Under the pieces are notes generated by a model. That model did no database searches. It was not told where the DNA came from and was given only the letters and a program-made list of their open reading frames with translations. The position numbers and the translations under genes are program-made. A stretch of 64,000 bases of DNA from Actinomycetota bacterium (GTDB lineage: Bacteria > Actinomycetota > Acidimicrobiia > Acidimicrobiales > Ilumatobacteraceae): NCBI GenBank assembly GCA_016870215.1, contig VGCD01000003.1:62001-126000 (forward strand), written 5' to 3'. Each line of letters opens with the position of its first letter. The stretch's first letter is position 1. Positions 1 to 64,000 of this stretch are shown in pieces.

Positions 1-589
1 CAGATGTCTGAGACACATCGAGATGTTGCCCAATAACACCGGGCCGACTGACTGTACGACCGCTTTCATCGCGCACCACCAATGTCTCATCCACTGAGCC
101 GTGGTAACACCAATCAAACACGGCGATTTTCGGCCGGCGTGTCAACTCTCGTGAAAAACGAATGACGAAGCGATTCGCATCGGTGGCAGTCATTGCGAAT
201 TGCCATTTCGGAAGACCAAAGCGCCGCTCCAGCTCTTCAGCCACCCACAGAGCATCATCACTAGGCAGCATCGTGGTGATGCCACGTCGTGCCCTTGACG
301 ACAATGCGTCAGCAACTTGTTCGAGGCCATGGCCGGTCATGGCGCCGGTATCGCCCATGCAGAAATCGACGTACTCATGACCATCCACATCAACGAAGTG
401 CGCACCATGTGCTTCGGTGAAATACACCGGCCAGCCACCTGGCCAACGGGTCATCCAAGGCATCGGAACACCTGACAACAACCGACCCGACATCCGGTGA
501 CGCTCAAGTGACGCCTGGTGGCGCTCGCCGAAGAGATCTTGCTCCTCAGCCATGGCAATGGCCAATTCGTTACGGTCGATAGAAGTCAC
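1..589 (-). CDS. Class III (GSA-aminomutase-like) aminotransferase, 5' part only
   Basis: Only about 196 codons are in the window; the gene runs off the left edge. The protein resembles PLP-dependent fold-type I class III aminotransferases of the glutamate-1-semialdehyde aminomutase type: FCMGDTG at residues 76-82 and a CYHGS segment near 161-165 match conserved positions. The PLP-binding lysine lies outside the window, so activity cannot be judged. GTG at 589 is chosen because a TAGTCT box sits 6 nt upstream and its TAG is also an in-frame stop; ATG at 553 is an alternative. It is transcribed away from the carbamoylase/xanthine dehydrogenase operon, 87 bases apart, and may transfer or move the amino group of a product of that pathway (inference). 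It is unlikely to be the haem-pathway HemL in this context, but that cannot be excluded. Confidence 0.8.
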   Translation of the reverse strand, partial: MTSIDRNELAIAMAEEQDLFGERHQASLERHRMSGRLLSGVPMPWMTRWPGGWPVYFTEAHGAHFVDVDGHEYVDFCMGDTGAMTGHGLEQVADALSSRARRGITTMLPSDDALWVAEELERRFGLPKWQFAMTATDANRFVIRFSRELTRRPKIAVFDWCYHGSVDETLVVRDESGRTVSRPGVIGQHLDVSQTS

Positions 590-595
590 CAACCC

Positions 596-601
596 AGACT
601 A
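596..601 (-). promoter_or_regulatory. -10 box TAGTCT of the aminotransferase gene (leaderless)
   Basis: TAGTCT fits TAnnnT and ends 6 nt before the GTG start, so transcription would begin at or next to the start codon. No Shine-Dalgarno sequence is seen. Confidence 0.5.
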
Positions 602-664
602 TTGAGATGACCCTGTCAAAGGGCGGAAACCCATAAGACGCAAGCATTTGGGATTGACATTTCG

Positions 665-670
665 TACACT
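665..670 (+). promoter_or_regulatory. -10 box TACACT of the carbamoylase operon (leaderless)
   Basis: TACACT lies 6 nt before the GTG at 677. A TTGACA at 654-659 is too close to serve as its -35, so the promoter probably relies mainly on the -10 element. Confidence 0.5.
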
Positions 671-676
671 TGCGAC

Positions 677-1951
677 GTGGGCGCCTCGTCGACTCTTCAG
701 CACCCTGATGTGCGCATCAACCCGATGCGGCTGCTCTCACGCATTGCATCACTTGCCGACATCTCACCCATCACCGGTGGCGGAAACTGCCGACTTGCCT
801 TGACTCCAGAGGACGGTCATGGCCGAGACCTCGTGGTTGGCTGGATGAGAGAGCTCGACCTGGACGTGAGCATCGATGTGGTCGGCAACATCATCGGCAC
901 TTGGAGTTGTGCATCGGGTTCTCCAGTGATGACCGGTTCGCACATTGACACGGTACGCACGGGCGGTCGTTTTGACGGAAACTACGGAGTACTCGCAGGT
1001 CTCGAGGTCATCCAGAGTTTGAAGGACGCCGGCATCACACCGAGCAGACCTCTCGCAGTGGGCATTTTCACCAACGAGGAAGGCGCACGTTTCGCACCAG
1101 ACATGCTCGGCTCGTTGGTGTACGTCGGCGGCATGAGCGTCGAAGAAGCCCTGGACGTTGTCGCAATCGATGGTGCTCGCTTTGCCGATGAACTTCAAAA
1201 CATCGGTTACAACGGACCCAACCCATGTCCCGGGCCCACACCTCATGCTTTCGTTGAGTTGCACATCGAACAAGGTCCTGTTCTCGAGAGCATCGGATAC
1301 CGACTCGGAACGGTGACTGGCGTTCAAGGAATCTCTTGGCAGGAACTCACCATTTCGGGACAGTCCAACCATGCGGGCACGACGCCAATGTCAATGCGAA
1401 AAGATCCGGCTTATGTGGCAGGTCGAATCATGGTGTTTCTTCGTGATCTTGCCACCCGATACGGGGCCCCTCAAGTGTGCACAGTAGGAAAAATTGACCT
1501 CGTTCCGAACTTGGTCAATGTCGTGCCATCAACAGCCACCATGACAGTCGACATTCGAAACACCGATGAGGCCACGCTTCAGCGCGCAGAGACGGAACTC
1601 TCCGACTTCCTCGCCCTCATCTCGGGCGAGGAAAACGTCTCCATTTCAACACGAACCTTGGCGCGATTCGAGCCGGTCATCTTTGACGAACGGGTCGTCG
1701 GCATCATCGACAATGTTTGTGCGTCATTCGATGTTCCAGCGCATCGTCTTCCCTCCGGAGCAGGACACGACGCACAGATGTTCGCGCGAGTCTGCCCGAC
1801 AGCAATGATCTTCGTTCCAAGCATCAAGGGAATCAGCCACAATCCAGCCGAGTTGACAGACGACGTCGACCTCACGCTCGGCGCTGACGTATTGCTGCAC
1901 ACCATGCTCCGGCTCGCCAGCACAACCTTCACGACTGCGAGCAAGTCATGA
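677..1951 (+). CDS. M20-family N-carbamoyl-L-amino-acid hydrolase / allantoate amidohydrolase
   Basis: A 424-residue zinc amidohydrolase of the HyuC/AllC family, which removes a carbamoyl or ureido group and releases ammonia and CO2. The metal-site motifs are intact: H89 in GSHIDT, D100 in GRFDGNYG, the Glu pair 134-135 in FTNEEG and H196 in ELHIEQG; the SNHAGTTPM segment (230-238) and a C-terminal ISHNPAE complete the family pattern. The GTG start follows a TACACT box by 6 nt; ATG at 725 is a less likely alternative. It is the first gene of an operon and overlaps the next gene by ATGA. N-carbamoyl-L-amino acids, allantoate and 3-ureidopropionate cannot be told apart from sequence alone; the neighbouring purine-oxidase-like genes favour a purine- or hydantoin-derived ureide. 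Confidence 0.87.
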   Translation: MGASSTLQHPDVRINPMRLLSRIASLADISPITGGGNCRLALTPEDGHGRDLVVGWMRELDLDVSIDVVGNIIGTWSCASGSPVMTGSHIDTVRTGGRFDGNYGVLAGLEVIQSLKDAGITPSRPLAVGIFTNEEGARFAPDMLGSLVYVGGMSVEEALDVVAIDGARFADELQNIGYNGPNPCPGPTPHAFVELHIEQGPVLESIGYRLGTVTGVQGISWQELTISGQSNHAGTTPMSMRKDPAYVAGRIMVFLRDLATRYGAPQVCTVGKIDLVPNLVNVVPSTATMTVDIRNTDEATLQRAETELSDFLALISGEENVSISTRTLARFEPVIFDERVVGIIDNVCASFDVPAHRLPSGAGHDAQMFARVCPTAMIFVPSIKGISHNPAELTDDVDLTLGADVLLHTMLRLASTTFTTASKS

Positions 1952-2892
1952 GCCGCATCATCACCGTCGGTGCCGCCCAACTAGGCCCAGTACAACTGTC
2001 TCACAGCCGTACCGATGTGGTGGCTCGACTAATGGCTTTGATGAATCAGGCTGCTGATCGCGGATGCGACCTCGTGGTGTTCCCAGAATTGGCACTGACG
2101 ACCTTTTTCCCTCGTTGGTTTCTCGACGACATTTCAGAAGCAGATCACTTCTACGAAACAGAGATGCCATCCCCCGCCGTTCAATCACTTTTCCAATGCG
2201 CAAAGGATCGTTCCATCGGATTCTCCCTCGGGTATGCCGAGCTCACCACAGATGGACATCGCTTCAACACGCAGGTGCTCGTTGATAAGACCGGGTCAGT
2301 TGTCGGCAAATATCGCAAAGTTCACATTCCGGGGCACGCGTCAAACGAACCAGGTCGGCCTTTTCAACACCTCGAGCGCTACTACTTTGAACCATCCGAT
2401 GAGGGCTTCGGCGTATGGCACGCCTTCGACGCCAAAGTCGGGATGATGATTTGCAACGACAGACGGTGGCCAGAGACATATCGCGAAATGGGTCTCCAAG
2501 GCGTCGAGATGATTCTGTGTGGATACAACACCCCGATTCATTACGTCCCAGACCCGAGCCAGGACATTTTGCAAGGGTTCCACAACGCGCTCGTCATGCA
2601 GGCCGGGGCCTACCAAAACGGGACCTGGGTTGTGGGTGTCGCCAAAGGTGGCGTGGAAGAAGGTGTCGACAGCTTGGCTCAGAGCGCCATCATCGCGCCG
2701 TCCGGACAAATCGTTGCGCAGACACTCACTACTGATGATGAACTCATTGTTGCTTCATGTGATCTCGACTGGTGCAAGCGCTACAAGGAAACACTCTTTG
2801 ACTTCGACAAGTACCGACGACCAGAGCTCTACAAACGACACGTCGAACAGCGCGGAGTGAAGTGGGATGGCAATCCAACGGTGAGACCGTGA
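1948..2892 (+). CDS. N-carbamoyl-D-amino-acid hydrolase (nitrilase superfamily)
   Basis: A 314-residue nitrilase-superfamily amidase that closely follows the Agrobacterium D-carbamoylase pattern: PELALTTFFPRW around E47, KYRKVH with K124, and ICNDRRWPE with C169. These form the Glu-Lys-Cys catalytic triad. The family hydrolyses N-carbamoyl-D-amino acids to D-amino acids, CO2 and ammonia in the cytoplasm. Its start overlaps the upstream hydrolase stop (ATGA, 1948-1951) and its stop overlaps the next gene (GTGA), so it is translationally coupled on both sides. The presence of both an L-type and a D-type carbamoylase suggests either non-stereospecific hydantoin use or a pathway with a non-chiral ureide. 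The family call is strong; the physiological substrate is inferred. Confidence 0.9.
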   Translation: MSRIITVGAAQLGPVQLSHSRTDVVARLMALMNQAADRGCDLVVFPELALTTFFPRWFLDDISEADHFYETEMPSPAVQSLFQCAKDRSIGFSLGYAELTTDGHRFNTQVLVDKTGSVVGKYRKVHIPGHASNEPGRPFQHLERYYFEPSDEGFGVWHAFDAKVGMMICNDRRWPETYREMGLQGVEMILCGYNTPIHYVPDPSQDILQGFHNALVMQAGAYQNGTWVVGVAKGGVEEGVDSLAQSAIIAPSGQIVAQTLTTDDELIVASCDLDWCKRYKETLFDFDKYRRPELYKRHVEQRGVKWDGNPTVRP

Positions 2893-3962
2893 CGACGCTC
2901 GCCTCGCACCAAACTGCGGGCCTCGTCTGCTCTCACCACCATCTTTATTCGTCGCTCGCTCGCGGAATGCCGGCTCCTCCAGCAGTACCGACGTCGTTTC
3001 GAGGGATTCTCGAAAACGTCTGGTGGCGACTTGATGCAGCACTTGATCTCGACTCCATCTACTGGTCCGCTGCCCTCGGTGCAGTCGAGGCGCTTCGAGC
3101 CGGTTGCACCACGATCATCGATCACCATGAGAGCCCATTCGCTATCGAGGGCTCTCTCGATGCAATTTCGCGCGCATGTGACGACCTTGGCGTGCGGCAC
3201 ATCTTGTCGTATGGAGTAACTGATCGTTGGAGTAACGGCTCTCTTGTCACTGACATACCGGCCTCCATGACTGATGGCGCGCGGCTCGGCTTGGCCGAGA
3301 CCGAGCGTTATGTCTCAGGTGGAGGAAACGCGATGGTTGGTGTCCATGCGTCCTTTACCTGCTCAAACGAGACCCTGGAGGCCGCCGCTGACCTTGCTCG
3401 CCGACTCAACATCGGAGTGCACATTCATGTCGCAGAGGGACCTGACGATAAAGATGCCGCGCAACGCATTCGTCATCTTGTTGACGACACCTGGCTACTC
3501 GTTCATTGCGTTCATCTAGAAGACGACTTGCCTGGAACAATCGTGCACAATGCGCGTTCCAATATGAACAACGCCGTTGGCTATGCACGACCGGCTCGAT
3601 TCAAGAATCGTGTCGTGCTCGGCACAGACGGAATCGGTGCAGACATGTTCGAAGAAGCCCGAATCGCCTATGCCCGTCTTCGCGAGCATGATGTCACCGC
3701 CACACCAGACACAGTCTGGCAATGGCTCGAAAACGGCTACGCGTTGGCACCTGCATCGCGCAATGACGTCGTCTCCTGGAATTACGACCACATGAATGAG
3801 CCCTGGAGACTTGCGTTCACCACGGGGGTCACGGCGACGGATGTGGTCATTGAAGGTCAGCCAGTATTGAAGGAAGGGCGTGTGACCACTGTCGACGTGG
3901 ATGAGATCCGAGCCAAGGCAGAAGAAGCTGCCAAACGTCTTCATCAAAGGTTGGAATCATGA
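2889..3962 (+). CDS. SsnA-like amidohydrolase, short N terminus
   Basis: A 357-residue metal-dependent amidohydrolase resembling SsnA and 8-oxoguanine/guanine deaminase-type proteins. Metal ligands are visible: SHHHLYS at the extreme N terminus, VHASF and HVAEGPDD in the middle, and GTDGIGADMFEEAR with the metal Asp. Relatives normally have 50-60 residues of beta-sandwich before the HxH strand. Here the GTG start, chosen for its GTGA overlap with the D-carbamoylase stop, leaves only about 15 residues. A longer frame begins at ATG 2862 but adds just nine residues. The C-terminal part that closes the beta-sandwich (VVIEGQPVLKEGRV) is present. It probably deaminates or opens a heterocycle handled by the downstream molybdenum hydroxylase. 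Its last codons overlap the next ATG. Confidence 0.8.
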   Translation: MTTLASHQTAGLVCSHHHLYSSLARGMPAPPAVPTSFRGILENVWWRLDAALDLDSIYWSAALGAVEALRAGCTTIIDHHESPFAIEGSLDAISRACDDLGVRHILSYGVTDRWSNGSLVTDIPASMTDGARLGLAETERYVSGGGNAMVGVHASFTCSNETLEAAADLARRLNIGVHIHVAEGPDDKDAAQRIRHLVDDTWLLVHCVHLEDDLPGTIVHNARSNMNNAVGYARPARFKNRVVLGTDGIGADMFEEARIAYARLREHDVTATPDTVWQWLENGYALAPASRNDVVSWNYDHMNEPWRLAFTTGVTATDVVIEGQPVLKEGRVTTVDVDEIRAKAEEAAKRLHQRLES

Positions 3963-4798
3963 CCGTGCACAGCCCACGAACTATCGATCAGGCCGTCACA
4001 CTGCTCGAAAAATATCCGAGCGCCATGATCTTGTCCGGCGGCACCGACTTCATGGTCGAGGTCAATTTCAACCATCGCAAACCGTCTCAAGTGGTGTCAA
4101 CGAGAGCAATTGAAGAATTGCGTCAATGGAACATCGATCATGACACCAACTCGATATTCATCGGTGCAGGTGTCACGTATTCGACAATTGAATCATCGGA
4201 TATTGCACAGGCTGCACCAGCACTTGCCGAGGCGTCACGCACAGTTGGTTCACCACAGATACGCGCAGCAGGCACGATGGGCGGAAATCTCGGAACCTGC
4301 TCCCCCGCCGGAGACACCTTGCCAGTGTTTGCAGCACTCGACGCCAAGATTCTCCTTGCATCCAATGCAGGACGCCGTGAGGTGAGCTTCGCCGACTTCA
4401 TGGTGGGACCGAAGAAGAATTCGTTGCTCGCGGGCGAGATGGTTCTCGGCGTGTCTTTGCCAATCATCGAGGGCTGGCAGGGCTACGCGAAAGTGGGCGT
4501 GCGCAACGCCATGGTCATCTCCATCGCGTCGGCCTGCCTTGTTCGCAACGCCTCAGATGATTCCGTACGAGTCGCTCTTGGATCGGTTGGCCCAACAATC
4601 ATCCGAGCACGAGCTGCTGAGTCATGGTGGCTGGATCAAGGCGCACCAAGATCATCTTCGGAGATGCACACTGAGTTCGGGGCACGTTGCGCCGCCGAGG
4701 CGAGTCCGATCACGGACCATCGTTCGACGGCCGAGTATCGACGACACGCAATCAAGGTTCTTTGTACTCGCTTGGCAGCAAGGAGCACCTCTCGATGA
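3959..4798 (+). CDS. Xanthine dehydrogenase-type FAD-binding subunit
   Basis: A 279-residue medium subunit (CoxM/XdhB/PucC type, FAD_binding_5 fold) of a molybdenum hydroxylase; it passes electrons from the Fe-S subunit to FAD and on to the acceptor. Visible motifs are LSGGTDF (about residues 21-27) and AGTMGGNLGTCSPAGDTLP (about 102-120), which contact FAD pyrophosphate and flavin. Its length is close to the 277 residues of Bacillus PucC. It overlaps both neighbours by ATGA, so the three subunits are probably made in equal amounts. Whether xanthine or another N-heterocycle is oxidised cannot be read from this subunit. Confidence 0.9.
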   Translation: MTVHSPRTIDQAVTLLEKYPSAMILSGGTDFMVEVNFNHRKPSQVVSTRAIEELRQWNIDHDTNSIFIGAGVTYSTIESSDIAQAAPALAEASRTVGSPQIRAAGTMGGNLGTCSPAGDTLPVFAALDAKILLASNAGRREVSFADFMVGPKKNSLLAGEMVLGVSLPIIEGWQGYAKVGVRNAMVISIASACLVRNASDDSVRVALGSVGPTIIRARAAESWWLDQGAPRSSSEMHTEFGARCAAEASPITDHRSTAEYRRHAIKVLCTRLAARSTSR

Positions 4799-5280
4799 GC
4801 GAAAATCAGATTTACACTCTCACCGTCAATGGCTCACAACGAGAGGTGAAGGACTCCTGGATTGGTGAAAGCCTTCTCTACGTGTTGCGCGAGCGCCTCG
4901 GCCTGCCAGGCGCCAAGGGTGCATGCGAACAAGGAGAGTGTGGAAGTTGCACGGTCATGATGGACGGCGCTGCGGTCTGCAGCTGCCTTGTGCTGGCTGC
5001 TTCCGCAGTTGATGCCGACATCAAGACAGTCGAAGGACTTGCACCAGACGGCAGCCTCACCGACGTGCAGCAATCATTCATCAACAACGGCGCCGTGCAA
5101 TGCGGTTTTTGCACCCCTGGGTTGATCGTCGCTATTCACAACTTGCTCGACTCGCAACCGAATCCGTCCGAGCTTGAAGTAAGAGAAGCGATCTCCGGAA
5201 ACATCTGTCGATGCACTGGTTACGGTCGCATCTTTGCTGCTGTTCAGGACGTCATCGAACAACGAGGTGCGACGAGATGA
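4795..5280 (+). CDS. Xanthine dehydrogenase-type 2Fe-2S subunit
   Basis: A 161-residue small subunit (CoxS/PucE type) carrying two 2Fe-2S clusters. The plant-type cluster motif GACEQGECGSC...C lies in the N-terminal half, and the second cluster motif QCGFCTPG...NICRCTGYG in the C-terminal helical domain. All eight expected cysteines are visible. ATG at 4795 is used because it overlaps the preceding stop (ATGA) and begins where homologues begin; the open frame extends further upstream without family similarity. The subunit carries electrons from the Mo cofactor of the large subunit to the FAD subunit. Confidence 0.93.
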   Translation: MSENQIYTLTVNGSQREVKDSWIGESLLYVLRERLGLPGAKGACEQGECGSCTVMMDGAAVCSCLVLAASAVDADIKTVEGLAPDGSLTDVQQSFINNGAVQCGFCTPGLIVAIHNLLDSQPNPSELEVREAISGNICRCTGYGRIFAAVQDVIEQRGATR

Positions 5281-7538
5281 GCACTGTCAAAACACGACGA
5301 GACGTCCTCGGCACCAATGCACTTCGACCAGATGGCGCAGCAAAGGTCAAGGGTGAGTTTTCATTCTCATCTGATATGTGGTCAGACGGAATGTTGTGGG
5401 GTGCGACGTTGCGCTCCCCGCACCCGTATGCACGAATTGTGCGGATTGATACGAGCCCTGCGCTCGCAATCGATGGTGTCCGTGCCGTACTCACGGCTGA
5501 AGATGTACCCGGCGTTCTCACGTATGGCTTGATTGATCAAGATCAGCCGGTGTTCGCAGTTGACTACGTGCGCTACATGGGAGAACCAGTGGCGGCTGTT
5601 GCAGCGGACCATCCAGAAACGTGTCGACGCGCACTCGCTGCGATCATCGTCGAATACGAGGTGTTGACTCCTCTCACTGATCCAGAGTTGTCGCTCGATA
5701 CCTCAACACCGGCTATCCACCCGAATGGAAATGTGTTCCGACACCAACGCATCGTTCATGGCGACACATCGGTCGTCGGTGACGTTGTCGTCGAGGGCGA
5801 GTACGAAATCGGTATGCAGGACCAGGCGTTTCTTGGTCTCGAGGCCGCGATGGCGATACCTGACGCCGACGGTGCAGGCATCGAGCTGCACATCGCCACA
5901 CAGTGGCTGCACGAGGACCAGAAACAAATCGCTGCGTGTCTGGGTCTTCCCATTGAGCGCGTCCGTTTGGTGCTTGGGGGCGTTGGTGGTGCCTTCGGAG
6001 CGCGAGAGGACATCAGCCTGCAGGTGCACAGTTGTCTGCTGGCGTTGACCACGAAGCGTCCGATCAAGATGCAGTACAGCCGCGAAGAAAGCTTTTTCGG
6101 CCACGTTCACCGACACCCGGCTCGAGTCCACATCCGTCACCACGCGAAAGCCGACGGAACCATCGTCAAGATCGAAGCACGCATGCTCTTTGACGGTGGT
6201 GCGTATGCCTCCACTTCATCAGCGGTGTTGATTAACGGTATTACACACATTCAGGGTCCGTATCGGTGCCCAAGCGCAGTGGTCGACGGATTTGCTGTGC
6301 GAACGAACAACCCGCCATGTGGCGCCATGCGCGGCTTTGGCGTCGTGCAGGCCTGTTACGCGCACGAGTCACAGATGGATCGATTGGCAGAGGCTTGCGG
6401 GCTGTCTCATGTGGAGATTCGCCTACGAAACGCCATGCGCACTGGAGACACCCTCATCACGGGTCAGCCTGTTGAAAGTGTCGCTCCCGTTGAACGCTGC
6501 ATTCGAGAGACCGATGCACTTCCCTTGCCGCCACCACTGATCGACTCACCAGATGTCTTGGAACTTCCTGGCGGAACGGGTCTGACATCACGCTCAGAGA
6601 ACATTCGCCGTGGAATTGGTTGGGGCGTGTCGATCAAGAACATCATGTACAGCGAGGGCTTCGACGACTACAGCACCGCGCGATGCACCCTCCAAGACGG
6701 CGTCGTCGCGTTGAAGTTTGCAACCTCAGAAGTCGGACAAGGTTTCGTCACACTTGCGCCGCAAATTGCCCGCAGTGTCCTTGGTGTGACCGACGTGGTG
6801 GTGGAACCTATGGACACCACAATCGGTTCAGCAGGATCCACATCGGCATCACGCCAAACATGGATGAGTGGTGGTGCAGTTGACGGTGCATGCCGCCTCG
6901 TTCGCGAACGACTGTTCGAACACGTCGGTCTCGCGAACGGCATCGATGCTCTGCGTCTCGTCATCGAAGACGACGAAATTGTCGACACCATGGGCACCTT
7001 GCGCATCAAAGTCACAGATGCAGCACCGGGCGTTCGGTTCGAAGAGACGTTCGAGCATCACCACCGACCCACCGAGGATCTTGATGAAAACGGTCAAGGA
7101 AACTGTCACGTGGCTTTTGCCTTTGTCGCACACAGGGCTGTGGTCGATGTCGATGTTGAACTAGGACTTGTGAAAGTGGTTCAAGTTGCGACGGCACAAG
7201 ACATCGGACGCGCTCTCAATCCGCTTTCAGTGCAAGGACAGCTCGAAGGTGGCATCGCTCAAGGTCTTGGCTTGGCAGTGATGGAAGAAGTCATCGTTCA
7301 GGACGGGCGCGTACGCAATCCCAGTTTCACCGACTACCTGCTTCCGACAGCCCTCGACGCACCAGAGGTGGTGTATAGCCTCATCGAAGAACCAGACCCG
7401 CAGGCTCCTCTCGGTGCCAAAGGTGTCGGCGAGCCCCCCTGCATTTCTGTGACGCCAGCAATCGCGTCAGCCATCAGACAAGCAACTGGTCGCGATATTC
7501 GACGAGTTCCGGTGCGTCCTCAAGACATCTGCCTGTGA
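5277..7538 (+). CDS. Xanthine dehydrogenase-type molybdopterin-binding subunit (PucD-like)
   Basis: A 753-residue catalytic subunit of the xanthine oxidase family, which hydroxylates N-heterocycles using water. Mo-cofactor motifs include GGVGGAFGARED (about residues 235-246) and GAMRGFGVVQ (about 352-361). A SASRQTWMSGGAV segment resembles XdhD/PucD rather than animal xanthine oxidase, and GAKGVGEPP near the C terminus holds the expected catalytic Glu. ATG at 5277 overlaps the small-subunit stop (ATGA). Length and subunit sizes match the Bacillus pucCDE set. Xanthine or hypoxanthine is the default guess; the carbamoylases upstream would also suit other ring systems. No cofactor-insertion gene (xdhC or mobA type) is in the window. 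Confidence 0.9.
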   Translation: MSTVKTRRDVLGTNALRPDGAAKVKGEFSFSSDMWSDGMLWGATLRSPHPYARIVRIDTSPALAIDGVRAVLTAEDVPGVLTYGLIDQDQPVFAVDYVRYMGEPVAAVAADHPETCRRALAAIIVEYEVLTPLTDPELSLDTSTPAIHPNGNVFRHQRIVHGDTSVVGDVVVEGEYEIGMQDQAFLGLEAAMAIPDADGAGIELHIATQWLHEDQKQIAACLGLPIERVRLVLGGVGGAFGAREDISLQVHSCLLALTTKRPIKMQYSREESFFGHVHRHPARVHIRHHAKADGTIVKIEARMLFDGGAYASTSSAVLINGITHIQGPYRCPSAVVDGFAVRTNNPPCGAMRGFGVVQACYAHESQMDRLAEACGLSHVEIRLRNAMRTGDTLITGQPVESVAPVERCIRETDALPLPPPLIDSPDVLELPGGTGLTSRSENIRRGIGWGVSIKNIMYSEGFDDYSTARCTLQDGVVALKFATSEVGQGFVTLAPQIARSVLGVTDVVVEPMDTTIGSAGSTSASRQTWMSGGAVDGACRLVRERLFEHVGLANGIDALRLVIEDDEIVDTMGTLRIKVTDAAPGVRFEETFEHHHRPTEDLDENGQGNCHVAFAFVAHRAVVDVDVELGLVKVVQVATAQDIGRALNPLSVQGQLEGGIAQGLGLAVMEEVIVQDGRVRNPSFTDYLLPTALDAPEVVYSLIEEPDPQAPLGAKGVGEPPCISVTPAIASAIRQATGRDIRRVPVRPQDICL

Positions 7539-7553
7539 GCAATTCTCACTTTT
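7535..7553 (+). terminator. Small hairpin with T tail after the Mo-subunit gene
   Basis: GTGAG-CAATT-CTCAC followed by TTTT starts at the stop codon of the Mo subunit and ends in the stop codon of the convergent lactone oxidase. The stem is only 5 bp, so it is a weak candidate. Confidence 0.35.
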
Positions 7554-8838
7554 AGGAACCGAGAACTTTCTTCACATAGTCGTTCGAAAACACTCGCTGC
7601 GGGTCGTACTCGGTGCGGCGCGCAAGAAAATCGTCCATCCGTGGGTACAGCGTCTTCAGATGTTCGTGGTCGAGGGTGTGCATCTTTCCCCAGTGAGGAC
7701 GGCCACCATGGTTCACCATGATCGATTGAACGTCGTTGAAGTACGCCGTGTGATCCATGGGTCGATACATGTGAACAGCGATGTAACAGCTGTCGCGTCC
7801 GTATGAGGTTGACAGCGCAACATCATCCGCCTTCGTAAATCGAACCTCTACCGGGAAACTCACCATGTGACCCTGACGTTCGACCATCTGGCGGAGCTCA
7901 GTCAGAACTTCGGCACCCGACGATCGTGGAACTGCAAACTCCATCTCTTTGAATCGCACCAGTCGTGCGCTGGCGAACACTTTGTGGCTCTGGTCGCGAT
8001 ATGCACGCGACCCAGAGGCCGGTAACACGGTCGCAAGTCGCGGAATGAGAGACGGACGAATACTTCCCAACCGACACACCGCACCAAAACCGACGTTCTC
8101 CAGCACAGTCTTTTCAGCAAAGTGTCTCCACCGTGGAAGTGGAGCGGGCGCTTCATCTGTGCGGGAGTTCCTCTTTGTCAAGCACCACTTAGTATGAGGT
8201 ATCCAGTAGAACTCGAAATGGTCAGTGGTATCGACGACCTCATCGAGACAGTCCATCAACTCCTCAACACGCATCGCACCCTCTCGAGCCTCGAGGCGAA
8301 AGGCCGGCACCACTTCGAGGGTGTACTCAACGACGACACCCAATGCCCCGACATTCACTGCGACGATCCGCACTCCATCTGGATCATCGATGTGTCGCAC
8401 ACGTCCGAAACCATCGACCAGCGTGATGGCACGAACCTGTGCTGCGAGTCCGAAGAACTGTGCACCTGTGCCATGCGTTGAAGTGGAAATCGAGCCGGCA
8501 ACTGTCTGGGCTGTGATGTCTCCAAGATTCGGCAATGCCAGCCCCAGCCCCGCAAGTTCGTTGTTCAAGTCGCTCAGCACTGTTCCGGCGCCGACAACGA
8601 CCAAGGAGCGTGCGTAGTCAACATGACGAATTCCGGCGAGCTTTGAGTTATCGACGAGCAGTCCTGATGTCTGTACAACTGGGGTGAAACTATGACCGCT
8701 ACCGGCCACCCGCACCGACCGACCAGCAGTAAGTGCGCGGGACACTTCTAGGACTAGTTCGTCGAGCGTTCGCGGAGTCACCATTTCGGCCGGCGTGAAC
8801 ACCACGTTCCTCGCCCAGTTTTTCCACTGCGTTGCCAT
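7552..8838 (-). CDS. FAD-linked aldonolactone oxidase (D-arabinono-1,4-lactone oxidase family)
   Basis: A 428-residue VAO-type flavoprotein. The PP-loop AGSGHSFTP holds H49, the usual site of covalent FAD attachment. GSISTSTHGTG (about 113-123) is the second FAD-binding stretch, and the C-terminal ALO domain ends with PHWGKMHTL, the conserved HWGK motif. The family oxidises sugar 1,4-lactones such as L-gulono- or D-arabinono-lactone, or long-chain polyols (xylitol/alditol oxidase relatives), using oxygen or a redox carrier. It is convergent with the xanthine dehydrogenase operon, with 13 bases between stops, and divergent from the DUF35/thiolase pair. No sugar gene is adjacent, so the substrate is unknown. 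Confidence 0.85.
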   Translation of the reverse strand: MATQWKNWARNVVFTPAEMVTPRTLDELVLEVSRALTAGRSVRVAGSGHSFTPVVQTSGLLVDNSKLAGIRHVDYARSLVVVGAGTVLSDLNNELAGLGLALPNLGDITAQTVAGSISTSTHGTGAQFFGLAAQVRAITLVDGFGRVRHIDDPDGVRIVAVNVGALGVVVEYTLEVVPAFRLEAREGAMRVEELMDCLDEVVDTTDHFEFYWIPHTKWCLTKRNSRTDEAPAPLPRWRHFAEKTVLENVGFGAVCRLGSIRPSLIPRLATVLPASGSRAYRDQSHKVFASARLVRFKEMEFAVPRSSGAEVLTELRQMVERQGHMVSFPVEVRFTKADDVALSTSYGRDSCYIAVHMYRPMDHTAYFNDVQSIMVNHGGRPHWGKMHTLDHEHLKTLYPRMDDFLARRTEYDPQRVFSNDYVKKVLGS

Positions 8839-8917
8839 TGGCGCCTATCGACTCTCCCCGGCAACATTGCCGGACCCTGAAGATAATAAGGTTCCCGATG
8901 TCAGGAGGGACCGACAC

Positions 8918-9307
8918 ATGCCCCACATCCCCCACGTCGACTATCTCGTTCTTGAGCCGGCACCCCATCTGGTCGCGAATCAATGCACATCATGCAAGGC
9001 TCGCTTCTTTGATCGTCGTAATGCATGTGCCAATTGCTCGAACACATCTTTCGAGAAGGTTGACATCGCCACTGAAGGCATCGTGCGGTCATTCACCATC
9101 GTCACCTTCGCGGCGCCGGGTGTTCCGGTTCCTTTTGTGGCTGCTGTCGTGGACTGTGGCGGAACGTCCGTACGTGGAAATGTCATCAACTGCGACCCGA
9201 CTCCAGAGGCCGTGTCGCTTGGAATGAAAGTTCGCCTCACCACCTATTCACTCGGATCAGACGACAACGGAGTTGAGGCCATCGGATTTGGCTTCGAACC
9301 TGCCTGA
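8918..9307 (+). CDS. DUF35-type Zn-ribbon/OB-fold acyl-CoA-associated protein
   Basis: A 129-residue protein with an N-terminal rubredoxin-like zinc ribbon (Cys 23, 26, 37, 40) and a C-terminal OB-fold. These proteins bind or stimulate thiolase-like and acyl-CoA enzymes, and the thiolase gene follows 50 bases downstream. The ATG at 8918 has a clear Shine-Dalgarno (AGGAGG at 8903-8908). An in-frame extension to 8795 has no family similarity and lies antisense to the start of the lactone oxidase gene. The pair probably forms a complex handling a lipid or isoprenoid acyl-CoA; the substrate is unknown. Confidence 0.87.
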   Translation: MPHIPHVDYLVLEPAPHLVANQCTSCKARFFDRRNACANCSNTSFEKVDIATEGIVRSFTIVTFAAPGVPVPFVAAVVDCGGTSVRGNVINCDPTPEAVSLGMKVRLTTYSLGSDDNGVEAIGFGFEPA

Positions 9308-9357
9308 CCCACGATCTTTACCCAACACTTCTCGACACCACACGAAAGGCACCACTC

Positions 9358-10563
9358 ATGGCAACAGATGACATCTACATTCTCGGCATCAACATGACGA
9401 AGTTCGGGAAACACCCCGACAAAGACACCGTCGACCTTGCGTCAGCAGCCGCCCTCGCTGCACTTGCAGACGGTGGCGTCACCATGAAAGACATGGGTGT
9501 ACTTGCAGCCGGTTGCTTGATGGGTGGCGGCTTCATCGCTCAGCAGATTCAGAAGCAGATTGGCCAGACCGGTATTCCGGCATACAACGTGTCGAATGCA
9601 TGCGCCACCGGTGCAACTGCGCTGCGCACCGCGATCATGGCTATCAAGGCTGGCGAGTGCGATATGGGTCTTGCAGTTGGCGTCGAGAAGTTGGCTGGAG
9701 CAGGTCTCCTCGGAGGAGGCGGCAAGCCGAAATCAGACGGGCACACCTGGTCACCGAGTGGCCGGTTCGGGGCTGTCGCGCCCACCGATGGTCGCATCGG
9801 CACTGACACCATGCCTGGAACGTTCGCCCAGGTTGGAATGGAATACGGACACAAATATGGCGGAGCGTCATTTGAGTTATTCGCGCGTATCTCAGAGAAG
9901 AACCACGCGCACAGCACGCTGAACCCACTCGCTGCGTATACAAAGCGCATGACTCTGGAAGAAATCATGGGAGACCTCATGATTGCTTACCCGAACACGC
10001 GAGCAATGTGCTCGGCCAACTGTGACGGTGGTGCCGCTGCAGTCGTTGTATCCGGTTCGAAGCTGCGCACTCTTTCAAAAGAGCAACAGCGTCGCGCAGT
10101 CAAAGTCTCAGCGTCGGTACTCACGACTGACCCGTATCAAGAGGCTTGCCAGGTGCTTCCTGATGTCAACACCCTCACCAAGATCGCGGCACGCAAGGCC
10201 TACGAACAAGCCGGCGTAAGCCCATCAGATCTTGACCTTGTCGAACTTCATGACTGCTTCGCCACAGCGGAACTCGTTCATTACGACAACTTGATGTTGT
10301 GCGAAGAAGGCGGTGCCGTCGACTTCTTCAATTCCGGAGCAACGTGGCGCGACGGTTCCACACCAGTGAACGTCTCGGGTGGGCTTGAATCAAAGGGACA
10401 CCCCATCGCTGCAACTGGCATCGCAAATATTTGGGAGATCTGCCATCACCTTCGTGGTGAAGCTGGCGACCGCCAGATTGAGGGAGCGAAAGTCGGCTTG
10501 GCACACGTCATTGGGCTCGGTAACGCGTGCGGCGTTCATATCCTGGAGAAGTCTGCGCTCTAG
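9358..10563 (+). CDS. SCP-x/SCP2-type thiolase (acetyl-CoA acetyltransferase family)
   Basis: A 401-residue thiolase of the sterol-carrier-protein-x subfamily. The nucleophilic Cys is C82 in SNACATG; LHDCFA and GHPIAATG in the C-terminal half carry the His and the oxyanion-loop residues. Such enzymes cleave branched or steroid-like 3-ketoacyl-CoAs and commonly need a DUF35 partner, which is the gene just upstream. A GAAAGG ribosome site precedes the ATG. There is no C-terminal SCP2 lipid-transfer domain. It is convergent with the pirin gene, 36 bases from its stop. Confidence 0.88.
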   Translation: MATDDIYILGINMTKFGKHPDKDTVDLASAAALAALADGGVTMKDMGVLAAGCLMGGGFIAQQIQKQIGQTGIPAYNVSNACATGATALRTAIMAIKAGECDMGLAVGVEKLAGAGLLGGGGKPKSDGHTWSPSGRFGAVAPTDGRIGTDTMPGTFAQVGMEYGHKYGGASFELFARISEKNHAHSTLNPLAAYTKRMTLEEIMGDLMIAYPNTRAMCSANCDGGAAAVVVSGSKLRTLSKEQQRRAVKVSASVLTTDPYQEACQVLPDVNTLTKIAARKAYEQAGVSPSDLDLVELHDCFATAELVHYDNLMLCEEGGAVDFFNSGATWRDGSTPVNVSGGLESKGHPIAATGIANIWEICHHLRGEAGDRQIEGAKVGLAHVIGLGNACGVHILEKSAL

Positions 10564-10599
10564 TCAGAATTTGACTGCGAAATAGTTGTGTCGCCGCCG

Positions 10600-11589
10600 T
10601 CAGGCGCGATGCGGTTGAACTGCGTCGGCGGGCACACGACCGAGACGACCCGCTTGAAAGTCTTCGAAGGCCTGCTGAATTTCATCCATTGAGTTCATCA
10701 CGAACGGTCCGTACTGCACGACGGGCTCATTGAGCGGAACGCCTCCGATAAGGAACACTTCGAACATCGATGTGCGTGAGTCTTGTGTGGGGTTCGCTGA
10801 AATGCGGACGAAGTCACCGTCGACAAAGACTGCAGTTTGTCCGGAGGTGATTGCGACATCATGGGACACCATCCCCTGCCCAGCAAGCACGTGTGCGAGG
10901 GCATTGAAATCACGTGGCCATGGGATATCAATTGATGCTCCCGCGCTCACCGACACGTGCGTGATTGCCAGCGGTGTGTGGGAGATGCCGGGCCCGGCAT
11001 GACCAGCCAGAGAACCAGCAAGGACTCGCACCACGGCTCCGCCGTCGTGCGACGAGATGAGTGCAACATCTTGATCTTGCAAATCTTGGTATTGCGGGGC
11101 GATGCGCTTCTTCGCGCGGGGCAAATTGATCCACAACTGAAGCCCGTGAAACAGACCGCCAACTTCAACCAGTGCGGGCGGTGGCGTCTCAATGTGCAAG
11201 ATGCCGTCACCGGCCGTCATGTATTGAGTTCCACCCTCACGAATGACTCCACCGCCGCCGTGAGAGTCCTGATGAATGAACTCACCCTTCAACAAGTACG
11301 TGAAGGTCTCCATGCCGCGGTGCGGATGCCACGGAGTTCCCTTGGGCTCGCCTGCTGCATAGTCCACTTCGCCCATCTGATCGAGAATCACGAAGGGATC
11401 AACGTCGCTTCTGCTCAACCCTGCAAATGCGCGTCGAACGGGAAAACCATCGCCCTCTAGCCCCGATGGGGCCGTGACCAACTTGCTCACTCGACGAACA
11501 CGCCCAGTCAGCGCTGGACCGAAGGTGGGTGCGACGAAGTCGGCACGCTTGTCACCGGATGCAGAATGTTCAGTCACGATGTCACTCAC
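10600..11589 (-). CDS. Pirin family protein
   Basis: A bicupin of about 329 residues. The N-terminal cupin has the metal motif HPHRGMET followed by HQDSHGGGG and a TAGDGILHIE segment; the C-terminal cupin is less conserved. Pirins are iron proteins; bacterial ones act as quercetinase-like dioxygenases or as modulators of metabolic enzymes, and the role here is not known. The frame stays open upstream through the tRNA-Leu gene, but those residues are the usual read-through of a tRNA. The real start is therefore placed at GTG 11589, with GTG 11577 as alternative. The gene begins 7 bases after the tRNA end and may share its transcript with secG and the tRNA. Confidence 0.83.
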   Translation of the reverse strand: MSDIVTEHSASGDKRADFVAPTFGPALTGRVRRVSKLVTAPSGLEGDGFPVRRAFAGLSRSDVDPFVILDQMGEVDYAAGEPKGTPWHPHRGMETFTYLLKGEFIHQDSHGGGGVIREGGTQYMTAGDGILHIETPPPALVEVGGLFHGLQLWINLPRAKKRIAPQYQDLQDQDVALISSHDGGAVVRVLAGSLAGHAGPGISHTPLAITHVSVSAGASIDIPWPRDFNALAHVLAGQGMVSHDVAITSGQTAVFVDGDFVRISANPTQDSRTSMFEVFLIGGVPLNEPVVQYGPFVMNSMDEIQQAFEDFQAGRLGRVPADAVQPHRA

Positions 11590-11595
11590 TATTAA

Positions 11596-11682
11596 TGGTG
11601 TCGAAGGGGGGACTTGAACCCCCATGCCCTAATGGGCGCCAGCCCCTCAAGCTGGTGCGTCTGCCAATTTCGCCACTTCGAC
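11596..11682 (-). tRNA. tRNA-Leu (anticodon GAG)
   Basis: The cloverleaf folds with acceptor arm GTCGAAG/CTTCGAC, a D arm around TGGCGAAATTGGCAGA, anticodon stem CCAGC/GCTGG around loop TTGAGGG (anticodon GAG, reads CUC), a variable arm of the class II type and T loop GTTCAAGTCCC. The discriminator A is at 11599, followed by an encoded CCA (11598-11596). It starts 28 bases after the secG stop and is probably co-transcribed with it. Confidence 0.95.
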
Positions 11683-11710
11683 AAGGAAGGTGAAGGCTAT
11701 CTGTGACGGC

Positions 11711-11950
11711 TCAAGCAGCCAACAGGAAGCCGAGCGCAACAACTGTGAAGAGCCACACCGTCGCAAACACCGTTGTGATGCGATTGAGGTTCTTCTCCGC
11801 GGCTGCTGAGCCGAGCGCTGCTCCGCCGGCACCGCCGAACATGTCCGAGAGTCCGCCGCCCTGGCCGCTGTGCAGGAGCACACCGACGATGAGAGCGAAC
11901 ATGGACACCACGTTCACGACCAATGTGAGAGCTGTGATCACTGAGCGCAC
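11711..11950 (-). CDS. secG: Preprotein translocase subunit SecG
   Basis: A 79-residue protein with two membrane helices (about 4-24 and 57-77) and the family signature LLHSGQGGGLSDMFGG between them. SecG supports SecYEG-mediated protein export in the cytoplasmic membrane. In most actinobacteria it sits directly after tpiA; here the oppABCDF block lies between them. The GTG start is 8 nt after a TAGGAT box, so it has its own leaderless promoter rather than depending on the gap-pgk-tpiA transcript. The gene is followed by tRNA-Leu(GAG). Confidence 0.95.
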   Translation of the reverse strand: MRSVITALTLVVNVVSMFALIVGVLLHSGQGGGLSDMFGGAGGAALGSAAAEKNLNRITTVFATVWLFTVVALGFLLAA

Positions 11951-11958
11951 GAGGAACG

Positions 11959-11964
11959 ATCCTA
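11959..11964 (-). promoter_or_regulatory. -10 box TAGGAT of secG (leaderless)
   Basis: TAGGAT fits TAnnnT and ends 8 nt before the GTG start of secG, just after the oppF stop. Confidence 0.45.
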
Positions 11965-11970
11965 ACTGGA

Positions 11971-12975
11971 CTAATGCCCAGCGCCACCGAGAGTGACCGG
12001 GACCTCATTCGGAAAATGACACGCCACCTGATGCGTACCCCCGGCCGACGACAACAGAGGCTCTTCGACGGCGCACCGTTCTTCGGCCCGCGGGCATCGA
12101 GTGCGGAAACGACAACCACTTGGCGGGTCGATGGGGCTTGGCACTTCACCGGTCAAGACAATTCGTTGGCGTCCACGCTCAATCACAGGGTTCGGCTCTG
12201 GAACTGCGGACAACAGTGCCGTCGTATAGGGATGGCGAGGATTCGTGTACACCGACTCAGCGGGACCAACCTCCACCAGTTTTCCGAGATACATGACACC
12301 AATGACGTCTGAGATGTGTCGCACGACGGACAAGTCATGCGCGATGAACACATACGAAAGACCGAGTTCCTTCTGGATGTCTTGCAACAAGTTCACGACA
12401 CCAGCTTGAATACTCACGTCGAGAGCTGAAACTGGTTCATCCAGAATGAGCAGCGAGGGATTGAGTGCCAAAGCTCTCGCGACGCCTACTCGTTGACGTT
12501 GTCCTCCTGAGAACTCATGTGGGAAGCGACGGGAGTGGTCGGGCGAGAGACCAACCAATTCGAGAAGCGATGCGACTTTCTCTGCGTGATCTCCAGGCAC
12601 CTTGTGCACAACTAGCGGCTCAGCGATCGACGTTCCGACTGTCAGTCTCGGGTCGAGCGATGCATACGGATCTTGAAATACGATCTGCATTTGACGACGA
12701 AGCGGCCGTAATTCGACTTGCGTCAAAGACGTGATGTTTTGACCTTTGAACGCGATGTTCCCTGATGTCGGCTCGAGCAAACGAAGCACGCATCTGCCGA
12801 CTGTGGTCTTGCCGCTCCCTGACTCGCCGACCAAGCCGAATGTTTGACCCTCTTCAACTGCGAACGACACTCCGGAAACTGCGTACACGGTCTGCCGTGC
12901 GCTACGAAGACCAGCAGTGGTCTTCACATAGAACTCTTTGACGAGGTTCTCAACCGAGAGCACAGGAGTAGTCAT
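11971..12975 (-). CDS. oppF: Oligopeptide ABC transporter ATP-binding protein OppF
   Basis: A 334-residue ABC ATPase of the OppF/DppF group. Walker [10 protein letters not shown], signature FSGGQRQRV, Walker B LLILDEP and the switch His are all present. The C-terminal OppD/F extension contains [11 protein letters not shown], a cysteine-containing motif that in some homologues binds an Fe-S cluster. ATG at 12975 overlaps the oppD stop (ATGA). It pairs with OppD to energise import of peptides bound by OppA. Confidence 0.92.
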
Positions 12976-13940
12976 GCTGACACCCCTAATTCTTGAGCAC
13001 GAATACACGCGGTCTCCGTCTTGCCCACTCGCACGAGTGTCATTGGAGCCGACTCACACTCATCTGTCGCCTCTGAGCAACGAGGCCGGAAGGCACATCC
13101 GCTTGGCGGTGCAATCATGTTCGGTGGCGAGCCGACAATTGGTTGGAGGCGCTGCCGTCCAACTTGCGGCAACGAAGCCATCAGACCGCGAGTGTATGGA
13201 TGCCCTGGCGAGGCGAACATGTCGTTCACTTGTGCTCGCTCAACTGTCATGCCCGCATACATGACCTCAACACGGTCAGCGATGCGCGCTATGACGCCCA
13301 AGTCGTGCGTGATGAAGACAACGGCCGTGTTTAAACGAGACTTCACTTCCATCAACACATCGAGAATTTGTGCTTGTACTGTCACATCCAACGCAGTTGT
13401 TGGCTCATCGGCAATCAATACGTCTGGCTCGTTGGCGATAGCCATCGCAATCATCACTCGTTGACGCATTCCACCTGAGAACTCGTGCGGGTATTGCTTG
13501 GCACGCACAGCGGGCTGAGGAAGCCCGACGAGATCCAACAATTCCACTGCACGCTCTGAAGCTTGCTGCTTGGACATCACCTGATGAGCAAGGATCATCT
13601 CGACGATTTGGTCACCTATTCGATGAACGGGGTTCAATGCCGACAACGGATCCTGGAAAATCATCGACATGCGCTTACCACGCACGGATCGAATCGTCTT
13701 GACGTCGGCACCGATCAACTCGGTTCCATCCAGTGTTGCCGAGCCTGTGATGAGCGCCGTGGGAGGTAAAAGGCCCATAATCGACAAGAAGGAAACGGAC
13801 TTCCCCGAACCAGACTCCCCGACGATGCCGACCACTTCACCACGCTCAACGTCGAGGTTCACGCCCCGTACGGCGAGAACCTTGCCAGCCGGTGTGGGGA
13901 ATGTGACTCGTAGGTCACGTGTGCTGAGAATAGGACTCAT
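12972..13940 (-). CDS. oppD: Oligopeptide ABC transporter ATP-binding protein OppD
   Basis: A 322-residue ABC ATPase. Motifs seen are Walker [10 protein letters not shown] (about 38-46), signature FSGGMRQRV, Walker B VLIADEP and a C-terminal [11 protein letters not shown] motif shared with OppF. It overlaps both oppC upstream and oppF downstream by ATGA, so the ATPase pair is translationally coupled. It is the partner of OppF in the heterodimeric motor of the importer. Confidence 0.92.
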
Positions 13941-14914
13941 TGCTCAACCGTTTGCTTCGGATCAAACGCATCTCGCAGTCCGTCACCGATGAAACTCACA
14001 CAGAGCGTCACGATAAGCAATGCCGCAAACGGATACAGCGCGAGCCACCAATATCCAGCCCGCACAGCAAGTTTCGACTCGGCAACGAGCAGACCAAGCG
14101 AAGTCGCTCCGTCACCGGGACTCGGCCCGTATCCGAACAAGGACAATGTCGCCTCACTTACGATGACGCCAACAACACCAAGGCTGAGTGCCACCAGGAT
14201 CGGTCCAGTTGAATTCGGTATCAGGTGCTTTCGAATGATGTACCAATTTGAAGCACCAGCAGCTCGTGCGGCTTCCACGAATTCACGCTCTTTGAGTGCC
14301 ATCACCTGCGCACGCAAGATACGCGCCACACCCATCCATCCGAAGATGGTGAACAGGACCACGAGAAAACGAATGGAGCTTGGTTCACCGATGATGGCAG
14401 TGATCCAAGGCACCGCACCAAGAACGTTGCGAATCACAAGAAGCGCCACGAGAAATGGGAATGCAAGGAACACATCGGTAAGCCTCATGACGACGTCGTC
14501 AAAGCGACCACCCTTCAACCCGGCATACGACCCGACAGCAACGCCCACTGCCAGACTGAACGCTGATGCGAGAATTCCCAGAAGTAGCGACACTCTCAAG
14601 CCGAAGATGATGCGGCTGTATAAATCCCGGCCGATGCTGTCTGTACCGAACCATGCCTCGGCTCGCGGTGCGAGGTTGTAGTTCTTACCTTGCGAAATGT
14701 TGAATATTTGTTCGTTCACCCCATATCGAGTCGTCAGCGGTGAAAGCAACACATACACCACAAGAAATGCGAGGATGACGACAGAGACTGAGGCCGCTTT
14801 GTGCGCTCGGAAACGCATGTATGCCATGCGCGTCGGAGATACAGAGGCGACTGTGAGCCCTGCAACTGCATCCACACCGGCTGCAGCCACTTCGGAGTTC
14901 TTCTTCTCAGACAA
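13937..14914 (-). CDS. oppC: Oligopeptide ABC transporter permease OppC
   Basis: A 325-residue permease with a cytoplasmic N-terminal tail of about 40 residues, a first membrane helix (about 40-60), a periplasmic OppC-type N-domain and five further helices. The EAA coupling loop is visible as EFVEAARAAGASNWYIIRKH, where ATPases dock. It overlaps oppB by 8 bases and oppD by ATGA. The substrate class (di- or oligopeptide, or possibly a glycan or nickel chelate) is not determined by the permease. Confidence 0.92.
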   Translation of the reverse strand: MSEKKNSEVAAAGVDAVAGLTVASVSPTRMAYMRFRAHKAASVSVVILAFLVVYVLLSPLTTRYGVNEQIFNISQGKNYNLAPRAEAWFGTDSIGRDLYSRIIFGLRVSLLLGILASAFSLAVGVAVGSYAGLKGGRFDDVVMRLTDVFLAFPFLVALLVIRNVLGAVPWITAIIGEPSSIRFLVVLFTIFGWMGVARILRAQVMALKEREFVEAARAAGASNWYIIRKHLIPNSTGPILVALSLGVVGVIVSEATLSLFGYGPSPGDGATSLGLLVAESKLAVRAGYWWLALYPFAALLIVTLCVSFIGDGLRDAFDPKQTVEQ

Positions 14915-15890
14915 GCTTGATCCTCGGGTCGAGACGGGCGTACACGATGTCAGCCAGCAAGTTGAACACGACGACAGATCCGACGATGATCACCATGAAG
15001 GGCATCAACTGCGGGAAATCACCATTGCCATACGCAACCAAGAAGAAACGGCCCATTCCGGGGTATTCGAAGAGACCTTCGGTGATGATGAGCCCTCCAA
15101 CAATGGCACCGATGTCCAAGAAGATGAGAGTGGTGACAGGAATGAGTGCATTTCGGAGAGAATGCTTCAGAAGCACCTGACGTTCACTGATGCCCTTTGA
15201 GCGGGCGGTGCGCAGATAGTCACTGTTCAGCACATCGAGTAGCGATGAGCGCATGTACCGCGAGTAACTCGCAATTGTTTGAATAGCCACAACGACGACC
15301 GGAAGCGCCATGTGCTTCAGCATCAATGCGAGATCGAAGCCTTGGTGGCCTGGTGGGTACACACCCGAAGTGGGAAATAACGAGTAGCCAAACCATTTCT
15401 GCCAGTAGATGGAAAACAGCAACTGCAGAAGTAGTGCGCTGACGAAAGGAGGAATGGCGAGTCCGATGAGGGCACCCGTGTTCACCGCCGTGTCGCGCAG
15501 GCGTCCGGGTCGCAAAGCTGCGAGCACACCGAAGAGGTTGCCGACGAAGATTCCGACGATCGATGCGGTCACCCCTAGTCGTAGTGAATTGGCAAGAGCA
15601 TCCTTCAGGTTTGGCCACACCGGCGTGCGACCCTTGATACTTGGCGCCCAGTCCCCTGTGAGGAATCCTCCGAGCCACTTGAAATATCCCCGCACATAAC
15701 CAAATGCGCCGTCATACAAACCATTCAATTCGATGTACTGCTGAATCTTCTTCTTCGAGGCGCGTGCGTTCGCGCGCTTGTAACTCTCCACCGGGTTAGT
15801 ACCCAAACGCAGTGCGACATAGACGAGGAATGTCACGAGCAGGAGCGTGGGAATCAGCCACAGGAGACGGCGCGCGATGTATCTTTTCAC
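14907..15890 (-). CDS. oppB: Oligopeptide ABC transporter permease OppB
   Basis: A 327-residue permease. The N terminus has a first helix (about 9-27) then a soluble insertion, five more helices and the EAA loop DYLRTARSKGISERQVLLKH. The GTG start has a strong upstream purine tract (GGGGAGAGG). A 12-bp-stem hairpin lies in the 92-base gap between the oppA stop and this start, which probably lowers expression of the membrane and ATPase genes relative to the binding protein. Confidence 0.91.
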   Translation of the reverse strand: MKRYIARRLLWLIPTLLLVTFLVYVALRLGTNPVESYKRANARASKKKIQQYIELNGLYDGAFGYVRGYFKWLGGFLTGDWAPSIKGRTPVWPNLKDALANSLRLGVTASIVGIFVGNLFGVLAALRPGRLRDTAVNTGALIGLAIPPFVSALLLQLLFSIYWQKWFGYSLFPTSGVYPPGHQGFDLALMLKHMALPVVVVAIQTIASYSRYMRSSLLDVLNSDYLRTARSKGISERQVLLKHSLRNALIPVTTLIFLDIGAIVGGLIITEGLFEYPGMGRFFLVAYGNGDFPQLMPFMVIIVGSVVVFNLLADIVYARLDPRIKLV

Positions 15891-15925
15891 GCCTCTCCCC
15901 CCACGTTCTTTAGTCTAAAACGCGA

Positions 15926-15956
15926 AAGGTGCGGGGCATGTGCTGCCCCGCACCTT
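15926..15956 (-). terminator. Strong hairpin between oppA and oppB
   Basis: Perfect 12-bp arms (15926-15937 with 15945-15956; AAGGTGCGGGGC paired with its complement) and a 7-base loop. On the minus strand it is followed by a short T-run (GTTTT). It probably works as a partial terminator or 3' mRNA stabiliser so that oppA mRNA exceeds the rest of the operon. Confidence 0.7.
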
Positions 15957-15982
15957 CTCAATTGTCTCAGGATGAACCTGAA

Positions 15983-17671
15983 TTACTTGGTTTCCACCTT
16001 GGGCTCAGACTTGAGCAGCTCGGTCACCTCGTACTTGCCGTCATTGGTGGTGCGGTATGCGCCTGGTGCAAGCACCTGACCCACGGTCCACACGTACCAC
16101 GACGAGTTTGCACACTCAGTGATCGGGTTGAGGCACTCTGGCCACTGCTCCGCACCAATGACGATCTGGCCGTCACCGTTGAGGTCCTTCCACATGTAGG
16201 TGTCGTTGAAGGCTGCGTAGTTGTTCAACTGGCCCTCGACGTCGCCCACGAGGTCGGTGCGGTATGCGCCTGACTTCGGGAACTGGAAGAACGGAATCAT
16301 CATGTAGTCCTTGTCCATTTCGACAATGGCTTCCTTGATGAGTTCGGTGCGCTTGTCAGCATCGGTTTCCTTGTCCGAATTCTTCAGAGCTTCGGTCGCC
16401 TTGTCGTTGACCCAACCCTGGTAGTTCTGACCCTTGTTCTCGTTTGCTTCGGTCGGCACCTGGTCACCCGCGAAAGCAGGAACGAGGTATGCCGGGTCCG
16501 GTGGCGCTGTGCTGATGTACATCGCGAGGTCATAATCCATACCTGGCAGACGCTGCTGGAAGTAGCAAGCGGCATCACAGTTGTAAGGAACAACATTGAA
16601 GCCGGCTTCCTTCAGCAACGGAATGAGGTACGCCTGGGTGTCTTCACGACGCTTGTTCTCCGTGTTGATGACCCACTGGATTTCCGGCACTGCGCCATCC
16701 TTGGCCCACATACCACTTGCATCCTTTTCCCAGCCGCCATCCTCGAGCACCTTGGCGGCATCTTCGAGGCTGTATTTGTTTCCAAAGATTCCCTCTGGGC
16801 AGTACTGACCAGGAATCATCGGACCACATGCGAGGAGCTTGCCCTCTGGTGCGATCGGGATGTAGATCTGCTGGAACAACGCATCAAGGTCGATTGACTT
16901 GTAGAAGCCTTCACGGAACGCTGCGTCGGAGAATTCACGAACGTTGCCGTTCGCGTCTTTGCCCTCGACACCCTGGTTCATGTAAATGCCTTCATAGTCA
17001 CCGCCGTACTCGATGACCGTCTTCACGTTCGGGTCGGCGAGTTCATCTGCGATACCTGCATAGAACTGTGGGTAGATGAAGTCGACTTCGCCGGCCTTGA
17101 GGGCAGCAATGCCGTTCTCAACCTTCGGCACCATAACGAGCTTGCCTGAGGCCTTGCGTGGCCCCCAGTAGGCCTCGTTTGGCACATAGACGACTTGATC
17201 CTTGCTCCAGCTCTCCATCTTCCACTCGGTACCCGAGTAGTTGATCGATGTCTGGAAGTCGGCAGAAATATCGTTGCAATTTGCGACGGCCGCTTTCTTG
17301 ATCAGTCCACTGAACAGACCCTTGTACGGGGCATACAGCTCGGTGAATGACACCACGACTTGCTTATCAGACTCACCAGCAGCAACAGATGAAATCTTGT
17401 CGTAGCCGGTGGTGCCGAGTGAGCCTGGTGTGTTGAGCGCCGCTTGCCACGTGCACTCGAAGTCGGCCACCGTGATGGGTGATCCGTCTTCCCACACCGC
17501 CTCGTCGACGATGTCATAGGTGATGGTCATGGCTGTTTCGCCAGTTGCTCCAGCACCTTCACTGGTTGTGTCCTCCGTGGAACTGTCACTGTCACTGCCG
17601 CCACATGCCGACAGTGCCAGAGCAACGCCAACGGCGAAGGCAAGTGCTTTTGCACCTTTAGTCCTTCTCAT
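15983..17671 (-). CDS. oppA: Extracellular solute-binding lipoprotein of the Opp transporter (family 5)
   Basis: A 562-residue precursor. The signal peptide has a basic start (MRRTKGAK), a hydrophobic core and lipobox LSAC, giving a lipid-modified Cys after about 22 residues, followed by a Ser/Asp/Glu/Thr-rich linker. The rest fits SBP family 5 (DppA/OppA), with a WEDGSPITVADF segment typical of the N-terminal lobe. ATG 17671 has an AGGAGG site 8 nt upstream. The frame is open further upstream, but that part precedes the signal peptide and is not coding. Being first in the operon and followed by a hairpin suits a protein needed in excess. The ligand is probably a peptide. Confidence 0.9.
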   Translation of the reverse strand: MRRTKGAKALAFAVGVALALSACGGSDSDSSTEDTTSEGAGATGETAMTITYDIVDEAVWEDGSPITVADFECTWQAALNTPGSLGTTGYDKISSVAAGESDKQVVVSFTELYAPYKGLFSGLIKKAAVANCNDISADFQTSINYSGTEWKMESWSKDQVVYVPNEAYWGPRKASGKLVMVPKVENGIAALKAGEVDFIYPQFYAGIADELADPNVKTVIEYGGDYEGIYMNQGVEGKDANGNVREFSDAAFREGFYKSIDLDALFQQIYIPIAPEGKLLACGPMIPGQYCPEGIFGNKYSLEDAAKVLEDGGWEKDASGMWAKDGAVPEIQWVINTENKRREDTQAYLIPLLKEAGFNVVPYNCDAACYFQQRLPGMDYDLAMYISTAPPDPAYLVPAFAGDQVPTEANENKGQNYQGWVNDKATEALKNSDKETDADKRTELIKEAIVEMDKDYMMIPFFQFPKSGAYRTDLVGDVEGQLNNYAAFNDTYMWKDLNGDGQIVIGAEQWPECLNPITECANSSWYVWTVGQVLAPGAYRTTNDGKYEVTELLKSEPKVETK

Positions 17672-17897
17672 TGATGTGACCTCCTGGTCGATGATCGTGA
17701 GAACCGCGGGCTCACGCCACGGCACAGACAGCCAAGAGGAAGACACGTGTTACCCCCTCCGGCGCATCCTTGCGCGTCCTTGGCTGGTCTCTCGTTCAAC
17801 CAAGGCGAAGTCAGGCTAACAGCGCCAGCTGTGCCCTCTTAACAATCCGTACACCTGTGAGATACCGGCCCGACACCCGCCGGTGAGGTCAGGAAAC

Positions 17898-18683
17898 TCA
17901 GTTGTGCAAGCGGTACTGAATGATGCGTGAAAATTCTTCTGGGTCGAGACTCGCACCGCCGACCAAGGCTCCGTCAATATCGGGCTGGGCCATGATTTCT
18001 GCTGCATTGCCAGCCTTCACAGACCCGCCGTATTGAATACGCACCTTGTCGCCCACGTCATTGCCCGAAGACACGATGACCTCTCGGCGAATGGCGGAGC
18101 ACACCGATTGAGCGTCCCCAGCCGTGGCGGTCTTTCCCGTGCCGATTGCCCAGATGGGTTCGTACGCAATCACCATCGAGCCGACCTGCTCTGGCGAACG
18201 CTTCGCCACCGCAGCACGAACCTGTGACAGAACCTTGTCTTCGGTGCAACCTTGCTCGCGCTCTTCTAGTGTCTCGCCGACACAGACAATTGGGGTCATG
18301 CCCGCCGTGAAGACCGCGCTGATCTTTTTAGCCACGACTTCGTCAGTCTCTCCGAACAATTCTCGCCGTTCACTGTGTCCGACAATCACATAGCCCACAC
18401 TCAGCTTCGCGAGAAACGCCGGGGACACCTCTCCGGTGAATGCACCCATTTCTTCGAAATGGCAATTCTGCGCACCAAGGATGAACCGCATGTCGTCCGA
18501 CTCAATGACCGTCTGCACACTCCGAATATCTGTAAACGGTGGGTGAATGCTCACGTCGACAGATTCAAAGTCTTCCTTCGACACCATGTACGACAATTTC
18601 TGGACACACTGAATCGCTTCGAAATGATTGTGGTGCATTTTCCAATTTCCACTTATCAAAGGCTTGCGTTTCTCAACGGGCAT
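17898..18683 (-). CDS. tpiA: Triosephosphate isomerase
   Basis: A 261-residue TIM-barrel enzyme interconverting dihydroxyacetone phosphate and glyceraldehyde 3-phosphate. Catalytic residues are K15 (NWKM), H103 (VGHSERR) and E175 (AYEPIWAIGTG); the phosphate-binding GGSVK and GALVGGASL segments are intact. Its ATG lies 11 bases inside the end of pgk, so gap, pgk and tpiA form one operon. No clear terminator follows; a short ACCGGC/GCCGGT stem is at 17864-17884 without a T tract. The 226-base gap to oppA holds the oppA leader. Confidence 0.97.
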   Translation of the reverse strand: MPVEKRKPLISGNWKMHHNHFEAIQCVQKLSYMVSKEDFESVDVSIHPPFTDIRSVQTVIESDDMRFILGAQNCHFEEMGAFTGEVSPAFLAKLSVGYVIVGHSERRELFGETDEVVAKKISAVFTAGMTPIVCVGETLEEREQGCTEDKVLSQVRAAVAKRSPEQVGSMVIAYEPIWAIGTGKTATAGDAQSVCSAIRREVIVSSGNDVGDKVRIQYGGSVKAGNAAEIMAQPDIDGALVGGASLDPEEFSRIIQYRLHN

Positions 18684-19788
18684 TGGGTGCTCCTCTCAAC
18701 GCGGCGAGACCGGGCAAGTCACCCAATTCAAGAAGTTCAAGTGAAGCACCCCCGCCAGTACTGACATGATCGACCTCATCATCCAGGCCGAACTGTGCAA
18801 GCGCGGCAGCACTGTCACCACCACCGACAACGGTGAACGCTTTCGTGTCAGCCATCGCATGTGCAACTGTGCGAGTTCCCGACGCAAACCGTTCGTCTTC
18901 GAACATTCCCATTGGCCCATTCCAGAAAACTGTGCGCGCTTCCATGATGACATCAGAGAACGCCGCAGCGCTTCCGGGTCCGATGTCGAGGCCCTTTGCA
19001 CCCTCGGGCAATCGAACTCCGAATGTCGCGTAAGAACCTGACGCGTCAAGTCCGTTGATGTCTTCGGGGAGGTGAATCGGCTTCGAACCCTCGAGCAGCT
19101 TTCGGCACGTCGAGACATGGTCAAGTTCGCAAATGGAGTCTCCGACCGGATAGCCCTTGGCAGCGAGGAACGTGAAGCACATTCCCCCACCAATCACCAA
19201 GGCATCGACTACTTGTAGCAACGCCTCGATGACACCGAGTTTGTCACTCACTTTTGCACCACCCAGGACCGCCACAAACGGACGCTCGGGGTTCTCGCGC
19301 AAGCCTCCCAACACCTCAACCTCTCGCTGCAAGAGTCGTCCGGCTGCCGATGGCAATGTCTTCGGAGGCCCCACAATTGATGCATGCGCGCGATGTGCAG
19401 CTCCGAATGCATCGTTGACGTACGCATCGATGCCACGCACCAACTGCGCCGCAAAATCCGGGTCATTCTTTTCTTCACCTGCGTTGAAACGCAGGTTTTC
19501 GAGCAACTCCACACCTGGTGCCAACTCAGCAAGGCGTCGTCGTACTGGCTCCATTGAGTACTTCACAACCGGCGCACCTTTTGGCCGACCCAAGTGACTA
19601 GCACACACCACTGTTGCGCCCCGTTCCGTCAGCCAGTTGATGGTGGGAAGTGCGGCACGAATACGAAAATCATCAGTGATGTTTCGGGCCTCATCGGGCC
19701 CTTCCATTGGCACGTTGAAGTCTGTTCGCACGAGAACGCGCTTTCCAGACACGTCCCCTAGATCTTCAAGGGTGGGAATGCGCGGCAC
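18673..19788 (-). CDS. pgk: Phosphoglycerate kinase
   Basis: A 371-residue enzyme, slightly shorter than the usual 390-400. It transfers phosphate between 1,3-bisphosphoglycerate and ADP. The N-terminal substrate site has RTDFNVP (about 21-27), HLGRPKG and the LLENLRF segment; the C-terminal nucleotide lobe has GGAKVSDK and a GGGDSAAA loop. The GTG start is 9 bases after the gap stop with a GAGG ribosome site. It overlaps tpiA by 11 bases. Confidence 0.96.
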   Translation of the reverse strand: MPRIPTLEDLGDVSGKRVLVRTDFNVPMEGPDEARNITDDFRIRAALPTINWLTERGATVVCASHLGRPKGAPVVKYSMEPVRRRLAELAPGVELLENLRFNAGEEKNDPDFAAQLVRGIDAYVNDAFGAAHRAHASIVGPPKTLPSAAGRLLQREVEVLGGLRENPERPFVAVLGGAKVSDKLGVIEALLQVVDALVIGGGMCFTFLAAKGYPVGDSICELDHVSTCRKLLEGSKPIHLPEDINGLDASGSYATFGVRLPEGAKGLDIGPGSAAAFSDVIMEARTVFWNGPMGMFEDERFASGTRTVAHAMADTKAFTVVGGGDSAAALAQFGLDDEVDHVSTGGGASLELLELGDLPGLAALRGAPNAR

Positions 19789-19797
19789 GTGCCGACC

Positions 19798-20805
19798 TCA
19801 CTTCATGGCCGAGCCGACATGCAACGCAAGGTCGACAAGTCGATTCGAATAGCCCCATTCATTGTCGTACCAACCGAGGACCTTCACAAGAGAGCCCATG
19901 CTCATCGTGAGTCCACTGTCGAAGATGCAGCTGTGCGGATTTGTAACGATGTCGCTCGAGACGATCGGCGCATCGGTGTACTCGAGCACGCCTTTCAGCG
20001 GGCCGTCTGCAGCCTTCTTGAAGGCGGCATTGATCTCGTCCGCTGTCGCGGGTTTCTTCAAGTTCGCGACAAGGTCGGTGATCGAACCGGTCGGCACCGG
20101 AACGCGTAGCGCAGTGCCATCGAGCTTGCCCTTCATTGCCTCCATCACAAGACTGGTCGCACGCGCGGCACCAGTACTCGTTGGTGTGATATTGATTGCG
20201 GCTCCACGAGCACGCCGCAAATCACTGTGTGGTCCGTCAACCAGTTGCTGATCACCGGTGTAGGCATGAACAGTTGTCATGAGACCGTTCTCGACTCCGA
20301 AGTTGTCGTCAAGAACCTTCACCAATGGCACGAAACAGTTGGTGGTACAACTCGCATTGGAGACAACCTTGTGCTTCTTAGGATCGAAGTCTTGGTGGTT
20401 GACGCCGTACACGAATGTTGCATCTGCGCCGTTTGCCGGTGCGGACACAACCACAAGTGGTGCACCTGCATCAAGGTGTGCGGCAGCCTTATCACGATCA
20501 GTGAAGAAGCCGGTGCTCTCAACAACAAGATCAACGCCGAGTTTGCCCCATGGAAGGTTCTTTGGATCACGCTCGGAAAGCACTTTGAGCACACTGCCAT
20601 CGACGCTGATGCCACCATCGACAGCTTCGATCTTGTTTGGCAGCACACCCAAGACTGAGTCGTACTTCAACAAGTGAGCCATCGTCGTGAGCGAACCGAG
20701 ATCATTGACGGCGACGAATTCAATGTCTGCCCCTCGAGCCCGAGCAGCGCGGAAGAAATTCCGTCCGATGCGACCGAATCCGTTGATGCCAACCCGTACA
20801 GCCAT
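19798..20805 (-). CDS. gap: Glyceraldehyde-3-phosphate dehydrogenase
   Basis: A 335-residue glycolytic dehydrogenase. NAD-binding [11 protein letters not shown] lies at residues 7-17, and N34-D35 in VAVNDL suits NAD rather than NADP. The catalytic C153 is in [10 protein letters not shown]180 in [11 protein letters not shown] purine-rich ribosome site (GAAGGGA) precedes the ATG. It starts 51 bases after the rapZ stop, where yvcK and whiA would sit in most actinobacteria. A small AGGGGT/ACCCC stem lies in this gap but has no T tail. Confidence 0.97.
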
Positions 20806-20856
20806 TCGTCGTCCCTTCGACAGGGGGTAAACACCCCTCTAGATAACGATGTGACC

Positions 20857-21714
20857 CTAGTTCGTCGCCATGTCGCGGTGAGTAACTCGTGGTGCGTACC
20901 CGAGATTGCGCATTCCCGCGGCGACTGATTCGGCAAGAACAACGGACCGATGGCGACCCCCGGTACATCCGATAGCCAATGTGAAGTAGCTACGTCCTTC
21001 TTGCACATAAGCAGGTAGAACCAGTTCAAGAAGGGACAATGTTCGTTGCAAGAACTCCGTCGTGGCTGGCTGTGACATCACATATTCACGAACCGGTTCA
21101 TCGACCCCCGTCATCGGGCGAAGCCGTTCGTCCCAATGGGGATTCGGAAGAAAACGAACATCGAGGACCATGTCGACATCGAGCGGTAGACCGTATTTGA
21201 AACCAAACGATGTGACCGTGACTTGCAGCACATCCTGAGATGACGTCGGTCCGAAGAGCTCAACGAGTTTCGACTTCAACTGATGAACATTGAGCCCAGT
21301 TGTGTCGATGACAAGATCAGCGGCGGCACGCACTTCCTCCAGAATCGTTCGCTCACGCTCAATGAGTGCCTCCAAACCGAGACCCTCTTCCACGAAGGGG
21401 TGTTTCCGACGCGTGGCTTCGTATCGGCTCACCAATTCCCTAGTCGATGCTTCGAGGAACATCAGCCGAACACGATGACCGGCTTTACGAAGTGATTCCA
21501 AAGATGCCAACACCGAAGTTTGTTGACGAACATTTCCCACGACGAGACATAACTGGTCGATTGCACCACCGGACTCACCAGACAGTTCAACCACCTTGTC
21601 GACGAGCACAACTGGCAAGTTGTCGACAACGAACCAACCTAGGTCCTCTAGATCGTCTGCGGCTTGAGATCGCCCAGCACCGCTGAGACCGGTGATCACG
21701 AGAATGTCGGTCAT
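20857..21714 (-). CDS. rapZ: RapZ/YvcJ family nucleotide-binding protein
   Basis: A 285-residue P-loop protein of the RapZ (UPF0042) family. The Walker A region reads GLSGAGRSQAA (residues 8-18), followed by LEDLGWFVVDNLP, and the C-terminal domain has the GCTGGRHRSV motif. In enterobacteria RapZ guides RNase E to the GlmZ RNA; in Gram-positives the role is less defined (nucleotide hydrolysis, cell-wall precursor link). Its start overlaps the methyltransferase stop by ATGA. The usual followers yvcK and whiA are absent here and gap comes next. Confidence 0.93.
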   Translation of the reverse strand: MTDILVITGLSGAGRSQAADDLEDLGWFVVDNLPVVLVDKVVELSGESGGAIDQLCLVVGNVRQQTSVLASLESLRKAGHRVRLMFLEASTRELVSRYEATRRKHPFVEEGLGLEALIERERTILEEVRAAADLVIDTTGLNVHQLKSKLVELFGPTSSQDVLQVTVTSFGFKYGLPLDVDMVLDVRFLPNPHWDERLRPMTGVDEPVREYVMSQPATTEFLQRTLSLLELVLPAYVQEGRSYFTLAIGCTGGRHRSVVLAESVAAGMRNLGYAPRVTHRDMATN

Positions 21715-22442
21715 GATTTTCTCATCCGCAAATACAGCAATCGAGGAACCGTGTGCGCCAACCGATACTCAGGGGCTCGCGCTAGGAATGATTCAGGCGG
21801 CTGCGGCTCGACCATGGCCTCAATAGTAAGGCCGTGTCGGGACAATGTGTTGACGTAGACGGATAACGGACGATGAACAAAACGGATGTGCACTCCGGGC
21901 TGCACTTCTTCAATTGATTCAGTCTCCACCAGATACGCACCGATTCGCCAGTACTGCTCTGGTGGATCGATGATGTGATCGTCGATCCAGCCACTTCCTG
22001 GTGTTTGAAGCAGTGGATGATTGAGGAAGAAGCAGAACCGTCCACCTGGCTCGAGAACGCGCGCTATTTCTGCGATGGACTCTGCAAGAAGGTCAACATG
22101 CTCGAATACGAGGCACACCACAACAGTGTCGAATGACTCTCCGGCGAATGGCAAACGGTCGCTTGATGCCTGGATGTAGTCAGTTGAACTCCCACGCTGT
22201 CGTGCACTTACGAGTTGAGCAGATGTCACCTCGACCCCGACCACCTCACATCCCATGCCGGCTATGACACGCGATAGTTGCCCCTCTCCGCAGCCAATGT
22301 CCAGCACACGGCGGCGTCCAGAAGCCTCAGCTTTGAGTAGAGGGATGATTTGATCTTCGTATTCAGGATCGACACCCTCAGTGAAGTTTTCGATCCACCA
22401 GGACGCGTTGGCCTCCCACAGACGGCGATTCTCTGTTGACAT
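21711..22442 (-). CDS. Class I SAM-dependent methyltransferase
   Basis: A 243-residue Rossmann methyltransferase. Motif I is VLDIGCGEGQLSR (about 45-57), then VVGVEVT as the acidic strand-2 end, and a motif near PFAGESFDTVVVCLVFEHV as in ubiquinone- or arsenite-type small-molecule methyltransferases. The substrate is unknown. ATG 22442 lies 1 base after the uvrC stop, and the stop overlaps the rapZ start, so it is embedded in the uvrC-rapZ operon, a place where most relatives carry no such gene. An in-frame extension to 22505 overlaps uvrC and is less likely. Confidence 0.82.
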   Translation of the reverse strand: MSTENRRLWEANASWWIENFTEGVDPEYEDQIIPLLKAEASGRRRVLDIGCGEGQLSRVIAGMGCEVVGVEVTSAQLVSARQRGSSTDYIQASSDRLPFAGESFDTVVVCLVFEHVDLLAESIAEIARVLEPGGRFCFFLNHPLLQTPGSGWIDDHIIDPPEQYWRIGAYLVETESIEEVQPGVHIRFVHRPLSVYVNTLSRHGLTIEAMVEPQPPESFLARAPEYRLAHTVPRLLYLRMRKS

Positions 22443-22443
22443 C

Positions 22444-24333
22444 TCAGCTCTGGCTCTCTTCACTACTCGCATCTGAGTGGAAGTGAGAAAAGATCGAATC
22501 GGCAACTTTCGAAGGTAGCCACGAAAGTGCGGTCAATTGTTCACGCGTCGCCGACTTCACCGCCTTGATGTCTCCCAATTCTGCGAGCAAACGGTTCGTC
22601 CTCGTCTTTCCGAGACCGGGAATCCCATCAAGCTCGGACTCCAACATGCGCTTTCCACGCACCTCTCTATGAAACGTGTTTGCAAAGCGGTGTGCTTCGT
22701 CACGAATGCGCTGAAGCATGAAGAGAGCATCACTTCCGCGTCCGATCCGCACGGGTTCTGACCGCCCAGGTACGTACACCTCTTCGTAACGCTTTGCGAG
22801 CGACGCAACGGGAATCTCGTCTTCCAGCCCAAGCTCTGCAATCACCTGTATGGCAACTCCGAGTTGTCCCTTTCCGCCGTCGACCAAAAGCAACTGGGGC
22901 GGATATGCAAATTTTCCTGGCTTTGAGCCTTCATCGCGCGGTGTATCTCGTTCAGTGACGTACGCCTCCAAGCGTCGTCGGAGCACCTCTCCCATCGCCG
23001 CATAATCATCATTTCCTTCGACAGTGCGGACTTTGAACTTTCGATACTCGCGCTTCACTGGCAGTCCGTCCTCCATGACCACCATCGAACCCACGTAATC
23101 CTGTCCTTGAAGATGCGCCATGTCATAACACTCGATACGTAGCGGTGCCTCGGGCAGACCGAGTGCATCTTGCAGTTCAGTCAACGCTCTGCTGCGCGCA
23201 TTGTGATCAGATGCTCGGCGAAGTCTGTGACGTAGAAACTCTTCTGAGGCATTTCGTGTGACCGTCGCCAGTAACTCCCGCTTGTCACCCTTTTGGGGCA
23301 CACGTATGTCCACCCGCGTACCACGCAGAGATTTCAACCACTCTTCGTACACCGAGGACTCAGCAGGCAACTCGGGCACCAACACAAACTTCGGAACACC
23401 AAGTGGTGGCGGGTCGCCATACAAACTCTCGATGGTGCGTCCGACAACGCCAGCGACCGAAAGTTCCTCCACCTTGTCGAGGATGTAGCCCTTTCGCCCC
23501 AATACACGGCCCTTCCGAACGAAGAACACTTGAACTGAGGCTTCAAGTTCGTCATCGGCGACAGCGATGACGTCGAAATCTTCGTCGCGCTCACCCACCA
23601 TCAGCTGTTTTTCGCTCGCCCTGCGAACTGCATGCAAACGGTCTCTGGTTCGACCAGCAATTTCATATTCCTGTGCTTCTGCCGCACGCTGCATCTTGTC
23701 TTCGAGCTCGGACACCACAGCATCGACGTCGCCCTCCAGAAACTCGCACAGTCCCGTCACCATGGCGTCATACGACTGCTTCTCCACTTCCCCCACGCAC
23801 GGACCAGAGCATTTTTCGATGTGGAAGAGCAAACACGGTCGACCAAGCTTGGAGTGCTGATTGAACTTTCCGGGCGAACAGGTCCGAACGGGGAAAGTTC
23901 GCAACAACAAGTCGAGCGTGTCGCGGATCGCATAGGCATGTGCATAGGGTCCGAAGTAACGAGTTCCCTTGCGTTTAGTACCGCGCATCACCACCGCTCG
24001 CGGCCACCGTTCATCGACCGTTACTGCCAGAAACGGATAGCTCTTGTCATCGCGTAGTCGAACGTTGAATCTGGGACGATGTTGTTTGATGAGGTTGTAC
24101 TCGAGCATCAATGCTTCAACTTCGTTACGAACTTCTATCCATTCCACTGTTTCAGCGGCATTGACCATGGCAACCGTGCGGGGATGAAGGTGTCGTGCAT
24201 CTTGGAAGTATTGAGACACTCGAGAGCGAAGGTTGCTGGCCTTACCTACGTAGATGACGCGTCCGTGTGCATCTTTGAATTGATACGAACCAGGTGATTC
24301 GGGAATGGAGGACGGAGTCGGCTTAGCGACCAC
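22444..24333 (-). CDS. uvrC: UvrABC excinuclease subunit C
   Basis: A protein of about 629 residues with an N-terminal GIY-YIG nuclease (SPGSYQF...VIYVGKA near residues 14-32) for the 3' incision, a central UVR motif (about 195-235) that binds UvrB, the RNase H-like domain ([12 protein letters not shown] with the catalytic Asp) for the 5' incision, and a C-terminal HhH domain ([11 protein letters not shown]). GTG 24333 is chosen because an AGAGAG purine run precedes it and it fits the family start; ATG 24354 is possible and adds seven residues. The gene overlaps the uvrA 3' end by 11-32 bases. Confidence 0.94.
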
Positions 24334-27271
24334 GTGCGTCTCTCTTTGCAGCATTCGCCACTTGCTTGGGCTTCTTGTCCGCCTTTGACGTTCTCTCGGC
24401 CTTTGGCTTCGTTGTTGCCTTGGTCACCGTTCCGGTAAGCATCGGCTTCAGGAAACGTCCCGTGTGGCTTCGAGTATTTCGGGCGACTTCTTCAGGTGGA
24501 CCGACTGCGACAATTTCACCGCCACCGCTACCACCCTCAGGACCGAGATCGATCAACCAATCTGCAGTCTTGATGACATCGAGATTGTGTTCAATGACCA
24601 AAACGGTGTTTCCTTGATCGACAAGGCGTGACAAGACGGTCAGCAGGCGACGAACGTCTTCGAAATGAAGACCGGTTGTGGGCTCATCCAGCAGATAAAT
24701 GGTGTGACCCGTGCTGCGTTTGGCTAGTTCGCTCGCAAGTTTTACCCGCTGTGCCTCGCCACCCGACAACGTTGGAGCGGACTGTCCAAGCCGCACGTAA
24801 CCAAGGCCAACGTCTACCAGCGTCTGCATGTGCCGAGCGATTGCTGGCTGATTGGCAAAGAAGTCGACTGCTTCGCTGATGGGCATGTCGAGCACATCAG
24901 CGATCGTCTTTCCTTTGAATGTGATTTCGAGAGTGTCACGGTTGTATCGCGCTCCCTTACACACTTCGCAAGGCACGTACACATCAGGCAAGAAGTGCAT
25001 CTCGATCTTGATAGTGCCGTCTCCAGAACAGGCTTCGCATCGACCACCCTGAACATTGAAACTGAAACGACCTGGCTGATAGCCGCGCACCTTTGCTTCG
25101 GGTGTCGCGGCGAACAGTTTTCGAATGTTGTCGAATACACCGGTGTATGTCGCGGGGTTCGACCGCGGGGTTCGACCAATCGGAGACTGATCCATGTCGA
25201 TGACCTTGTCGAGCTGGTCGATACCGTCGACCGCTTTATGACGACCTGGAGCATCTTTGCTCTTGTAGATGCGCTGCATGAGCGCTGGAAGAAGAACGTC
25301 GCGTATCAGCGTGCTCTTGCCGCTACCAGACACCCCCGTCACTGCTACGAAGCATCCAAGGGGAATCTCGACATCGACGTTCTTCAGGTTGTGTTCCCTT
25401 GCCCCACGAATAACGAGAGACTCGCGGCCAGGTTGACGGCGTACCGACGGAACCGGGATCGAAGCTTTGCCGCTGATGTACTTACCGGTCACAGAGTCAG
25501 ATGCCTTCGCAATTCCTTTGACCGGTCCGCTGTACACCACTTCCCCGCCGTGTTCACCGGCACCGGGACCGATGTCGACAATCCAGTCGCTCTCTTTGAT
25601 GGTCTCTTCGTCGTGTTCGACAACTATGACGGTGTTGCCCAAGTCGCGAAGTCGCAGCAGTGTTTCGATGAGGCGGCGATTGTCCCGCTGATGCAAACCG
25701 ATGGATGGCTCATCCAGTACATACAACGTGCCGACAAGTCCGCTACCAATTTGACTTGCTAGGCGAATTCGCTGAGCCTCGCCACCTGCCAATGTGCCCG
25801 CTGATCGAGAAAGAGTTAAATAGTCGAGACCCACGTCGAGCAAGAACCCCAAACGTGCATTGATCTCCTTTGTCACCCGCTCGGCAATCATCGCTTCGCG
25901 ATCGGTCAGCTTCACCGTTGCCAAGAACTTTGCGGCATCTCCGATGGACATCTGGCAGACATCAGAAATGCTTCGGTCACCAATCGTGACAGCCAATGTC
26001 GAAGGCTTTAGGCGAGCTCCATCGCAAGCCGGACATGGCACCTCTCGCATGTACGACTCGTACTGCTCTCGCGTCCAATCACTCTCGGCCTCCTCGTGAC
26101 GCCGTTTGATCCACGGAATCACTCCTTCATAGGTTGTGGAGTACTGACGCGTGCGACCGTACCTGTTGCGGTACTTCACCAATACTGAGCCGTCGACTCC
26201 GTTGAGGACAAGCTTCTGGTGCTTCGCCGACAACTTGCTCCATTTCTTGTAGAGGTCGATGCCGTGATCATCAGCGACCGAAGCAAGCATGCGAGTGAAG
26301 AACTGCGTGTGCGCAGATCGCCACGGAGCGATGGCGCCTTCACTCAGCGACATATCGGGGTCAGGAATCACGAGGTCGGCATCAACCTCGTACTTCGTAC
26401 CAAGACCATCACATGTTTCGCACGCACCGAATGGCGAGTTGAACGAGAACGTTCGCGGAGCCAACTCATCGAAACTCGAGCCACACTTCGGACACGCCAT
26501 GTGCTGACTAAAAGTGAGAATCTCACTCTCACCGTCGCCTTCTGGCATGAGTTCGATTTCAGCCACACCTTCTGCCAATCGCAACGCAGTCTCCAGAGAG
26601 TCGGTGAGACGTCGACCAATGTCACCCCGACGCACCAAGCGATCGACCACGATTTCGATGGTGTGCTGCTCGTAGCGAGCCAAACGTTGCTCTTGTTTCA
26701 GGAATTCGCCGATGTCGACGGTCTCACCGTCGATACGCGCGCGAGAGAATCCTTGGCCTGATAATTCCTGGAGAAGCGTGTCGTACTCCCCCTTGCGCGC
26801 CTTGACGACCGGTGCCAGAACTTGAAAACGAGTGCCTTCTGGCAAATCAAGGATGCGATCGACTATCTGCTGCGGGGTTTGTCGCTGAAGTCTGGTTCCA
26901 TCGTTCGCGCAATGTTGAATACCGATGCGGGCGTACAGCAATCGCAGGTAGTCGTACACCTCCGTGATGGTGCCGACCGTCGAGCGCGGATTACGCGAGC
27001 CAGACTTCTGATCAATTGAGATTGCAGGCGACAAACCTTCAATGAGGTCGACATCTGGCTTGTCCATTTGACCGAGGAATTGCCGCGCGTAGGCCGAGAG
27101 GCTCTCCACATAGCGACGCTGTCCCTCGGCGTAGATGGTGTCGAAGGCCAAGCTGCTCTTTCCAGATCCGGAGAGACCAGTGAGCACAATGAGCTTGTCG
27201 CGCGGAAGTTCGACACTGATGTTTTTCAGGTTGTGCTCTCGCGCACCCCTTACGACAATCTTGTCCGCCAC
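24323..27271 (-). CDS. uvrA: UvrABC excinuclease ATPase subunit A
   Basis: A 982-residue damage sensor with two ABC modules: Walker [10 protein letters not shown] in the first (about 32-40) and GVSGSGKST in the second (about 650-658), each with an LSGGEAQR or LAGGEAQR signature. Zinc fingers are visible as CPKC...CETC in the first module and CEAC...CEVC in the second. A Lys/Ala-rich C-terminal tail follows. The GTG start has a TAGCCT box 7 nt upstream, so it can be transcribed separately from uvrB although only 21 bases separate the genes. No SOS/LexA palindrome was seen. Confidence 0.97.
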
Positions 27272-27278
27272 GAATGAA

Positions 27279-27284
27279 AGGCTA
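27279..27284 (-). promoter_or_regulatory. -10 box TAGCCT of uvrA (leaderless)
   Basis: TAGCCT ends 7 nt before the GTG of uvrA. The identical hexamer occurs with 6-7 nt spacing before era and ubiE. Confidence 0.55.
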
Positions 27285-27292
27285 CAGATGAC

Positions 27293-29323
27293 CTATCGCG
27301 CATCACGAAGTTCGCGACGTAGTTCTCGAATTTCATCACGAAGCCGAGCCGCGTATTCGAATCGAAGGTCCGTGGCAGCCTCATGCATTTCTTCCTCCAG
27401 CGTCTGCACGAGTCGAGCAAGTTCCTGCTGTGGCAACGACTTGATCTCTTTGTCAACCTTGTCTCGTTCTCTGTTCTTCCGTTGCCCCTTGCCCGGATGT
27501 GGCGCACCATCATCTGGCCGCAAGAGGGACAAGATGTCACCCACGGCCTTTCGAATGGTTTGTGGGTTAATGCCATGTTCGAGGTTGTATTCAACTTGCA
27601 TGGCACGACGCCGTTTCGTTTCAGCAATTGCGCGTTCCATCGAAGGGGTCACTTTGTCCGCATACATAATGACCTGGCCTGCCACATTTCGGGCTGCACG
27701 ACCGATCATTTGAATCAAGGAAGTCTCACTTCGCAGAAATCCTTCTTTGTCCGCATCCAAGATCGCGACCAGTGACACTTCAGGCAAGTCGAGACCCTCG
27801 CGCAAGAGGTTGATACCCACCAACACGTCAAATTCGCCAAGACGCAAGGCTCGAAGAATCTCAATGCGGTTGAGTGTCTCGATATTCGAGTGGAGGTATC
27901 GAACTCGAATGCCTTGCTCAAGCAAATAGTCGGTGAGATCCTCTGCCATCTTTTTTGTCAACGTGGTGACGAGCACGCGGTCTCCGCCTTCCACCCGCTC
28001 ATTGATCGCAGCGATGAGGTCGTCGATCTGCCCCTTTGTTGGTCGAACGACCACTTCAGGGTCCACCAGTCCGGTAGGTCGCACAATCTGCTCCACCACG
28101 CGGTTCGAGTGCTTCAACTCGAACTGCGCAGGAGTTGCGGACAGAAAGACACACTGGTTGATGCGCTCCATTGTTTCTTCGAAGCGAAGTGGCCTGTTGT
28201 CTCTGGCGCTCGGCAGGCGAAAGCCATGCTCTACCAACGTGTTCTTTCGAGAGCGGTCACCTTCATATTGGGCATGCAATTGGGGCACAGCCACGTGGCT
28301 TTCGTCGATGATGATCAGGTAGTCGGGTGGGAAGTAGTCCAGCAATGTGAACGGAGGGTCACCTGGTTGGCGGCCGTCAATGTGCATGGAATAGTTCTCG
28401 ATGCCGTTGCAGTACCCCATCTCTTGAATCATCTCGAGGTCGTACTGGGTGCGCATTCGCAAGCGCTGTGCTTCAAGCAACTTGCCTTCGGTTTCGAACT
28501 GGGCAAGCCGCTGTTGCAATTCAGCCTCGATCCCCACGATGGCTCGTCTCATCCGTTCCTCACCCGCCACATAGTGAGTCGCCGGAAACACGATGACCTC
28601 ACTCAGAGACTCAAGTTGTTCGCCGGTCAGGGGGTCAACGACAGTGATTCGGTCGACAGTGTCGCCGAACATTTCGAGACGAACAACTGACTCTTCGTAG
28701 GCCGGATGAACTTCGACCGTGTCGCCGCGAACCCGAAAATTGCCGCGTCCGAGTGTGAGGTCATTGCGGTCATATTGCAATTCGACGAGCCGCTTCAGGA
28801 TGTTCCGCTGGTCGTAATCAACACCGACGTGCAGTTCCAGAAGTTGTCCGCGATATTCAGCCGGGTCCCCCATGCCATAAATACATGACACGCTCGCGAC
28901 CACGATGGTGTCACGCCGTGTCAAAAGTGCAGCCGTTGCCGAATGTCTCAGACGATCGATTTCATCGTTGATTGATGAGTCTTTCTCGATGTACGTGTCA
29001 CTCGAGGGTATGTACGCCTCTGGTTGGTAGTAGTCGTAATAACTGACGAAATACTCGACACGATTATTTGGGAAGAACTCGCGCATCTCTTGGGCCAACT
29101 GAGCAGCAAGGCTCTTGTTGGGGGCGAGAATGAGCGTTGGTCGTTGAACTTTCTCGATTGTCCACGCCATGGTCGCTGATTTGCCAGAGCCCGTGATGCC
29201 CAACAGCGTCATGAAGCGATCGCCGGTTTCAATGCCCTCCACGAGCTCAGAAATAGCTTTTGGTTGATCGCCGGCCGGCTCAAACTGTGACTCGACGGCG
29301 AATCGACGTTCAGGTGCAGCCAT
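27293..29323 (-). CDS. uvrB: UvrABC excinuclease subunit B
   Basis: A 676-residue helicase-like repair protein. Walker [10 protein letters not shown] (about 42-50), the beta-hairpin region [10 protein letters not shown] (about 95-104), DESHV as the DEAD-type motif, a QMIGRAARN motif VI and a C-terminal UVR domain (about 630-665) that binds UvrC. It loads at lesions with UvrA and positions UvrC. The ATG has a TACGCT box 7 nt upstream, indicating a leaderless mRNA, and the gene lies 26 bases after coaE. Confidence 0.97.
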
Positions 29324-29330
29324 GTTCGCG

Positions 29331-29336
29331 AGCGTA
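29331..29336 (-). promoter_or_regulatory. -10 box TACGCT of uvrB (leaderless)
   Basis: TACGCT fits TAnnnT and ends 7 nt before the uvrB ATG, just after the coaE stop. Confidence 0.5.
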
Positions 29337-29349
29337 TCTGCGCCCCGAC

Positions 29350-29982
29350 TCAGACCTCTGACCGACCGCCAGCATCGTCATCGACCACATGTGGAAGCGT
29401 CTGAGCCCATGACCACACTTCATTGACCCTGCTCTGAAGTTCGTCAAAGGAGCCAGAGTTGTCGATGACTTGATCTGCGATCGCTAGCCGTTTCTCTCGG
29501 CTTGCCTGGTTTGCCATTCGGGCGCGTGCATCATCTTCACGCATTCCACGCTGATTGACGAGGCGTTGCACCGCAATGTCTTCCGGAACATCGACCACGA
29601 TGGTTCCGCACAGCCCTTTACGAGGGTTCTCTGCCAACAAAGGAATGTCGAGAATCACCACATTGTCTGTGGCTCGTTGCTCTGTGAGTCGACGTTCCAG
29701 TTCCTTGCCAACAGCCGGATGAACGATTTTGTTGAGGTCTTTCAGTGCTTCAGCATCATTGAACACAATGTCGGCCAATCGTTGACGCACGAGCGCTCCT
29801 TGGCTATCAAGCACCTCCGAACCGAACCGCTCTGCAATGACTTGCAGCAAGGGTTGACCTGGCTGTTGCAGCTCTCTGGTGATTGCGTCACCGTCGATAA
29901 TGACGGCTCCCTTATCTGCAAGCAACGACGACACGGTCGACTTGCCTGAGCCAATGCCACCTGTGAGACCAACGAGAATCAC
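29350..29982 (-). CDS. coaE: Dephospho-CoA kinase
   Basis: A 210-residue P-loop kinase that phosphorylates dephospho-CoA in the last step of CoA synthesis. Walker [10 protein letters not shown] is at residues 8-16, and the lid and CoA-binding segment IVHPAVGKE is present. The C terminus is an ordinary short tail; the large C-terminal extension found in mycobacterial CoaE is absent. The GTG start has a strong AGGGAGG ribosome site. It follows rpsA by 56 bases, as in M. tuberculosis. Confidence 0.95.
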
Positions 29983-30038
29983 GCGGCCTCCCTATTGAAT
30001 CAACGAGATTGAACCGACAGGTTCTTCAACTGAAGTTT

Positions 30039-31343
30039 TCAGGATGCTGGCTCGGCCGGGGCCTCAGCAGGCGCTGCGTCGCCGTATTCCTTGTAGTAGT
30101 CAGCCCAAGCTGCTTCACGCTCGGCATCGTCGGCGGCACCGCCGACCCAGTTGCCATGCTCGTCGACTTCGAACTGACCGCGGTACTCCTCGGCCAATTC
30201 TCCGCCTTCTGCAGCCTGCTTGATGGAGATCGAGATGCGACGACGGGCGAGGTCAAGATCGATGATCTTGACCCACAACTCTTCACCCGGTGTCACCACT
30301 TGCTCTGGTGCATCAACGTGATGTGCGGACATCTCAGAGATGTGCACGAGACCTTCGATGCCATCACCAACCTGGACAAACGCACCGAACGGTACCAACT
30401 TGGTGACGCGGCCGTAGACAAGTTGACCGACTTCGTGCGTGGACGCGAACTCCTGCCATGGGTCTTGCTGTGTGGCCTTCAACGAAAGGCTGATGCGCTC
30501 GCGGCTCATGTCGACTTCCAACACCTGCACCGTGACCTCGTCACCGACGGTGACGACTTGACTCGGGTGGTCGACGTGCTTCCACGACAACTCGGACACG
30601 TGAATGAGACCATCCATGCCTCCGAGGTCCACGAATGCACCGAAGGCGACAACGCTCGACACGACGCCCTTGCGAACTTCGCCGGGCTTCAGATTTGTGA
30701 GGAACTCGTCGCGCTGTTCTTTCTGGTTCTCCTCGAGGAATCCGCGACGTGACAGGACCACATTGTTGCGGTTCTTGTCGAGCTCGATGATCTTGGCCTG
30801 AATCGGGCGACCGATGTAGGGCTGAAGATCACGCACGCGACGCAATTCGACGAGTGATGCGGGAAGGAATCCGCGAAGACCGATGTCGACGATGAGACCA
30901 CCCTTGACGACTTCGATGACAGTACCTTCGACGATTCCGTCGGCTTCCTTCACCTTTTCGATAGCACCCCATGCCTTCTCGTACTGAGCGCGCTTCTTCG
31001 AGAGAACGAGTCGTCCTTCTTTGTCTTCGAGAGTGAGAACCAAAGCCTCGATCTGCTCTCCGAGTTTTACGATTTCGTTGGGATCTACATCATTGCGAAT
31101 CGACAATTCGCGCGACGGGATGACACCTTCGGTCTTGTATCCGATTTCAAGAAGAACTCCGTCACGATCGATCTTGACGACAGAGCCAGTGACGAGTTGA
31201 CCTTCCTTGAGTTCCACCATCGTGCCGTCGATTGCTTCGGCGAAAGTTGTGGAGAGATCACGTTCAGTTATTTTGCGAGGGGTGTAATTGCCTTCTGCGT
31301 CGAAGGAGCCCATGGACGCAGATGCTGTGGTTGTGTCGGACAA
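30039..31343 (-). CDS. rpsA: 30S ribosomal protein S1
   Basis: A protein of about 434 residues with four S1 RNA-binding domains (first with KIDRDGVLLEIGYKTEG; later ones with FGAFVDLGGMDGLIH and FGAFVQVGDGIEGLVH), and a short acidic/Ala-rich C terminus. Actinobacterial S1 has this four-domain form. The start is uncertain. TTG 31343 gives the natural N terminus MSDTTTASAS; ATG 31313 removes ten residues; GTG 31409 directly abuts the upstream stop. None has a clear Shine-Dalgarno or a TAnnnT box at the right distance. A stem-loop in the last codons of the upstream methyltransferase gene (31416-31434) could affect transcription into rpsA. Confidence 0.93.
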   Translation of the reverse strand: MSDTTTASASMGSFDAEGNYTPRKITERDLSTTFAEAIDGTMVELKEGQLVTGSVVKIDRDGVLLEIGYKTEGVIPSRELSIRNDVDPNEIVKLGEQIEALVLTLEDKEGRLVLSKKRAQYEKAWGAIEKVKEADGIVEGTVIEVVKGGLIVDIGLRGFLPASLVELRRVRDLQPYIGRPIQAKIIELDKNRNNVVLSRRGFLEENQKEQRDEFLTNLKPGEVRKGVVSSVVAFGAFVDLGGMDGLIHVSELSWKHVDHPSQVVTVGDEVTVQVLEVDMSRERISLSLKATQQDPWQEFASTHEVGQLVYGRVTKLVPFGAFVQVGDGIEGLVHISEMSAHHVDAPEQVVTPGEELWVKIIDLDLARRRISISIKQAAEGGELAEEYRGQFEVDEHGNWVGGAADDAEREAAWADYYKEYGDAAPAEAPAEPAS

Positions 31344-31409
31344 GGAAAGGTCGCTTTCGGGATGGATAAGAGTGGTATCGGTTTGGTCTCGACTGAGCTG
31401 GTGCCACAC

Positions 31410-32141
31410 TCAAGAGCCCAGCCGGCGGCTGGGCGTTTTAAACGCTATCACCAGATGTTCCGGACACTCCAAGGACGGAGCAGCCACGGAATACTGACCT
31501 GGCTCCACCCCGTGTATCGCCCTCACGTCAAGTCCGACCCGAGCCATGAGCAAACGCAACTCACGAGGCGTGTAGCAACCGGTCCACAAGTCAACTTCCT
31601 TCACCACACCCTCTGGAGAGCGCACCTCCGTGCGCTCATGGTTCAGACCGCGCTCAACGTCAAAGGTCGAGCCCTCCTGGTGTTTAATCACGAAATACGA
31701 GTTGAATGCTGACAGTGCCAACTGTCCACCGGGGCGGAGGGCCCGCTCAATCGAGCGCAGCACGTCTTCGTCACCGCCATCTTCCACCATCAAACCGAAT
31801 GCCCCCTGACAGAGGCATATAGCGGCGTCGAATTCTTCGTCGAACGACATTGTTCGCGCGTCGGCAACTTCGAATGTCGCACCTGATGTTGCAGACTCCC
31901 GTGCGACATCGACGAACCGCGAACTGATATCAACGCCATGGACGAGGAAACCCCTTGCTGCTAGTTCGTTTGCATGTCGACCAGGACCGCATCCGACGTC
32001 GAGAATGCGTGCACCTGGTTCGAGGTCGAGCACCGAGAGAAGAAAGTCGACTTCCTGCCTTGTGCCTTTTGTGAATGAGTAGCGCAGATACGCCGCTCCC
32101 ATGTGATCTGCAAGTTCTTCAAACCAGTGATCGGCGTTCAC
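31410..32141 (-). CDS. Class I SAM-dependent methyltransferase
   Basis: A 243-residue Rossmann methyltransferase. Motif I ILDVGCGPGRHANELA (about 45-60) and VHGVDIS on strand 2 are clear, with FDAAICLCQGAFGLM as the post-I/II region. The substrate is unknown. GTG 32141 is preferred because it makes a GTGA overlap with the polA stop, the usual spacing here; ATG 32156 or 32168 would overlap polA more. The gene sits between polA and rpsA, which are neighbours in mycobacteria, so it may be an insertion. Its last five codons contain a stem-loop. Confidence 0.83.
   Translation of the reverse strand: MNADHWFEELADHMGAAYLRYSFTKGTRQEVDFLLSVLDLEPGARILDVGCGPGRHANELAARGFLVHGVDISSRFVDVARESATSGATFEVADARTMSFDEEFDAAICLCQGAFGLMVEDGGDEDVLRSIERALRPGGQLALSAFNSYFVIKHQEGSTFDVERGLNHERTEVRSPEGVVKEVDLWTGCYTPRELRLLMARVGLDVRAIHGVEPGQYSVAAPSLECPEHLVIAFKTPSRRLGS
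31416..31434. terminator. GC-rich hairpin at the methyltransferase 3' end, upstream of rpsA
   Basis: GCCCAGCC-GGC-GGCTGGGC: 8-bp arms and a 3-base loop. On the plus strand it is followed by GTTTT and looks like an intrinsic terminator, though no plus-strand gene ends here. On the minus strand it lies in codons just before the methyltransferase stop and could attenuate readthrough into rpsA. Confidence 0.45.
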
Positions 32142-34813
32142 TTTGCCTCGGCCCATGAAGGTCCCCAACTGAAGTTGACCTCGAGTGGAACATTCAATGT
32201 GGCGGCCGATCTCATGATGGTAAGAACGATGTCTTCCACCTCAGATTTTTCATTCGTGGGCGCCTCGACGATGACCTCGTCATGCACCTGCAACACGAGG
32301 CGACTATTCAATTTGTGTCGCTCCAACGCCTGATCGATTCTGACCAGAGCAATCTTGAAAATGTCTGCTGCCAAACCCTGGATACCAGCGTTCATGGCTT
32401 GGCGCTCGCCCGCTTGACGAATTCGAAAATTGTCACTGCGCAATTCGGGGATGGGCCTCCGACGTCCGAACAATGTCTCGGTGTATCCGTTACGTCTTGC
32501 GTCTGTCACTGTCGCATCCATGTACGCCTTCACAGCAGGGAAGGCAGTGAAATACGCCTCAAGAATGTCGGCCGCCTCATCAACTCCGATGGACAGCCGT
32601 TGACTCAATCCGTACGCCTCCATGCCATAGGCCAACCCGTAGGAAACCATTTTTGCTTGCGAACGTTGGTCTATTGACACCTTCTTTGGGTTCACGCCAA
32701 ACACGCGAGCAGCTGTCGCAGTATGTATGTCCTCCCCCGCAGTGAATGCCGCCACGAGACCGGGATCATTCGCAAGATGCGCGATGCAACGAAGCTCAAT
32801 TTGGTTGTAGTCAGCCACCAAGAACTCGCGACCTTTTGCGGGCACGAATGCTTGTCTGAACACTCGACCCTCGTCAGAGCGCACAGGAATGTTGTGAAGA
32901 TTCGGATGGTCACTACTGAGCCGGCCCGTTCGCGCGACCGTCTGATTGAACGTGGCATGGATGCGACCATCAGAAGCAACTTCCGCCAAGAGACCTTCGC
33001 CGTACGTGGACCTCAGCTTCTCGACTTCCCGATATCGCATGAGCGGGTCAATGAACTCTGGCCACTGGTTCCGGATCTTCTCGAGAGTTGCCGCATCCGT
33101 GCTGTATCCGGTCTTGGTTTTCTTTCCGGGGGTCAGCCCCTTGTCTTCAAAGAGGATCTCGCGCAGCTGCACTGGCGAGTTCAGATTGAACTCTCGTCCG
33201 GCGACAGCGTGCAGGGTTGCGACGAGTGCGTCGACTTCCTCGGTTAGGCGATCTCGAATGGCGCGCAACTTCTTGACATCCACACCGATTCCGGTGGCTT
33301 CCATTCGCGCCAATACCCCGACGAGCGGGTTCTCAACATCGCGATACAAGGTCGCCACACTGCTCGAGTCGAGTGACGTCTGCAGCGCGAGCGCCAACTG
33401 CGACACGACGAGCGCTTCCTTTGCAGCCGAGTCCGCAAGGGAGGGTCCGTCACCGAAGTCGAGCTGACCAGTGGCACCGTTGCCTTCCTCAACATCGATA
33501 CCCAACTCCGACCTGCACACATCAGCGAATTCATATGACGACAAAGACGGGTTCAACAGATAGGCCGCAATCGCAGTGTCGATCTCCAACGAGTCGAGTC
33601 GGTTCCCCTGCTCTTCCATCCAGCGCATGAACGGCTTCGCATCATGTGCCCTCGACTTTGCGACACTCGCCAGAGCGGCACGAACGGATTCGTTCTGCAT
33701 CTGTGACGCATCGAGCCACAGGACTTCTCCCGTATCTGGCGACAAGAGAACGGCAACGCCCGCCAGATCTGATGCACCCGGTCGGCCGCTCCAACGAACT
33801 GCGAGGGTTGCATTGGTCAGGTGGCCAAACAATTCGACGGCCTCTTTGACATCTGAAGTAGTCCGGACGGTGGCTTCGCTACGCGTCTCGGCTTGTGACT
33901 GCGCAGGTGATTCAACTACTGAATCTCCTTGCGTGGACCAACCCAGCTGATCAACGACATCGCTCACCCGTTTGTACATGTTCTTGAATTCAAGAAAGTC
34001 GAACAATCGCTTCGTGGACGCAAGATCCGGCTGCGGTTGCAATGCGGCGAAATCCACCTCAATGGGCACATCATTTCGCAGATACATCATGCGTGCGTTG
34101 CGCTCGACTCGGCTCCCGTGCTCTTCCAGACCTGCGCGAATCTTCGGCGTCTGTTCTGCGGCATTGGCGACTGCGGTAGCAACGGTTCCGTACTGGGTGA
34201 TGAGCTTTGCTGCGGTTTTTTCACCAACTCCAGGAATGCCGTCCAAGTTGTCGCTCGAGTCACCTCGGAGCGCGGCATATTCCGGATATTGACGAGGCGT
34301 CACACCGGTACGTTCGAGGATGCCCGCCTCGTCATACAAGGCGTAATCACTGACTCCACGCTTGTTGTAGAGCACTCGAATGTGCGGATCCTTCACTAAC
34401 TGATACGTGTCTCGATCACCGGTGACAACGATGACGTCGACACCTTTGGCCTCTGCACGGTGAGTAATCGTCGCGATGATGTCGTCACCCTCGAAACCTG
34501 GGGCCTCAATCCACTTGATGCCGAGCACATCGAGCAGTTCACGCACCAAACCCATCTGCTGGCGAAGAGTCTCGGGTGCTTTTTCTCTCTGTGCCTTGTA
34601 CTCCGGGATGGCTTCGTGACGGAACGTCGGTTCTGGTCGATCGAAGGCCACGACGACTCCGTCGGGCTTGTGCTCTTTCACCAGTGACATCAACATCGTG
34701 GTGAACCCATACACCGCGTTCGTCGTTTGTCCGCTAGCGGTCGCCATGTCCTCAGGCAACGCAAAGAACGCGCGATACGTCAGTGAGTTTCCGTCAAGCG
34801 CGAGAATCTGCAT
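32138..34813 (-). CDS. polA: DNA polymerase I
   Basis: An 891-residue family A polymerase. The N-terminal 5' nuclease domain (about 1-290) has VVAFDRPEPTFRHE, the metal-site run EGDDIIATI and the TGDRDTYQL and GDSSDNLDGIPGVGEKTA motifs. The middle domain (about 310-480) is a 3'-5' exonuclease fold in which the DEDD metal ligands are not recognisable, as is common in actinobacterial PolA. The polymerase domain has motif A VADYNQIELR, motif B RSQAKMVSYGLAYGM and motif C LVLQVHDEVIVEAP. It fills gaps and removes primers. Confidence 0.97.
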   Translation of the reverse strand: MQILALDGNSLTYRAFFALPEDMATASGQTTNAVYGFTTMLMSLVKEHKPDGVVVAFDRPEPTFRHEAIPEYKAQREKAPETLRQQMGLVRELLDVLGIKWIEAPGFEGDDIIATITHRAEAKGVDVIVVTGDRDTYQLVKDPHIRVLYNKRGVSDYALYDEAGILERTGVTPRQYPEYAALRGDSSDNLDGIPGVGEKTAAKLITQYGTVATAVANAAEQTPKIRAGLEEHGSRVERNARMMYLRNDVPIEVDFAALQPQPDLASTKRLFDFLEFKNMYKRVSDVVDQLGWSTQGDSVVESPAQSQAETRSEATVRTTSDVKEAVELFGHLTNATLAVRWSGRPGASDLAGVAVLLSPDTGEVLWLDASQMQNESVRAALASVAKSRAHDAKPFMRWMEEQGNRLDSLEIDTAIAAYLLNPSLSSYEFADVCRSELGIDVEEGNGATGQLDFGDGPSLADSAAKEALVVSQLALALQTSLDSSSVATLYRDVENPLVGVLARMEATGIGVDVKKLRAIRDRLTEEVDALVATLHAVAGREFNLNSPVQLREILFEDKGLTPGKKTKTGYSTDAATLEKIRNQWPEFIDPLMRYREVEKLRSTYGEGLLAEVASDGRIHATFNQTVARTGRLSSDHPNLHNIPVRSDEGRVFRQAFVPAKGREFLVADYNQIELRCIAHLANDPGLVAAFTAGEDIHTATAARVFGVNPKKVSIDQRSQAKMVSYGLAYGMEAYGLSQRLSIGVDEAADILEAYFTAFPAVKAYMDATVTDARRNGYTETLFGRRRPIPELRSDNFRIRQAGERQAMNAGIQGLAADIFKIALVRIDQALERHKLNSRLVLQVHDEVIVEAPTNEKSEVEDIVLTIMRSAATLNVPLEVNFSWGPSWAEAK

Positions 34814-34867
34814 GCTCGCCTATTCTCCCACGCCGAGTTGCACACTCGTAGTGCTGACTGCCGAGAA

Positions 34868-35443
34868 CTAGGGATGTACTTCGCCGCTGAGAATTCGTTC
34901 GGCCACGGCCTTCATGGTGGAACGGTGATTCATGGCCGCACGCTGAATGAAGCTGAATGCATCTGATTCACTGAGTCCGTGAGTGTCAATGAGCAGGCCT
35001 TTGGCGCGGTCGATGATCTTTCGCGCCTCTAACTGTTCCCCAAGAGCATCCACTTCGCCGTTCAGAGCCATTAACTCTTTGAAGCGGCCCACAGCCACTT
35101 CGATAGCGGGAATGAGGTCACTCTTCTGGAAAGGCTTTACGAGATATGCGAGCGCACCGGCGTCGCGCGCTTCTTCGATAATTTCCCGCTGGCTGAACGC
35201 AGTGAGAATGAGCACTGCACACAGACGATCTTTTGTGATCGCGCGCGCCGCTTCGAGGCCATCGATGCCGGGCATCTTGATGTCGAGAATCGCAAGATCA
35301 GGGCGCAGCTCTCTGACTAGTTCGACAGCTTTGTCACCACGACCGGTCTCGCCGACGACTGCGTAGCCCTCTTCTTCCAGGGTCTCTTTTAGATCAAGTC
35401 GAATGATTGCTTCGTCCTCGGCGACGACAACTCGAAACGTCAT
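34868..35443 (-). CDS. pdtaR: ANTAR-domain response regulator (PdtaR-like)
   Basis: A 191-residue regulator: receiver domain (about 1-120) with acidic D10 and E11, phospho-acceptor D54 in ILDIKMPG and K103 in LVKPF, and a C-terminal ANTAR RNA-binding domain (about 130-188) with the ARKIIDRAKGLL core and the AA...HRSTMKAVAERI helix. In M. tuberculosis PdtaR (Rv1626), also near polA, is phosphorylated by PdtaS and acts by binding hairpin RNAs to prevent termination. No histidine kinase is in the window. The start overlaps the upstream coiled-coil gene by ATGA. Confidence 0.93.
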   Translation of the reverse strand: MTFRVVVAEDEAIIRLDLKETLEEEGYAVVGETGRGDKAVELVRELRPDLAILDIKMPGIDGLEAARAITKDRLCAVLILTAFSQREIIEEARDAGALAYLVKPFQKSDLIPAIEVAVGRFKELMALNGEVDALGEQLEARKIIDRAKGLLIDTHGLSESDAFSFIQRAAMNHRSTMKAVAERILSGEVHP

Positions 35444-35748
35444 GAGAGTGAATCTCCCAGAGACGAGACCTTCATGCGGTCGAGTAATTCATCAAGGCGT
35501 TGCTCAAGCTCTTGGATGGAGACAACGATGTGTTGGCGATGCTTGCGCATCGCGTCCGCATGAGCCTTCGCATCGCGGTACTCGAACGAGGCAGCCGGGG
35601 TCTCTGACACCAAGGCACGAACTTCCAACTCCTCGGCTTCGGCGTCAAGGTGACTGAGCTGATCGTCAGCGATACGCAACTCCTCGCGAAGTTCGGACAA
35701 TCGACGACTCGCAGCGTGTAAACGTCGTTCAACGAGTCGCGTTCCCAT
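35440..35748 (-). CDS. Small coiled-coil protein of unknown function
   Basis: A 102-residue, highly charged protein made almost entirely of helix-forming heptads (ERRLHAASRRLSELREELR... and KHRQHIVVSIQELEQRLDELL), probably two antiparallel coiled-coil helices around a short linker near residues 50-60. No known domain is recognised. The ATG is supported by a TACACT box exactly 7 nt upstream. The frame extends further upstream only through the tRNA-Leu gene and is not coding there. It is coupled to the ANTAR regulator by an ATGA overlap, so it may be a partner or regulator of it; this is inference from context only. Confidence 0.75.
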   Translation of the reverse strand: MGTRLVERRLHAASRRLSELREELRIADDQLSHLDAEAEELEVRALVSETPAASFEYRDAKAHADAMRKHRQHIVVSIQELEQRLDELLDRMKVSSLGDSLS

Positions 35749-35755
35749 CGGGAGA

Positions 35756-35761
35756 AGTGTA
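35756..35761 (-). promoter_or_regulatory. -10 box TACACT of the coiled-coil/pdtaR pair (leaderless)
   Basis: TACACT ends 7 nt before the ATG at 35748 and starts 14 bases beyond the tRNA 3' end. The same hexamer precedes the carbamoylase operon. Confidence 0.5.
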
Positions 35762-35774
35762 GGGAGAGCCTGGG

Positions 35775-35857
35775 TGCCCGAGGTGGGACTTGAACCCACA
35801 CGCCCTTTCGAACAACGGATTTTGAATCCGTCGCGTCTGCCATTCCGCCACTCGGGC
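35775..35857 (-). tRNA. tRNA-Leu (anticodon CAA)
   Basis: Acceptor stem GCCCGAG/CTCGGGC, D-arm TGGCGGAATGGCAGA, anticodon stem ACGGA/TCCGT with loop TTCAAAA (anticodon CAA, reads UUG), class II variable arm and T loop GTTCAAGTCCC. The discriminator A is at 35775. The following genomic bases are CCC, so CCA is not encoded and must be added. A TACGCT box lies about 11 nt upstream of the 5' end (35869-35874). Confidence 0.95.
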
Positions 35858-35927
35858 CAGGGCAAAAGAGCGTATCGGCAAGGCTCCTCTACCCCTCGGT
35901 AGCGCATCTGGGCCACAAAGCAAGGTC

Positions 35928-35933
35928 TAGGGT
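35928..35933 (+). promoter_or_regulatory. -10 box TAGGGT of the fab operon (leaderless)
   Basis: TAGGGT ends 8 nt before the ATG of fabD. An AGGG Shine-Dalgarno reading of the same bases is possible but the spacing is less usual. Confidence 0.45.
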
Positions 35934-35941
35934 TGTTGTCG

Positions 35942-37117
35942 ATGCTCGCCTTCACCTTTCCAGGTCAAGGTTCGCAGCGCCCCGGCATGGGTCGTCCCTG
36001 GCTGGACCATGAAAGCTGGGAACTCGTGGAGGAAGCCTCCGATGTGTCCGGTCGTGACGTCGCTCGCCTGCTCCTCGACGCCGATGCCGAAGAGCTGAAA
36101 GACACTCGAAATGCCCAGTTGACCACCTTTGTGTCGAGCCTGATGGTGCTGGACGCTGTCGAACGACTCGGTCTCGAACCCACGACGTGCGCTGGACACA
36201 GCCTTGGGGAATACACAGCCCTCACCGCAACGGGTGCGTTGGCTTTTGATGACGGCGTCCGCCTTGTTGTCGAACGCGCAGACGCAATGCATGAAGCTGG
36301 CGCATCTTCACCTGGAACCATGTCAGCAGTCCTCGGACTCGACGACGATCAAGTTGAGATCGCATGTCGGCGCGCAGATGCCGACGTGTGGGTGGCGAAC
36401 TTCAATGCACCGGGACAAGTTGTCATTGCCGGAAGCCCGTCAGGAGTTGCTGCTGCTTCTCAACATGCAAAAGAACTTGGGGCAAAGAAAGTGATGCCAC
36501 TTCAAGTGAGCGGGGCATTTCATACGCCATTTATGACTGCCGCTCGAGATCGGCTGCGAGCAGCAATTGCCGATGCGTCACCGCGCGACACTGAAGTGCC
36601 TGTCATCAGCAATGTCGATGCACTCGCACATGACAAAGGTGACGAGTGGGCGTCGCTTCTGTCCGCACAGTTGTCAAGTCCAGTGCGATGGAAGCACTGC
36701 CTCCTCACCATGTCGGACATGGGCGTCACATCATTTGCCGAACTCGGGCCCGGCGGTGTTCTCACTGGCATGGCCAAGCGATCCGTGGAAAATGCGCGAA
36801 CCATCAGCGTTGCCACACCTGAAGATCTCGACAAATTGTTGGAGTGGATCAACAACTCCACCCCGATCGTTGCCACACCACATGAAGGTGAGCATCTCTT
36901 CGCGCACGAACGACTGATCGTCAGTCCTGCAGCTGGTGTGTTTTCACCAGTCACAACATTGATCTCGGGCTCGATGATTGTCGTCGGCCAGGTCATCGGA
37001 CAGGTCGGTGACCACGACGTACGGTCGCCCTTCGACGGACAACTTCAGTCATTCACCGCGCTAGAGGGCGAACGCGTGACATCGCGTCAACCCATTGCCT
37101 GGTTGCGCACCGAGTAA
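35942..37117 (+). CDS. fabD: Malonyl-CoA:ACP transacylase with C-terminal biotinyl/lipoyl-like domain
   Basis: A 391-residue protein. Residues 1-310 are a complete FabD: the FPGQGSQRPGMG start, nucleophile S87 in GHSLGE, the substrate Arg near 112 and catalytic H194 in GAFHTPFM. It loads malonate onto ACP for fatty acid elongation. The last 77 residues (about 315-391) are extra and resemble one barrel-sandwich hybrid: VSPAAGVFSP...GQVIGQVGD then VRSPFDG...EGERVTSRQPIAWL. The usual biotinyl or lipoyl Lys (MKM or DKA) is missing, so it is not obviously modified. Ordinary FabD is about 310 residues. It is the first gene of the fab operon. ATG 35942 is preferred over TTG 35933. Confidence 0.9.
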   Translation: MLAFTFPGQGSQRPGMGRPWLDHESWELVEEASDVSGRDVARLLLDADAEELKDTRNAQLTTFVSSLMVLDAVERLGLEPTTCAGHSLGEYTALTATGALAFDDGVRLVVERADAMHEAGASSPGTMSAVLGLDDDQVEIACRRADADVWVANFNAPGQVVIAGSPSGVAAASQHAKELGAKKVMPLQVSGAFHTPFMTAARDRLRAAIADASPRDTEVPVISNVDALAHDKGDEWASLLSAQLSSPVRWKHCLLTMSDMGVTSFAELGPGGVLTGMAKRSVENARTISVATPEDLDKLLEWINNSTPIVATPHEGEHLFAHERLIVSPAAGVFSPVTTLISGSMIVVGQVIGQVGDHDVRSPFDGQLQSFTALEGERVTSRQPIAWLRTE

Positions 37118-37129
37118 GGAACGCCAGAC

Positions 37130-38080
37130 ATGCGACGCATTCCAACATCTGCTCGCGGAGCACGCTTCATCGGCTGGGGAACAGCCCTTGGCCACGACAC
37201 CGTCACCAATCACGATCTCGAACAGAAGATGGACACGTCCGACGAATGGATTCGTGAACGTACAGGCATCGAACGACGACACATCGGTGGATCGAATGTT
37301 GAGCTTTCCACCGAGAGCGGCCGTCGCGCATTAGAAATGGCCGGAGTCGACCCCTTGTCAATTGATGCACTCGTGCTTGCAACGACAACGCCAGACCGCG
37401 GTGTACCTGGTACGTCAGCAAGTGTGCAACATTCGCTCGGATTGAAATGTGGCGCATTTGATGTCAATGCCGCCTGTTCCGGTTTCGTGTATTCCCTCGT
37501 CACAGCTCACGGACTCATTGCGATGGGTGCCGAGCGAGTGTTACTTATCGGAACCGACGTCTTGTCCCGCATCACCGATTGGAATGATCGCAACACTGCC
37601 ATTCTGTTTGCGGACGGTTCCGGTGCGGCAGTTCTCGAGGCAACCTCTGATTCAGGGCACCTTCTTGGCTGGGACCTCGATGCCGATGGCTCTCTCGAGA
37701 ATCTGCTGTACCAAGACCACGGCGACTTCATCAAGATGGACGGCAAGGAAGTGTTCCGACGTGCCGTTCGCATCATGGTTGACAGCGCCACAAAGAGCAT
37801 CGCGCATGCAGGCGTCACAAGCGACGACATCGCATTGGTCGTTCCACATCAAGCAAACATTCGCATCATCTCGGCTGCGTGCGATCGCCTGAACATGCCG
37901 CTTGAAAAAGCGGCGACGGTCATTCACGAGACTGGAAACACGTCATCTGCGTCCATTCCTCTGGCTCTCTTTGACGCTGCGAACAAGGGACGCATCAAAG
38001 AGGGCGACCTCGTTCTTTTGGTTGGGTTCGGCGCTGGCATGACGGCTGCCAGTGCAGTCATCAGGTGGACGGCACGATGA
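37130..38080 (+). CDS. fabH: 3-oxoacyl-ACP synthase III
   Basis: A 316-residue initiating condensing enzyme. The triad is C116 (NAACSGF), H240 (VPHQANIRI) and N270 (ETGNTSSASI). It joins an acyl-CoA primer to malonyl-ACP to start fatty acid synthesis. An AAGGAACG ribosome site precedes the ATG, 12 bases after fabD. Its stop overlaps the fabG start (ATGA). Confidence 0.96.
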   Translation: MRRIPTSARGARFIGWGTALGHDTVTNHDLEQKMDTSDEWIRERTGIERRHIGGSNVELSTESGRRALEMAGVDPLSIDALVLATTTPDRGVPGTSASVQHSLGLKCGAFDVNAACSGFVYSLVTAHGLIAMGAERVLLIGTDVLSRITDWNDRNTAILFADGSGAAVLEATSDSGHLLGWDLDADGSLENLLYQDHGDFIKMDGKEVFRRAVRIMVDSATKSIAHAGVTSDDIALVVPHQANIRIISAACDRLNMPLEKAATVIHETGNTSSASIPLALFDAANKGRIKEGDLVLLVGFGAGMTAASAVIRWTAR

Positions 38081-38781
38081 GTCGAACAGTGCTCGTGACC
38101 GGTGGTTCTCGTGGAATCGGCCTTGCCTGTGCGCGACATTTTGCAAGCCTCGGCGACAACGTTGCTGTCACGTATAACTCGTCCCCTCCTCCGGATGGTT
38201 TATTTGGAGTGAAATGTGATGTCACCAATACGGCGGAAGTGGACTCGGCGTTCTCAGCCATCGAAGAGAAGTTCGGACCAGTTCAAGTGCTCGTCGCAAA
38301 TGCTGGCATCACCAAGGACACGCTGCTCTTGCGGATGTCCGAACAAGACTTCACGTCGGTGATCGATGCCAATCTGAACTCGGCGTACCGATGTTGCAAG
38401 CGCGCCGCACAAGGCATGCTTCGTGCACGTTCTGGCCGCATCATTCTGATGTCGTCGGTTGTCGGTCTACTCGGCTCTGCCGGACAAGTGAACTATGCAG
38501 CATCAAAAGCAGGTCTTGTCGGTCTTGCACGTTCGTTGGCGAGAGAGCTCGGTTCCCGCAGCATCACCGTCAACGTTGTCGCTCCCGGCCCTGTGGAGAC
38601 AGACATGACTGCTGCGCTTGGAGATGACCGCGTGAAGGCACTCGTCGAGGCAGTTCCACTTCAACGAATGGCGACCCCAGAAGAAATCGCAGAAGTTGTG
38701 GCTTTTCTTGCCGGACCCGGCGCCGGCTACATCACTGGCGCAGTCATACCAGTTGATGGTGGCCTGGGCATGGGTCACTAA
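38077..38781 (+). CDS. fabG: 3-oxoacyl-ACP reductase (SDR)
   Basis: A 234-residue classical short-chain dehydrogenase. The cofactor motif is TGGSRGIG (residues 8-15), NAG at 75-77 and the catalytic S127, Y140 and K144 (YAASK). C-terminal AGYITGAVIPVDGG is typical of FabG. Residues around 33-45 (YNSSPPPDGLFG) are shorter than in most FabG, as the helix after strand 2 appears trimmed. It reduces 3-oxoacyl-ACP with NADPH. ATG 38077 overlaps the fabH stop. Confidence 0.94.
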   Translation: MSRTVLVTGGSRGIGLACARHFASLGDNVAVTYNSSPPPDGLFGVKCDVTNTAEVDSAFSAIEEKFGPVQVLVANAGITKDTLLLRMSEQDFTSVIDANLNSAYRCCKRAAQGMLRARSGRIILMSSVVGLLGSAGQVNYAASKAGLVGLARSLARELGSRSITVNVVAPGPVETDMTAALGDDRVKALVEAVPLQRMATPEEIAEVVAFLAGPGAGYITGAVIPVDGGLGMGH

Positions 38782-38840
38782 GACCAAAGCTCACCGCATT
38801 GGTGTGCGAAACTGAAACACCCACCAAAGGAGACCAAACA

Positions 38841-39080
38841 ATGGACCAAGAGCTTTTCTCGCGATTCACCAAGTGCGCAGTCGACACCCTGTCCGTCGAT
38901 GCATCCAAGGTCACGCCTGATGCTTCCTTTGCCGACGATCTCGATGCGGATTCGCTCGACCTAGTTGAGTTAGTCATGGCGCTTGAAGAGGAATTCGGCA
39001 TTGAAGTACCTGAAGAAGAACTCGAGAACGTCAAGACCGTTGGTCAAGCGTTCGCACTTGTGACAAACAAGATCTCCTGA
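38841..39080 (+). CDS. acpP: Acyl carrier protein
   Basis: A 79-residue acidic four-helix carrier. The phosphopantetheine attachment Ser is S38 in DADSLDLVE, followed by the usual EEEFGIEVPEEE helix. A strong AAAGGAGA ribosome site lies in front of ATG 38841. The frame opens 14 codons earlier but that part is not ACP-like. It carries growing acyl chains between the Fab enzymes. Confidence 0.97.
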   Translation: MDQELFSRFTKCAVDTLSVDASKVTPDASFADDLDADSLDLVELVMALEEEFGIEVPEEELENVKTVGQAFALVTNKIS

Positions 39081-39090
39081 TCACGTCATC

Positions 39091-40275
39091 ATGCAAGGAG
39101 CCGGACACCGGGTTGCAATCACCGGATTCGGAGTTGTTGCGCCGTGCGGCATCGGCAAAGACGCTTACTGGAAGGGTCTTCACGGACCTGGCGTTACTGG
39201 CACACGGAGCGTAGAGCTCACGGATTGGGACCCACTTCCCTACTTTGACAACCCGAAAGACGCGCGTCGTGCAGATCGAGTTGAGCAATTTGCTTTGGCA
39301 GCCGCGCGAGAGGCCTTCGAACAAGCGGGCGATGTCGGTGTTGACCCGGCGCGTTTCGGCTCCATCTTTGCCACCGGAATTGGCGGGTTACACACACTCG
39401 AAGAACAAGTCATCACGCGCGTCGATAAGGGTGAGCGTCGTGTCTCGCCATTTCTTGTTCCGATGATGATGGCGAATGCATCGGGCGCGGCCATCTCCAT
39501 GCGCTATGGCCTACAAGGCCCCAACGAGACAATCTGCACAGCCTGCGCTGCCTCGACCCATGCAATTGGGTACGCCGCACGACTCATCGCATGGGGGCGT
39601 TGCGACGCCGTCGCAACAGGTGGCTCGGAAGCAGCGGCAACCGCAACATCACTCGCCGGATTCGGCAACATGACAGCTTTGTCGTCCTCAGGAGCAAGCA
39701 TGCCCTTTGATGCCAAACGGGACGGATTCGTCATGGGCGAAGGTGCGGCAGTTTTTATTCTCGAACGGTGGGACCTCGCAGTCGCACGAGGGGCGACGAT
39801 TTTGGGTGAAGTCCTGGGCGCGGCCAGCAATGCTGATGCGCACCACATCACTGCACCATCGCCTGGTGGTGTCGGAGCAATTGCGTGCATGAAACTCGCA
39901 CTCGAAGATGCGGGCCTGCAGGCTGCTGATATCGCTCACATCAACGCCCACGGAACATCAACACCGCTCAACGACGCTGCAGAAGCCGAGGCCGTACGCG
40001 CGATTTTCGGCGACAAGACAGTTCCGGTCATGAGTGGCAAGGGTGTCACCGGACACGCACTCGGTGCAGCGGGCGCGCTCGAGGCGGCGCAAGTGCTTTT
40101 GGCGTTCGAGAACAAGTCGATTCCGCCGACTGCCGGCACGACAGAAGTTGATCCTTCAATGGCGATCGACTTGGTTCATGGCGCATCCCGCGCGTGGACG
40201 CCAGGGCCCACCCTCAGCAACAACTTTGGTTTCGGTGGCCACAACGGCTCAGTGATTCTCGCCCCAAAGCGTTGA
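39091..40275 (+). CDS. fabF: 3-oxoacyl-ACP synthase II
   Basis: A 394-residue elongating condensing enzyme of the KAS II type. The nucleophile C152 is in TACAAS, the first His in NAHGTSTPLND and the second in GHALGAAGALEA; the C-terminal NNFGFGGHNGS gating loop is intact. It starts 10 bases after acpP without a clear ribosome site, probably by coupling. The cluster has no enoyl reductase or dehydratase gene; a FabZ-like gene lies 0.6 kb downstream on the other strand. Its 3' end overlaps the convergent acetyltransferase gene by 27 bases. Confidence 0.96.
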   Translation: MQGAGHRVAITGFGVVAPCGIGKDAYWKGLHGPGVTGTRSVELTDWDPLPYFDNPKDARRADRVEQFALAAAREAFEQAGDVGVDPARFGSIFATGIGGLHTLEEQVITRVDKGERRVSPFLVPMMMANASGAAISMRYGLQGPNETICTACAASTHAIGYAARLIAWGRCDAVATGGSEAAATATSLAGFGNMTALSSSGASMPFDAKRDGFVMGEGAAVFILERWDLAVARGATILGEVLGAASNADAHHITAPSPGGVGAIACMKLALEDAGLQAADIAHINAHGTSTPLNDAAEAEAVRAIFGDKTVPVMSGKGVTGHALGAAGALEAAQVLLAFENKSIPPTAGTTEVDPSMAIDLVHGASRAWTPGPTLSNNFGFGGHNGSVILAPKR

Positions 40276-40866
40276 CCACCTGTCTCGACTCATTCGCCAT
40301 CGACACATCACTCCACTCTCCGCCGGCGCTGAAGCCACATGCGAGTAGTACGAGTCATCAACTTTGAGGAACTCTTCGTGCAACACAAAGCCGATTTTCT
40401 CGGCAATGCGGCGTGACGGAACATTCTTGGAATCATGAACTAATTCGACGGCAAGCACAGGCTTCATACCAAAAGCTGCTTCGAGCATGGTCTGCGCAGC
40501 AAGCGTCGCAATTCCACGGTTGAGGTGCTTCGCATGAACCCAATAGCCGATTTCTAAGCATCCGCGATCAGACCGAGGGTGAAGTCCGGTACTACCGACA
40601 TGATTGTCGCCAGCGAAGATTCCGAAGTTGAAATCTTTCTTGTTAGACCAATCTGACTGCCATTCGCGCACCAGCACACTTCTCTGCTCAATGGACTGGG
40701 GTTCGAACGCCACCCATGGCATCCACGGCCGCAAGTGTTCAATGCTCTCGGTCACCGCACTCACGATCATCTCTACGTCCGACGGCACATAGGCTCGGAT
40801 GTCGTATTCATCCACGAGAAAATGCTCGATTGGTGTTTCGTCAAGCCACCAGGTCTCAGTAGACAT
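40249..40866 (-). CDS. GNAT-family N-acetyltransferase (RimJ/RimL type)
   Basis: A 205-residue acetyltransferase of the RimJ/RimL/SpeG type. The acetyl-CoA segment is seen as EIGYWVHAKHLNRGIATLAAQTMLEA split over beta-4 and the Q/RxxGxA loop (NRGIAT), and NVPSRRIAEKIGF is the typical later motif. Targets are N-terminal amines or small molecules; the substrate is unknown. It is the last gene of the trp/bcp/fabZ run, 2 bases after the fabZ-like stop, and its 3' end overlaps fabF in convergent orientation. Confidence 0.85.
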   Translation of the reverse strand: MSTETWWLDETPIEHFLVDEYDIRAYVPSDVEMIVSAVTESIEHLRPWMPWVAFEPQSIEQRSVLVREWQSDWSNKKDFNFGIFAGDNHVGSTGLHPRSDRGCLEIGYWVHAKHLNRGIATLAAQTMLEAAFGMKPVLAVELVHDSKNVPSRRIAEKIGFVLHEEFLKVDDSYYSHVASAPAESGVMCRWRMSRDRWSTLWGENH

Positions 40867-40868
40867 GG

Positions 40869-41297
40869 TCAGGTATCTGCGAAGACGAACATCAACTCAA
40901 GTTCGCACGCCACGGCACCATCGACGAGCGCCTGACCGGATCCTTTCCCGGCACGGGCACTCATACGGCCCAACTCCACGACCAACTCCAGCTCGTCACC
41001 CGGCGTCACCTGTCGACGAAACCTTGCGCCATCGATGCCGCCAAACAAGGGCAGCTTTCCGACATGAGAAGGTGATGTCAACACCGCGTAAGCGCCCACT
41101 TGAGCGATGGCTTCGCACATGAGAACACCGGGCAACGTCGGCCGCCCAGGAAAATGTCCGGGGAAGAACCACTCATCGCCTGTCAGACGCCAATGACCAA
41201 CCGCTCGCACTCCCGGCTCGAGCACGCTGATTCGATCAACGAAAAGAAATGGCGGACGATGCGGCAACACCTCTGAAGGTGCTGCGAACTCGCTCAC
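40869..41297 (-). CDS. fabZ: FabZ-like 3-hydroxyacyl-ACP dehydratase
   Basis: A 142-residue single hot-dog protein. LPHRPPFLFVDR at the start, catalytic H48 in FFPGHFPGRPTLPG and E62 in LMCEAIAQ are the FabZ/FabA-type signature. It removes water from 3-hydroxyacyl-ACP, the step missing from the nearby fab operon. Expression is tied to the trp-bcp genes by an ATGA overlap with bcp, not to the fab genes. Some hot-dog dehydratases act in other lipid paths, so the fatty-acid role is probable rather than certain. Confidence 0.85.
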   Translation of the reverse strand: MSEFAAPSEVLPHRPPFLFVDRISVLEPGVRAVGHWRLTGDEWFFPGHFPGRPTLPGVLMCEAIAQVGAYAVLTSPSHVGKLPLFGGIDGARFRRQVTPGDELELVVELGRMSARAGKGSGQALVDGAVACELELMFVFADT

Positions 41298-41755
41298 GCT
41301 TTACCGAGAGCTTGGAGCAAGAACTCTGGCGTCTGCTTCGGAGAGATCTTGTACCAGGCGTGCAACACTTTGCCGTCGGCGTCAATGAGAAACGCTGACC
41401 TTTCGATACCCATGTATTCACGTCCGTACATAGATTTCTTCTTCCACACTTTGTACGCCTTGGCAACCTTGTTCTCGGTGTCGGCGAGAAGCGTGAAACC
41501 AAGCTCGTACTTGTCATCGAACTTCTTTTGCTTCTCGGGTTTGTCGGGGCTGATGCCGACTATTGCAGTGCGTCCAATGCTGTCTTTCACGTCTCGAAGT
41601 CCGCAGGATTGTTGCGTACAACCTGGCGTGTCTGCCTTCGGATAGAAGTACACGAGGACCTTCTTCTTACCCAGCTTCTTCAACGAGAACGGCTTTCCGT
41701 TCTGATCGAGAAGTTCAATGTCCGGAGCTTTGTCGCCTGTCTTCAACACGGTCAC
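41294..41755 (-). CDS. bcp: Peroxiredoxin, BCP/PrxQ type
   Basis: A 153-residue thiol peroxidase. Peroxidatic C46 is in TPGCTQQSCGLRD with C51 five residues later, the intramolecular resolving pattern of the PrxQ alpha type. It reduces peroxides using thioredoxin. The GTG start overlaps the trpA stop (GTGA) and its stop overlaps fabZ (ATGA), so it is co-translated with trpA. Confidence 0.94.
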   Translation of the reverse strand: MTVLKTGDKAPDIELLDQNGKPFSLKKLGKKKVLVYFYPKADTPGCTQQSCGLRDVKDSIGRTAIVGISPDKPEKQKKFDDKYELGFTLLADTENKVAKAYKVWKKKSMYGREYMGIERSAFLIDADGKVLHAWYKISPKQTPEFLLQALGKA

Positions 41756-42549
41756 GACTTTATGCGAGGAAACCTCTGGTCCAAGCGCTGTCGAACTTCA
41801 GATACAAACTCGCCCACGGCTTCCGATCCGCCCTCCAACATGCGACGCACGACCGCGGCACCCTGAATCACGCCGTCAGCCACTTCGCTTGCCTGAACCG
41901 CTTGTTCCGCATTCGACACTCCGACACCAACCAGCACCGGTACGTCTGTGATTGCCTTCAGCCTGGCAGCAAGCTTAGTGGCGGTGTCAGCCAATGACTG
42001 CCTCTCTCCGGTTACACCCAACAGTCCGACCGAATACACAAACCCTCGTGCGCGTTGTGCAACCTTCGGCAGTCGGTCATCGGGCGCAGTTGGTGCTGCC
42101 AACATCACCGTCGCCACTCCATGTTTGTCGGCTGCATCACACCACGGTCCACTCTCCTCAAGAGGAAGATCAGGGATGATTGCACCGCACACCCCGGCAT
42201 CAACCAGCGACTTGGCAAAGCGCTCATGGCCGGCATGAAAAACCGTGTTGTAGTAACACATCACGACAATCGGCACCTGAACATCAAGCGTGCGCAGTTG
42301 CTCGAAAATGCTCACGGGCGTGGCACCAGCCTCGAGCGCAAGTTGTGAAGCCTCCTGGATAACAGGCCCGTCCATCACCGGATCTGAGAACGGAATACCC
42401 ACTTCAATGGCGGTGGCACCGTTTGCCGCGCACGCGCGTACGGTCTCGACCCATTGCGGCGCACCACCAGTGACGTAAGGAACGAGCGCCTTTCGACCCT
42501 CTGACCGAAGTGAACGAAGCGTGGATTCGAGCTGACCCACCTCGCTCAA
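41752..42549 (-). CDS. trpA: Tryptophan synthase alpha subunit
   Basis: A 265-residue TIM barrel that cleaves indole-3-glycerol phosphate. Catalytic Glu (about 49) is in [10 protein letters not shown] and Asp (about 60) follows in [10 protein letters not shown]; the phosphate loop GVGVSN and the VVMCYYN segment are normal. It starts with TTG at 42549, overlapping the trpB stop as TTGA. TrpA and TrpB form the channelling complex. Confidence 0.96.
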
Positions 42550-43712
42550 ATCTTGTCCCCCAAGATGTCCATCATCTGGGCGACGTCTTTGTCACCACGA
42601 CCCGACAGATTCATAAGCACCGTCTTGCCCGCGAAGTTCTTGCTCTCGCGCGCGATCCAAGCGACGGCATGAGCACACTCGAGCGCGGGAATGATCCCTT
42701 CAGAGCGCGCCATCAATTGAAAGGCCGCGATGACTTCATCATCCGTGACAGTCGGATATTCGGCGCGGCCGATGGATGCAAGGTACGAATGCTCTGGCCC
42801 GACACCGGGGTAATCAAGACCGGCGCTAATCGAATGTGCCTCTTGCACTTGTCCAAACTCGTCCTGCATGAGATAGCTCTTCATGCCGTGCACCACACCG
42901 GGCTGGCCGCGTCCGACGGCTGCTCCACCAGCTGGCTCGACACCGATGAGTCGTGCATCGGTGTCCACGAATCCGGAGAAGATTCCCATCGCGTTCGAGC
43001 CGCCACCGACACATGCGACAACGAGATCGGGGTCACTGCCGTAACGCTCACGCATTTGCACTCGCGCCTCGTCACCGATGACGCGATGAAACTGCCGCAC
43101 CATGTACGGATACGGATGTGGACCCATGACGGACCCGAGGCAATAGTGAGTCGATTCAACAGTTGCGACCCAATCGCGCATGGCCTCGTTCACCGCATCT
43201 TTGAGAGTTCGGCTACCTGAATGAACCGCTTCTACTTCGGCGCCCAGAAGTCGCATGCGAAACACATTCAACGCCTGCCGCTCAACATCGACTGCGCCCA
43301 TGTACACCTTGCACTCAAGACCCATCAGCGCGGCAGCAGTGGCCGACGCGACACCATGCTGGCCTGCACCGGTTTCTGCGACGATGCGACGTTTTCCCAT
43401 GCGCTTGGCGAGCAGAGTCTGACCGAGAACATTGTTGATCTTGTGTGAACCCGTGTGGTTCAAGTCCTCACGTTTGAGCACGAGCCGAATGCCGAGTTGA
43501 CGCCCGAGGTTCTCGCATTCGGTGATGATGCTTGGCCTGCCTGCATACTCGGCAAGCACTCTGGTCAACTCTGAACGAAACGAATCATCGGCCCACGCCG
43601 CCGCGAATTCACGCTCAAGCTCTTGGCACGCTGGCACCAGAGTCTCAGGAACAAATCGTCCCCCAAATTCTCCGAATCGACCATCGGCACCGGGTGTCAC
43701 GAGCATTGTCAC
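42546..43712 (-). CDS. trpB: Tryptophan synthase beta subunit
   Basis: A 388-residue PLP enzyme joining indole and serine. The PLP Lys is in [22 protein letters not shown] is the typical N terminus, and GGGSNAMG is the phosphate-binding loop. It starts at GTG 43712 or ATG 43706; neither has a strong ribosome site. It lies 53 bases after trpF. Confidence 0.97.
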
Positions 43713-43765
43713 CGAATGATTTCACCACGATTGGAGGGTGATTCCCTAACTGAATTCACTCTTCC

Positions 43766-44419
43766 CTATTCGTCATACCAGTCATAGGGAGATGCGTCTC
43801 GGGCCTCATGGCGTGGAAACACAACTGCACGAGCAGCCTCGATGAATTTTCGCATCGCTATCGGATCCTTCTTGCCAGGCTCTGCTTCGACGCCACTGGA
43901 CAGATCCACGCCCCACGGACGTGCAACCTCAATCGCTCGAGCGACATTTGCTGCAGTCAGACCGCCAGCCACAATGAGCCGCCGTACCTCGGGCATGTCG
44001 GCCAGAAGAGTCCAGTCAAATACCTCACCACCCCCAGGATTGGGCGCATCAACAAGCACCATGTCTGTGTGAAACGAAGTCGCCCTCGACGCATCGACCG
44101 AACCAGCTGCGACTGCCTTGATCACGTGGTGAACGTGTTTCTTGACGCTGAGCACCACTTCCGGAGACTCATGACCGTGAAGTTGAGCTGCTTTCACCCC
44201 AGCTTTCTGACAGATCTCTACCACTCGCGTCGGATGCTCATCGCGAAACACGCCGACGGTCAGGGTCTCTGGAGGCAAACGACGGATGATGTCATACACC
44301 TTCTGAGGTGCGATCTGCCGTGGTGACGGAGCAAAGACAAAGCCGACAGCGTCTGCACCTAGTGCCACCGCGAGCAATGCGTCGTCTTCATTTGTGACGC
44401 CGCAGATTTTGATGAACAC
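43766..44419 (-). CDS. trpF: Phosphoribosylanthranilate isomerase
   Basis: A 217-residue TIM barrel. The KICGVT start holds the catalytic Cys (residue 6); QLHGHESPE, VDAPNPGGGEVFDW with the general-acid Asp, and the phosphate motifs VAGGLTAANV and GVDLSSGVE are all present. A 20-residue charged tail extends past the usual end. It begins with GTG, 2 bases after the trpC stop. Confidence 0.96.
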   Translation of the reverse strand: MFIKICGVTNEDDALLAVALGADAVGFVFAPSPRQIAPQKVYDIIRRLPPETLTVGVFRDEHPTRVVEICQKAGVKAAQLHGHESPEVVLSVKKHVHHVIKAVAAGSVDASRATSFHTDMVLVDAPNPGGGEVFDWTLLADMPEVRRLIVAGGLTAANVARAIEVARPWGVDLSSGVEAEPGKKDPIAMRKFIEAARAVVFPRHEARDASPYDWYDE

Positions 44420-44421
44420 GC

Positions 44422-45225
44422 TCAGAAACTAGTCGCGCGAGTGACGCTCCTTGGGACGATCAATTCCGAAAGGGCCGTTTCCGTGTTCTCGGCTCGCACC
44501 AAATGTTCGCCCACGAGGAGCGCGTCATACCCAGCTTCGGCGAGGCTCGTCGCGTCGTCACGGCCCCTGATACCGGACTCCGCAACCCGCACGCACGCTT
44601 CTGGAATAACTGATCCCATGCGTACCGCGCGTTCATGGTCCACATCGAAGGTGACGAGGTCCCGCTGGTTCACACCTATCAACACCGCTTCACACTCCAC
44701 CGCGCGGGCTACTTCGCGCTCATCGTGCACTTCCACTAACGCATCGATTCCGATGTCTCGCGCCAAGGACAGCATGTCTCGCAACTCAACTTGAGACAAC
44801 ACTGCAGCGATGAGAAGCACGCAGTCAGCTCCCATCAAACGCGCATCACACACGTCACGAAGATCAACCGTGAAATCCTTCCGCAAGACCGGCAAGTTGG
44901 TGGCTGCACGCGCCGTTTGAAGGTCGTTGATGGATCCACCGAAGTGTTCGCTGTCGGTGAGCACTGACATGCAACTTGCGCCAGCACTTTCGTACCGTCG
45001 AGCGAGCCCAGCGACATCAAGTGAAGGCACGAGAGCGCCCTTTGACGGCGAGCGACGCTTGACTTCTGCGATGACGGCGACGGAGTTGCCTTTCCGAAGT
45101 CGTGAAGAGAATCCGCGCGTCGGCACAAGCCGATCAGTCGCAGAAACAAGTCGCGACAGAGGTCTGCCGTCGATACTGGCTCGATGTTTGTGCCAGGCGA
45201 CAATCGAATCGAGATACGTTGCCAT
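44422..45225 (-). CDS. trpC: Indole-3-glycerol phosphate synthase
   Basis: A 267-residue TIM barrel. AEVKRRSPSKG (about 53-63) holds the catalytic Lys, LRKDFTVD the second Lys, VGVNQRDL the phosphate-side Asn and AESGIRG a later substrate motif. ATG 45225 is preceded by an in-frame TTG. It is the first trp gene of the trpC-F-B-A run; trpE and trpD are elsewhere. No leader peptide or attenuator hairpin is seen in the 60 bases upstream. Confidence 0.96.
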   Translation of the reverse strand: MATYLDSIVAWHKHRASIDGRPLSRLVSATDRLVPTRGFSSRLRKGNSVAVIAEVKRRSPSKGALVPSLDVAGLARRYESAGASCMSVLTDSEHFGGSINDLQTARAATNLPVLRKDFTVDLRDVCDARLMGADCVLLIAAVLSQVELRDMLSLARDIGIDALVEVHDEREVARAVECEAVLIGVNQRDLVTFDVDHERAVRMGSVIPEACVRVAESGIRGRDDATSLAEAGYDALLVGEHLVRAENTETALSELIVPRSVTRATSF

Positions 45226-45285
45226 CAAGAGTCACCACGAATTTTTCGATGCGAACGTTGACATTCGCAACGGACGTGCGAGATG

Positions 45286-45591
45286 TCAGAGCCCTTTGCC
45301 GGCGATGGGGCGCAGGAAATGGAACTCAGGTGCGCCGCCGAACAAAGGAGCAAGTTTTGGTCCCAATTGCTTGAACCAGTCCGCACCCATGTGCGCATCG
45401 AGGTCAGCTTGTGAGTCATACATCTCATACATCCACAGAATGTCTGGGTTCGAGGTGTCGGCATGAAGGATGTAGTACCGCGTTCCAGATTCCTGACGAA
45501 CGTGGTCGAGAGCTTCCTCCATCGCAGCGGCCAATTCGTTGCCTTTTCCTGCTGCTGCTGGCAACTTCACTGCCAAGGCCACTTTGCTCAT
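45286..45591 (-). CDS. Antibiotic biosynthesis monooxygenase (ABM) domain protein
   Basis: A 101-residue ferredoxin-like alpha/beta protein of the ABM/YgiN type (GTRYYILHADTSNPDILWMYEMYDSQADLDAHM). Such dimers act as small quinol or aromatic monooxygenases or haem-degrading enzymes; no haem ligand is evident and the function is not predictable. ATG 45591 has a GGAAGGA purine stretch upstream. The frame extends 71 codons further upstream without similarity. It sits between glyS and trpC with gaps of 100 and 60 bases. Confidence 0.8.
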   Translation of the reverse strand: MSKVALAVKLPAAAGKGNELAAAMEEALDHVRQESGTRYYILHADTSNPDILWMYEMYDSQADLDAHMGADWFKQLGPKLAPLFGGAPEFHFLRPIAGKGL

Positions 45592-45691
45592 CGTGTTGTC
45601 CTTCCGTCGTGCCACCTCTTTGGCGGCGACTCTGAAACTACACCGTGTGGTTGTCTCTTCGAAGTCGAGATGAATGCGCTCGACCAGACGA

Positions 45692-46999
45692 TTACAAGCC
45701 GAGTCGGCTGGCCACTTCTGTCTCGAGATCAGCGATGGGAACTCGCACCTGCTCTGTGGAATCGCGGTCACGAATAGTGACAGCGTTGTCTTCGAGCGAG
45801 TCAAAGTCGACCGTCACGCACAACGGCGTGCCAATTTCGTCCTGTCGGCGATAGCGCCGACCAATCGCCTGAGTTTCGTCGTACTCACACATCCAACGAC
45901 GCGAGAGCTGTTGGAAGATGTCACGCGCGAGGGGTGACAACGTGTCCTTCTTGGACAACGGCAACACCGCCACTTTGTACGGCGCCAACCGCGGGTGCAA
46001 CCGCAACACGGTGCGCGGTTCGTCATTCACCACATCTTCGTCGTAGGCCGCCAAGAGGAACGCGGCCATGGTGCGATTGGCGCCGGCTGCTGGCTCTACC
46101 ACGTAGGGCACATAACGCTCATTCGTCGCCTGGTCGAAGAAGTCGAGCTTCTGTCCGCTGTGTGATGCGTGCTGGGAGAGGTCGAAATCGGTGCGCTGGG
46201 CAATACCTTCGAGCTCACCCCAACCCCACGGGAAGAGAAATTCCACGTCGCTGGTACCCGCGGAATAGTGGGACAACTCGTCGGCATCGTGTGCTCTGAT
46301 GCGAAGCATCTCGCGCGGAATGCCGAGATTGACGTACCAGTCGAGACGCTCTTTGCACCAATACTCATACCACTGCGGTCCTTCAGCGGGAGGCACGAAA
46401 AATTCGAGTTCCATTTGTTCGAACTCGCGAGTACGGAAGATGAAGTTGCCCGGCGTGATCTCGTTTCGGAAGCTCTTGCCGACCTGTGCGATACCGAAGG
46501 GTGGCCGTTTGCGGCTCGTCTGCAACACATTCATGAAGTTCACGAACATGCCTTGGGCTGTTTCTGGACGTAGGTACACCTCAGCCCCTGCGCCCTCGAT
46601 GGGGCCAGCATGAGTCTTGAACATCAAGTTGAATGCGCGTGCTTCAGTGAATTGGCAACCCTTCATCGACTGCGGGCAGTCGCGCGTATCTAAATGGTCC
46701 TGCCGAAACCGACGCTTACACACGGTGCAGTCCACGAGTGGGTCACTGAAGTTCGCCAAGTGACCACTGGCCTCGAACACCTGTGGTGGACCCAGAATGG
46801 CGGCATCGATGAGCACCGTGTCGTCGCGCATTTGCACCATGGTGCGCACCCACGCATCTTTGACATTGCGCAGCATGAGCGAACCGAGTGGGCCGTAGTC
46901 ATAGGACGAGCGGAATCCGCCGTAGATCTCCGCGCTCGGGTACACGAAACCGCGACGCTTGCAGAGGTTGACGATTTGGTCGAGATCTTGTGCCGGCAT
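45692..46999 (-). CDS. glyS: Glycyl-tRNA synthetase, dimeric class II type
   Basis: A 435-residue alpha2-type enzyme. YDYGPLGSLM (about 34-43) is motif 1-like, the zinc-like insertion has CTVCKRRF and CPQSMKGC, motif 2 is FRNEITPGNFIFRTREFEQMELEF (split here as FRNEITP...FRTREFEQ), and motif 3 is AAGANRTMAAFL. The anticodon domain is at the C terminus. It charges tRNA-Gly. The gene is 12 bases after recO; TAGGCT overlapping the recO stop lies 9 nt before the ATG and might be its promoter. Confidence 0.96.
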   Translation of the reverse strand: MPAQDLDQIVNLCKRRGFVYPSAEIYGGFRSSYDYGPLGSLMLRNVKDAWVRTMVQMRDDTVLIDAAILGPPQVFEASGHLANFSDPLVDCTVCKRRFRQDHLDTRDCPQSMKGCQFTEARAFNLMFKTHAGPIEGAGAEVYLRPETAQGMFVNFMNVLQTSRKRPPFGIAQVGKSFRNEITPGNFIFRTREFEQMELEFFVPPAEGPQWYEYWCKERLDWYVNLGIPREMLRIRAHDADELSHYSAGTSDVEFLFPWGWGELEGIAQRTDFDLSQHASHSGQKLDFFDQATNERYVPYVVEPAAGANRTMAAFLLAAYDEDVVNDEPRTVLRLHPRLAPYKVAVLPLSKKDTLSPLARDIFQQLSRRWMCEYDETQAIGRRYRRQDEIGTPLCVTVDFDSLEDNAVTIRDRDSTEQVRVPIADLETEVASRLGL

Positions 47000-47011
47000 G
47001 GACTGCTCAGC

Positions 47012-47734
47012 CTACAAGTGGCGGTCGAACACGCCGATGCTCTTGATACGGCGTTCAAGGTGAAACTCCATGGCACGCCGAGCAAGTGCGTTGACTTCAT
47101 TCACCACCGGCGAATCTTCCGTCTCAAGTGCCTGAGCCAATGCCCCACCAAGAATGCGCCGCATGAGTTCCAATGCAGCAAAAGACACCGGAGTACCAGC
47201 ACGGCATTGACCGCACAGCGCCCCGCCTTCCACGAAGTCGAAAGCAACCAGCTCGGCACGCTCGTCACAGCGTGCGCATGAATCGAGCACCGGGCCCGCA
47301 CCATCTGCGGCGAGCACTTTCCAATAAAAGGCGCCCAGTAGAAGTGGTGACTGCTGTCGGTTCAGCTCGACGAGTGCGCGAGAGAGCAAGTCATAGAGAT
47401 GTTCCACCGGCTCCCGGTCCGGTGTGAGTGTGTCGATGGCCTCCGCCATGGAGAGGCCCTGGCCTAAACGAGCAAAATCTGTTCGTAACTTTGTGTGCGT
47501 GTGCACCAATTCCACTTGCTGAATTGTGTCTAGCGATCGACCGAGGTGCAATTGGATGTCGACTGTGCTGAGTGGCTCGAGGCGCCCTCCGAAGCGAGAC
47601 TTTCCCTTGCGCACACCCTTTGCAACAGCACGAACCTTTCCGTGATCGCGAGTGAGCAACACAACCACTCTGTCTGCTTCGCCAAATTTGTATGTGCGAA
47701 GGACAACCGCTTCGTCGCGATAGCTCTTCACCAT
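47012..47734 (-). CDS. recO: DNA repair protein RecO
   Basis: A 240-residue recombination mediator: N-terminal OB-fold (DEAVVLRTYKFGEADRVVVLLT and GVRKGKSRFGGRLEPLS), a helical core, and a zinc finger seen as CARC...CGQC around residues 150-178. It helps load RecA on SSB-coated DNA in the RecFOR pathway. ATG 47734 lies 10 bases after the stop of the cis-prenyltransferase-like gene, where the functional uppS is usually found in actinobacteria. Confidence 0.94.
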   Translation of the reverse strand: MVKSYRDEAVVLRTYKFGEADRVVVLLTRDHGKVRAVAKGVRKGKSRFGGRLEPLSTVDIQLHLGRSLDTIQQVELVHTHTKLRTDFARLGQGLSMAEAIDTLTPDREPVEHLYDLLSRALVELNRQQSPLLLGAFYWKVLAADGAGPVLDSCARCDERAELVAFDFVEGGALCGQCRAGTPVSFAALELMRRILGGALAQALETEDSPVVNEVNALARRAMEFHLERRIKSIGVFDRHL

Positions 47735-47744
47735 TTTGAAGTCA

Positions 47745-48383
47745 TCACGAGTCAAGTCCGCCAAAACGCCGGTTTCGGCGGGTGAAGTCATCAACGGCCA
47801 ATTCCAAATCTGCAGCTGACACGTTCGTCCAACCAAGGTCAAGAAAGACCAGTTCGCTGTATGCCAATTCCCACACCAGTGACGTCGGCAATCGTGTGGG
47901 GGGACCGAGGATGACCACCAAATCTGGCTCGCGTGGACTTGGCGCCAACACGGCAGTCGCAATAGCTGCGTCATTGAGAGGTTCACCACTGTCTTTGGTT
48001 CTCAGGGCATTCAACACTCGCGCAAATCGGTTGTGACCATCAGGGTCTGGCTCAATGCAAATACTGAGCCCATCGTCAGCTTCAAGGACCCACCGCGGAT
48101 GTTGACCGTCACCGATGTTCTTTATCTTTCCCAATGATGACAGCGACTCATCCATGTTCCGTGTCTCACTCAAAGACAGCGACTCCCCACCAAAGGGATA
48201 CAACGTGAGCCATCGCGTACCGGCGCGAGCCACCCCAGCTGCGAGCGCATCCACTCGATCTCTCCACTGAACCGCATCAAACGCAAGCCACTCGTGCGGC
48301 GTGCCACCAGCAACGACAACATGACCCAGTTCAGCGTCGTCACGGTCGTCGAGCGAGGGACGACTCGTCGGTTTCGGCGACAT
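47745..48383 (-). CDS. Cis-prenyltransferase-like protein lacking catalytic residues (NgBR/Nus1-like partner candidate)
   Basis: A 212-residue UppS-fold protein. The C terminus is clearly UppS-like: WELAYSELVF keeps the Glu (E177) of the AYAE motif and TRRNRRFGGL keeps the R-x-G motif (R206-G208). The TRWLTLYPFGGES segment (56-68) matches the strand before ENW. The catalytic DGNGRW is replaced: HVVVAGGTPHEW aligns by eye with Gly27 at the essential Asp and only W32 kept. In the substrate motif RTSGExRxS the first Arg is Ile158 and the Ser is Pro166; Arg164 remains. It cannot be a normal enzyme. The neighbouring UppS lacks exactly the kept parts, so a heteromer is likely. It starts the recO-glyS run and is divergent from uppS. 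Confidence 0.8.
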   Translation of the reverse strand: MSPKPTSRPSLDDRDDAELGHVVVAGGTPHEWLAFDAVQWRDRVDALAAGVARAGTRWLTLYPFGGESLSLSETRNMDESLSSLGKIKNIGDGQHPRWVLEADDGLSICIEPDPDGHNRFARVLNALRTKDSGEPLNDAAIATAVLAPSPREPDLVVILGPPTRLPTSLVWELAYSELVFLDLGWTNVSAADLELAVDDFTRRNRRFGGLDS

Positions 48384-48408
48384 AGGTGGATTCTCTCACC
48401 AGATACCA

Positions 48409-48422
48409 GTCACTAGGGTGAC
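48409..48422. promoter_or_regulatory. Palindrome GTCAC-TAGG-GTGAC in the 45-base divergent region
   Basis: 5-bp inverted arms with a 4-base centre. It contains TAGGGT (48414-48419), which ends 9 nt before the uppS GTG and may be either its -10 box or, as AGGG, its ribosome site. It may be an operator for both genes; this is untested inference. Confidence 0.35.
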
Positions 48423-48428
48423 ATCGCC

Positions 48429-49136
48429 GTGACAGATGCACTTTCGACCACTACTAAGGGCCACACGAGCCAACCACCGGTGCACATTGCTTGCATCATG
48501 GATGGCAACGGACGTTGGGCGAAGCGTCGTGGCTTGCCGCGCACCGCTGGACATACGGCAGGCGAGGAAGCCCTTGCCGCCGTCGTCAGAGCTGCGGCAC
48601 AGCGAAATATCGGTTGGCTGACAGTCTTTGGTTTCTCTACTGAGAACTGGGTACGACCTCGTGCCGAGGTTCGTCACATCCTTGGGCTCCATCGCAAACT
48701 TTTCGGTCGCATCGACGAAATGAACCAGAACAATGCACGCATCAACTGGATCGGGCGACCATTCGACGAGCCAGGTGCACGTACTCCGGTGTACGTGCAA
48801 CGAGCAATCCGTAAGGCCATGGCCGACACCGAACACAACACCGGGCTCGTCGTGACGGTTGCATTCGACTATGGCAGTCGAGCAGAACTTGTACGAGCTG
48901 CTCGTGCATGCAAGGACACTGACTCACCCATCGACGCAGAAACCATCGACCACAAGATGTATGCACCTGACCTTCCGCCCGTCGATGTGCTAGTGCGCAC
49001 TTCCGGAGAAACGCGAATCTCAAATTTTCTTCTCTGGCAAATTAACGGGGCGGCAGTGTATTTCACGGAAAAGACATGGCCCGACTTTGACTCCGACGAA
49101 CTTGACCGAGCTCTGAAACTTGTCCGCAGCAACTGA
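48429..49136 (+). CDS. uppS: Undecaprenyl diphosphate synthase family protein, catalytic-type subunit lacking the RxG motif
   Basis: A 235-residue cis-prenyltransferase. The N-terminal catalytic part is intact: D25 in CIMDGNGRWA, H42, FSTENW (69-74), FDYGSR (147-151) and RTSGETRISNF (190-200). The family adds isopentenyl units to farnesyl diphosphate to make the C55 lipid carrier for the cell wall. Two conserved C-terminal elements are missing: AYAE reads NGAA, putting Ala209 at the Mg-binding Glu, and the chain ends at LVRSN before the RRFGG motif. Both are kept in the divergent homologue 45 bases away. GTG 48429 is the only sensible start. The helicase gene begins inside its last codons. 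Confidence 0.92.
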   Translation: MTDALSTTTKGHTSQPPVHIACIMDGNGRWAKRRGLPRTAGHTAGEEALAAVVRAAAQRNIGWLTVFGFSTENWVRPRAEVRHILGLHRKLFGRIDEMNQNNARINWIGRPFDEPGARTPVYVQRAIRKAMADTEHNTGLVVTVAFDYGSRAELVRAARACKDTDSPIDAETIDHKMYAPDLPPVDVLVRTSGETRISNFLLWQINGAAVYFTEKTWPDFDSDELDRALKLVRSN

Positions 49137-50997
49137 GGCAATCGCGGCACTGCGTCGCATCACTTCTCGCCTACCTTCCGCCGAAGAGCGGCAGGGGCAA
49201 GTCGACATGGTGGCAGAGGTGGCACAGGCACTTGACAAAGGTCGTCATGTGGTTGTGCAAGCAGGCACCGGTACCGGTAAGTCGCTTGGATACATCGTTC
49301 CGGTTGTCCTCAACGGCAAACGCACCGTCATTGCCACCGCAACCAAGGCTCTGCAAGATCAGTTGAACGCCAAGGACCTTCCCCTCGTGGCGGAAGAATT
49401 TCCTGGGGCATTCACATGGACCGTCCTGAAAGGTCGCAGCAACTACGTGTGTCTGCAACGACTCGATGAACAACTGAACCCGGACTCACACCTTGACTTC
49501 GACGACAACGAGCAAACAAAGAAAACCGCGCTCAAAGTAAAGGCATGGCTTCCGTCAAGCGACACGGGCGACATCGAAGAATTTCCAGGACGCCTCACCG
49601 ACGAGACACGACGTCAGTTCACCGTCTCTAGTGAAGAGTGCCCAGGCGCTCGACGCTGTCCGCGTGGCAACGAGTGCCTAGCTGAAGCGGCACGACACCG
49701 AGCTGCAGCTTCAGACATCATCGTCGTGAATCTGCACCTCTATGGCCTCGACATCGCCAGCGATGGTGCAGTGTTGCCGGAACACGAAGTTGTCGTGTTC
49801 GACGAGGTTCATCAGCTTGAGTCGGTGATGAGCGATGCAGTCGGCACAGCCATTGGACCAGGTCGTCTTAAGGCGCTCGTATCAGTAGTCCGAGCCGTGT
49901 TGGTCGACAGTTCAGCTTGCGACTCGCTCGCAGGCCGAGCTGCAGTTCTTCGAACAACTTTGGTGCCACACCTCGCAACCCGTTTTCAATCCGGTCTTCC
50001 GGCAAACATTGGCAAGGCATTGGGTGACGTGCGCGGTGATGCCTCTTCAATTCTCGGAGAATTGCGTGCTGTTGACAGCACCAACGACGCACTCAAGCAA
50101 AAAGTGTTGCGCGCTCAGACACAGGTGTCGAGGCTCATCGAAAGTGTCGATATATGCCTTGCGGCGAACGACAATCAAGTTTTGTTTGTCGAGGGCACCG
50201 AGGAGCGGCCGCTGTTGCGGGTGAGTCCACTACACGTCGGCGACTTCATGAATGCCGGTGTGTGGCATAAACGCACTGCCGTGCTTACTTCGGCGACTGT
50301 GCCCCTCAGCCTTCCACAGCGAGTCGGACTACCAGACGAGGGCACGGAATCACTGTCGGTTGACAGCCCGTTCGACTATCATTCAATGTCGAAGTTGTAT
50401 TGCTCACCGGAATTTCCCGACCGAAACTCCCCACAGTTCGATGAGTTCGTACATGACGAACTGGAAGCTCTCATCAATGCGGCCGGAGGCCGAACTCTCG
50501 CGCTGTTCACCAGCAACCGGGCACTTCGTCTGGCGGTTACAGCGCTACGTGAGCGCGTGAGCTTTCCCATTGTGACGCCACTCGAGACACCACGTCAGCG
50601 ACTGATCGAAGAGTTCTTGTCCGATGAAGCCACGTGCATCTTTGCGTCGCAGTCGTTTTTTCAAGGTGTCGACCTTCCAGGTCGCACGTTGTCCCTCGTC
50701 GTGCTGGACAAACTTCCCTTCCCACGTCCAGATGATCCGTTGCTGGAAGCACGACGCGATGCCGTCGGGAGACGAGCTTCATTCAACATCATCGATCTTC
50801 CGATGGCAGCCACTTCACTTGCGCAAGCCGTTGGCCGCCTCATCAGAACCAACGAAGACCGTGGCGTCGTGGCCGTTCTTGACAATCGACTTGCGAATGC
50901 CGGGTACCGTCGCACGCTCATAGACGTACTGCCGCCAATGGCGCGCACTCGGCATCGAGATGAAGTGGAAGCTTTTCTACGCGACATCACGACATAA
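49120..50997 (+). CDS. DinG/XPD-like superfamily 2 ATP-dependent helicase
   Basis: A 625-residue helicase. Walker A AGTGTGKS is at 48-55, the Fe-S cluster cysteines are C111 and C174, C180, C186, the DEVH box lies in VVFDEVHQL, and motif VI QAVGRLIRT is near the C terminus. It unwinds DNA with 5'-3' polarity in this family. No N-terminal exonuclease domain is present, unlike the Firmicutes DinG. The TTG start overlaps uppS by 17 bases; the next ATG (49207) would cut the Q-motif, so TTG is preferred. It is convergent with era. Confidence 0.9.
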   Translation: MSAATEAIAALRRITSRLPSAEERQGQVDMVAEVAQALDKGRHVVVQAGTGTGKSLGYIVPVVLNGKRTVIATATKALQDQLNAKDLPLVAEEFPGAFTWTVLKGRSNYVCLQRLDEQLNPDSHLDFDDNEQTKKTALKVKAWLPSSDTGDIEEFPGRLTDETRRQFTVSSEECPGARRCPRGNECLAEAARHRAAASDIIVVNLHLYGLDIASDGAVLPEHEVVVFDEVHQLESVMSDAVGTAIGPGRLKALVSVVRAVLVDSSACDSLAGRAAVLRTTLVPHLATRFQSGLPANIGKALGDVRGDASSILGELRAVDSTNDALKQKVLRAQTQVSRLIESVDICLAANDNQVLFVEGTEERPLLRVSPLHVGDFMNAGVWHKRTAVLTSATVPLSLPQRVGLPDEGTESLSVDSPFDYHSMSKLYCSPEFPDRNSPQFDEFVHDELEALINAAGGRTLALFTSNRALRLAVTALRERVSFPIVTPLETPRQRLIEEFLSDEATCIFASQSFFQGVDLPGRTLSLVVLDKLPFPRPDDPLLEARRDAVGRRASFNIIDLPMAATSLAQAVGRLIRTNEDRGVVAVLDNRLANAGYRRTLIDVLPPMARTRHRDEVEAFLRDITT

Positions 50998-51029
50998 CTG
51001 CGACTACGCAAGGTCGAGCCGACAGACAA

Positions 51030-51044
51030 CAGGCCGCCAGCCTG
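51030..51044. terminator. Hairpin between the convergent helicase and era genes
   Basis: CAGGC-CGCCA-GCCTG, a 5-bp stem and 5-base loop in the 53-base gap. It has only weak pyrimidine tails on either side; a possible bidirectional terminator. Confidence 0.35.
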
Positions 51045-51050
51045 CTGCTT

Positions 51051-51890
51051 CTAGTAGCCGAGGCGCTCGATTTTGTCTGGACGTCTTTGCCAGTCTTTTT
51101 CGACGGCGACATGCAATTCAAGAAATGCTCCAGCCGGCATTTGTGCGCGAACGGCCTGACCCACTTCCTTGAGCATCGCTCCACCTTTGCCGATGACCAT
51201 TCCCTTTTGGCTGTCACGTTCGACAACAATCTCACAACGAACCCGAGGCCACTCCCACTCTGTGACACGGGTGGAGATGGAATACGGCAACTCGTCAGCG
51301 AACCGCTCTATCAACTGTTCGCGCACCAGTTCTGCCACCCACAGACCTTGCTCGGTGTCTGAAGCCATGTCAGGGGGAAAGTATTCCGGACCCTCGGGCA
51401 TGGCTGCGCGAAGTGCTGCGACGAGCGCATCGACCCCTTCTCCGGTGCGAGCCGACAAAGGAAAGTACTCACGAGCGTTCAGCACTGAGGTTGCAGCCAA
51501 CTGCTCAAGCGTCTTTTGGCGCGACACCGCGTCGACTTTGTTGATGATGACAAAGGTGCGATCCATGTGAAGCCGGTCTGCGACGAATTGATCTCCGCGA
51601 CCAAACGGTTTGCTTGCGTCAATCACGAGGCACGTGATGTCGACATCGTCGATCGACTCAAGCGCTGTGGCATTCACTCGCTCACCGAGCGCAGTCACCG
51701 CCTTGTGCACCCCAGGGGTGTCGACAAAGACAATTTGCGAGTCAGCACCGTGAAGCACCCCTCGAACGCGGTGCCGCGTGGTTTGAGCTTTGTTCGACAC
51801 AATGCTCACTTTTGACCCGCATATGGCGTTCACGAGGCTTGACTTGCCGACATTTGGTCGACCTACAAGAGCCACGAAACCACTGCGCAC
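51051..51890 (-). CDS. era: GTPase Era
   Basis: A 279-residue ribosome-assembly GTPase. G1 GRPNVGKSS is at 10-18, the G2 region TTRHRVRG follows, G3 DTPGVH, G4 NKVD, and the C-terminal KH RNA-binding domain has VIGKGGAMLKEVG (about 235-247). It binds 16S rRNA near the 3' end. The GTG start has a TAGCCT box 6 nt upstream, so the mRNA is probably leaderless. Confidence 0.97.
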   Translation of the reverse strand: MRSGFVALVGRPNVGKSSLVNAICGSKVSIVSNKAQTTRHRVRGVLHGADSQIVFVDTPGVHKAVTALGERVNATALESIDDVDITCLVIDASKPFGRGDQFVADRLHMDRTFVIINKVDAVSRQKTLEQLAATSVLNAREYFPLSARTGEGVDALVAALRAAMPEGPEYFPPDMASDTEQGLWVAELVREQLIERFADELPYSISTRVTEWEWPRVRCEIVVERDSQKGMVIGKGGAMLKEVGQAVRAQMPAGAFLELHVAVEKDWQRRPDKIERLGY

Positions 51891-51896
51891 GATGTC

Positions 51897-51902
51897 AGGC
51901 TA
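51897..51902 (-). promoter_or_regulatory. -10 box TAGCCT of era (leaderless)
   Basis: TAGCCT ends 6 nt before the GTG start of era; the identical hexamer precedes uvrA and ubiE. Confidence 0.55.
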
Positions 51903-51946
51903 CCGATGTGCCCACTCAACTCTTGATGACCTGCAACACTTGACAC

Positions 51947-52408
51947 ATGGCGTCTTCTCAGTTCGGATTGGATCCGCGCAAGTGGTTCGAGCGTTCGCTT
52001 CCTCAGACACTCCAGATCGCACTTTGGCTTCTGTACATCAACGGCGCTTTCGCGCTTATCGAATATCTGGACGGCACTGACGACCTCGGCTATCTCCGCG
52101 GACGTTCTGCGCTCGGCGCCGTGGCAGGACTCATCGTCTGCGTCTTGTTCATTGGTTCTGGTTTTCTCATCGCCAACGAAAAGAGACTGGGCTACAAGGC
52201 AGCCATTGCTGCTGCGTTCTCCCCCTTCGTCATGCGAGTCTGGGCTTACTCGGACTTCGAAAGACAGATGGGTGTGAGTGTCTCACTGTGGGACAAGCTC
52301 ACGGGCAATACCCTCATCGGATTCGCGTTTGATGTCGCCCTCTGTGCCCTCATCCTTCATCCCATGAGCCGGAATCACCAGCGTGTGTGGTTTCGAAAGA
52401 TGAGTTGA
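51947..52408 (+). CDS. Integral membrane protein of unknown function
   Basis: A 153-residue protein with about four membrane helices (roughly 24-41, 56-76, 82-98 and 123-140), an Arg-Lys-rich N terminus and a basic C-terminal tail. No family is recognised. An AACACT hexamer 6 nt before the ATG could act as a -10 box. The gene lies between era (divergent) and a MaoC-type gene 26 bases downstream. Confidence 0.7.
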   Translation: MASSQFGLDPRKWFERSLPQTLQIALWLLYINGAFALIEYLDGTDDLGYLRGRSALGAVAGLIVCVLFIGSGFLIANEKRLGYKAAIAAAFSPFVMRVWAYSDFERQMGVSVSLWDKLTGNTLIGFAFDVALCALILHPMSRNHQRVWFRKMS

Positions 52409-52434
52409 ACACCTCGCCGTGCAACAATTAAGAC

Positions 52435-52890
52435 ATGGCTAGAGACATTCAAGGGGTCGAAGGACTGAAGGCGCTTGTTGGCGAACATCTCGGTTACTCG
52501 GACTACATCACCATCGAACAAGAACGCGTGAATCTGTTTGCTGACGCAACCGGCGATCATCAGTGGATTCACATCGACGTTGAGCGTGCCAAGTCAGGCC
52601 CCTTCGGCGGACCCATTGCGCACGGCTATCTCACGCTCTCGCTCGGGCCGGTGTTGTTGCCGCAGATCTTTTCAATCAAGGGCTTTTCCATGGCAGTGAA
52701 TTACGGCTGCAACAAGGTTCGCTTTCCTTCGCCCGTGCCGGTTGGTTCCAAGTTGCGAGCTGGGGTCAAACTGGCCAATGTCGAGGACATCGCCGGTGGC
52801 GTACAAGTGACCATCGAGACGACCTTCGAAGTTGAAGGGGCGTCGAAGCCCTCGTGCGTGGCGGAAAACATGTTCCGCTATTACGTGTGA
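52435..52890 (+). CDS. MaoC-like enoyl-CoA hydratase/dehydratase
   Basis: A 151-residue hot-dog protein with the hydratase 2 motif: FADATGDHQWIHID...GPFGGPIAHGYLTLS, in which D54 and H59-type residues of the A(x)GD(x)NP(x)H pattern are kept in variant form (ATGDHQWIH). It hydrates 2-enoyl-CoA, probably in fatty acid or sterol breakdown, in keeping with the acyl-CoA dehydrogenase nearby. Convergent with the LLM oxidoreductase, 12 bases between stops. Confidence 0.88.
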   Translation: MARDIQGVEGLKALVGEHLGYSDYITIEQERVNLFADATGDHQWIHIDVERAKSGPFGGPIAHGYLTLSLGPVLLPQIFSIKGFSMAVNYGCNKVRFPSPVPVGSKLRAGVKLANVEDIAGGVQVTIETTFEVEGASKPSCVAENMFRYYV

Positions 52891-52902
52891 CCATCGAGCC
52901 AC

Positions 52903-53880
52903 TTATCTGAAGTTCGGCATCACCTTGGTGGCGAACAACTCGATGGTCTCGGTTGACGGGTAGTCCGGGCACCAAGGAATGAAGCCGGAGCAACCGGCTT
53001 CCAAGAAGCGACTGATCTTTTCACTCACTTGGTCCGGCGTGCCCACGAACGCCTTTTCGCGCCACACGTCGAGTGGCTCTCCCGACATCGAACGGGACCC
53101 GGCTGCCACGAGCTCAGCTTCGGTCTCGCGGATGAATACCTCACTCGAGATGGTCTTTCGAATTTCTGACTCGTCGCGGCCCACCGTCTTGCAGTGCGAT
53201 CTCAATATTTCGCGCTTTCGTATGAACTCATCAAGCGAAGAACCGAAGTTGGAAACATTGGCGTGTTCGGCCACGACTCGAAGTGTCAACTGTTCGCCAC
53301 CGCCGCCAATCCACACCGGCGGATGCGGTTGCTGCAGAGGTTTCGGATCACAATTGGCGCGCACCAGTTTGTAGTGCCTACCGTCGTACGTGGTCTCGAG
53401 CTGTGTCCACATTGACTTCACGATTTCAACTGTCTCACGCAGCATGCCGATACGAGCCGACGGTTTCGGATACTCGTATCCGTATCCGCGATACTCGTTC
53501 TCATACCAACCAGCTCCGATACCCCACTCCACGCGACCGCCAGAGATGACATCGAGAGTCGATGTGATCTTTGCCAAGAGCCCCGGGTTGCGATAACTGT
53601 TGCATCCGACCATCTGTCCAAGCCTGATTCGGCTTGTTCGCTGACTGATCGCGGCCAAAGTTGTCCAACATTCGAACACGGCTTCATGTGCGGGTACCGG
53701 AACGTTGTGAAAATGGTCGTACACCCACAGCGAGTCGAAGCCAAGCTCTTCAGCCTTCACCGCAACCTCAACAGCAGCATTCCACTTGTTCTCTGCCCCA
53801 TCAATTGAGGCCAACTCCATCTTCCAGCCTTGCGGCATGAAGACCCCAAAAAGGGGTGCGTGATCAGATTGGTAAGTCAC
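52903..53880 (-). CDS. LLM-class F420-dependent oxidoreductase (putative)
   Basis: A 325-residue luciferase-like TIM barrel. LWVYDHFHNVPVP and RIRLGQMVGCNSYRNPGLLAK (split) are typical of actinobacterial F420-type LLM proteins, as are GGRVEWGIGAGWYENEY and PVWIGGGGEQ. The substrate is unknown; FMN use cannot be excluded. GTG 53880 overlaps the acyl-CoA dehydrogenase stop by 17 bases; the open frame runs further upstream but there it is antisense-like and lacks family similarity. The two genes are probably an operon. Confidence 0.87.
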   Translation of the reverse strand: MTYQSDHAPLFGVFMPQGWKMELASIDGAENKWNAAVEVAVKAEELGFDSLWVYDHFHNVPVPAHEAVFECWTTLAAISQRTSRIRLGQMVGCNSYRNPGLLAKITSTLDVISGGRVEWGIGAGWYENEYRGYGYEYPKPSARIGMLRETVEIVKSMWTQLETTYDGRHYKLVRANCDPKPLQQPHPPVWIGGGGEQLTLRVVAEHANVSNFGSSLDEFIRKREILRSHCKTVGRDESEIRKTISSEVFIRETEAELVAAGSRSMSGEPLDVWREKAFVGTPDQVSEKISRFLEAGCSGFIPWCPDYPSTETIELFATKVMPNFR

Positions 53881-55102
53881 CGGTGGCCTTCTTCGTCGAT
53901 CCAGTGTCGGTGAACGCCTTGATGGTGTTCTCTGCAATCCGCATCTGGTGAATTTCGTCAGCGCCGTCAGCAAACCGCGCCCACCGTGCGTGCTGCAACA
54001 TTCCTGCAAGTGGCGTGTCGGTCGAGTACCCGAGAGCTCCGTGCACTTGAATTGCTCGATCGATAATTCGGTTCAGGCTGTTCGCGACAAAATGCTTCGC
54101 CATCGACACCTCTGTGCGGAAGTCATCACCGCGATCGATCTTGTAGGCGGCATGCAACACCATCAACTTGCACTGATAAAGCTCCATCGCGGAGTCAGCA
54201 ATCATCCACTGCACACCCTGCTTCTCTGCAAGCCACGACCCGTGTGAGTATCGAGTGAGCGACCTGTCGACCATCATGTTGAGCGCAGACTCTGCTTGTG
54301 CGATCCACCTCATACAGTGAGCAAGGCGTGCGGGTCCGAGTCGGTATTGACCGAGGCGATGTCCGTTACCGCGTCCACCAAGAATCTGCGAGTCGTGCAC
54401 GCGCAAGTCTGTGATCACAATCTCACTGTGACCCGTTGACCCATGCATGGTCTCTACTTCACGAACATCGTTCCAACCCTCGGCAGGCAGGTCGATGAGA
54501 AAAGCGGTGTTGGCACCGCGTGAGCCTGGTGGCACATCCATCTCAGTACGTGCAATGAGAATCGCGAACTTTGCACGACGAGCACCGGAGATGAACCACT
54601 TGTGACCGTTGATGATCCACTCGTCACCATCTTTGATGGCGTGTGTCTTGATAAGTGTCGGGTCTGACCCGGCAACTTCCGGTTCTGTCATGGCGAAGCA
54701 GGACGACACCACTCCATCACACAAAGGCTTGAGGTACTTCTCCTTCTGCTCTGGTGTGGCCCAATGGTGCAGTGTGTGCATGTTTCCCTCATCGGGAGCC
54801 TGACAATTGAACACCCACGGGCCGACTCGGGTTTTCGCGGCCTCTGCCTGCACCATCGCCAGAGCAACGTGACCAAGACCCATGCCGCCCCACTCTTTCG
54901 GCATGTGCGGCAGCCACAGTCCTTCACTGTGTGCAAGTTTGCGCAACCGGATGAGTTCGGTCACATAGGCCCGGCGAGAGTCGGCATCCATCTCCTCACG
55001 GTGGCCATATGGCTCCATCGCAGGAATGATGTGGTCATCGACAAAGTCACGCACCTTCGAACGAATCGCCTCATGCTCAGGCGCCAATGTGAAATCGATC
55101 AT
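53864..55102 (-). CDS. Acyl-CoA dehydrogenase
   Basis: A 412-residue flavoenzyme. CFAMTEPEVAGSDPTLIKT (signature 1-like, about 137-155) and GHKWFISGARRAKFAI are clear, with a C-terminal ARWARFADGADEIHQMRIA stretch that binds FAD and substrate. The form with FADGADEIH is common in long-chain or hydroxylated-substrate acyl-CoA dehydrogenases. ATG 55102 has GAGG upstream. It is divergent from ubiE by 85 bases and coupled to the LLM oxidoreductase. Confidence 0.93.
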   Translation of the reverse strand: MIDFTLAPEHEAIRSKVRDFVDDHIIPAMEPYGHREEMDADSRRAYVTELIRLRKLAHSEGLWLPHMPKEWGGMGLGHVALAMVQAEAAKTRVGPWVFNCQAPDEGNMHTLHHWATPEQKEKYLKPLCDGVVSSCFAMTEPEVAGSDPTLIKTHAIKDGDEWIINGHKWFISGARRAKFAILIARTEMDVPPGSRGANTAFLIDLPAEGWNDVREVETMHGSTGHSEIVITDLRVHDSQILGGRGNGHRLGQYRLGPARLAHCMRWIAQAESALNMMVDRSLTRYSHGSWLAEKQGVQWMIADSAMELYQCKLMVLHAAYKIDRGDDFRTEVSMAKHFVANSLNRIIDRAIQVHGALGYSTDTPLAGMLQHARWARFADGADEIHQMRIAENTIKAFTDTGSTKKATGDLPI

Positions 55103-55174
55103 GTCAGCCTCGAATCAGTGAATGCGTCTCGACAATCACGGAGCGCAGTTCGGCGCACCCGTGCTCTGGCACCG

Positions 55175-55180
55175 TAGCCT
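55175..55180 (+). promoter_or_regulatory. -10 box TAGCCT of the ubiE-menF pair (leaderless)
   Basis: TAGCCT ends 7 nt before GTG 55188 and settles the start of the menG/ubiE gene, for which an ATG at 55122 also exists. Confidence 0.55.
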
Positions 55181-55187
55181 TCCGAGG

Positions 55188-55925
55188 GTGAGGTTCGGCA
55201 GTCGTAACCAGAGTCGCGTAAGCGACGTTTCATGGGACACCGACACCCTGCCAGAGGGCGACACCAAGTCCGCCATGGTGCGCGCAATGTTCGACGCGAT
55301 TGCTCCGCGCTACGACATGGTCAATCGCATCATGACATTCAGGCTCGACGTTCGTTGGCGCAAGCGGGCCGTTCGCGAACTTCGACTTCCTCGTGGTAGC
55401 ACGGTGCTCGATTTGGCCTCAGGCACGGGTGACCTATGTGTCGATCTCGCGAAAGCAGGACACAAACCACTGTCGATGGATCTTTCTTTCGGCATGCTTT
55501 CTGCCGACCGCAGCGGCTCACCGCGAGCACAGTCAGACATTCTTCAACTGCCGGTCGCGAACGGCGCCGTCGACGGAGCGATGTGTGGCTTTGCACTTCG
55601 CAACCTGGTCGACCTTGATGTGTTTTTTCGGGAGCTGGCACGAGTCGTACGACCTGGTGGTCGTATCTCACTTCTCGATGTCGGAATTCCCCACCGGCGA
55701 GTTATTCGGTTCGGAAACGACATCTACTTCGGCAAGGTGGTGCCACGCATCGGAGCACTGCTCTCTGATGGCGCCGCGTATCGATATCTTCCACGAAGCG
55801 TGTCGTACTTGCCTCCTCGAGACAAGCTCGTGCAAATGCTTCGGGACGCAGGCTTTTCCGATGCCACTCACGAGCAACTATCGGGCGGAATCACTCAGAT
55901 GATGACTGGCACGAGGAACCCGTGA
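55188..55925 (+). CDS. menG: Demethylmenaquinone methyltransferase
   Basis: A 245-residue UbiE-family methyltransferase. AMFDAIAPRYDMVNRIMTF near the N terminus, motif I VLDLASGTGDL, FALRNLVDL and the late motif GGITQMMTGT match MenG/UbiE. It adds the methyl group in the last step of menaquinone synthesis. GTG 55188 lies 7 nt after TAGCCT. The region after motif I (MDLSFGMLSADRSGSPRAQSD) is slightly shorter than usual. The stop overlaps menF (GTGA). Confidence 0.92.
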   Translation: MRFGSRNQSRVSDVSWDTDTLPEGDTKSAMVRAMFDAIAPRYDMVNRIMTFRLDVRWRKRAVRELRLPRGSTVLDLASGTGDLCVDLAKAGHKPLSMDLSFGMLSADRSGSPRAQSDILQLPVANGAVDGAMCGFALRNLVDLDVFFRELARVVRPGGRISLLDVGIPHRRVIRFGNDIYFGKVVPRIGALLSDGAAYRYLPRSVSYLPPRDKLVQMLRDAGFSDATHEQLSGGITQMMTGTRNP

Positions 55926-57151
55926 CGCAGCGGTTGCACGTCTGCAGCCGGCCTCTGACCACAGCGCTTGATCTCAACGCGGTGTGTCGCGGTGATGGGC
56001 ATCTTTTCGTGCGAGATGGAGTCGGCATTGCTGGTCGTGGAGTTGCTCTGACCTGCACACAAACCGACGTCGAGAGAGTGTTGCTCAATGTCTCCACAGT
56101 TGACAGCGATTCTGATGCGACGCGTGGCGTCGTTGCGTTCGGCGTCAAGCCGTTTTTACGTGAAGACCCGGCTCGTTTTTCAATTCCTGAAGTTCTGGTT
56201 CAGAAACGTGAAGATGGTTCACACACCGTGTCGCTGATCGGAACCGACCCCCAATTGGTGACGGAGTCTCGTCTCCTCGCAGTTGTCAATGACATGGCAA
56301 CCACCAAGCCCAACCCGCCGACAGTCAACTCCTTCGCCGTGCAACCACTCACCCCAATCGACACGTACCTCGCAGCGGTGGTTTCGGCACGTAATGTCGT
56401 ACGTCGCGGGGAGATTGACAAAGCGGTGATTGCACGAGACATTCAAGTGCGTTCTGCTCAGCCACTCGACGTGTACAGCATCCTCTTGCGCCTGCGCGCT
56501 TCTTTCGGGTCTAGCTACCGGTTTCTCATCGGCGGCCTACTTGGTGCATCGCCAGAGCTTCTCGTTGAGCGACAAGGTCGCACCATTCGAAGCCATCCTC
56601 TTGCAGGCACCGCGCCACGAACAGGTGATGCAACCACCGACGCCCGACTAGCTGCAGAGTTGGTTGCTAGCACAAAGAATCAGATTGAGCACCGTGTCGT
56701 CATCGACATGGTTCACGACACTCTGCTTCCTCATTGTTCATACCTGGACTGGGAACCAGAGCCTTCCATCGTCACGGTTGCAAATGTGCAACATCTTGGA
56801 ACCGCTCTCGAGGGTGCACTAGTCGAGCCACCTCTCTCAGTGCTCTCATTGGTGGACATGCTCTGCCCCACTCCGGCTCTGGGCGGGCACCCAACCAAGG
56901 AAGCGATGGAACTCATCAAGAAAGTTGAGGGCATGAACCGCGGCGATTACGGCGGCGCCGTTGGTTGGATAGATGGAAATGGTGACGGTACATGGGCAGT
57001 TGCCATCAGGTGCGCTGAGTTGAGTGCAGACCGCACTCGCGCGCGCCTTTTTGCTGGTGGTGGAATCGTCGCCGACAGCGAACCGCACTCAGAACTTGCT
57101 GAGACTCAGGCAAAGTTTCAGGCGATGTTGTCCGCCATCGTGCGACCCTGA
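55922..57151 (+). CDS. menF: Isochorismate synthase
   Basis: A 409-residue chorismate-utilising enzyme (MenF/EntC). The C-terminal catalytic half has ASPELLVE, LAGTAPRTG, a typical IEHRVVIDMV segment, the PTPALGGHPTKEA motif and GDYGGAVGWID with the metal and substrate residues. It converts chorismate to isochorismate, the entry into menaquinone synthesis. An anthranilate-synthase role is less likely because menD lies next to it. The GTG overlaps the menG stop. Confidence 0.93.
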   Translation: MTQRLHVCSRPLTTALDLNAVCRGDGHLFVRDGVGIAGRGVALTCTQTDVERVLLNVSTVDSDSDATRGVVAFGVKPFLREDPARFSIPEVLVQKREDGSHTVSLIGTDPQLVTESRLLAVVNDMATTKPNPPTVNSFAVQPLTPIDTYLAAVVSARNVVRRGEIDKAVIARDIQVRSAQPLDVYSILLRLRASFGSSYRFLIGGLLGASPELLVERQGRTIRSHPLAGTAPRTGDATTDARLAAELVASTKNQIEHRVVIDMVHDTLLPHCSYLDWEPEPSIVTVANVQHLGTALEGALVEPPLSVLSLVDMLCPTPALGGHPTKEAMELIKKVEGMNRGDYGGAVGWIDGNGDGTWAVAIRCAELSADRTRARLFAGGGIVADSEPHSELAETQAKFQAMLSAIVRP

Positions 57152-57172
57152 CACGGGCGCGAAAGTGTCAGG
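57147..57172. terminator. Bidirectional hairpin between menF and menD
   Basis: CCTGACAC (57147-57154) pairs with GTGTCAGG (57165-57172) around a 10-base loop. The arms include the stop codons of both convergent genes. No T tract follows either arm. Confidence 0.5.
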
Positions 57173-58859
57173 CCTTGGGCCGTACTGCTGCCGATGCGAT
57201 GAGAGAGTTCACGTGATCATGAGTAGCCACATTGACTGACCGATCAGTACGAGCTTCAATGAGAATTGGCCCGCGAATACCAAGTGCGTCACGCAATGTG
57301 GCAAGGTCAGCGACACGTCGATAGGCCACACCGTGCGCAGCCGCCAGATGTTCAAACGACACATCGTGCGGTGTACCGAACAGTGTTTCGAATTGATCGA
57401 CGTCGAGTTCTTTTGCTTGCGGCAAGAAGCCAAAAATGGCACCGCCTGAGTTGTTCACCACCACGATGCGAAGATCTGCACGTCGACCGGCAAGATTCCA
57501 CAAACCATTTGCATCATGAATGCAAGCGATGTCACCAATCAGCAGCGTCGTCGGCAATTCGCTGGCGAGAGCCACACCCACTGCGGTACTCACGACACCA
57601 TCGATTCCATTCACGCCCCGGTTGGAAAAGACCGGATATTCACCGTTGACGCCGCTGTACCACTCAACGTCTCGAATTGGCATGGACGAGCTCACCACCA
57701 GCGGTCCCTGACGACATTGCATCACGCATCGCGCAATTGCCGGTTCGTTCCACGTGTCGCCAAGACCCCGCTCGAGAGCCTGCTCAGCGCGATCGGCCGC
57801 CGACTCCCAACATTCGAGCCATTCATCATTCGAGCCCTGCGCTCTGTCGTCGCCGACACGATCCGCGATCAGTCGACACGCGTCGTCGACATCAACAACG
57901 AAGTTGACGGCGCCGATGAGTTCGGGGTCAAAGAATCGGTCATCAACGCACCACTGATGCACCGGACAGGTCAACGTCTTTAACCACTGGCCGAGCACCT
58001 TCGATGCAGGCGGCTCCCCCACTCGCACCACAACAGACGGTTGCAATGCCGATGTGAACTCTTCACATCTCAGAAGACCATCGAAAGCGGCCACCACTAC
58101 AGGACTGTCGTCCCGCACGCCAGAACGAATATCTGCGAGTACTGGCCAGCCCAAGTGCTCCGCAAGTTCGAGCACCGAACCAGTTGCGCCCTTACCGGCG
58201 ATGAAGACTCCGTTGTTGCTCTTCTTCACAATCGATGTGAGTGACTTCACCGCTCGCCGAGTGTCTGGGTACTGAGGAGAGTTCCGCTTTTTTGTTTTTC
58301 GTTCCGGAAGTGTGCCAACCACGCCCACAAGCGGTTCACGAAACGGAAGATTGATGTGCACCGGGCCCGGCGTGAGGGAATCGACAGCAAGACTGACAGC
58401 ATCATGGGCAATAGATCGCCATGTCTTGGATTGCTTTTCATCGGGAACTGACACATCGATAAAAGCCCGAACGGCCGACCCGAATAGTTGCCGTTGGTTT
58501 ATTGTCTGCGGGGCACCAACACCTTGCAACTCAGGAGGGCGATCGGCCGTCATTACAATGAGGGGCACGGCGCTCTGATGACTTTCGACCACTGCGGCGT
58601 GAAAATGAGTTGCCGCGGTGCCACTCGTGCACAACAACAAGGCAGGCGAACCAGCCATGCCTGAGCCGAGAGCAGCAAACGCACAACTTCGCTCGTCATG
58701 GAACACTTCCATCGATATCCGCTTGTCTGCCCACAACGCACGAGCCATGGGGGTGCTACGCGAACCAGGTGACACAAATGCTCGAATGACGCCGAGTTCC
58801 ACGAATTCGTCGACCAAGGTCGCACAGAAAGTCGCAGTCGTGTCGGCGGGGGTTGCCAT
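57168..58859 (-). CDS. menD: 2-succinyl-5-enolpyruvyl-6-hydroxy-3-cyclohexene-1-carboxylate synthase
   Basis: A 563-residue ThDP enzyme. N-terminal FVSPGSRSTPMARAL and the Glu in VFHDERSCAFAALG activate the cofactor; GDIACIHDANGLWNL is the GD...N ThDP-Mg motif, and SNRGVNGIDG is characteristic of MenD. It joins isochorismate and 2-oxoglutarate. ATG 58859 begins where the family begins; the frame continues upstream antisense to the FrnE gene. Only 18 bases separate it from the divergent frnE start; an AACGAT hexamer 6 nt before the ATG may be its -10 box. Confidence 0.95.
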   Translation of the reverse strand: MATPADTTATFCATLVDEFVELGVIRAFVSPGSRSTPMARALWADKRISMEVFHDERSCAFAALGSGMAGSPALLLCTSGTAATHFHAAVVESHQSAVPLIVMTADRPPELQGVGAPQTINQRQLFGSAVRAFIDVSVPDEKQSKTWRSIAHDAVSLAVDSLTPGPVHINLPFREPLVGVVGTLPERKTKKRNSPQYPDTRRAVKSLTSIVKKSNNGVFIAGKGATGSVLELAEHLGWPVLADIRSGVRDDSPVVVAAFDGLLRCEEFTSALQPSVVVRVGEPPASKVLGQWLKTLTCPVHQWCVDDRFFDPELIGAVNFVVDVDDACRLIADRVGDDRAQGSNDEWLECWESAADRAEQALERGLGDTWNEPAIARCVMQCRQGPLVVSSSMPIRDVEWYSGVNGEYPVFSNRGVNGIDGVVSTAVGVALASELPTTLLIGDIACIHDANGLWNLAGRRADLRIVVVNNSGGAIFGFLPQAKELDVDQFETLFGTPHDVSFEHLAAAHGVAYRRVADLATLRDALGIRGPILIEARTDRSVNVATHDHVNSLIASAAVRPKA

Positions 58860-58864
58860 GGCTC

Positions 58865-58870
58865 TATCGT
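58865..58870 (+). promoter_or_regulatory. -10 box TATCGT of the FrnE-menH pair (leaderless)
   Basis: TATCGT ends 7 nt before ATG 58878. On the other strand an AACGAT hexamer (58871-58866), 6 nt before menD, overlaps it almost completely. Confidence 0.5.
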
Positions 58871-58877
58871 TGCACTT

Positions 58878-59528
58878 ATGCGGGTGGAAATCTGGTCCGA
58901 CGTCGTATGTCCTTGGTGCTACATCGGAAAACGGCAATTCGAAGAGGCGCTCGCGCGCCTTCACGACGCAGGAACAGGCACTGACATCGAAGTCGTGTAC
59001 CGCTCGTATCAGCTCGACCCCACCGCGCCGCCAGGTGGCTCTACTCCGGCCCGCGAGGCGTATGCACGGAAGTTTGGCGGGTACGAGCGTGCCGACCAGA
59101 TCATCGGTCACGTGACACGCATCGCCGCTGACTCTGGCATCGAGTTCCGCATGGATCGTGCCATCAGGGCTAACACCATGCTCGCCCATCGGGCTCTTCA
59201 CTTTGTATTGACTGAGATCGGATCGACAGCACAAGCCGCCATGAAAGAGCAGTTGCTGCGCGCCTATTTCACCGATGGCGAGAACGTAGGCGACCTAGAT
59301 GTCGTCGTGTCCTGCGCCGAACGTGCTGGCATTGATGCCGATGCCTTGCGACGATGGCTCGAGTCAGACGTTGGCGTTGCCGAAGTTGTTGCAGATATCG
59401 AAGCGGCACAGATGCGCGACATCACCGGCGTACCGGCATTCGTCCTCGACGATCGGTTCCTCATACCTGGGGCACAAGACGTGGATGTGTTCGAACAATT
59501 GCTCACCAGAGCCCTCAACACACAATGA
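58878..59528 (+). CDS. DsbA-family (FrnE-like) thioredoxin-fold oxidoreductase
   Basis: A 216-residue cytoplasmic DsbA-like protein with redox pair C11-x-x-C14 (VVCPWCYIG), an inserted helical domain and the cis-Pro loop GVPAFVLDD. FrnE-type proteins act as disulfide isomerases or in polyketide-like or stress pathways; no signal peptide is present, so it works in the cytoplasm. It is probably co-transcribed with menH, 16 bases downstream. A direct role in menaquinone synthesis is not implied. Confidence 0.9.
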   Translation: MRVEIWSDVVCPWCYIGKRQFEEALARLHDAGTGTDIEVVYRSYQLDPTAPPGGSTPAREAYARKFGGYERADQIIGHVTRIAADSGIEFRMDRAIRANTMLAHRALHFVLTEIGSTAQAAMKEQLLRAYFTDGENVGDLDVVVSCAERAGIDADALRRWLESDVGVAEVVADIEAAQMRDITGVPAFVLDDRFLIPGAQDVDVFEQLLTRALNTQ

Positions 59529-59544
59529 AGTTGCCTGCGTGCCG

Positions 59545-60273
59545 ATGAAATTGGTCTTTCTTCACGGCTTCACCCAGACCGCAAAGTCTTGGGAGCAAGT
59601 CATGTCAACTTTGCCAACGGACAGTGTTGATGAAGTACGTGCCGTCGACTTACCGGGCCACGGGGACAACCCCCACGGCAATGTCTCCATCTGCGACATG
59701 GCCGACGCACTGGTGGCGCAATACGGAACAGCCGTGTACGTCGGATACTCATTCGGGGCGCGAGTTGCACTGCACATCGCAACCAGACATCCAGAGAAAG
59801 TCACGGGACTCGTCATGGTGAGCGGCTCACCCGGCATTGCTGACCCGAACGAACGCCACGCACGTGCGCAAGCAGACGACCAACTGGCCGATCACATTGA
59901 ATCAGTTGCGGTCCCTACGTTTATCGACGAATGGCTAGCCAATCCACTGTTCATAGGTCTCAACACTGCAACCGCAATGAGAACCGACCGATTACGAAAC
60001 ACCACAAAAGGTCTCGCTGACTCTCTTCGTCACGCCGGTACAGGTCGCCAGGAATCCTTGTGGGACTACCTCAGCTCCGTGTACTGCCCCACCTTGCTCG
60101 TCACCGGCGAGCAAGACGCCAAGTTTTGTGACATTGCAACAAAGATGTCCGGCTTGCTACCCAATTGCAGATGGGTCTCAGTCGCTGACGCAGGACACAC
60201 TGTTCACCTTGAACAGCCGACGCAGTTTGTGCATCTACTCACTTCATGGCTGAAGAGTACGTACGTCGTCTAA
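59545..60273 (+). CDS. menH: Alpha/beta hydrolase, MenH-like (SHCHC synthase)
   Basis: A 242-residue alpha/beta hydrolase. VFLHGFTQT (4-12) is the oxyanion region, S69 in VGYSFGARVAL the nucleophile, D near 195 in TGEQDAKF and His near 222 in DAGHTVHLEQP the rest of the triad. MenH eliminates pyruvate from SEPHCHC in menaquinone synthesis. The family assignment relies on context (menD, menE, menA close by) and on FxDLPGHGD; another hydrolase role is possible. ATG 59545, with GTG 59539 two codons upstream. Confidence 0.82.
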   Translation: MKLVFLHGFTQTAKSWEQVMSTLPTDSVDEVRAVDLPGHGDNPHGNVSICDMADALVAQYGTAVYVGYSFGARVALHIATRHPEKVTGLVMVSGSPGIADPNERHARAQADDQLADHIESVAVPTFIDEWLANPLFIGLNTATAMRTDRLRNTTKGLADSLRHAGTGRQESLWDYLSSVYCPTLLVTGEQDAKFCDIATKMSGLLPNCRWVSVADAGHTVHLEQPTQFVHLLTSWLKSTYVV

Positions 60274-60282
60274 ATCCGCGCG

Positions 60283-61206
60283 CTAGGTCCCAAGCGATAG
60301 CGCAAGCCCTACGGCATAAGACACTGCAAGCACCAGCTGCGCACGACCCACCATCTGCAACACAGCGATGAGATCACGGCCAGTCGCGCCTTGGTGCACT
60401 CGGCGACAGGCAGGGACCGCAGCAGCAACCCCTATGAGCCCGAGCAAACTCAAGGGTCCGGCGACAAACGAGCTCAAGATCACGAACGCTGCGGCGACTG
60501 CGAACAGTCCGATGAAAAACAGGCGCGTTTTCTTGTCACCGAGACGAACCGCCAATGTTCGCTTACCGGCGACAGTGTCTCCAGGGATGTCACGCAAGTT
60601 GTTGACCACGAGCAGCGCACACGCGAAACAACCGACTGCAATCGATGCGACCCATGACACCGTGGGCAGAGTTTCAGTCACAGCGAATGTGGATCCGACA
60701 GTTGCGACGATCCCAAAAAACACAAAGACGAATACTTCGCCAAGTCCCATGTAGCCGTATGGTCGTGGGCCACCGGTATAAAACCACGCAGCCACCAATG
60801 CTGCCGCTCCGACAACAAGCAACCACAGTGACGTCACGACTGCGAGCACCAAACCAGCCACTGCTGCCACACCAAGCGCCACGAATGCCGCGCGCTTCAC
60901 CGCCGAAGCCGTGAATGTGCCCGACCCCACAAGTCGCATAGGTCCGACGCGTTGCGCATCTGTGCCTCTCACGCCGTCGCTGTAGTCGTTGGCGTAGTTC
61001 ACACCAACTTGAAGAGCAAGACTGACGAAAGCCGCTAGCAGCAGACGCCACCAAGAAGTTGCTGCTCCTTCTTCGATGCCCACTGCACACGCAGCTCCTA
61101 CGAGTACCGGAACAACGGCGGCGGGCAGAGTTCGCGGACGCGCACCCGCCAACCACAGAGACAACTTGCTTTGGGTCACGGATGCTTGGGTCGACTCGAT
61201 CACCAC
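60283..61206 (-). CDS. menA: 1,4-dihydroxy-2-naphthoate polyprenyltransferase
   Basis: A 307-residue UbiA-superfamily membrane enzyme with about eight or nine helices. The two Asp-rich motifs are NYANDYSDGVRGTD (about 70-83) and NNLRDIPGDTVAGKRT (about 201-216). It attaches the polyprenyl chain to DHNA in the membrane. The GTG start (61206, or 61203) lies 30 bases from the divergent menE start; no clear -10 box is found for it. Confidence 0.94.
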   Translation of the reverse strand: MVIESTQASVTQSKLSLWLAGARPRTLPAAVVPVLVGAACAVGIEEGAATSWWRLLLAAFVSLALQVGVNYANDYSDGVRGTDAQRVGPMRLVGSGTFTASAVKRAAFVALGVAAVAGLVLAVVTSLWLLVVGAAALVAAWFYTGGPRPYGYMGLGEVFVFVFFGIVATVGSTFAVTETLPTVSWVASIAVGCFACALLVVNNLRDIPGDTVAGKRTLAVRLGDKKTRLFFIGLFAVAAAFVILSSFVAGPLSLLGLIGVAAAVPACRRVHQGATGRDLIAVLQMVGRAQLVLAVSYAVGLALSLGT

Positions 61207-61224
61207 ATCAGTGTTTCACGGTCA

Positions 61225-61230
61225 TACGAT
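61225..61230 (+). promoter_or_regulatory. -10 box TACGAT of menE (leaderless)
   Basis: TACGAT ends 6 nt before the GTG of menE, in the 30-base gap to the divergent menA. Confidence 0.5.
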
Positions 61231-61236
61231 GACTGC

Positions 61237-62364
61237 GTGGTCGAGTTGATCTGCCTGGACATGACTCAAGGACCACATCTCGTCGATGCCATGAAGCGGG
61301 CATGGGATGAGGGACACGCGATTTTCCCGATCGACCAGCGATTGCCCGCAGCGGCAAAACGCGCTCTCATCCGAGCCGTGCAACCCACTCGCATCATCGA
61401 AGCTAACGGCGAGACGACATTGCCCGAAGGCGTCCCCGCAGAGCCAGGTGACGCTGTAGTCATCGCAACGAGTGGTAGCTCGGGACTTCCGAAGGCCGTC
61501 ATACACACTCATGCTTCGCTTCTTGCCAGCGCTCGGGCCACTTCTCAACGCTTGGCGGCAACATCCGACGACGTCTGGCTCGCATGCTTGCCGGTGTCCC
61601 ACATAGGCGGCTTGTCCGTCGTGACGAGATCTCTTTTGACGGGCTCGCGCGTCATCGTGCAGGCAAAGTTCACCGTGGAGGGTTACGAAGACGCCGTGCG
61701 CGAGGGTGCAACTCTCGTGTCTCTTGTTCACACGGCACTTTCGCGAGTCGATGCATCGTTGTATCGCACCGTGTTGCTCGGCGGAAGTACCGCGCCCGAG
61801 AGTCTTCCTATCAATGTCGTCACCACGTATGGCATGACCGAGACTGGCAGCGGTGTCGTCTATGACCGACGACCACTCGACGGTGTCGACATCAAGATTC
61901 AAGATGACGACATTCTCGTACGCGGTGCGATGTTGATGCGCGGCTACCGAAATGCACCATCAACGATCGACGCGGATGGATGGCTACACACTGGTGACAT
62001 AGGCAGAGTGTCTTCCGACGGACAGCTTCAGGTTGCTGGTCGCCGAGGGGATCTCATCATTTCTGGTGGTGAGAACGTCTGGCCGGAACCCGTCGAGCGT
62101 GTGCTCATGACAATGAAAACTGTCAGAGACTGTGCGGTCGTGGGACTTCCCGACTCCGAATGGGGCAAGCGAGTGGTGGCACTTCTTGAGACCGACGATG
62201 CAGTAGAGATGCCACTTGAGTCGGTACGTGCAGTAGTTAAGGAGCACCTTCCTGCATATATGGCTCCGCGCGAAGTCAGATTCGGCAAGGTGCCGCGCAC
62301 CGCATCAGGCAAGATCCAACGACACTTGATTGTTGAGGCACTTAGCGGTTCGCCACATGACTGA
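61237..62364 (+). CDS. menE: O-succinylbenzoate-CoA ligase
   Basis: A 375-residue adenylate-forming ligase. The P-loop IATSGSSGLPKAVIH is near 85-99, YGMTETGSG near 206-214, WLHTGDIG the core hinge Asp and the C-terminal TASGKIQR holds the catalytic Lys. It activates succinylbenzoate with CoA. It is shorter than most MenE (about 450-490), with a reduced N-terminal region, as in mycobacterial forms. GTG 61237 follows TACGAT by 6 nt. Its last codons overlap the MFS gene by 8 bases. Confidence 0.9.
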   Translation: MVELICLDMTQGPHLVDAMKRAWDEGHAIFPIDQRLPAAAKRALIRAVQPTRIIEANGETTLPEGVPAEPGDAVVIATSGSSGLPKAVIHTHASLLASARATSQRLAATSDDVWLACLPVSHIGGLSVVTRSLLTGSRVIVQAKFTVEGYEDAVREGATLVSLVHTALSRVDASLYRTVLLGGSTAPESLPINVVTTYGMTETGSGVVYDRRPLDGVDIKIQDDDILVRGAMLMRGYRNAPSTIDADGWLHTGDIGRVSSDGQLQVAGRRGDLIISGGENVWPEPVERVLMTMKTVRDCAVVGLPDSEWGKRVVALLETDDAVEMPLESVRAVVKEHLPAYMAPREVRFGKVPRTASGKIQRHLIVEALSGSPHD

Positions 62365-63595
62365 AGCACGAGATCGCCTTCCGCGCCGGTACTGGATGCA
62401 ATTCTCCGCATCCGCAGTGTCGAACCTAGGCGACGGCATGAACGCGGCTGCACTTCCGCTGCTTGCCATCTTGCTCACGGACGACGCGCGGCTTATCAGT
62501 GCAGTCACGTTCAGCGCGATGTTGCCGTGGCTGGTTCTCAGCCTTCCTGCAGGCGTGTACATCGACCGATGGAACAGATCACGCGTCATCGTGACTGCAA
62601 ATGTGATCAGAGCGATTGTCTATGTGGGTATCGCCTTCGGCGTCGCATCGAACACCCTCGGAATCTGGGGGCTTCTGCCGCTCTTGCTCGTCATCGGGGT
62701 CTGCGAAGTCTTCTTCGACATGTCCTCACAAGCTTTTCTTCCCTCGCTCGTCGAAGGACATCAACTACAGCGTGCAAATGGACTGCTCTATGCGATGGAG
62801 GTCGTTCTCAATTCATTTGTTGGCCTGCCCATAGGTGCATGGCTGTTCGTCGTCGCAACTGGAGTGCCTTTCGGCGTGAATGGTGCCTCCTATGCACTCG
62901 CTGCAATCATCGTGATACGCCTCTCCAAGAACTTGGCCCAGCCACCTGCAAATCCCGCGCTGCAACCCGCCAGCTTCAAGGACGACTTCACGCAAGGCAT
63001 CACCTGGTTATGGCGCCACCGCCAGCTGCGCACGCTTGCACTCATGCTCGGTGTCACCAACGGGGCGCTCACGATGAGTGAGTCGATATTTGTGAAGTTC
63101 GCCTTCGAATACCTGGGCGTCGGACCCCGCGGCTACGGGCTTCTTCTCTCTGCAGTTGCTGCCGGAGCATTGCTCGGAGGTCTGGTCGGAGATCGCATCG
63201 CGGCACGACTCGGGGCAACTGGTGCGATCATTATTTCTTATGCGATCTTTGCCAGCACAGATTTTGTGCGGGCACTGTTTCCGAACATCGCCATCGTCCT
63301 GGTGATGTCCGTGACCATGGCGCTCGCTGGAACAGTGTGGAACGTCGTCACCGTCAGTTATCGACAGCGAGTAATTCCCTCACACCTCTTCGGACGAGTC
63401 AACAGTGCCTACCGATTCATCGGAACGGGGTCCATGGCAATCGGTGCGCTCATCGGTGGACAGCTCGCACACCACATCGGCCTACGCGCACCATTCTTCA
63501 TCGGTGCTGGGGTCACCGCTATCGCCCTGCTTCTCGCTTTGCCCACACTTCTGAGCGACGACTTTGTATTGACCGACCCACAGCCAGCCTCTTGA
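62357..63595 (+). CDS. MFS transporter (drug/siderophore-exporter-like)
   Basis: A 412-residue membrane protein with 12 predicted helices, of the MFS_3/EntS-like type. The inter-helix 2-3 motif is AGVYIDRWNRSR (about 66-77) and the later repeat has GGLVGDRIAARLG. It is probably a proton-driven exporter; the substrate is unknown. ATG 62357 overlaps the menE end by 8 bases. It is convergent with the SDR gene, 10 bases apart, with a 5-bp TGAAC/GTTCA stem (63593-63608) built on the two stop codons. Confidence 0.87.
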   Translation: MTEARDRLPRRYWMQFSASAVSNLGDGMNAAALPLLAILLTDDARLISAVTFSAMLPWLVLSLPAGVYIDRWNRSRVIVTANVIRAIVYVGIAFGVASNTLGIWGLLPLLLVIGVCEVFFDMSSQAFLPSLVEGHQLQRANGLLYAMEVVLNSFVGLPIGAWLFVVATGVPFGVNGASYALAAIIVIRLSKNLAQPPANPALQPASFKDDFTQGITWLWRHRQLRTLALMLGVTNGALTMSESIFVKFAFEYLGVGPRGYGLLLSAVAAGALLGGLVGDRIAARLGATGAIIISYAIFASTDFVRALFPNIAIVLVMSVTMALAGTVWNVVTVSYRQRVIPSHLFGRVNSAYRFIGTGSMAIGALIGGQLAHHIGLRAPFFIGAGVTAIALLLALPTLLSDDFVLTDPQPAS

Positions 63596-63605
63596 ACTGA
63601 CTCGT

Positions 63606-64000
63606 TCAGGTGCTCTTTGCACCCGCTCCGCCGTCGATGACATAGGTGTCACCCGTGATCCAACTTGCCGCATCTGATGCAAGAAATGTCGCCAAGTTGG
63701 CTATGTCTTCTGGTTCTCCCAGTCGATTGGTGGGAAGCGCTGCGGCCAACTTGTCGCCCCAGTTCTCCACCAACACTCCGGCGAAATCTGTCTTCACCAG
63801 CCCAGGAGCGATACCCACCACTCGTGTCGGTCCGAGTTCTGCAGCCAATTGCCGTGTGTAATGAATGAGTGCGGCCTTCGTGAGGTTGTACACGCCAAGT
63901 CCTTGCTCAGCGCGCATGCCGCCGACTGAAGCGACGTTGATGATGACACCAGGCTTGTCTTTGAAGGCTGCACGCCAGACGGCTTGACTCCAGAACACCG
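63606..64000 (-). CDS. Short-chain dehydrogenase/reductase, C-terminal part
   Basis: Only about 131 C-terminal residues are in the window; the Rossmann TGxxxGxG part lies beyond the right edge. VINVASVGGMRAE holds the catalytic Ser region, VYNLTKAALIHYTR the Tyr-x3-Lys pair, and SDAASWITGDTYVIDGG the typical C terminus. It is an NAD(P)-dependent oxidoreductase of the classical SDR type; substrate unknown. The missing N terminus prevents a cofactor call. Confidence 0.85.
   Translation of the reverse strand, partial: VFWSQAVWRAAFKDKPGVIINVASVGGMRAEQGLGVYNLTKAALIHYTRQLAAELGPTRVVGIAPGLVKTDFAGVLVENWGDKLAAALPTNRLGEPEDIANLATFLASDAASWITGDTYVIDGGAGAKST

Follow-up and report, generated by a model that had tools for sequence, protein, structure and literature searches.

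In the human cis-prenyltransferase, the RxG tail of the NgBR chain crosses the dimer interface into the active site of DHDDS, and the heteromer has a kcat about 400-fold that of homodimeric DHDDS, as excerpts of PMC7573591 describe. Excerpted accounts also present yeast Nus1 as lacking the canonical RxG motif, and the archaeal protein MM_0014 as an active homodimer although it has no RxG (PMC8131916). In Methanosarcina mazei, the paralogous chains MM_0618 and MM_1083 are described as jointly making a glycosyl carrier lipid (PMC8131916, citing Emi et al. 2019), while homodimeric cis-prenyltransferases are the kind that excerpts of PMC7839719 describe for bacteria. Two-chain prenyl synthases of bacterial origin, such as HepS/HepT and HexA/HexB, the latter described in part as carrying the catalytic motifs on one chain, resemble the system reported here in their composition but are trans-prenyltransferases. 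The fold of trans-prenyltransferases is unrelated to that of cis-prenyltransferases. Bacterial UppS is an antibiotic target. We found no report of a bacterial heteromeric cis-prenyltransferase in the open-licence literature. Heteromeric cis-prenyltransferases are known in eukaryotes and archaea; a bacterial case, its separate origin and the gene layout described below appear to be new within that literature. A bacterial family of mostly aquatic members appears to have divided the enzyme for its cell-wall lipid carrier, with the chemistry on one protein and the partner-reaching part on the other, a division also found in human cells for the related dolichol enzyme.

The locus lies in a stretch of 64,000 nucleotides, the whole of which we refer to as the window. 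Re-reading its ORFs placed the putative catalytic subunit of a heteromeric UppS at 48429..49136 on the plus strand (235 aa, GTG start) and the putative accessory, non-catalytic subunit at 47745..48383 on the minus strand (212 aa, ATG start), divergent and 45 bases apart (48384..48428), just as the initial annotation had them. In-frame stops at 48414 (catalytic) and 48398 (accessory) exclude more upstream starts. With a gap this short, two independent ordinary promoters seem less likely than shared or embedded ones. Ten bases past the accessory-gene stop lies recO (47012..47734, minus strand), the ancestral neighbour of uppS. On the other side, a DinG-type helicase gene (49120..50997, plus strand; candidate starts TTG 49120 or ATG 49207) follows the catalytic gene directly or overlaps it, the two frames meeting at 49120-49136. 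A dinG gene stands beside the catalytic gene in 106/106 split loci, that is, loci with this two-gene arrangement (duplicates included). Among 102 pairs found on one fetched locus (duplicates included, starts chosen by script), the gap is −39 to 99 bases in 98 and 186, 700, 2280 and 2281 in the remaining four. In some relatives, as at L074, a 701-codon ORF with no Pfam match (1788-3893, minus strand) separates the pair by about 2.3 kb, and both split genes are retained.

Both proteins pass the curated cut-off of Pfam PF01255 (27 bits), making them members of the cis-prenyltransferase superfamily. The plus-strand protein matches at 1.5e-64 (218 bits) over positions 1-209 of the 219-position profile, and the minus-strand protein at 1.9e-10 (41.1 bits) over positions 145-219 only. 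The plus-strand protein retains D25, N27, R29, FSTENW and R190/R196/S198 and stops short of RxG, an absence already noted for this gene and now found to be general over 118 catalytic sequences. Behind its stop, no aligned tail was present in the three forward frames read, and the dinG frame comes next. An R-x-G string within the last 25 residues occurs in 1/118 catalytic sequences (L174: R-Q-G, out of register), and five catalytic genes with matches running slightly past profile position 209 (L189, L190, L198, L199, L200) all end without RxG on reading. The minus-strand protein has G27 at the position of the catalytic Asp and I158 and P166 in the substrate motif, as previously seen; its retained E177 and RRFGG belong to the segments W171-E172-x-A-Y175-x-E177 and R203-x-R-R-F-G208. 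The substitution of Ala for the AYxE Glu in the catalytic chain stands for the window (A209) and fails as a general state, this position being Lys in 52, Ala in 23, Arg in 15 and Glu in 7 of the 118 sequences, with other residues in the rest. Loss of in-register RxG is general among the 118, and loss of the Glu nearly so. Seven catalytic chains (L114, L120, L123, L138, L181, L182 and L197) retain an AYxE-type Glu without RxG, which hints that the tail was lost first. Compared with complete UppS, all 118 catalytic chains also show FGFSTENW for YAFSTENW and Asp for the Asn of NYGG (window protein positions 67, 68 and 147).

The remark that each protein lacks what the other holds extends well beyond this genome. 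The same complementary pattern recurs in more than 100 distinct sequences of each chain, which is far beyond chance. The catalytic Asp is present in 118/118 distinct catalytic sequences and 0/110 accessory ones, where Gly takes its place in 110/110, whereas in-register RxG occurs in 0/118 catalytic and 108/110 accessory sequences, both misses being contig-end cuts. For reference, we used 34 complete UppS, 30 from the class outside the family (L003-L032) and four exceptions from within it (L033-L036); all 34 carry R-x-G (last 70 residues searched). Conservation of at least 90% among these 34 proteins, together with identity in E. coli UppS, defined 65 positions, of which the catalytic chain alone retains 40, the accessory chain alone 11, both chains 7 and neither chain 7. 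The catalytic-only columns include D26, N28, R30, H43, S71, E73, N74, W75, R194, E198, R200 and S202, and the accessory-only ones are G61, G147, E174, L191, A210, Y211, E213, R239, R241, R242 and G244 (E. coli numbers). Neither chain combines the catalytic Asp with a C-terminal RxG, the mark of a homodimeric UppS. What is found instead is the pattern of heteromeric cis-prenyltransferases, an Asp- and substrate-binding chain without RxG beside a same-family chain without Asp and with RxG. Homodimeric UppS (E. coli IspU) belongs to the same family, shares the active-site residues of the catalytic chain and represents the ancestral state of the same slot, but there one chain holds everything, and in the split pair neither does.

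We estimate a probability of roughly 0.88 that the two genes encode unlike chains of one undecaprenyl-type diphosphate synthase. The two-subunit bacterial undecaprenyl diphosphate synthase originally proposed draws support from the sequence tests, namely complementarity, co-occurrence and the lack of a complete enzyme in the genomes checked. The best reading is an obligate heteromeric UPP synthase that would work like DHDDS/NgBR and would have arisen separately, by local duplication of uppS. The plus-strand chain would bind farnesyl and isopentenyl diphosphate with Mg and do the chemistry; the minus-strand chain, its own active site lost, would act as the dimer partner, its C-terminal RRFGG tail, and probably also its WExAYxE segment, being laid into the partner's active site. 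Physical pairing, mutual dependence, a C55-class product and use in peptidoglycan are what we infer for such an enzyme. It would share with DHDDS/NgBR (Rer2/Nus1 in yeast) the pairing of a catalytic chain with a pseudo-enzyme chain that supplies its RxG tail to the other, but differs in its divergent adjacent genes, in the absence of any visible membrane segment and in its presumed C55-class carrier. Compared by description, MM_0618/MM_1083 resembles the proposed enzyme as a two-chain carrier-lipid enzyme of a prokaryote, but comes from a separate domain of life.

RxG loss alone does not prove a heteromer, since the motif can be absent from working enzymes, as MM_0014 and Nus1 show. The argument for two chains is therefore their complementarity, and it is with this that a different reading of the locus has to contend: that the plus-strand chain forms a tail-less homodimer like MM_0014, and that the minus-strand chain serves as a regulator or in another capacity. 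Such a homodimer has a precedent in the activity of MM_0014, as described in excerpts of PMC8131916, and the catalytic chain models well as a UppS (AlphaFold2 pLDDT 87; Foldseek TM 0.84 to UppS structures). The accessory chain, however, retains the conserved residues missing from the catalytic chain, and preservation of RRFG in 108/110 sequences would be unexpected for a separate regulator. The accessory gene also accompanies the split catalytic chain, and none turned up in the genomes that have a complete UppS instead. We consider the tail-less homodimer improbable.

If the two chains do form one enzyme, its product might still be a side product, with another enzyme making undecaprenyl diphosphate, given that sequence does not reveal product length with certainty. 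The window's genome (G000; 2.0 Mb, 55 contigs, 92% complete) contains exactly two PF01255 domains, and the expectation that it holds no complete UppS elsewhere was borne out by the lack of a third match at E<=10. The single-contig relatives G002, G027 and G157, as well as G071, have exactly two matches apiece, one ending at profile positions 208-209 and the other covering the C-terminal part only. A third, complete UppS was thus found neither in G000 nor in the three single-contig relatives, and these genomes carry PF00953 proteins, which would need such a carrier; proteins of this MraY/WecA type, users of the product, are present in 5/5 genomes checked. Both observations make a side-product enzyme very unlikely, and we retain the heteromeric undecaprenyl-type synthase as the preferred interpretation.

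The two genes travel together across the family. In 102/108 loci with a catalytic gene, the fetched piece also contains the accessory gene, which lies on the opposite strand (same-genome duplicates included, and many loci near-copies; 87 distinct catalytic and 83 distinct accessory sequences). The other six comprise three contig ends (L040, L081, L110), one accessory gene beyond the fetched piece (L038) and two loci, L039 and L079, from one contig with a frameshifted copy. A further 36 catalytic-gene loci, which brought the distinct sets to 118 catalytic and 110 accessory sequences, have the accessory gene at more than 150 bits in 32; the exceptions are two loci at contig ends, one with an interrupted gene and one with the two genes about 9 kb apart. 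Surveying 221 genomes of the family, we detected PF01255 matches in 208 (two in 183, three in 9, one in 16), and the 13 without a match are all 84% complete or less. Among the matches listed for these 208 genomes, only those of G408, G240, G484 and G399 cover the full profile (1-219), and none of the four genomes has a second match. The matches listed reach E 1.1e-62; weaker second matches were counted, mostly without inspection, and might include a complete gene truncated at its N-terminus. When 396 genomes of the phylum were searched with the accessory profile, scoring at most 8 candidates per genome, near full-length hits (E<=5.5e-51) were confined to the 11 family members, and the next best reached 1.2e-30. 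Beyond the family, 17 genomes of the order and class with weaker or extra matches showed no tail-less pattern that would point to further split events: 25 of their 32 matches run from 1 to 219 (16 genomes having one or more of these), three begin late yet extend to the profile end, and the four that stop early (G253, G099, G211, G270) are all at contig ends.

The check for one gene without the other yielded no convincing case. Most apparent single-gene relatives reflect contig ends; the others include a pair spaced about 9 kb apart and two draft genomes whose accessory copy is interrupted. Apart from the four genomes with a complete UppS and G400 with a fragment of one, the 16 single-match genomes have an accessory gene at a contig end (G031, G320, G325), a catalytic gene at a contig end (G315, G451) or catalytic fragments at contig starts (G357, G367, G444). 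In G300 the accessory gene has 1.2 kb of contig left, and spacings of 2.3 kb between the two genes occur in its genus; the single-match genomes G468 and G333 have both genes, the accessory one of G468 being cut by the contig end. The pair lies about 9 kb apart in G387. Two genomes count against a heteromeric UppS: G333 (93% complete) has both genes with the accessory ORF interrupted, and G298 (L079) has a frameshifted accessory gene beside an intact catalytic gene. On the contig of G298, matches in more than one frame are also seen for a gene at about 6367-7504 and for the ORF region that separates the two genes.

At the protein level, the accessory chain is constrained. Its dN/dS has a median of 0.072 and a maximum of 0.175 (95 usable of 233 close pairs), so the gene is under purifying selection; the catalytic chain has a median of 0.05 (68 pairs). 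Among 55 accessory sequences with a median pairwise identity of 38%, the invariant columns include W171, E172, L173, Y175, E177, R203, R205, R206, F207 and G208. The structure of the accessory chain is predicted with confidence, and the chain is predicted to keep the cis-prenyltransferase fold. Its model reaches a Foldseek TM of only 0.54-0.63 to UppS, which counts against a heteromeric UppS. That the accessory gene is a decaying duplicate, a pseudogene in progress, as the missing catalytic Asp, the loss of most substrate residues and the interrupted copies in two draft genomes might suggest, is hardly credible in view of the dN/dS of 0.07 and the invariant W, Y, E and RxRRFG columns, together with the confident predicted fold.

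The proposal of a duplication that left the accessory chain in the usual place of uppS beside recO agrees with gene order elsewhere in the class. The ancestral order is dinG< uppS> recO>: recO follows uppS on the same strand in 30/34 complete loci, and dinG was seen in 15/34, always on the opposite strand (many pieces are short). At split loci, the accessory gene occupies the old uppS place, with recO present in 98/106, and the catalytic gene heads toward dinG. In hhalign comparisons, the accessory profile is closer to the complete UppS of the class (E 4e-28) than to the catalytic chain (5e-9), and a PDB search with it gave 1.7e-23 for E. coli UppS (1x08) against 3e-7 for human NgBR (named NUS1). 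This proximity to the class's own and other bacterial UppS argues for duplication in place and an origin apart from the eukaryotic pair. By descent, the accessory chain does not belong to the NgBR/Nus1 family: besides being nearer to bacterial UppS, it shows no N-terminal membrane segment by inspection, residues 1-20 being polar and of low confidence in the model. In a tree of the UppS domain (108 columns), accessory chains form one clade and catalytic chains another; the accessory clade is placed among the class's complete UppS (85/93) and the catalytic clade outside most of them, with weak support. Given the few columns and long branches, the origin argument leans more on gene order, and the exact sisters are unsure. 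A single origin in or near the family ancestor, by duplication of uppS, is most likely. The copy beside recO would have become the accessory chain, and the inverted copy facing dinG would have stayed catalytic and dropped its tail.

The family members with a complete UppS bear on this history. G408 (L192) has it in the ancestral dinG-uppS-recO-glyS layout. G240 and G484, of one genus (L191, L194, L214, L215), have neither split gene; dinG is directly adjacent to recO, and a different contig carries a complete UppS of another type, with the tails RRRRKG and RRRRMG. A RecO/DinG/GlyRS tree groups G408, G240 and G484 at a weakly supported base of the family, with a support of 16 for monophyly of the split members, and FastTree places them inside the split clade at 0.81. 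They have no firm basal place and may reflect a later reversal to the non-split state. For the same reason, we did not count G240/G484 as a joint loss of both split genes. A complete UppS of the G240/G484 type is also present in G399 (L193; 72% complete, no recO detected), and in G400 (L301; 81% complete) a contig edge cuts off all but an N-terminal part of a complete-type UppS, which has the YAFST signature. A split-kind accessory chain was found in neither of these incomplete genomes (72% and 81%), and G027 and others sharing their genus code carry the split pair. Possibly one gene replaced the pair in G399 and G400, contamination being another possibility in such incomplete genomes; if real, a replacement by a single gene favours one joint function for the two chains.

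We regard it as probable that this family replaced an essential homodimeric UPP synthase with an obligate two-chain enzyme, independently of the eukaryotic and archaeal ones, and that the gene in the ancestral place is the dead partner. If so, it is a natural replicate of the division of labour in DHDDS/NgBR, in which each alignment column indicates whether a conserved UppS residue works in the adjacent subunit; Y211, E213, R239, R241, R242 and G244 (E. coli numbers) are the candidates for action in trans. The roles that E213 and the C-terminal tail have in homodimers would become separately testable, as both lie on a different gene from the active site. An independent bacterial heteromer in which no membrane anchor is seen would also be a simple system for studying why cis-prenyltransferases become heteromeric, and would allow one to ask if chain length or activity is set by the partner and to identify the residues that function in trans.

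The nearest named contigs bear titles such as Ilumatobacteraceae, Acidimicrobiaceae, acIV and plain Actinomycetota, and some of the titles are odd. Several public MAG contigs that carry the pair (L089, L091, L097, L104, L107) are titled Bifidobacterium breve; their content contradicts these titles, which look wrong. Elsewhere in the window, between era and a MaoC-domain gene, an ORF of 153 residues (51947-52408, plus strand) is hydrophobic by eye and has no Pfam match.
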